This document shows, piece after piece, positions 1 through 20,234 of a stretch of DNA of 20,234 bases. Position 1 is the first letter of the stretch, and every line of letters starts with the position of its first letter. Origin of the DNA: a virus; the IMG/VR virus record IMGVR_UViG_3300006750_000114, positions 1-20,234 of that record; one strand, given 5' to 3'. The translations under genes were made by a program, and so were the position numbers. The notes beneath the pieces are model-generated. The model was given only the letters and a program-made list of their open reading frames with translations, searched no databases and was not told where the DNA came from.

Positions 1-3000
1 TTATCTACTGTAGCAAAACCAAAGTCCAAGGATGGCGTATAATGGTCGAATTTCTTTCTACCTGAACCTTCACCCAATTTATAGATGTAATCGCTGTCAG
101 ATAGCCATAATTCGCCTAAATTGCCCTGTACAGAAGCTTTTGGCTTAGGAATATCAATCAAATCCCATCTTTTACGTGGGATATTGTAATTCCAGGATCC
201 ATACTCTCCATCAGTATCTTCAAACTGAAACATAACATTTTGGTTAAATGCATCATATTGAACATAAGGATCGTATGCATGCTCTATATTGTGCCACGCT
301 TTTGTCTCAGTACCAAGGTCATCAAATTTAGAATTCTTTAATATGTCGTTACCTATTGGAGTTATCCTGGTTCCATCATGCATGTACATATTATTAGCAT
401 CACAAAAGAACATCCCATAATCAGTTATAACAAATGACTGTTCTCCAAAACAACCAACTCCTTCGTGTATATCCTCAATAGCAAGTGTATTTAAATCGAT
501 CTTATACATATTAGCTTTGTCAAACGCAAAGATTCTTCCTGCCCAATATGCTATCGCTGTTGGCTCATTCGGGAGTATACAAAAGTCTTTTGACCATTGG
601 AATACACTAAAGTTACCAGGCATAGACCTAAAGATAAAGTTTTGACCATTTACAATGTCCTTATGATAACAGTTAGCTACCACTAAATATCCACCAGCAG
701 AGCAACTCAATTTATAATTTACACTTGTATTTCTTAATGATTCTGGCATTCCTGTAATAGCTTCATAGGTGGCACCAAGATTCCCATCATCCACCATAAC
801 TGAAAAGTATTCATCGTCAACTTTACCAAATCCACCTTTGAAACTTTTCTCTCCAATCATCCTATAAAATTCTTCTACGCTGTTCTTTCTATATACAACT
901 ATAGCAGAACATCTTTCTGGAGGCTGACTTAATCGTATCTTAACAACTGTAGTATCATATCTACCGCCGCCTGTAGTATGTTTAAAATAGAAAGTATTTA
1001 ATGGACTTTCTTGGAATCCGTCATATACAAGCGATAGTTTATAGTAATAAATAACACCATTCTCAAAATTAGCAGAAGCATCAGGATCATCAACAACGTC
1101 TCCATTAGTAAAAGACAATCCATAAGGTAGCTCACTTTTCTCATAATAACTTAAATAGGGAGTAGCTGCGTTTAAATCTGCTGTTGCTGGAGGGATAAAA
1201 CCAGATGTACCTGTATAACCAGCGTTTTTCCATGTACCTCTTCCTATGAAATACTCTCCTTGAGTAGCACTAAGTTGCATTGCATAGTCAACACCAGTCA
1301 CTGTTGTAGCTTCTGTCTTGTAAGCTTCACTGTTATGCGGTGTAGCGACAGCCATAGCTGGAGTTCCAAGTGTTTTGAATATCATAGGAGTCCATCCCTC
1401 AGTTGTTACTGTCCAGTTCCCTCGACCTTCTCCAGCATTAACATTTGTACCAGTAGGAAAATTCATATTCCAACTACCAAGTACTGTTTCTGTCCCATCA
1501 TCCCCCTGGAGAACAGCCCAAAACTTATGTGCTCCCTGAGCGACTGAAGTCCCACTATTGACTACATCTAAAATCCTTCTGCTCATAGAAGCTATACCAG
1601 CTACTTCATCTGGCATTTGATTTATCTCATTTGAACCATCAAATCCAGTAGAGGCAGAAGCACTGTCAAACTTAATGATATAGTGATCATATTCGCTGTA
1701 TCCATTATTATATCCAAAACCAGCCATCCAAATGCCTCTATCACAAGCAGCGTTATAACTGTCACTATGATTCCCATTAGTGTTATCACTTTGATTTATA
1801 CTTGCTGTATGAGATTCCCCATCGTTATAAAAATTGATTCTTTTAAATCCTTCAGCAATTTGTCTATGTCTAACTCCTACATGATTAGGGTTAATATTGA
1901 ACATACATACATCGTCATATTGTTCAGTTGTATGACCATTCGCCCAAATATACTTATAACGAGGTGTCCAATTACTCCATTGGGTACTACCAAAATAACC
2001 ACCATTAGTAACAAACTTTCCTTTTACATGTGCTATAAGACCTATTGAATTATGCCCATCATTTAAATCTATAAGACCTCTTCTTCTTGGAGTAATGAGA
2101 TAGTCCTCAGCTCCATCCCAACCTAAATTCTTACCAATTTGTGCTGTATTAGCTGGTTGGGTATGCATTCGACTATGTTTCCACTCATTACCTTTTACGC
2201 CTTCATGTGCCGTATCACCACTGGCAGCACCACCAGGCTCCTCTGGAGCTCCAGTGGCTGGCTCATTTACCTTATCATTATATCTCCAATAAAAGTAGTT
2301 ACTTTTAACATTGTAAGTGCCAGCCCAATAGTCGTGAGTTCTCTTGCCAAAATTAGGATAAAAATGTTCATTAAAATATCCACCAGTCCCTGTTCTCCAC
2401 GTTCCATAGTGTGTTAATTTAGGAGTAGGGGGTGTACATTCGTGTAAGGTAACTGTTAAAGAATTCCAAGATATATCTGACTCAGGATTAAAATAGTATA
2501 AAAACTCCTCATCAAAGGTATACGCTGTATCACTTTTTTGCGTAAAGAGAACATAGACTATAGTATTACCAGTTGTAGCCTGGTCTCCATAAGTTTCTAT
2601 AATATCAGTTGGTCTCGATCCCTCAACTGGAGATTGAGAACTATTTGCAAAATCTGCTGTAAGCGATATTGGAACAGTATGGTCGTAAACATATTGATTA
2701 GGATCATGAGGATGAAAACCAGAGGCATCACTGCTTAGTACGTGAATTTTATTAGCGTTTTTATCTGTTGCCCAAAAGTAAGTATGCCCAGCTCCATTAT
2801 GTGTCCATGCAGCTAATGCCGTATCACCTGATCCAGAAGGAGTCCAGGCATCTCCAGCTCCTGGGTCTCCTGCTCCAGTAAATACGCTTAACTCATCCCA
2901 AAGCCAACGTGATCCATAAATCATATTCGGAGAAAAAGTAAGCATAGAAGTAGGTTGCTTCTGCATACCTAAGTTTGTATTGGAGGCACTATCTTCTGTA

Positions 3001-4250
3001 CCGTCACTTAAAAAAAGTACTAACTTTAACATCCCAGGGGATATTCCGTAGGTTATCCTTGGATCCCAGTTTCTTTCGTAATTAGTCGTATTATATTCTC
3101 CATCATATGCATAGTCAATATGATCAAGGTTAAATACTGATCTTCCCTTATCAATAGGAAGTGTCTCTGAATCAGTAAGTCTATACCCATCAATAGCATT
3201 ACCAAATTGCTTATGCTTTATCTTTCCAAACCACTTACTTTTCGCTTGAAGAGTATTCCCTGTCCCAATATATATCTGTGCATTGTTCTTTTCTAAGCTT
3301 ACATCTGCTGGAGTTCCTGGTATGTCGTAATAGACATCTGTGCCCCCATCGTCTGCAGTATATTTGTCTTCTATGGTTTTAACGCCATAAACATCATTAA
3401 ATACTTTCATTCTATACGTAGTAGCACTTCCAGTACTGCTGGTAGAATCATTAGGAGTTATGCTATAGAAAGCAATATGATTCTTTGCTTCATCATTAAA
3501 CGACTCCATTTCTGTAGCATTCATCTCAAGATATGAAGTATCATCTAATACAACATTCCAGGTAACTGATGAGTTAATAAGTTCTCCACTGGAGGTGTAT
3601 GGATCTGAAACATAATATGTATACGTACTTGACACTCCATTCGCATCATATTTATTCCAGGTAACATACATATCAACAGTAGCAACTGTTGACTCGAACT
3701 CAAGACCAATCTGTCTATATGGTTGTAGATCAGTGCCCGTTATTGCAACTGAGTCATCTGAAGATGAATATGCAGTACCATCTGAACTATAATGGTCAAC
3801 ATCAGTATATGTATTGTTTAGATCATTAGCAGCTCTACCTAAAGTAGCACCAATTAAATCGTCAAAGGCAGTCTCAAGCTTAGTTTCAAGGCTGGTCCAA
3901 AAGTTTGTATTAGTTAATCTAGCAGATGTATCAAACAGTGCCTTTTCAGTGACAGTAACATTATTTATAGATATAATGAGTTCTTCCTCAGCGTTTGTGG
4001 TACCATTTGGAAATGAGTTACCAGCTCCATCATTAGCAGAGCCATCCCAAGGCGGTATAATAATAAAGTTTAAATTACCATCCAGAGGAAGAACTTTCAA
4101 GTGTTCCTTAATACCTTTTAACTTTCCAGCCTCAGATATAGGATCTATATTCTTACTGTAAATAGCAGATTCTGGATGAATATCCGTATCGGACGGAGAA
4201 CTCTTTATCCCAGTACCAAACTGTTTTAATTCAGCTAATTGACGTGGCAT
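1..4250 (-). CDS. Giant tail/stabilization-type structural protein, partial (C-terminus beyond left edge)
   Basis: The frame is open from ATG at 4250 to the window edge, at least 1,416 codons with no stop. AGGGG seven bases before the ATG supports the start, and the gap to the gene before it is 3 bp. The N-terminus reads like phage tail-tube or stabilization proteins, with the stretch SAIYSKNIDPISEAGKLKGI near residues 30-50. The middle is rich in W, Y, G, N and T, as in beta-rich virion proteins. Near residue 1,070 there is YYYKLSLVYDGFQESPLN, and around 1,235-1,300 there are propeller-like strands with the motifs FAFDKANMYKID, MFFCDANNMYMHDG and ITPIGNDI. That C-terminal pattern recalls podoviral proteins that close the head-tail channel (P22 gp10-like, T7 gp12-like), but it is far longer than those, so extra domains are present. 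The exact role (nozzle, stabilization protein or adhesin) is inferred. The 3' end is missing. Confidence 0.8.
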   Translation of the reverse strand, partial: MPRQLAELKQFGTGIKSSPSDTDIHPESAIYSKNIDPISEAGKLKGIKEHLKVLPLDGNLNFIIIPPWDGSANDGAGNSFPNGTTNAEEELIISINNVTVTEKALFDTSARLTNTNFWTSLETKLETAFDDLIGATLGRAANDLNNTYTDVDHYSSDGTAYSSSDDSVAITGTDLQPYRQIGLEFESTVATVDMYVTWNKYDANGVSSTYTYYVSDPYTSSGELINSSVTWNVVLDDTSYLEMNATEMESFNDEAKNHIAFYSITPNDSTSSTGSATTYRMKVFNDVYGVKTIEDKYTADDGGTDVYYDIPGTPADVSLEKNNAQIYIGTGNTLQAKSKWFGKIKHKQFGNAIDGYRLTDSETLPIDKGRSVFNLDHIDYAYDGEYNTTNYERNWDPRITYGISPGMLKLVLFLSDGTEDSASNTNLGMQKQPTSMLTFSPNMIYGSRWLWDELSVFTGAGDPGAGDAWTPSGSGDTALAAWTHNGAGHTYFWATDKNANKIHVLSSDASGFHPHDPNQYVYDHTVPISLTADFANSSQSPVEGSRPTDIIETYGDQATTGNTIVYVLFTQKSDTAYTFDEEFLYYFNPESDISWNSLTVTLHECTPPTPKLTHYGTWRTGTGGYFNEHFYPNFGKRTHDYWAGTYNVKSNYFYWRYNDKVNEPATGAPEEPGGAASGDTAHEGVKGNEWKHSRMHTQPANTAQIGKNLGWDGAEDYLITPRRRGLIDLNDGHNSIGLIAHVKGKFVTNGGYFGSTQWSNWTPRYKYIWANGHTTEQYDDVCMFNINPNHVGVRHRQIAEGFKRINFYNDGESHTASINQSDNTNGNHSDSYNAACDRGIWMAGFGYNNGYSEYDHYIIKFDSASASTGFDGSNEINQMPDEVAGIASMSRRILDVVNSGTSVAQGAHKFWAVLQGDDGTETVLGSWNMNFPTGTNVNAGEGRGNWTVTTEGWTPMIFKTLGTPAMAVATPHNSEAYKTEATTVTGVDYAMQLSATQGEYFIGRGTWKNAGYTGTSGFIPPATADLNAATPYLSYYEKSELPYGLSFTNGDVVDDPDASANFENGVIYYYKLSLVYDGFQESPLNTFYFKHTTGGGRYDTTVVKIRLSQPPERCSAIVVYRKNSVEEFYRMIGEKSFKGGFGKVDDEYFSVMVDDGNLGATYEAITGMPESLRNTSVNYKLSCSAGGYLVVANCYHKDIVNGQNFIFRSMPGNFSVFQWSKDFCILPNEPTAIAYWAGRIFAFDKANMYKIDLNTLAIEDIHEGVGCFGEQSFVITDYGMFFCDANNMYMHDGTRITPIGNDILKNSKFDDLGTETKAWHNIEHAYDPYVQYDAFNQNVMFQFEDTDGEYGSWNYNIPRKRWDLIDIPKPKASVQGNLGELWLSDSDYIYKLGEGSGRKKFDHYTPSLDFGFATVD

Positions 4251-4253
4251 TGT

Positions 4254-4511
4254 CTAACCCCTGGTTCCACCATTAATTCTGCCCTTCAAAAATGCCAGGT
4301 CATCCGTCAATCTATTCATTTCCCCAACTGCCTTTTCGTGGCGTCTCTCATATCTATCGTCTGACTTATTCCATCTATCTATAAGTTTGATAACCATTGA
4401 CTCTATCTCATTCAATTTAGAGGTCAATGTTTTCTGTAAAAACACTATTTGTCCTGCAAAAAGCATAATCATTACACCTATTGCCCCGTACTCCGCAAAT
4501 ACTTCAAGCAT
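4254..4511 (-). CDS. Small membrane protein with N-terminal TM segment and coiled coil
   Basis: An 85-residue protein. Residues about 8-26 (YGAIGVMIMLFAGQIVFLQK) form one hydrophobic segment; the rest is charged and helical (residues 30-75) with a coiled-coil look. It overlaps the end of the phosphoesterase gene by 8 bp (ATGCTTGA) and ends 3 bp before the giant tail gene. I see no clear ribosome binding site, so it may be translated by coupling. One TM segment plus a coiled coil in a late operon fits a holin, spanin-like or virion membrane-contact protein. No sequence signature decides between them. Confidence 0.65.
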   Translation of the reverse strand: MLEVFAEYGAIGVMIMLFAGQIVFLQKTLTSKLNEIESMVIKLIDRWNKSDDRYERRHEKAVGEMNRLTDDLAFLKGRINGGTRG

Positions 4512-5484
4512 AAAATGGGTACCATGTTCCTGTTGTTTTACTAACGCCTGTTTCGTTTACATAAATGTCTACTATCCAAAAGCCAGTATGTGATGAGAGT
4601 CTTTTACCTCGCATCCAAGCTGTCTGCCTTTGAAAGGCACCTGCACTATAACAGTGTATATGCCTATCATAAAGGTACGTACTTTTATGCACATGCCCCA
4701 AAAACATCACGTTAGGCTTTTGACCTCCTGTTAATGATTCTACTATTTTTTGGATCCTATAAGATACTGCATAACTGGACCCGTCTTCACCGTGCCACAA
4801 TCTAACAGTAGCATTGTCACCTAAAGCAAGATTACCTTCATCATGCCCTAAAAAGGTAGCATGGTCAATAGCATCACAGACATCAGGCACTATTAAAGCT
4901 CCGTTAGACTTTATGAACCACCTATCATGATTTCCGTCTATCATATAAAGAGGCCTTGGACATCTCTTCATATATTTAATAGCTACCTTCTTTTGCTCAT
5001 GAAAGCCTAAATGGGAAAGTTCATAGATCTGTCCTGGCCTATTTGACATTCCCTCTGTTAAGTCTCCAACTTGGCACACTATATCAACATTTTCCTTCTC
5101 AAACTCTTTGAATGCTTTATTGACCAATGGGTAGAGACAGTACTTACTGCCAAAGTGTATATCACCCATTACTCCTATACGAGTTCTTTCTCCATTAAAT
5201 TCTACTACTGGTGTAGGAGGTTGTCCAGGTAATATTCTAGCACCTTTTGATATTGCTAAAAGTTCTGTTTTTGAATAGTTAGCTTCTATATCACTTAGTA
5301 CCTTACCTCTCTCTACATCTAATCCGAGAGCTTTAGCTCTCCGTAGATACCTTCTAAGAGTCTGTGTTTTTATACCAAGTATATCAGCTGCTTTATCACC
5401 ATGTACAAGGTAATGTGCAACTATTTCATAGATCCTATTTTTTTTACCGTGACTGGTATCGCCTTCTAAATCAGCTTTATCCAT
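4504..5484 (-). CDS. Calcineurin-like metallophosphoesterase with N-terminal HTH domain
   Basis: A 326-residue protein from ATG at 5484. I prefer this start over the in-frame ATG at 5517 because GAAAGGA lies about nine bases upstream and the start overlaps the previous stop as TGATG; 5517 has no ribosome binding site. Residues about 15-51 form a helix-turn-helix ending in LGIKTQTLRRYLRRAKALGL. The metallophosphoesterase core follows with its usual metal ligands: GDIH (D108, H110), GD at 140-141, GNHD at 184-187, H231 in LWHG, and GHVH at 263-266. Such enzymes hydrolyse phosphodiesters or phosphomonoesters at a two-metal centre. The substrate is unknown; the HTH suggests nucleic acid. Its place among tail and lysis genes is odd for a DNA-metabolism enzyme. 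Confidence 0.88.
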   Translation of the reverse strand: MDKADLEGDTSHGKKNRIYEIVAHYLVHGDKAADILGIKTQTLRRYLRRAKALGLDVERGKVLSDIEANYSKTELLAISKGARILPGQPPTPVVEFNGERTRIGVMGDIHFGSKYCLYPLVNKAFKEFEKENVDIVCQVGDLTEGMSNRPGQIYELSHLGFHEQKKVAIKYMKRCPRPLYMIDGNHDRWFIKSNGALIVPDVCDAIDHATFLGHDEGNLALGDNATVRLWHGEDGSSYAVSYRIQKIVESLTGGQKPNVMFLGHVHKSTYLYDRHIHCYSAGAFQRQTAWMRGKRLSSHTGFWIVDIYVNETGVSKTTGTWYPFYA

Positions 5485-5813
5485 CAGTCGTAATCCTTTC
5501 TTTTTGGCATATCCCAAGACTCTGGATCTGAATAGAGTGACTCAGCTTTTAATATACACTTCATAGTATACGGTCTTGTGTACCGTAAATGCAAATGACT
5601 GCACTTCCTACATATATAAAAAAGAGGTTTACTGTGTGCCCCAAGAACCTCAAGATTCGCTAACTTTTCGTAACCGCAATTAACGCAGTTATCGACCCCA
5701 TCGGGATAAGTTTTATTTCCTATTATGCCAAGGTTATCAAGCAAATCTCCAGCATTAGGGTCACAGACAAGATCAGCATAAACTGACATTCCGTCTGAGT
5801 CTGGAGTATCCAC
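5484..5813 (-). CDS. Zinc-ribbon protein, unknown function
   Basis: A 109-residue protein with a GTG start two bases after the preceding stop (TAACAGTG) and a weak GGAAAA ribosome binding site. An internal ATG at 5789 has poorer spacing. Residues about 43-46 (CVNC) and 68-71 (CRKC) form two CxxC knuckles 21 residues apart, a zinc-ribbon layout. The rest has no recognised domain. Its TGA overlaps the ATG of the phosphoesterase gene by one base, so the two are probably co-translated and may act together. Zinc ribbons in phages bind DNA, RNA or protein; which applies here cannot be said. Confidence 0.72.
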   Translation of the reverse strand: MDTPDSDGMSVYADLVCDPNAGDLLDNLGIIGNKTYPDGVDNCVNCGYEKLANLEVLGAHSKPLFYICRKCSHLHLRYTRPYTMKCILKAESLYSDPESWDMPKRKDYD

Positions 5814-5815
5814 TG

Positions 5816-6010
5816 TTATTTTCCGAGTAGGACCTTTTTAAATACCTCAAATACAATCGATATCATCGAGTCGATAATCTTTCCTTCGGTCTTCTCTGAA
5901 ATGATTGGTATATCAACAGCATCATTTAAAGATTTAACAAGCTTAGCTTTAGTCTCATCGTTGAATACTTTCTCTTCCAGGAATTCCTGTAGTACGCCTA
6001 AACCTTCCAT
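5816..6010 (-). CDS. Small helical protein, unknown
   Basis: A 64-residue protein starting at ATG 6010. This start is preferred over the upstream in-frame start at 6070 because AGGAG sits seven bases before it and the ATG overlaps the previous stop as TAATG. The longer version would add an asparagine-rich stretch that is simply the neighbouring gene read in another frame. The protein alternates amphipathic helices (EGLGVLQEFLEEKVF, KIIDSMISIVFEVFKKVLLGK) with no cysteines. The C-terminal helix is hydrophobic on one face. It follows the XhlA-like membrane protein directly, so a lysis or membrane-associated partner role is possible but unproven. Confidence 0.65.
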   Translation of the reverse strand: MEGLGVLQEFLEEKVFNDETKAKLVKSLNDAVDIPIISEKTEGKIIDSMISIVFEVFKKVLLGK

Positions 6011-6210
6011 TATATTACTCCTATTATTGTTCCTATTATTGTCATTGTTGCTATGGCTCCTGCCAACCATCCCCTCCAGATTTCCAATTTTCTTGTCCTA
6101 TCATTAAGCCTTGTAAGATGACCTTCCATACGATCTACTATTGTTTCAATACGAACAAGACGCTCTTTGGTTTCGCGTCTATGAGTTTCTGCTGTTATGT
6201 GATCTGGCAT
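6010..6210 (-). CDS. XhlA-like small membrane protein, holin candidate
   Basis: A 66-residue protein: residues 1-42 are charged and helical with heptad-like spacing (ERLVRIETIVDRMEGHLTRLND), and residues about 46-66 (GWLAGAIATMTIIGTIIGVI) form one C-terminal TM segment. This coiled coil plus C-terminal TM layout, with a tryptophan at the membrane edge, matches the small hemolysin/XhlA group that works with phage holins. The start overlaps the HeH-domain gene by 16 bp and has no good ribosome binding site. Its own SD-like sequence near the end (AGGAG) serves the next gene. A holin or holin partner is the best guess; the endolysin lies far away at 17.8-18.2 kb. Confidence 0.6.
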   Translation of the reverse strand: MPDHITAETHRRETKERLVRIETIVDRMEGHLTRLNDRTRKLEIWRGWLAGAIATMTIIGTIIGVI

Positions 6211-6413
6211 AATTCTAATAAGTCCGCCTTTAAAGTTGTCCCATTATAGTCAATATCTTCTTGGTCAAGCCAAGCCTTAATTTGAACAATGGTCCAACTG
6301 TCACCTGGTGTTCCACTTCTTACATCTCCCGTAAGAATATTAACTGCTTCAACAAGTTCACTAAAGTAATCATCAAGTTTTTCACTTCCAGTAACGTATA
6401 CTTTTCGTATCAT
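6195..6413 (-). CDS. Small protein with C-terminal HeH/LEM-like domain
   Basis: A 72-residue protein. The C-terminal half reads SWTIVQIKAWLDQEDIDY then NGTTLKADLLELC, which matches the HeH/LEM-like fold found at the ends of many phage structural proteins (pattern W-x3-I-x2-WLD-x-x-x-I-x-Y ... KADLL). That fold is a two-helix SAP/LEM relative. The N-terminal half (LDDYFSELVEAVNILTGDVR) is helical and unrecognised. The start overlaps the previous stop as TAATG. In phages this domain is usually appended to virion proteins, so a small virion or assembly role is plausible; here it is almost free-standing. Confidence 0.7.
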   Translation of the reverse strand: MIRKVYVTGSEKLDDYFSELVEAVNILTGDVRSGTPGDSWTIVQIKAWLDQEDIDYNGTTLKADLLELCQIT

Positions 6414-6931
6414 TATCGTTCCATAAAATACGTTATAGAAGGATTGAAGTAGAAGTATTTATTAGTTGAACCAGATGTTGCTCTTACAGAATGGATTATA
6501 ATATTCCCATCAGCTGCAGAAACTGGGGTTCCAAGATCTTCTTCAAAGTTTCCCATTTCCTGTATACCAGCAGCCCAAGTAAAATCATGACCAATTTGAG
6601 TTACAGTATCTGCATCACTATCATTATGATCAAAGTCTACAAGCCAGAATGACGCTGCCCAGCCATTTGTAGAATAATTAGTATTACCACATCCACCAAT
6701 GGTTACTATTTTACATCCCTTTTGGACTCTAAAGTATGGATAATAGGATATGTCAAGGACATCTGCTGTAAAGTCCGTTTCATCTGGACTTGATCCTAAA
6801 CTATGATTACCAACATAATAGTTACCTATAACTCCACATCTGGTACCATACGTATTACCCGACCACATCATATTAACATCTGATGTAGTATTATTCATAG
6901 AGGCAGTTAAAATCTTTTTCCAGCCTGCCAT
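6413..6931 (-). CDS. Appendage/fiber-type virion protein with GWKKILT start
   Basis: A 172-residue protein, ATG preceded by AGGAAAG and one base after the stop of the 57-aa gene. The opening MAGWKKILTAS matches the opening of the large fiber (MGWKRILTTS). The rest is rich in G, S, T, N and aromatic residues (YYPYFRVQKGCKIVTIGGCG, GWAASFWLVDFDH), a beta-sandwich-like composition seen in phage appendage or receptor-binding proteins. It has two cysteines close together (about residues 73 and 81). Location after the fiber genes supports a virion role. The specific function is not recognised. Confidence 0.7.
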   Translation of the reverse strand: MAGWKKILTASMNNTTSDVNMMWSGNTYGTRCGVIGNYYVGNHSLGSSPDETDFTADVLDISYYPYFRVQKGCKIVTIGGCGNTNYSTNGWAASFWLVDFDHNDSDADTVTQIGHDFTWAAGIQEMGNFEEDLGTPVSAADGNIIIHSVRATSGSTNKYFYFNPSITYFMER

Positions 6932-6932
6932 T

Positions 6933-7106
6933 TTACTTTCCTACAACTTGATCAGGTCCGCCATTTTTCTCTATCTCTTTATTTAGTGCTTTCTCTATCT
7001 TGGTAAATAAAACAGAAAAAGGCAAAGTATCCTTTCCCTTAACTGATGTATTCTCCAGTGTTTGATTAAGCATTGATAACTCTGTTATTGTTAATTCAAC
7101 TTTCAA
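6933..7106 (-). CDS. 57-aa protein with TTG start, unknown
   Basis: A short frame starting at TTG 7106 with GGAGGA just upstream; an internal ATG at 7073 lacks a ribosome binding site. The start lies inside the last 11 bases of the preceding gene, and the stop is one base before the next ATG. The product (LTITELSMLNQTL at residues 5-17, KIEKAL at about 36-41) is helical and charged. It aligns without gaps to the preceding 68-aa protein over 37 residues: LT, L, G and K are shared and most other matches are conservative. It may be a diverged duplicate. Function unknown. Confidence 0.6.
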   Translation of the reverse strand: MKVELTITELSMLNQTLENTSVKGKDTLPFSVLFTKIEKALNKEIEKNGGPDQVVGK

Positions 7107-7302
7107 GGCTCCTCCTATGTTTTTCGGCCAATTTACTAATTACCATATACGCTTGCTCAACTTCTGAACCTTCAAATTGAGAACGCATAATCAACTTTAG
7201 CAAAAAATCAGTATCCTTTACTGTTAGCTTAAGACCTGATACTGATTCTTTGACTACAGCTTCTTTTACTATTTGTTTTACATCCCGTGCATATTTAGAC
7301 AT
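7096..7302 (-). CDS. 68-aa helical protein, unknown
   Basis: The ATG overlaps the fiber gene stop as TAATG with no obvious ribosome binding site, so translation probably depends on coupling to the fiber gene. The product is helical, with LTVKDTDFLLKLIMRSQFEG in the middle and VISKLAEKH near the end, and has no TM segment or cysteine. It resembles the next, 57-aa, protein. Small proteins placed directly after a fiber gene sometimes act as fiber chaperones or assembly factors; that role is a guess from position only. Confidence 0.65.
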   Translation of the reverse strand: MSKYARDVKQIVKEAVVKESVSGLKLTVKDTDFLLKLIMRSQFEGSEVEQAYMVISKLAEKHRRSLES

Positions 7303-8756
7303 TACGCAAAGTAAATGTACAGCTCATCGGCTGCTGCTACTATTGTTCCATCTGTTGGGACACCATTACCAGAGTCATATATCAAAGTACCCTGAGTGTC
7401 ATCATAGACATAAGCTGCAGCTTTCACATGAGCAAGAGTACCTTGAGTAATAGAATTCGAAGTACCAAATGTTGTACTATTTGCATGAGTTACCGCTAAG
7501 CAAGCTCTTGCATCACCAGTATCGAATTGAAAACCATCAAAATCACAAACCAACTTTATGGTCTCATCTACAGCAGGTGATGCACTTAATCCAGCAAACA
7601 ATATGGCAGAGTCACCTGCAGAAAGACTTCCTGCCCAGTCATCTCCATCACTGTTTGTATTAAGAGAGATACATACATCCTCTACTGATAAGTTTGTCGA
7701 ACTCACAGTTGTGGTAGTACCATTTACTACTAAATTACCAGTAACAGTTAATACACCACCAATTGTTACATCATCTGGTAATCCTATACTGATAGAACCT
7801 GTAGATCCACTTACTGTTGTTTCATTAGCAGTAGCAGATAAAGCTGTTACTCCAGAATTAGTTACAGTTACAGCTCCTGTCGCACCAGATACAGATATAC
7901 CACTACCTGCTACGGCAGAGGTAACACCTGAGTTAGTAACTGTCACTGCACCTGTAGCTCCCGATACTGATATACCAGTTCCAGCTACATTAGAAGTAAC
8001 ACCACTATTTGTAACCGTTACCGCTCCTGTTGCACCACTAACACTAATTCCTGATCCAGCTACATTAGAAGTTACACCATCATTAGTAATAGTCAAGTCA
8101 TAAGGGTCGCCGTCACTTCCAGTTGATGTATCTGTCCAATTAGTGCCAATACCTGTACCTCCAAGTATAGCCCATTCTTTTGCATGACTAATAGTAACTT
8201 CATCTCCACTGTCATCTTCAACTTGGAATGTAGTTGCTGCCGATGCATCAGTCGCTGTGATTGTGAGGGTATCCCCACTCATAGCTGTTGTAACATTGGT
8301 ACCACCAGCAATTGTTAGTGTATCACCTGGTGTCATACCAGTAGATCCGCTGTCACCAGCTACGGTTGTATCAGAAACAACGAAGTCTATATTAGCACCA
8401 CCATCGTCATCGTACGAAACCGAAATTCCAGTCTCAGTCCCATCTAACATACCACCTACTATATCCTCAACATTCTCTGTAGACAATTGCGTAGACGCAG
8501 TAACAGTTAGAGTATCTCCACTCATTGCAGTCGTGACACCAGTGCCTCCAGCGATAGTAAGAGTATCGCCAGGAGTCATTGCTGTTGAACCAGTATCTCC
8601 TGCAACCGTTGTATCCGCTACCGTTAAGTTTATGTCATTAGCACTGTCATCGTAAGAGACAGTTATGCCAGTTTCTGTATTACCAGTGAACATGGCTCCA
8701 ACTGTATCTTCAACGAACTCGGTATCGGAAGTTGTTAATATTCTTTTCCAGCCCAT
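7302..8756 (-). CDS. Repeat-rich tail fiber/appendage protein
   Basis: A 484-residue protein, strong AAGGAG ribosome binding site. Order: an N-terminal tag MGWKRILTTS; two copies of a 74-residue module (residues 15-88 and 96-169) containing DTTVAGD, MTPGDTLTIAGGT and TTAMSGDTLT; a linker (170-226); three copies of a 25-residue module (227-301) with GISVSGATGAVTVTNSGVT; then LTVTGNLVVNGTTTTVSSTN (336-355) and SVEDVCISLN, a segment I recognise from many phage fibers; and an alanine-rich C-terminal domain ending in YIYFA. Composition is rich in T, S, G, V and D with almost no charge in the repeats, typical of trimeric beta-fibers. It is probably a host-contact or tail-decoration fiber. The C-terminal domain is the likely receptor- or partner-binding part. 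Confidence 0.85.
   Translation of the reverse strand: MGWKRILTTSDTEFVEDTVGAMFTGNTETGITVSYDDSANDINLTVADTTVAGDTGSTAMTPGDTLTIAGGTGVTTAMSGDTLTVTASTQLSTENVEDIVGGMLDGTETGISVSYDDDGGANIDFVVSDTTVAGDSGSTGMTPGDTLTIAGGTNVTTAMSGDTLTITATDASAATTFQVEDDSGDEVTISHAKEWAILGGTGIGTNWTDTSTGSDGDPYDLTITNDGVTSNVAGSGISVSGATGAVTVTNSGVTSNVAGTGISVSGATGAVTVTNSGVTSAVAGSGISVSGATGAVTVTNSGVTALSATANETTVSGSTGSISIGLPDDVTIGGVLTVTGNLVVNGTTTTVSSTNLSVEDVCISLNTNSDGDDWAGSLSAGDSAILFAGLSASPAVDETIKLVCDFDGFQFDTGDARACLAVTHANSTTFGTSNSITQGTLAHVKAAAYVYDDTQGTLIYDSGNGVPTDGTIVAAADELYIYFA
7854..8078 (-). repeat. Three tandem 75-bp in-frame repeats in the fiber gene
   Basis: Units at 8078-8004, 8003-7929 and 7928-7854 encode nearly identical 25-residue blocks; only S/T and N/A swaps are seen. 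At the DNA level the units differ at many third codon positions, so this is not a recent copy event. Confidence 0.9.
8250..8714 (-). repeat. Two 74-residue modules in the fiber gene
   Basis: The first copy covers 8714-8493 and the second 8471-8250, separated by seven codons. Shared blocks are VED-VG-M, TETGI-VSYDD, DTTVAGD-GST-MTPGDTLTIAGGT and VTTAMSGDTLT-TA. DNA identity is lower than protein identity. Confidence 0.88.
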
Positions 8757-8778
8757 TTTCTTTCTCCTTGTTCTTTAT

Positions 8779-9135
8779 TTATGAAGGATCATCCTGATTA
8801 ACATACAGGAAGCCCAAAACATTCACTACCTCGCCTAATTGATATGAGGCGGCTTCAGGTAATGAACTTAATATATCTAATTTTAATGTTGGCATAGCTA
8901 AAGTAGTTAGTGTAGCCTCACCATCAGAAGTTATTGCAAAAGGGACTTCTGAACCATACTTAAATGAAAGTTCAGATCCACTTGCGTTAATATTCAGTTG
9001 CCATCCTTGTCCAAGACCCCAATCGGTGCCTTGTGCTAAGACATCTCTATCCCAGGATACAAACTCTGGTGTGTTAATTTCTACTCCGCCTTCTAAAAAG
9101 CCTGATAAGCTCGATGGATCTCTTGTAAATCCCAT
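8779..9135 (-). CDS. Small fiber-like virion protein
   Basis: A 118-residue protein from ATG 9135, which overlaps the previous stop as TAATG with GGAG six bases upstream. An in-frame TTG at 9147 is less likely. The middle (GWQLNINASGSELSFKYGSE, ITSDGEATLTTLAMPTLKLD) has the alternating pattern of phage fiber and baseplate-decoration proteins, in which short beta-strands precede a GEATL-type linker. It ends LGFLYVNQDDPS. It sits between the connector genes and the large fiber and may join the fiber to the tail. No catalytic motif is seen. Confidence 0.7.
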   Translation of the reverse strand: MGFTRDPSSLSGFLEGGVEINTPEFVSWDRDVLAQGTDWGLGQGWQLNINASGSELSFKYGSEVPFAITSDGEATLTTLAMPTLKLDILSSLPEAASYQLGEVVNVLGFLYVNQDDPS

Positions 9136-9827
9136 TAGTAACTCCAAGGTTGAATGAAGCCAGTTCTCTGATGGCCTCGTTTAGCGTATTTTTTACCCTC
9201 TCTAACTTCCTTCTCAAACTCCTGATCAAAATATGATGCAACTTGCAAATTGAATGTTTCACCAGGTAACTTATAAAAGTCAGAGATCACTTTAAAAGCT
9301 AATGCCTCGTGAAATTGCGAAGGAAGTTCTGATACTAAAGTTAAATCACCAGAGCTATATTTAGCTGCCTTTCTGGTATAATATACCTTAATTGTCATCC
9401 CAGCAGTACTAACTGACTGCCATTCATAAAGGTAGTCTGCAGTAGCAGAACACTTTTCTACTATATATAGCGTCTTGCAATCGAGATACCAGGCATACTT
9501 ATCAGCCTTTGCCTTAGCTGTTATTGGTGTTGCTGAAGAACCGACCCCTGCCTCATCGTCTACATCTCCAATTGGGATAGAGAGAGCTCCACCCATTAAT
9601 TTTGGAATCATTTCGGTATCAAGTTCTACTCTGTATAACTCAAGCATTTCATCGTGTAAAGTATATCCTCTTTGTGCAACTACTGTTGTGTCATTTGCAG
9701 TAGCCTTGAGTATTCCTGTCTTAGCACTAAAATTATCTTGTGCCCTATTTAAACCCTGGCGAATCATTGTTTCGCCTTGCCCAGGATGGTGCAGTTGTAC
9801 TACTTCTAATAATTCTTTAAGTGTCAT
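9135..9827 (-). CDS. Putative head-tail adaptor/connector protein
   Basis: A 230-residue protein with AGGAG upstream and a 4-bp ATGA overlap with the previous gene. An N-terminal helical part (LKELLEVVQLHHPGQGETMIRQGLNRAQDNF) is followed by beta-rich sequence and a C-terminal helical part with LPSQFHEALAFKVISDFYKLPGE and FDQEFEKEVREGKKYAKRG. The late LP-x-FHEAL helix and terminal charged helix recall gp6/adaptor-type proteins that dock under the portal in podoviruses. Position two genes after the capsid gene fits. I assign it by pattern and place, not by a certain family match. Confidence 0.6.
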   Translation of the reverse strand: MTLKELLEVVQLHHPGQGETMIRQGLNRAQDNFSAKTGILKATANDTTVVAQRGYTLHDEMLELYRVELDTEMIPKLMGGALSIPIGDVDDEAGVGSSATPITAKAKADKYAWYLDCKTLYIVEKCSATADYLYEWQSVSTAGMTIKVYYTRKAAKYSSGDLTLVSELPSQFHEALAFKVISDFYKLPGETFNLQVASYFDQEFEKEVREGKKYAKRGHQRTGFIQPWSY

Positions 9828-10480
9828 TTTTCTCTCTCCTGATGCCCTTCTCTAGGCGAAAGGAGTTTCATTGAGTCTTTTAAGGCTAATTCTATCTGCT
9901 GTAAATTACCCTGAAATATCTGATATAATTCAGCATCTTCTTCATCATTAGCCATATAAGATAGCTTCTGCTGCATAATCTTCATAGCTGACATTAAATA
10001 TACTGCCTCATAAGCTGTAGGAGGTATATATGCAAAGGCAGTTCCAGAGAGATCACTAAGAGTTTCCTTCCTGTAGGTAAATATATTCAACTTTGTCCAT
10101 CCAGTAGGGAACCCATAAACAAAAGGGTAAGCTTCTGTTGGGTGCTTTGTAATCCAAAATACAGGAGAACGAGCAGTTGCATAGTGGATACTAGCACTAT
10201 CCTTTGCTCTGAAAGCATCTTCAACGCTTATCTCCTTGCATGCTATATCATCTCTTAAAACAAGAAGAACTTTTTCATCTACACCAATCGAAGTACCAGC
10301 ATCTCCACCTTCTCTTGGGTCTTGAGCGACCTTAATAAGATCTTTGACAGGAAGCATATTGGCAACCTCCCAAAGGGATTGATTTACAAGGGCAACCTCG
10401 TTAGTTAGATCGCTAACAAACGTTTCCTTGTTGTTAGGATCTGGGAAGAGCTTCGCAAGTATGTGTGTGGCTATTGTCAT
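9824..10480 (-). CDS. Head-completion/connector-region protein, unknown family
   Basis: A 218-residue protein. Its central part contains IHYATARSPVFWITKHPTEA and PFVYGFPTGWTKLNIFTYRK; the C-terminal part is helical (YEAVYLMSAMKIMQQKLSYM then EDAELYQIFQGNLQQIELAL). There is no clear ribosome binding site before ATG 10480; the region just upstream is a GC-rich hairpin. It is the first gene after the major capsid protein and shares its last four bases with the adaptor candidate. Conserved placement of such genes suggests head completion or connector function; a decoration protein is the alternative. Confidence 0.55.
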   Translation of the reverse strand: MTIATHILAKLFPDPNNKETFVSDLTNEVALVNQSLWEVANMLPVKDLIKVAQDPREGGDAGTSIGVDEKVLLVLRDDIACKEISVEDAFRAKDSASIHYATARSPVFWITKHPTEAYPFVYGFPTGWTKLNIFTYRKETLSDLSGTAFAYIPPTAYEAVYLMSAMKIMQQKLSYMANDEEDAELYQIFQGNLQQIELALKDSMKLLSPREGHQEREK

Positions 10481-10489
10481 TGTTCGTTA

Positions 10490-10512
10490 AGGGGGCCCAT
10501 AAAGAGCCCCCT
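10490..10512 (-). terminator. Hairpin after the major capsid gene, no U-tract on the transcribed strand
   Basis: AGGGGGC at 10512-10506 pairs with GCCCCCT at 10496-10490 across a 9-nt loop, starting 14 nt after the capsid stop. On the minus strand it is followed by TAACGAACAATG with no U-run, so it is probably a leaky attenuator, processing site or mRNA stabiliser. The plus strand has ATTTTT a few bases after it, which could stop antisense transcription. Confidence 0.55.
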
Positions 10513-10525
10513 CTCAGATTTTTGA

Positions 10526-12022
10526 TTATCCGCCAGCTACGAAGTCTACAACAGCATGAGTCTCTGGGAAGAGTACCTCAAGACCAGCTTCAGTAACAAT
10601 CTGGTCCTTTCTTCCGTCGATATCATTGTCTTGAATATTCGTTTCTACGAATGTATCCCGTGAATGCCCGTTTCCAGCAAGTGGCCGCATTGTCACATGG
10701 CTTAAATCAACGCATACTGCCGTATCTTCCATGTCATGTCTAAACAATGGATGAGCTATGAAATTCATAGATCCCCATGATGTAGATATAGACGTGATGT
10801 CAATAGGCATGAAGCTCGAAGATTTAACTTCCAAAGAAGCTTGAAAGATTTGACTTGTAGTCGCATCAAACGAGTTCTGTAGAAAGTTTCCACTTCCAAC
10901 TTTATGTAATGCATTGATAACCTTACGTGAAGTTAGACACAGTTTTTGACCACTGTTTCCGCCTTCATAATTCATAAAGTCATCCATGACGTCAATCATT
11001 CCGTCGTAAGAAAAACCAGCACTAACATCATACCCTGCTGAGTCAGCAGCAGTACCATTATATGCTAATTCATACTTCTTACCACCCTTGTTTCGGATGA
11101 ACGGTTCGATACCCCAGGAGTTTCTTACGTCAGCACTGGTATATTTACCATAGCCAAATAAGAAAGCATTTTCAAGATCCATTTTATGGGACTTGACATG
11201 CTCTCCATAGATACGTTTCCACTCATTTGCATAGCCACGATACCTGGTAGCCTGCATAGATCCACTCATCAAAGGAACAGATGTCTTGAATATCTGTGTG
11301 AAAAATTCCACATCACTCAATTCATCTCTCCAGCCCTCAGGAGCACCTGTAGCTTCACCCCATTGAGATCCGATAACCTGACCTTTTTCATCCCATCCAC
11401 CAGAAGCAGGCTGAGCAAATGCGGAGCCTGTTGAAACAACTATCATATTCGCGATAGGGATGGTAATATATCCGTATGCTACACCAGCAGCGGCTTTAGT
11501 TGACACGTCGCCAACACTACCAGAAGAATATGTGAAATAGTCGGGTTCTGCGGTTATTTTATAAGATATTCCATTTATTCTAAGAACTTGATTCTTAGTT
11601 ATATAAATAGGAGCATACCCTATATAAGAAGACGCATCGGGTTGAACAGTTGATTTTACCTGTTTCCCCTGATGATTGTAGTCACAATATAGCATAAAGT
11701 GAGTAGCATCTGAACCAGTTGGGTCAGCAATGCCTGTTATTTGGGCATCATCCCCGCCTGTGATTTTAGCTACCTTCGCTTCAAAATTGCGACGTTGCCA
11801 TTGAGACCGATATTCCATCGGTTTCCAAACTGTCTCGTCAGTAGGTTTCTTACCTAACTTACTCAAATAGCTAAAGAAAATTGATGTCTCTGGAGCTAAT
11901 TCATGAACCGTATCGCCGATTCCAAAAGTTCGTCTAAGACTATCAATACTCTGCCCTGTCCAACCAGGACTATTTGGAGTAGTAGTAACATTATACTGAC
12001 CAGTACCTGTATATGTTGCCAT
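10526..12022 (-). CDS. Major capsid protein, SU10-like HK97 fold
   Basis: A 498-residue protein with GAGGT six bases before the ATG. Its place (after portal and scaffold, before connectors) and length fit a major capsid protein. Seen in the sequence: an N-terminal arm with TFGIGDTVHELAPETSIFFSYLSKL-type helix, a central KSHKMDLENAFLFG helix (spine-helix-like), and a C-terminal stretch with TNIQDNDIDGRKDQIVTEAG then LEVLFPETHAVVDF. That ending, with the GRKD-x-x-x-TEAGLEV pattern, recalls SU10-type capsid proteins. No delta domain or protease is evident, and the scaffold is a separate gene. The precise family is inferred; the capsid role is near certain. Confidence 0.88.
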   Translation of the reverse strand: MATYTGTGQYNVTTTPNSPGWTGQSIDSLRRTFGIGDTVHELAPETSIFFSYLSKLGKKPTDETVWKPMEYRSQWQRRNFEAKVAKITGGDDAQITGIADPTGSDATHFMLYCDYNHQGKQVKSTVQPDASSYIGYAPIYITKNQVLRINGISYKITAEPDYFTYSSGSVGDVSTKAAAGVAYGYITIPIANMIVVSTGSAFAQPASGGWDEKGQVIGSQWGEATGAPEGWRDELSDVEFFTQIFKTSVPLMSGSMQATRYRGYANEWKRIYGEHVKSHKMDLENAFLFGYGKYTSADVRNSWGIEPFIRNKGGKKYELAYNGTAADSAGYDVSAGFSYDGMIDVMDDFMNYEGGNSGQKLCLTSRKVINALHKVGSGNFLQNSFDATTSQIFQASLEVKSSSFMPIDITSISTSWGSMNFIAHPLFRHDMEDTAVCVDLSHVTMRPLAGNGHSRDTFVETNIQDNDIDGRKDQIVTEAGLEVLFPETHAVVDFVAGG

Positions 12023-12044
12023 ATCAATACCTCATCATTAAGTG

Positions 12045-13028
12045 TTATAGTAAATTACTACGTTTCTCCTCATTGATAAGAGATGCCATGAAATTATTAG
12101 AAGGATCAGCTGCCTGATTACCAGCAGACGTTTGAACACCCATCGGAGTTGGAACTGATTGACCTCTTTTCAATTGTTGAAATGTCTGACTTGGCTGTGA
12201 TTGTTGGGGCGAATTCTGAACTGGCATTGGACCTGAGTCCACTATCCCGTTCTTATGTTTCCAATAACCTACTAAATCATCCATGTTAATTGAATTAGGA
12301 TCATTCATTTCATTGACAAACCTATTAAGATTATGGTCTCCTCCAAGATCATACCTGGATTTAACATATCTTGTGGCGTTGTCAAGCTCTGATCGTTGTC
12401 TCGCATCTTGCTGTCTCATTTGCTCATACTTCCTAAGTTCTGAGATCTCCTTATCGTGAGTCTCCTGCATAGTAGCTACCTGGTAGGATGTGTGGAGCTG
12501 ATTATATGTCTGCATATCATCTCTCCATTGCTCTACCTGTGAATCATACTTCGCACTATCACTTGTTGCATCCTGATACGCATCCTCTCTACTGTATCCA
12601 GCTGGTGGTTGGGGCTTTTGAGGTGGAGGAGGAAATTCCTCTTCCTTCTTAGCCTCTTGCACTGGCTGACCAGCTTGAGGAGGTGGAGCACTTCCGTTAA
12701 GTACTTGTGGATTTTGGGTAACATACTCTATCACAGGAGTTTGCTGCTTCAGAATCTCATCTCTTTCAGCTAATTGATTCTGGAGCTTGGCAGCCTCTGA
12801 CTGCCAGTATTGATACCTAACCTGATCATTACCTTGGGGTGCGACCTCAGAAGGTACAGGTACTTGACCTGGTTCCTGCTCGGTAACCCCTATTATCTCT
12901 TCGAAGGTAGCCCCTTGAGGTTCAGCTATTTCTTTGTCTATCGCAGCTTCAAAGCTTGGGACATCCTGAGTAACTTCCTGTTGGGGGGCTTCTTGTTGTG
13001 GTTCAACCTGTTGGCTATTAGCTTCCAT
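12045..13028 (-). CDS. Scaffold-like protein, Pro/Gln-rich
   Basis: A 327-residue protein between portal and capsid genes, the usual scaffold position. Residues 1-75 are acidic and rich in Q, E, V and P; 75-100 and 165-225 look helical with coiled-coil spacing; 115-150 is Pro-rich (PPPQAGQPVQ, PPPPQKPQPPAGYSRE). The C-terminal part has MPVQNSPQQSQPSQTFQQ. Low-complexity acidic and proline segments with helical ends match phage scaffolds, which guide capsid assembly then leave. A ribosome binding site (AAAGGA) overlaps the portal stop; the gap is 3 bp. Sequence alone does not name a family. Confidence 0.72.
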   Translation of the reverse strand: MEANSQQVEPQQEAPQQEVTQDVPSFEAAIDKEIAEPQGATFEEIIGVTEQEPGQVPVPSEVAPQGNDQVRYQYWQSEAAKLQNQLAERDEILKQQTPVIEYVTQNPQVLNGSAPPPQAGQPVQEAKKEEEFPPPPQKPQPPAGYSREDAYQDATSDSAKYDSQVEQWRDDMQTYNQLHTSYQVATMQETHDKEISELRKYEQMRQQDARQRSELDNATRYVKSRYDLGGDHNLNRFVNEMNDPNSINMDDLVGYWKHKNGIVDSGPMPVQNSPQQSQPSQTFQQLKRGQSVPTPMGVQTSAGNQAADPSNNFMASLINEEKRSNLL

Positions 13029-13031
13029 TTT

Positions 13032-15446
13032 TTATTTCCTTTTAGCAGCTCCATTAGATGCGGATGGAGGTTTGCTGGCTTCTTTTGCTGCATCCCGTAC
13101 TTCTTTTTCAACCAATGATAGTTGATCGCCCAATCTCTTGTCGAACAGTGTTCCCGCAGCTTTCGCTTTGTTTTCTACTGAATCGAGTTGAGTCTTGAAC
13201 TTCTCAACCTCTACTTTTTGCTTCAAGTGTACATTCTCACGTGTGAGCGTCTGCATATCGCCACTTAATTTCTTAAGTTGCTCAGTCGCTGACTTGAGTT
13301 GTTGCTGTAATTGAGCAATAACATCGGTTCTTTGAAGTACTCCTTCCATGTCGAAGACCTCTGTCTTCTTCAAAACTTCCTGTTTATCAATGAGCCCAGC
13401 TTTGTATGCTTCCATGTAGAATTCGAGTTCCGCATATCTATTAGACGGAAGTGTCGAACCTGAAACATATACAACATCATAGGCTCCAACAGTAATATCA
13501 TTAAAAACTTGTATCTCTTTTGTTTTATCGTCATATAAACGCTTATTTATAGCGTATTCACTCATAGAGTTATTTGGATTAACAACTCTAAATACCTTAT
13601 CCATTTGATATAATTCTTGCATCATTGGGATTGCAACCTTAGCAAGGATCTGTAACCCAGCTTCAATATCAGCAAGTTTAGACTTAATCTTTCTCTGTCC
13701 GAACTCATCCAGGCTAATAGTTGCTTTGTAAGTTTGTGGGGCAGCTTGGGAATTTCCCATCATCATTTCGTAGAGTCCAAGTTGGTGGTCGATGTCGCTT
13801 TTGGCTGTTTGCTCGTTTTGGTAGAGTTCATTGGGTAGAGGTACTGGACTGGCTACGACAGGCTGCCCCATATCAAAATCTACCTCAATACCTACACCAG
13901 GCTGTGCCCATTTCTGCTCGAATTCAGCCATATCGACTGAACCAGCTGGGATCATAACCTTCATGTTGGTTGAAGTAGTTGCATGTGCTATAATAAGTGA
14001 ACGAGTTTTGTTAATATAGTCCTGTAGTCCTTTTACCATACGCACATCTGACATTGGATATGGAGTACGAGTATGTAAATTACATATTGGGACTATCGGG
14101 AACGTTGATGATGGAAGTACTCTTCCAAACACATAAGTCTCGCCAATTACAACACACATCTTAACTTTAGTTATTGTTACGGGGATTGCTTCTATTAAAC
14201 CAAGCTTTATGAGTCCAGCCTTAACTGCCATTTTTACAGTAGGTATCTCCGATACCTGGCCTGCACTCTCAAGGGCTTGATTATAAGCATCTTGTACTTG
14301 TTTGTCAATCTGCTCTCTTAAATTACTAAGTTCAAGCTCTGCCCTGTCTGGGACTATTTCACCCAGTTCCAACAACTCATTGAGTTCTTTCTCTTTTTCA
14401 ATATACTGCACCTCAAGCTCTGACGCTTGTTTCTCGATACCACCGTCTATTTGATCTGCTGTTTGTTTAAGTACCTGGTCTCTTTGCTGTGCAACTTGTC
14501 CTTTCTTTGCTTCTATCTGTTCGCCCTCAAATACCTGAGTCTGTGCCCCTTCTCCAAGTACACCAACTTCCGTTTCAAGGTATTGTTGATACTCCTCTTG
14601 GTTAAGTCTTAATTCTTTACCTGAATACTTTTCATGGACCCGATATGCTATTTCACGAATTTTATAGTATCTTTCATAACCTCTGACATAAGTATCTGAT
14701 TCGAATGTATTCTCATCTCCAGGGAACTTTATTGCTGTATTATCAGTATTGCCTGTTACAATCTGATCAGTAGTATATTCCCCACCAGAAGCTGAATCAA
14801 TAGCATTTGCATATAATGGATATAACTTTTTAGCCTGTGCTTTAGTAAAAATACGTGATACAATAATATTTTCTGCATCTTCAAAGAATCTGTCTCTTGA
14901 GTTAGGATCAACGTATACATCGAAAGGATCTACTGAACGAAACTTTACTTCCCCTTTACCGCCATCAGCCTGTCCATCTTGATAAACTAATAGATATCCA
15001 AGTCCTGCTACATAGTAATCATCAACCGCTTTACGTACTTCAGTCCTTCCGTCGGAGATATCATACATATAAGTGAGTAGAGCATTTAATACATTCGCTA
15101 CTCTTGTATCTGAATCTTCCCTTGGGGAAACCTTAAACGAAGGTCTGTTAGAAGTAAGGAGTGCTTTTGCTGTTTCTACAGCTGGATGGATTCTATTAAC
15201 AACAATCGGAGCCTGCCCTCTTGATTTTAGGCTCTTTTCCTGTTCTATCGTCCATTGACGGCCTAATCGATACTCCTGGTCTTCCCTGGCTTGAACCTCC
15301 CAATCATACCTCTTGTTCTTATAAAGATCAAAGAGGCGACGGGTTTCTTCTTCTATTGAACCAGATTCGCCTTTTCCTGCATCAAGGTCGTCAGGATTAA
15401 GATTTTCTTCTTGTGCTCCCTCTAAAGGAGCGTCATAAACTGCCAA
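13032..15446 (-). CDS. Portal protein, P22-like, with long coiled-coil insert
   Basis: An 804-residue protein beginning with TTG. AGAGG lies six bases upstream, an in-frame TAG lies just before, and no ATG in frame is near, so the rare start is well supported. The N-terminal part has LFDLYKNKRYDWEVQAREDQ, EYRLGRQW, IVVNRIHPAVETAKALLTSNRP and RSVDPFDVYVDP, matching P22-type portals, which form the dodecameric DNA gate. Residues about 285-395 are an extended charged helical region (QIEAKKGQVAQQRDQV, IEKEKELNELLELGEIVPDR). The C-terminal 100 residues form another coiled coil (LKSATEQLKKLSGDMQTLTR) like the P22 barrel. The gene follows large terminase by 49 bp, as in many phages. The middle insert is longer than I expect for the family. 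Confidence 0.9.
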   Translation of the reverse strand: MAVYDAPLEGAQEENLNPDDLDAGKGESGSIEEETRRLFDLYKNKRYDWEVQAREDQEYRLGRQWTIEQEKSLKSRGQAPIVVNRIHPAVETAKALLTSNRPSFKVSPREDSDTRVANVLNALLTYMYDISDGRTEVRKAVDDYYVAGLGYLLVYQDGQADGGKGEVKFRSVDPFDVYVDPNSRDRFFEDAENIIVSRIFTKAQAKKLYPLYANAIDSASGGEYTTDQIVTGNTDNTAIKFPGDENTFESDTYVRGYERYYKIREIAYRVHEKYSGKELRLNQEEYQQYLETEVGVLGEGAQTQVFEGEQIEAKKGQVAQQRDQVLKQTADQIDGGIEKQASELEVQYIEKEKELNELLELGEIVPDRAELELSNLREQIDKQVQDAYNQALESAGQVSEIPTVKMAVKAGLIKLGLIEAIPVTITKVKMCVVIGETYVFGRVLPSSTFPIVPICNLHTRTPYPMSDVRMVKGLQDYINKTRSLIIAHATTSTNMKVMIPAGSVDMAEFEQKWAQPGVGIEVDFDMGQPVVASPVPLPNELYQNEQTAKSDIDHQLGLYEMMMGNSQAAPQTYKATISLDEFGQRKIKSKLADIEAGLQILAKVAIPMMQELYQMDKVFRVVNPNNSMSEYAINKRLYDDKTKEIQVFNDITVGAYDVVYVSGSTLPSNRYAELEFYMEAYKAGLIDKQEVLKKTEVFDMEGVLQRTDVIAQLQQQLKSATEQLKKLSGDMQTLTRENVHLKQKVEVEKFKTQLDSVENKAKAAGTLFDKRLGDQLSLVEKEVRDAAKEASKPPSASNGAAKRK

Positions 15447-15495
15447 AACAAACCTCTATTTAATGTATATACACTCATTCTCTTAAAGTTAAAAC

Positions 15496-16992
15496 TTATA
15501 ATGTCATCCAATCAAGAACTTTCTGATATTTAGACACTTTTTCATCTGGGTCTAAACTTTTAATCCTACAAGGCCTTGCTCCTTCGAGAGAAGTCCATAA
15601 CGCATCCATCACATCATCGTGCTTTCCTTTGGGGTAAGAAAGAAATTCTGCCTGTGCTTCTGTGTCTTGGGGTCTAAAAAAGAACTCACCCTTAGCAAAC
15701 ATAGGTACTAATGACAGCAATCTCTCTGATTTCCTTGTTCTTGGCTTTACTCCCTTCTCTAATCCTGGGATATATATGTTCTCTTCCAGCATTCTTTTCT
15801 TTACTGCTGCACGTAATGCTTCCTGGTATGCAACAGTTTCTATCTTCATCTTCTTATGTTTGTATTTTTTCCATATATCTATGATTACATCAGGCTGCTC
15901 AGCTGGAGATATCCTCTTTCTAAACAAATCAACAATATATTTGTTCCCTTCATGGTCGATTCCTATGGTAATAGCAACAAAAAAGTCAGCTTTAGCCGAT
16001 AAAGAAGAAGCAGGATCTACGCCTCCATACGTCTCAATAGGTATTATTTTCTCTTCATCACCAACATTTCTAACTAAACAGGGCTGTCCCTCTATTCTTT
16101 TGAAGTCATAATGGTGCATTTTGATCCATTTGGGCTGAAAGGGGGCTTCATCGGGTGACTGAGCTATGTTCATATATTCCTGATAAAACCCATTTATATT
16201 CCCAACAGAAGAGTATTCTGCCTTTATAGCATTTATCCTTGATTGTGGGAACCTTTCTTCCCAAATACTTTCGCCATCATCGTCAATTATACTATACCAC
16301 AGCACTTTCCAGGCCGTAGACTCCTTAGCCCAGTATAGGAAACAGTCCTCAGATATAACTGTTCCTATCATAATTATCCTACCATCATCAGCTAATGAAG
16401 GAATAACAGCTTCTGTCATCCATTTTCTGTTCTTTGCCCTTGCTTCATCAGTAAAAGCATTCAATTCTGACTCAAAATCATCAACAATGATCAAAGTTGG
16501 ACGAGTATCGCCCTCAATAAACCCACGAACCCTCTGACCAGTACCAACTGCTACTACTCTTGTCCCATTTGAAGTAATAATATCGGAATTTGTCCACTTT
16601 TGAGCAGTTTGAGAGCTCATATCACCAAAAAGAGCCTTAAATCGCTCCGAGAACGACAGATGATACTTTATCCTTGACAAGAAATTGATAGATTGTGCCT
16701 GAGATTCGGAGATTATGACAATAAACTCCTCTTGGTCCTCTCTTTTAAAGGCTATACGGTGTAAAGGAAGCAATAAAGAGATGACAGTGGACTTAGCTGT
16801 ACCCCTGGGAGCAGCTATAAGTACGCGTTTTAACTTCTGGTCACGTATTGATCTGTATATTTGATGGTGAAAAGGGGGTGTAGACTTGCGTAAAGCAGTA
16901 GGAAAGCAGTATCTACCAAATAAAGCTATAGATTTCTGTAATTTAGCAAGAGCTTTCTTCCTTTCGTACAATGCCTCATAATCTTCAGCCAT
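15496..16992 (-). CDS. terL: Large terminase subunit
   Basis: A 498-residue DNA-packaging motor. I choose ATG 16992 because AGGTG sits six bases upstream; in-frame GTG 17001 and ATG 16998 are possible. Motifs in order: Walker A AAPRGTAKST (about 61-69), Walker B LIIVDDFE (167-174), coupling motif MIGT (208-211), then the RNase H-like nuclease with GGVDPASS (D326), IETVAYQEA (E385) and KHDDVMDAL (D459, D460, D463). ATPase plus nuclease in one chain is complete, and length is normal. It overlaps the previous gene by 8 bp. It would pump genome DNA through the portal and cut it at the end. Confidence 0.95.
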   Translation of the reverse strand: MAEDYEALYERKKALAKLQKSIALFGRYCFPTALRKSTPPFHHQIYRSIRDQKLKRVLIAAPRGTAKSTVISLLLPLHRIAFKREDQEEFIVIISESQAQSINFLSRIKYHLSFSERFKALFGDMSSQTAQKWTNSDIITSNGTRVVAVGTGQRVRGFIEGDTRPTLIIVDDFESELNAFTDEARAKNRKWMTEAVIPSLADDGRIIMIGTVISEDCFLYWAKESTAWKVLWYSIIDDDGESIWEERFPQSRINAIKAEYSSVGNINGFYQEYMNIAQSPDEAPFQPKWIKMHHYDFKRIEGQPCLVRNVGDEEKIIPIETYGGVDPASSLSAKADFFVAITIGIDHEGNKYIVDLFRKRISPAEQPDVIIDIWKKYKHKKMKIETVAYQEALRAAVKKRMLEENIYIPGLEKGVKPRTRKSERLLSLVPMFAKGEFFFRPQDTEAQAEFLSYPKGKHDDVMDALWTSLEGARPCRIKSLDPDEKVSKYQKVLDWMTL

Positions 16993-17776
16993 CTTCATCA
17001 CCTGGATCGTCAGGACCCAAGGTTTTTACCTCTACTGTCTCTCTTTGCCCTATAAGATGCTGCTCTTCTTCGGCTATTTCATCTAAAAGACGCTTTGTTT
17101 GGGTTGCTTGGAGAGTGTCTGTGGTCCTTATTACTGTTTTATCCTTCATTCCAAGCATATCCTGTATATTTTCTATAACACGTATGAAGTTAGTAAGATC
17201 CTTTTTCTCCTTTGCCATACCTTGTGCTTCTGTCAAGAGGTCTATTACGTCAGATTCCCCGTAACCCTTCTCCTTTAGTAGTCCTTTTAGCTCATCTCTT
17301 ACCATACTTTTAAACTCCTGTGTCTTCATCCATCGTTTATACGTCCTTCTTTCCGATGGGGTTGTTGAATCAAATACAAGATCTATTGCAATATCATACT
17401 GAAAAGTAGTAGAATAGGCTACAGCAAGGTTTTTCCACTTAGTGGAGCCCTTTCTAACCTCTAATTGCGGTTTTCCAGATAATGTGTGATGCGATTTTCT
17501 ACCCTCTGCATTAAACTTTTTACCAGGATACTTAGGATTATGAAAGGCATAACCAAAAGGTAGACGAATGTATGTATTACTAAGACCGTTATTCGCTTCA
17601 TAAGTTTTCTTTTGAAGGACGAGGGCGACATATTTGTCATCGCTGAGAGCGTATTCGCCAATATCAGCGTCCTTCCAATACTTGTACTCGATACCCTCTT
17701 CTTTTGCTTCTCTCTCTGTAAATATATTGTATGACCTTGTACCCTTATCTCTGTGTTTAATCGTTACCTGGTACAT
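16985..17776 (-). CDS. Putative small terminase subunit
   Basis: A 263-residue protein directly before the large terminase, overlapping it by 8 bp, and overlapping the endolysin end by 20 bp. Residues 1-130 are a mixed domain I do not recognise (KYVALVLQKKTYEANNGLSN, YIRLPFGYAFHNPKYPGKKF). Residues about 135-240 are helical: TPSERRTYKRWMKTQEFKSM, LKGLLKEKGYGESDVIDLLT, FIRVIENIQDMLGMKDKT and LLDEIAEEE. That helical half resembles phage proteins that recognise pac sites and form rings, so TerS is the best call. The N-terminal half may be an extra DNA-binding part. Assigned mostly by position. Confidence 0.6.
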   Translation of the reverse strand: MYQVTIKHRDKGTRSYNIFTEREAKEEGIEYKYWKDADIGEYALSDDKYVALVLQKKTYEANNGLSNTYIRLPFGYAFHNPKYPGKKFNAEGRKSHHTLSGKPQLEVRKGSTKWKNLAVAYSTTFQYDIAIDLVFDSTTPSERRTYKRWMKTQEFKSMVRDELKGLLKEKGYGESDVIDLLTEAQGMAKEKKDLTNFIRVIENIQDMLGMKDKTVIRTTDTLQATQTKRLLDEIAEEEQHLIGQRETVEVKTLGPDDPGDEDG

Positions 17777-18164
17777 CTAAGAGCTCAAAATGAGGGAAAT
17801 CATCAAATTTGTTGTCGTGTACATACCAATCTCTATCCCAATCTCCTCCCCAACGTAAGTATATATCAAGCTTTGTCGCTATCCCTAATACGAACCCAGC
17901 AAATAGTGTAAACCTTTCCCTATCATTCCAATCAATAGGATAAGGAACACAATCGATAGCACGAGAGGGGAGTCTATTATGACGTCCATCGGGATATTTA
18001 ACCTTGCTCTTACCTTCTTCATAAAACTTGTCTTGGCGAGCTTGACCCCTATGACCCTCAAGTACAGAGCAATCCACTGTTTTGATAACTTCATTGAATA
18101 CTGCCTGTAACCTATTGTCGCAGCTTTTTAGGGCTTCTCTGCTTCTTTTTCCGAACTTCGGCAT
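17757..18164 (-). CDS. M15-family peptidase, endolysin
   Basis: A 135-residue enzyme of the D-Ala-D-Ala / L-Ala-D-Glu carboxypeptidase type (M15). Zinc ligands are H62 and D71 in GRHNRLPSRAIDCVPYPIDW and H125 in FPHFELLD; E127 or a nearby acid is the likely base. Also seen: LEGHRGQARQDKFYEEGKSK, the usual entry motif. AAGGAGG lies ten bases before the ATG. It has no signal peptide, so it needs a holin or other release route. It would cut peptidoglycan stem peptides at lysis. Being first in the late operon, upstream of the terminase genes, is less common than a lysis cassette. Confidence 0.9.
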   Translation of the reverse strand: MPKFGKRSREALKSCDNRLQAVFNEVIKTVDCSVLEGHRGQARQDKFYEEGKSKVKYPDGRHNRLPSRAIDCVPYPIDWNDRERFTLFAGFVLGIATKLDIYLRWGGDWDRDWYVHDNKFDDFPHFELLDVPGND

Positions 18165-18441
18165 TTGTTAGCTTCCTCCTTAAACTGTCTACACTAACCT
18201 CTCCAGACCACTTAGGAAAGACTAAATCAGACTTTATTGTATCGTATTTACTACCCACGCTATATATATATTATATATATACTACTTAGAGTACTCTTAG
18301 AGTAGCCACTAAGACTTGATGTATATTAAATAGGAGAGTAGTATAACTAAGTGTCGCTATATCCATAGAGGAATTTACGTGTACTGCTTCTTAGAAATCA
18401 ATTAAAAAAAATAATGTGGATTCTTGAAAACTTGCTGTAGA
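18165..18441. promoter_or_regulatory. Divergent control region with AT tract and CTTAG cluster
   Basis: This stretch separates the minus-strand late genes from the plus-strand early genes; I see no gene in it. A purely A/T tract at 18261-18280 holds TATAAT on the minus strand (18275-18270), a candidate late promoter -10 with a poor -35. Pentamers CTTAG or its complement occur at 18211, 18285, 18296, 18309, 18347 and 18390. Two of them belong to an exact direct repeat CTTAGAGTA (18285-18293 and 18296-18304), 11 bp apart, about one helical turn, placed over the expected -35. On the plus strand TTGATG (18316) with TAGTAT (18339) 17 bp on is a weak promoter candidate, as is TAGAAT at 18438. Confidence 0.45.
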
Positions 18442-18455
18442 ATGGGTGTGTGGGA

Positions 18456-18579
18456 AACTCACTCAACAGTCCCCCTCCAATTCTACTGGGCAGGGGTGCC
18501 GTGCCAGCAGAGAATTGAAGGTTGCCTGTTAAGAACGCCCCTCTCTTGCCTCTCGGCAAGCAATGAAGTGACCCGAGTT
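18456..18579 (+). ncRNA. Candidate structured RNA / leader, GC-rich
   Basis: About 54% G+C over 18441-18580, against about 28% in the 60 bases before. Nested pairings read by eye: AACTC 18456-18460 with GAGTT 18575-18579; AACAG 18465-18469 with CTGTT 18526-18530; CAATTCT 18478-18484 with AGAATTG 18511-18517; CTGG-CA 18486-18492 with TGCCAG 18502-18507; and hairpin CTTGCC-TCTC-GGCAAG 18545-18560. Runs CCCCC (18471) and GGGG (18493) could pair further. It ends 31 bases before the next gene, so it could be a leader control element or a separate RNA. Unknown family. Confidence 0.45.
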
Positions 18580-18610
18580 AATCAATAATACTAACTAATG
18601 AGGTTATCAA

Positions 18611-19072
18611 ATGAGTAGTGTAATAAAACAAATCAGTACCATATTATCCTATAAGAACACAGCCAATGTAACAGATGATTATGTACCAAGAAAGAAAGAT
18701 GGTCAAATTGTCTATAAGAACAATGGCAAACCAGAAATGGTTAAGGCTGTGGAACGTGACACAGACGGTAAAGTAGTGTATACCGACAATATCAGAGTTA
18801 CGTTCTTACTCAATGAGGACGAAGAGGTTTCTGCTATCGACCTTAATCCTCGAGAAGAGAAGTTGCTTGAGTCTACGATTCGTCAGATGAAAGGGGAATG
18901 TGAGAGAATTGGCAGAACCCTCAAGTTCAAGCCAGATACGGAATATGATATGAAACCCGAATCACTCAAGATACTTGATGTCATTACCAATGATGACGGG
19001 GTAGAACAACAGTTGTACCAAGTTACGTTCACTCCGAAGTACGAGCGATTCGTCACATCTATCCAATGGTAG
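18611..19072 (+). CDS. Unknown protein, first plus-strand gene
   Basis: A 153-residue protein with GAGGT upstream of ATG. It is acidic and lysine-rich with short repeated lysine/acid motifs in the first half (VPRKKDGQIVYKNNGKPEMV, RDTDGKVVYTD), then beta and helix mixture (REEKLLESTIRQMKGECERI, LKILDVITNDDGVEQQLYQV) and ends FVTSIQW. No TM segment, no signal, one cysteine. I recognise no family. It faces away from the late genes, so it is probably expressed early; small phage early proteins of this kind often act on host or phage regulators, but nothing here shows which. Confidence 0.75.
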   Translation: MSSVIKQISTILSYKNTANVTDDYVPRKKDGQIVYKNNGKPEMVKAVERDTDGKVVYTDNIRVTFLLNEDEEVSAIDLNPREEKLLESTIRQMKGECERIGRTLKFKPDTEYDMKPESLKILDVITNDDGVEQQLYQVTFTPKYERFVTSIQW

Positions 19073-19085
19073 TAGTTCTTTAGTA

Positions 19086-19198
19086 CACGTAACGGTGCCG
19101 TAGGACAGGGGAACCTTTAGTCCACGTAAGTCATCCCAATAACGAATGTAATGCCGTTGACCAGCGGAAGCCGAGGTCACGTAAGTCATCCCAGTAAC
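19086..19198 (+). repeat. Duplicated module: hairpin plus 21-nt sequence
   Basis: A 21-nt sequence that begins CACGTAAGTC and ends CCCARTAAC occurs at 19123-19143 and 19178-19198, with one mismatch, 55 bp apart. Each is preceded by its own hairpin of different sequence: GGAC-AGG-GGAA-CCT-TTA-GTCC (19103-19123) and TGACC-AG-CGG-AAG-CCG-A-GGTCA (19158-19179). A third, partial CACGTAA is at 19086-19092 beside ACGG-TG-CCGT. Conserved strand with variable hairpin suggests an RNA rather than a DNA site. Confidence 0.7.
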
Positions 19199-19241
19199 CA
19201 GAGTGTAGTAAGAGTCATTCCGATGATTCTCTGCACTCTGG
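19198..19241 (+). ncRNA. Long hairpin with UCCG loop
   Basis: CCAGAGTG (19198-19205) pairs with CACTCTGG (19234-19241); after an internal loop AGAGTCAT pairs with ATGATTCT (one G-T pair) around the tetraloop TCCG, a UNCG-type stable loop. It is too complex and lacks the immediate U-run of an ordinary intrinsic terminator, though it may mark the 3' end of the preceding transcript. Confidence 0.6.
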
Positions 19242-19286
19242 TACATTCTTTAAAAGCGTTAAAAAGGGCCTAATTATAAAACATTT

Positions 19287-19369
19287 AAACATAGTCTCAG
19301 ATTGCTGTCCAATAAGGCAGACTTGGAACGGTTAGCATTCAATGATCGCTTACACCTACTGAGATGTTT
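19287..19369 (+). ncRNA. Candidate leader stem before the 54-aa gene
   Basis: AAACAT 19287-19292 plus CTCAG 19296-19300 pair with CTGAG 19359-19363 plus ATGTTT 19364-19369, 11 pairs with a 3-nt bulge (AGT). Inside, GT-CCAA and TTGG-AC can pair near 19307-19328. The stem closes just before the AAGGGG ribosome binding site of the next gene, so it may be a leader element. The fold is judged by eye. Confidence 0.4.
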
Positions 19370-19386
19370 CGATAAAGGGGTAATCA

Positions 19387-19551
19387 ATGAAAATATGCAA
19401 AAAGACAGGTAATCCATATTATGGTTTCACAATAGGTAGTTTTGATAAAGGTATTTACTGGACATTTAGGTATCAACCAGGTACTTGGTTTACATTTGTT
19501 ACAGAAATACGATATAATAGCGGTATTCTCTTTTCATACTATAAACTATAG
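19387..19551 (+). CDS. Small protein (54 aa), unknown
   Basis: ATG 19387 with AGGGG six bases upstream and stop TAG at 19549. The product is rich in aromatic residues and G: MKICKKTGNPYYGFTIGSFD, GIYWTFRYQPGTWFTFVTEI, then RYNSGILFSYYKL. It has two lysines after a cysteine at the start and looks beta-rich, with no TM segment or known motif. The following gene starts nine bases after its stop. Good spacing supports it as a real gene. Confidence 0.62.
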   Translation: MKICKKTGNPYYGFTIGSFDKGIYWTFRYQPGTWFTFVTEIRYNSGILFSYYKL

Positions 19552-19560
19552 AGGTGTTCA

Positions 19561-19743
19561 ATGGCAGACTTAAGACGCAAGACCAACAAAGAGCTCGGAA
19601 GAGAGCTAAACGTTCATCCAAGACAAATCTCTAAAAGCCGTAAGAGAGGATGGATTTGGAAAGACGGCAAGAGGGTGAAATATACCGCACCCTCTATTGG
19701 GTTAATAATGAAGATTCGTAAAACAAAGGGTATAAAGGAATAA
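19561..19743 (+). CDS. Small basic HTH-like protein
   Basis: A 60-residue protein, ATG preceded by GAGGT at six bases, nine bases after the previous stop. Residues about 5-30 (RRKTNKELGRELNVHPRQIS, KSRKRGW) have the pattern of a helix-turn-helix, with NKELGRELNV as helix one and turn, and HPRQISKSRKRG as the recognition helix. The rest is basic (KDGKRVKYTAP, MKIRKTKGIKE). It is probably a DNA-binding regulator of the phage, such as a Cro/excisionase-like or early-late switch protein, and could bind the CTTAG cluster; no direct evidence links the two. Confidence 0.68.
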   Translation: MADLRRKTNKELGRELNVHPRQISKSRKRGWIWKDGKRVKYTAPSIGLIMKIRKTKGIKE

Positions 19744-19752
19744 TCTATTTAT

Positions 19753-19857
19753 ACGGCTAAAGCGAATGCGAGTAGTACTGATACATTGATTGATGTTGAC
19801 ATAAATGGGCGTCTCGAATGTATTTAGTGGACGAAAGCTATATAAAACTTTAGCCGT
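19753..19857 (+). ncRNA. Candidate RNA element with 10-bp closing stem
   Basis: ACGGCTAAAG 19753-19762 pairs exactly with CTTTAGCCGT 19848-19857. Inside, ATACATT 19781-19787 pairs exactly with AATGTAT 19817-19823. It begins nine bases after the HTH gene stop. Function unknown. Confidence 0.45.
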
Positions 19858-19865
19858 TAAACTTA

Positions 19866-19929
19866 GGGATTTTGATAGGCGTAATCAATCGCATAATCAT
19901 TAAGAGAGTTGAATGATACTCTCAATCCC
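19866..19929 (+). ncRNA. Candidate three-way-junction RNA element
   Basis: GGGATT 19866-19871 pairs with AATCCC 19924-19929. The next five bases TTGAT (19872-19876) pair with ATCAA (19884-19888), and GAGAGT 19904-19909 pairs with ACTCTC 19918-19923, which directly abuts the closing strand. The stems meet without gaps on two sides, as in compact folded RNAs. No known ribozyme core is seen. Confidence 0.45.
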
Positions 19930-19959
19930 GTAAAACTTCATTAAATTCTAAAACTTTAT

Positions 19960-19990
19960 TGATAGGGTGCATTACTAACATACCCTATTA
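19960..19990 (+). ncRNA. Short hairpin
   Basis: TGATAGGGT 19960-19968 pairs with ACCCTATTA 19982-19990 (nine pairs, one G-T) around a 13-nt loop. TATAA follows directly. It could be a boundary or processing hairpin. Confidence 0.4.
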
Positions 19991-19994
19991 TAAA

Positions 19995-20096
19995 ATTAGC
20001 CTCTTGATAAACAGCCCCATCATACGCAATGCTTAGACATTGCTATACGATTGATAATGAAACCTGCTCTAACTGGCTGGCAGGCAAGAGGCTAAT
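19995..20096 (+). ncRNA. Candidate leader RNA with 12-bp stem next to the ribosome binding site
   Basis: ATTAGCCTCTTG 19995-20006 pairs exactly with CAAGAGGCTAAT 20085-20096, and AAGGAGG follows at once. Inside are hairpins GCAATG-CTTAGA-CATTGC (20026-20043) and CCTGC/GCAGG (20063-20067/20080-20084), the latter contiguous with the closing stem. CAGCC (20012-20016) could pair with GGCTG in that loop (20075-20079) to make a pseudoknot. The layout suits a cis-regulatory leader for the next gene. Confidence 0.5.
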
Positions 20097-20107
20097 AAGG
20101 AGGTTAT

Positions 20108-20234
20108 ATGTTAAGTGCAGAAGACCAAGGATTAAGTTTCTTGAAAAATAAAATAGAAGATGATGGAACAACATTACAATGCAGTTTCTGTCATATGACA
20201 ATAGAGAATGGGCCTGTATTCTTTAAAGGAACAA
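20108..20234 (+). CDS. Partial gene with CxxC motif
   Basis: An N-terminal fragment (42 residues) that runs off the right edge. ATG follows AAGGAGG at four bases. The start is helical (LSAEDQGLSFLKNKIEDDG) and is followed by LQCSFCHMTIENGPVFFKGT. The CSFC knuckle with a hydrophobic, Gly-Pro-Val stretch recalls the ClpX-type zinc-binding domain, but a second CxxC pair would lie outside the window, so the family is unproven. Confidence 0.6.
   Translation, partial: MLSAEDQGLSFLKNKIEDDGTTLQCSFCHMTIENGPVFFKGT

Follow-up and report, generated by a model that had tools for sequence, protein, structure and literature searches.

In phage T7, RNase III cuts between the early genes, and the purine riboswitch is an example of a three-way-junction aptamer. 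The put RNAs of phage HK022, putL and putR, are antitermination RNAs that bind the zinc-binding domain of the RNA polymerase beta' subunit; in the part of the published account drawn on here, putL lies directly downstream of a promoter, putR lies ~270 nt into the transcript, and a put RNA consists of two stem-loops (PMC9378689). We found at least two conserved folded RNA elements, absent from Rfam, between the first replication-side genes of the window, by which we mean the whole 20,234-nucleotide stretch of viral DNA that was analysed. We call them RNA-A and E2. Like put as described in that account, they would be short structured RNAs in an early phage transcript, and RNA-A, like putL, would stand just downstream of a promoter, here proposed from conservation. 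The likeness to put (about 70 nt, two stem-loops) is partial for E2, which is ~64 nt long and likewise has two hairpins, joined in a three-way junction by an additional closing helix. RNA-A is instead one long hairpin preceded by a conserved block, and does not have two stem-loops. Against the whole HK022 record, R1, the covariance model of RNA-A, gave no match at E <=10, and R2, whose matches were judged as candidate E2, gave at best 11.8 bits (E 1.1), no similarity to putL or putR being found.

The Rfam search suggested by the original prediction matched no family for RNA-A or E2. In Rfam 15, 0 families reached the gathering cut-off in the window, 18165-20234 gave 0 matches at E <=5, and the six E2 carrier loci searched gave 0 matches. 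ARAGORN found 0 tRNA or tmRNA genes in the window. As far as titles and the starts of abstracts tell, RNA-A and E2 are undescribed in the literature. Knowledge of structured RNA in uncultured phages is sparse, and these two covariation-backed families, at the head of a replication operon, add to it. The TerL of the lineage has <60% identity to all 591 matching phage-collection records and <30% identity in the best 25 of the 591 matches.

Three gaps and their hairpins

The ORF coordinates of the window leave three gaps of exactly the lengths first predicted. Together with the first gene of the plus-strand operon, they hold the following features:

18165-18610: gap 1, 446 bases
18425-18535: RNA-A (block and long hairpin), heading the plus-strand replication operon
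18425-18461, plus strand: conserved 37-nt block, from information content (R1 positions 1-37 within the hit 18425-18535)
18462-18533, plus strand: RNA-A hairpin, from inverted repeat, covariation, arm test and model match
18611-19072, plus strand: first gene of the operon, 153 aa, no family
19073-19386: gap 2, 314 bases
19103-19143, plus strand: gap-2 motif copy 1, a small GGAA-loop hairpin, then the direct-repeat copy CACGTAAGTCATCCCAATAAC
19159-19198, plus strand: gap-2 motif copy 2, layout as copy 1
19197-19242, plus strand: strong gap-2 hairpin, 20 pairs in the predicted fold
19744-20107: gap 3, 364 bases
19753-19857, plus strand: gap-3 element with a 10-bp closing stem ACGGCTAAAG/CTTTAGCCGT, from inverted repeat
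19866-19929, plus strand: E2, a ~64-nt three-way junction, from fold z, covariation and homologs
19955-19995, plus strand: gap-3 hairpin, from inverted repeat
19995-20096, plus strand: gap-3 element with a perfect 12-bp closing stem, from inverted repeat

Two G+C-rich regions had been proposed, and both are real: 18442-18560 has a G+C of 0.563 and 19073-19200 one of 0.492, compared with 0.394 in the window as a whole. The inverted repeats are likewise present, as five arm pairs, 18462-18484/18511-18533 (complementarity 78%), 19197-19208/19231-19242 (92%), 19753-19762/19848-19857 (10/10 paired), 19955-19968/19982-19995 (79%) and 19995-20006/20085-20096 (12/12 paired), and as AT-rich palindromes around 18261-18300 in gap 1. 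The claim that the gaps are structured held in part when folds were compared with shuffles. Gap 3 folded better (z -3.80); gap 2 reached z -2.21 because of one hairpin; and the left ~260 bases of gap 1 (18165-18423) were not structured (z +0.40). Exact stems of at least 10 pairs numbered 2 in gap 3 (shuffled mean 0.04; 0/500 shuffles as high), where stems of at least 8 pairs showed no excess (80/500 as high). Gap 1 had an excess of stems of at least 8 pairs (4 vs 0.76 shuffled; 4/500 as high), largely because of the AT palindromes, and gap 2 had no excess of exact stems (190/500 shuffles as high for >=7 pairs, 147/500 for >=8 pairs). In the late region, stems of at least 8 pairs averaged 0.51 per 364-base window (49 windows), with a maximum of 4.

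The elements had been taken to be all unlike one another; gap 2, in fact, holds two tandem copies of one motif, with a spacing of 55, stem letters that differ on both sides and a repeat that is 20/21 identical. On stretches that we picked ourselves, fold z was +0.20 for copy 1 (19092-19150, no better than shuffles), -0.88 for copy 2 (19150-19203), -6.68 for the strong gap-2 hairpin (19195-19247), -3.41 for the element with the 10-bp closing stem (19752-19860), -3.26 for the gap-3 hairpin (19950-19996) and -3.72 for the element with the 12-bp closing stem (19995-20097). This last stem ends immediately ahead of AAGGAGG, which belongs to the gene at 20108. The 19197-19242 hairpin is not an intrinsic terminator by the scan; it could, from its predicted fold, be an RNase III site. 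Gap 2 and the pieces of gap 3 other than E2 had no homologs among the loci collected when searched, and gap 2 had none in named phages; fold energy is therefore the sole evidence for these remaining hairpins, which may be products of chance.

RNA-A, a conserved block and a long hairpin

RNA-A lies between the late and replication modules, near TerS/TerL. Its 37-nt block has A-tracts and the boxes AAAAATT, AGAAT and GATATAC, with spacing fixed in nearly all rows. The copy in the window carries GGGAAACTC, the usual form elsewhere being GTGATATAC, and with GGGAAACTC it is predicted to be able to form a small hairpin of its own. That hairpin was rejected (no coevolution, z about 0), and partner-exchange tests found no coevolving partner for the block. 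We read the block as a putative early promoter or protein site, the promoter being proposed from conservation. In our reading no -35 box is seen at a fixed place, and a sigma-70 scan of 17500-20234 does not report the block. At E <=1e-5, its profile matched 28 of the 91 deduplicated stretches upstream of the endolysin, all in early-ward orientation; the 28 include 7 sequences from which the profile was built, the window's own record (L001) and near copies (L051/L057 and L062-L064). At E <=1e-3, it matched 55 distinct sequences in 202 loci, many of them fetched by TerL, the endolysin or the block itself. Among the relatives taken in were the best 80 of 313 TerL-related and the best 80 of 560 endolysin-related stretches.

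The hairpin that follows is composed of an outer helix P1, then P2, P3, a C.G pair with AG/U bulges, P4 and an apical loop, and its internal loop CACGG/CCAGGUUG is sequence-conserved. Its own fold in the window is modest (z -2.40 for 18461-18535; z -1.52 for 18424-18610, the right part of gap 1). R1 matched the window at 18425-18535 (46 bits, E 1.9e-7) and gave a single match in each of 61/88 sources and of 30/50 whole records; most entries in these lists owe their place to earlier hits, and rows of the model are among them, so that the lists show single copy and specificity, not frequency. The pattern of RNA-A matched 33 stretches, including L168, which by sequence is not RNA-A, and 0 bacterial genome contigs; two weak matches in named phages were not accepted. 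Wherever carriers of RNA-A or E2 allowed a check, the element had the same place and orientation.

RNAalifold gave no consensus pairs on a 21-sequence MAFFT alignment (A1), which we attribute to 3' arms that shift in register. We replaced A1 with a 12-sequence core and took the structure from the fold of L021. Covariation on this unfitted alignment was 0.206 (shuffled 0.131 +/- 0.018; 0/500 shuffles reach it), and on 57 distinct model-fitted rows it was 0.362 (shuffled 0.118; 0/500). On the unfitted alignment, sliding by -1 gave a similar score (0.213), and the count of further pair types fails as a measure (14 vs a shuffled mean of 16.3). In an alignment-free arm test, true pairs reached -16.7 kcal/mol and pairs with swapped partners -12.5 kcal/mol (z -10.1, n=54); 31 sequences of <75% identity gave z -8.0. 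The arms of RNA-A are thus kept by compensatory change. On the minus strand the arm test gave z -12.4 and -9.9, and over 51 sequences the mean fold z was -2.29 (plus) and -2.72 (minus). The ratio of G.U to A.C was 77:47 on the fitted alignment and 10:21 on the unfitted one. Because both strands fold alike and these ratios conflict, RNA-A may act from either strand and may not be an RNA at all; we read it as a putative plus-strand RNA. A helix closing the whole of RNA-A, between the start of the RNA and a downstream CCCC, seemed plausible to the eye and was dropped after the partner-exchange test (806/5000 permutations as good).

E2, a three-way junction

E2 is made up of P1 (GGGATT/AATCCC), a hairpin 1 with an AG/AUA internal loop, and a hairpin 2 with a GT-TGAATGAT-AC loop; its conserved loop is UGAAUGAU. 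A P1 closing two hairpins with conserved loops is also the plan of riboswitch-like three-way-junction aptamers, from which E2 differs in having no Rfam match and a hairpin-1 loop that is not conserved in L006. In the window, 19866-19934 folds with z -3.54. Seven contigs carry E2, and on folding alone 6/7 form the same junction, the exception being L203, where it is not the best fold. On the unfitted alignment of the 7 contigs, 92% of cells are paired, double changes occur in 7/13 pairs, and covariation is 0.498 (shuffled 0.178 +/- 0.045). A covariation check in related contigs, of the kind that had been proposed, came out positive for both elements, 0/500 shuffles reaching the score of E2 either. 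The original prediction of structured RNAs is thus supported by covariation for RNA-A and E2, the helices of which are kept by compensatory change, and by fold energy only for the other gap-2 and gap-3 hairpins. With G.U 6 vs A.C 1, which fits plus-strand RNA, E2 leans to acting as such, and it lies on the early-gene strand in the window, L006, L013, L204 and L220. The octaloop and the AG/AUA loop are invariant in the carriers, although the search patterns had set part of these loops in advance; L006, though, was first found by the model. The octaloop alone is not evidence, since with stems of at least 4 pairs it occurred 7 times, and 120 permuted 8-mers averaged 2.2 occurrences, with up to 11 for a single one.

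L006 and L013 carry both E2 and RNA-A. L203 carries E2 but has no detectable protein in common with the phage lineage, none of the 21 window ORFs or 36 ORFs of G001 (a related record) having a match in it, and this makes an exchanged RNA module directly testable. Of ten candidate viral stretches, 6 were kept as E2 (L164 is the contig of L006 and L184 that of L013); L217, L219 and L221 are without the E2 layout, and the ambiguous L218 was not kept. L171 has hairpin 2 alone. Weak R2 matches were not accepted as E2 in 5/7 (E 0.0099 to 0.084) and 4/11 (E 0.17 to 0.43) cases, nor were 3 weak matches in named phages and 1 in plasmids. Four pattern matches in bacterial genome contigs were rejected, their stems missing. 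By eye, the closing stem of E2 continues into a T-rich tail in L204 and L220, a further likeness to riboswitch-like aptamers.

Action in cis and its alternatives

Our leading explanation, to which we give about an even chance as a whole, is that the three gaps are parts of an early (replication-side) plus-strand transcript with cis-acting elements, namely a promoter-like block, the RNA-A leader and E2, and a put-like action on polymerase. The block at 18425-18461, as a putative promoter, would start the transcript; RNA-A would be a folded leader, transcribed first; and E2 would be a second, separately evolving RNA further down, with other hairpins around. Both would act in cis on the early operon, and as a first guess the folded nascent RNA would bind the transcribing host RNA polymerase and change elongation or termination. 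Leader regulators were among the roles originally listed, and of these they best fit the position. The product of the first gene has a weak relative in the same place in 1/12 records (G001; E 5.9e-6, 29% identity). Against antitermination, the terminator scan found no plus-strand intrinsic terminators to be passed in 17500-20234, its 1 site being on the minus strand. Phage RNA polymerase (PF00940) was found in 0/12, but the positive control gave no match either, and the search is hence uninformative. Should the elements prove to work through polymerase, put would no longer be the only natural antitermination named here that needs no protein, and transcription control would gain small portable parts. 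It would be a long shot to see in them two new classes of nascent RNAs that reprogram host transcription at the start of infection, with E2 a portable module exchanged by phages, its octaloop serving as the recognition site of a conserved factor from host or phage.

The hairpins could instead protect or cut the early mRNA without acting on polymerase: 5' stem-loops would guard against RNase E, and long stems such as 19197-19242 and 19995-20096 would be RNase III sites or ribosome-site controls. The strength of these two stems between genes suits this, as does the end of the second just ahead of AAGGAGG, and the T7 early genes, cut by RNase III, likewise have strong irregular hairpins between small genes. 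We consider it unlikely, as an mRNA stabiliser or generic RNase III stem would need neither the conserved CACGG/CCAGGUUG loop of RNA-A nor, in E2, an octaloop and an AG/AUA loop that do not vary.

Quite unlikely, too, is that RNA-A is a DNA element, whether a replication origin, a packaging (cos/pac) site or an operator, its inverted repeat being a cruciform or protein site. The fixed spacing of the three boxes, the A-tracts, the single copy per record, the position between modules and the strand-symmetric fold would agree with this; arms that diverge yet keep pairing, with asymmetric conserved bulges, are typical of RNA and atypical of protein sites in DNA, and the same operon holds E2, with its leaning towards plus-strand RNA. 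For the packaging RNA of the original prediction we found no positive evidence; a packaging or origin site in DNA we keep as an alternative.

We hold it doubtful that RNA-A is a stand-alone, trans-acting small RNA, a decoy for a host RNA-binding protein, polymerase or defence sensor, with the operon merely behind it. This reading draws on a sister set with the same box, behind which 12/15 have an intrinsic terminator with a perfect stem, starting at +134 to +145; we take this to indicate that transcription in that direction begins at the box, which also favours the promoter of our leading explanation. Of the 13 with a next ORF of at least 60 aa, 12 have it in convergent orientation (exception L126), which suits a trans-acting RNA better. 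The sister set, however, demonstrably shares only the box and not the hairpin (alignment; profile E 0.005 to 17). In the window, the scan located no terminator on the plus strand behind RNA-A, and the first gene starts 75 bases past the end of the RNA-A model match.

That the structures are by-products of composition or chance is very improbable given the covariation in RNA-A and E2 and the z of gap 3, even though the shuffled range takes in 18165-18423 and, in gaps 1 and 2, most single windows of 120 bases, and a window inside a gene (19580-19699) reaches z -4.13.

Fold energy and elements of the early gaps

The gaps between the first plus-strand replication-side genes of the window (gap 1, 18165-18610; gap 2, 19073-19386; gap 3, 19744-20107) had been described as holding inverted repeats and, in two regions, as richer in G+C than their flanks. 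Their lengths checked against open reading frames, the recomputed G+C islands and a repeat search all agreed with this description. Fold energy against shuffles varied from gap to gap, with z = −3.80 for gap 3, z = −2.21 for gap 2 and, within gap 1, z = −1.52 for 18424-18610 and z = +0.40 for 18165-18423. In a plus-strand scan of 120-base windows, those standing out in the gaps were 19160-19279 (z = −6.13) and three in gap 3 (z = −2.18 to −2.65); the 184 windows outside the gaps had a mean z of −0.38, with 8.7% below −2, and 19580-19699, inside a 60-aa gene, folded unusually well (z = −4.13). Because z was uneven across the gaps and low values also occurred outside them, fold energy alone was insufficient for a finding and homologs were needed. 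Two elements of the early region, RNA-A and E2, are well supported as conserved and folded; they are listed here with the other features in plus-strand coordinates.

18425-18535: RNA-A, a 37-base block (18425-18461) followed by a hairpin (18462-18533)
19103-19198: two tandem small hairpins (GGAA loop), each just before one copy of the 21-base repeat
19123 and 19178 (starts): 21-base direct repeat CACGTAAGTCATCCCARTAAC, copies 95% identical
19197-19242: very stable hairpin behind the gap-2 motif copies (z = −6.68)
19866-19929: E2, a three-way-junction element of about 64 nt

The stems of the small gap-2 hairpins had letters changed on both sides between copies; folds of the motif copies were not significantly better than shuffles (z = +0.20 and −0.88), and of the 221 loci none of the remaining 220 contained the repeat core exactly. 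Three more hairpins in gap 3, on stretches chosen by the analyst, had z of −3.3 to −3.7. Neither these nor the gap-2 elements had homologs among the loci searched. Gap 1 separates the late genes from the divergent early ones; in its left half, which is unstructured, 18261-18300 holds AT palindromes (TATATATATATTATATATATA) together with a CTTAGAGTACTCTTAG palindrome.

Homologs and covariation of RNA-A

Related loci were taken from the matches listed in viral-contig scans by TerL, endolysin and sequence pattern. Of 91 stretches left upstream of the endolysin after deduplication, 28 matched a profile of the block (E value of 1 × 10−5 or better), all in early-ward orientation; these 28 include the seven seeds of the profile, the record of the window itself and some near duplicates. 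Iterated search yielded 55 distinct RNA-A sequences from 202 loci, in which the boxes AAAAATT, AGAAT and GATATAC stand at fixed spacing in the 37-base block, followed by the hairpin with variable arms. The window is a divergent member, since it and L005 carry GGGAAACTC where most RNA-A sequences have GTGATATAC. With the covariance model R1, 61 of the 88 sources and 30 of the 50 complete records gave a match, always a single one; both lists were chosen mostly by earlier matches, so these counts speak to single copy and specificity, not frequency.

In a MAFFT alignment of 12 sequences with no fitting to structure, both sides had changed in 10 of 24 pairs and the covariation score was 0.206 against 0.131 ± 0.018, with no shuffle reaching it; further pair types were not raised (14 versus 16.3 in shuffles). 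Sliding the partners lowered paired cells from 77% to 20%-68%, a slide of −1 still scoring 0.213. With 57 distinct rows fitted to the model, an alignment that favours the structure, the score was 0.362 against 0.118. As an alignment-free test, we swapped 3′ arms among sequences: true arm pairs were stronger by a mean of 4.2 kcal/mol (z = −10.1, n = 54), also among the 31 sequences under 75% identity (z = −8.0). The same test gave no coevolving partner for the block.

Carriers and structure of E2

A stretch of gap 3 matched L013 (79% over 82 bases), and patterns together with the covariance model R2 found E2 in seven contigs: the window, L006, L013 (the same contig as L184, counted once), L203, L204, L216 and L220. 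TerL is common to the window and L006, L013, L216 and L220 (68-81% identity). L204 has four replication genes in common with G001, a related 52.9-kb contig, and none of 21 window ORFs matches it; for L203 (5,930 bases) neither these 21 nor 36 G001 ORFs gave a match.

Helix P1 encloses two hairpins, the first with an AG/AUA internal loop and the second with the octaloop UGAAUGAU closed by GU/AC. In an unfitted seven-row alignment, 92% of cells were paired, both sides had changed in 7 of 13 pairs, and the score was 0.498 against 0.178 ± 0.045 (0/500 shuffles as high). The E2 helices covary in related contigs, as the RNA-A arms do by unfitted score and arm swap, which supports the original idea of structured RNAs for these two elements. 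Single-sequence folds with 25-base flanks gave the same junction in six of seven carriers, the exception being L203, and among these six the P1 letters vary by contig; the window's E2 folds at z = −3.54 against shuffles. G.U outnumbered A.C (6 versus 1), and in five carriers (the window, L006, L013, L204 and L220) E2 points the same way as the early genes; both observations fit a plus-strand RNA.

Hairpin 2 occurs alone (GACTGT-TGAATGAT-ACAGTT) inside GTTAC/GTAAC in L171 (reverse complement, 9330), the same phage record as G006 (38273-38338), which also has RNA-A. By eye, the closing stem leads into a T-rich tail in L204 (reverse complement, about 900-1080) and L220 (10081-10160), where E2 could lie inside a terminator.

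Possible action and genome setting

Most likely, the elements are cis-acting leaders of the early transcript, an action that is predicted. Polymerase modification leads among specific mechanisms as a tentative prediction that we consider rather improbable. By position and kind, the nearest known RNA is put of phage HK022, about 70 nt with two stem-loops; putL follows its promoter directly, and putR lies about 270 nt from the start of the transcript (PMC9378689). The RNA-A and E2 models had no match in HK022, so any likeness is at best in mode of action. Rfam gave no matches for the window, the gap region or the E2 carrier loci searched, and the open-licence papers listed gave no description of RNA-A or E2 in their titles and opening abstract lines.

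Three alternatives to cis-acting leaders are live. The elements may protect or process mRNA. A DNA site is another such reading; in folding and arm swap the RNA-A minus strand did as well as the plus strand, and either may be the acting one. The third, a trans-acting RNA, is kept possible by the arrangement of a sister set, 15 more distant sequences with a box of the same kind as in RNA-A (AAAAAT....TTAGAATG.GTG). In 12 of the 15, a terminator with a perfect stem and a T run begins 134-145 bases past the box. Thirteen have a next ORF of at least 60 aa, and in 12 of these it is convergent (L126 is the exception); the other two contigs end before one. Homology of the hairpin part to RNA-A was not demonstrable by alignment. 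The set supports reading the box as a putative promoter, reused ahead of different RNAs.

The window is a virus record of 20,234 bases. Its late genes lie on the minus strand (portal; TerL, 15496-17001; a gene at 16985-17776 read as TerS by its place; endolysin, 17757-18164), faced by small plus-strand genes from 18611. None of the 591 phage records matched by the window's TerL reaches 60% identity, and the best 25 of the 591 all stay below 30%. G001 carries Sak4-like, primase-helicase, ThiF and HNH genes on the plus strand, which marks this as the replication-gene side. A peptide deformylase gene (L195, 18716-19123) lies early within the G001 plus-strand operon. ThiF/E1-like genes occur in L196 (1163-4382) and L204 (4143-5769), adjoined in the latter by a JAB-like gene. 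G001 also encodes two proteins, one small (79 aa) and one of 514 aa with HPHLSGGKPCFG, that resemble a ubiquitin-conjugation set; neither matched Pfam. A ubiquitin-like system within the replication operon of relatives is possible. Among the TerL-scan matches listed, many long contigs appear to stop on the upstream side of TerL at a distance of at most about 5 kb, more commonly than on the downstream side (by eye, without statistics), which could reflect fixed genome ends or an early region that is hard to assemble.
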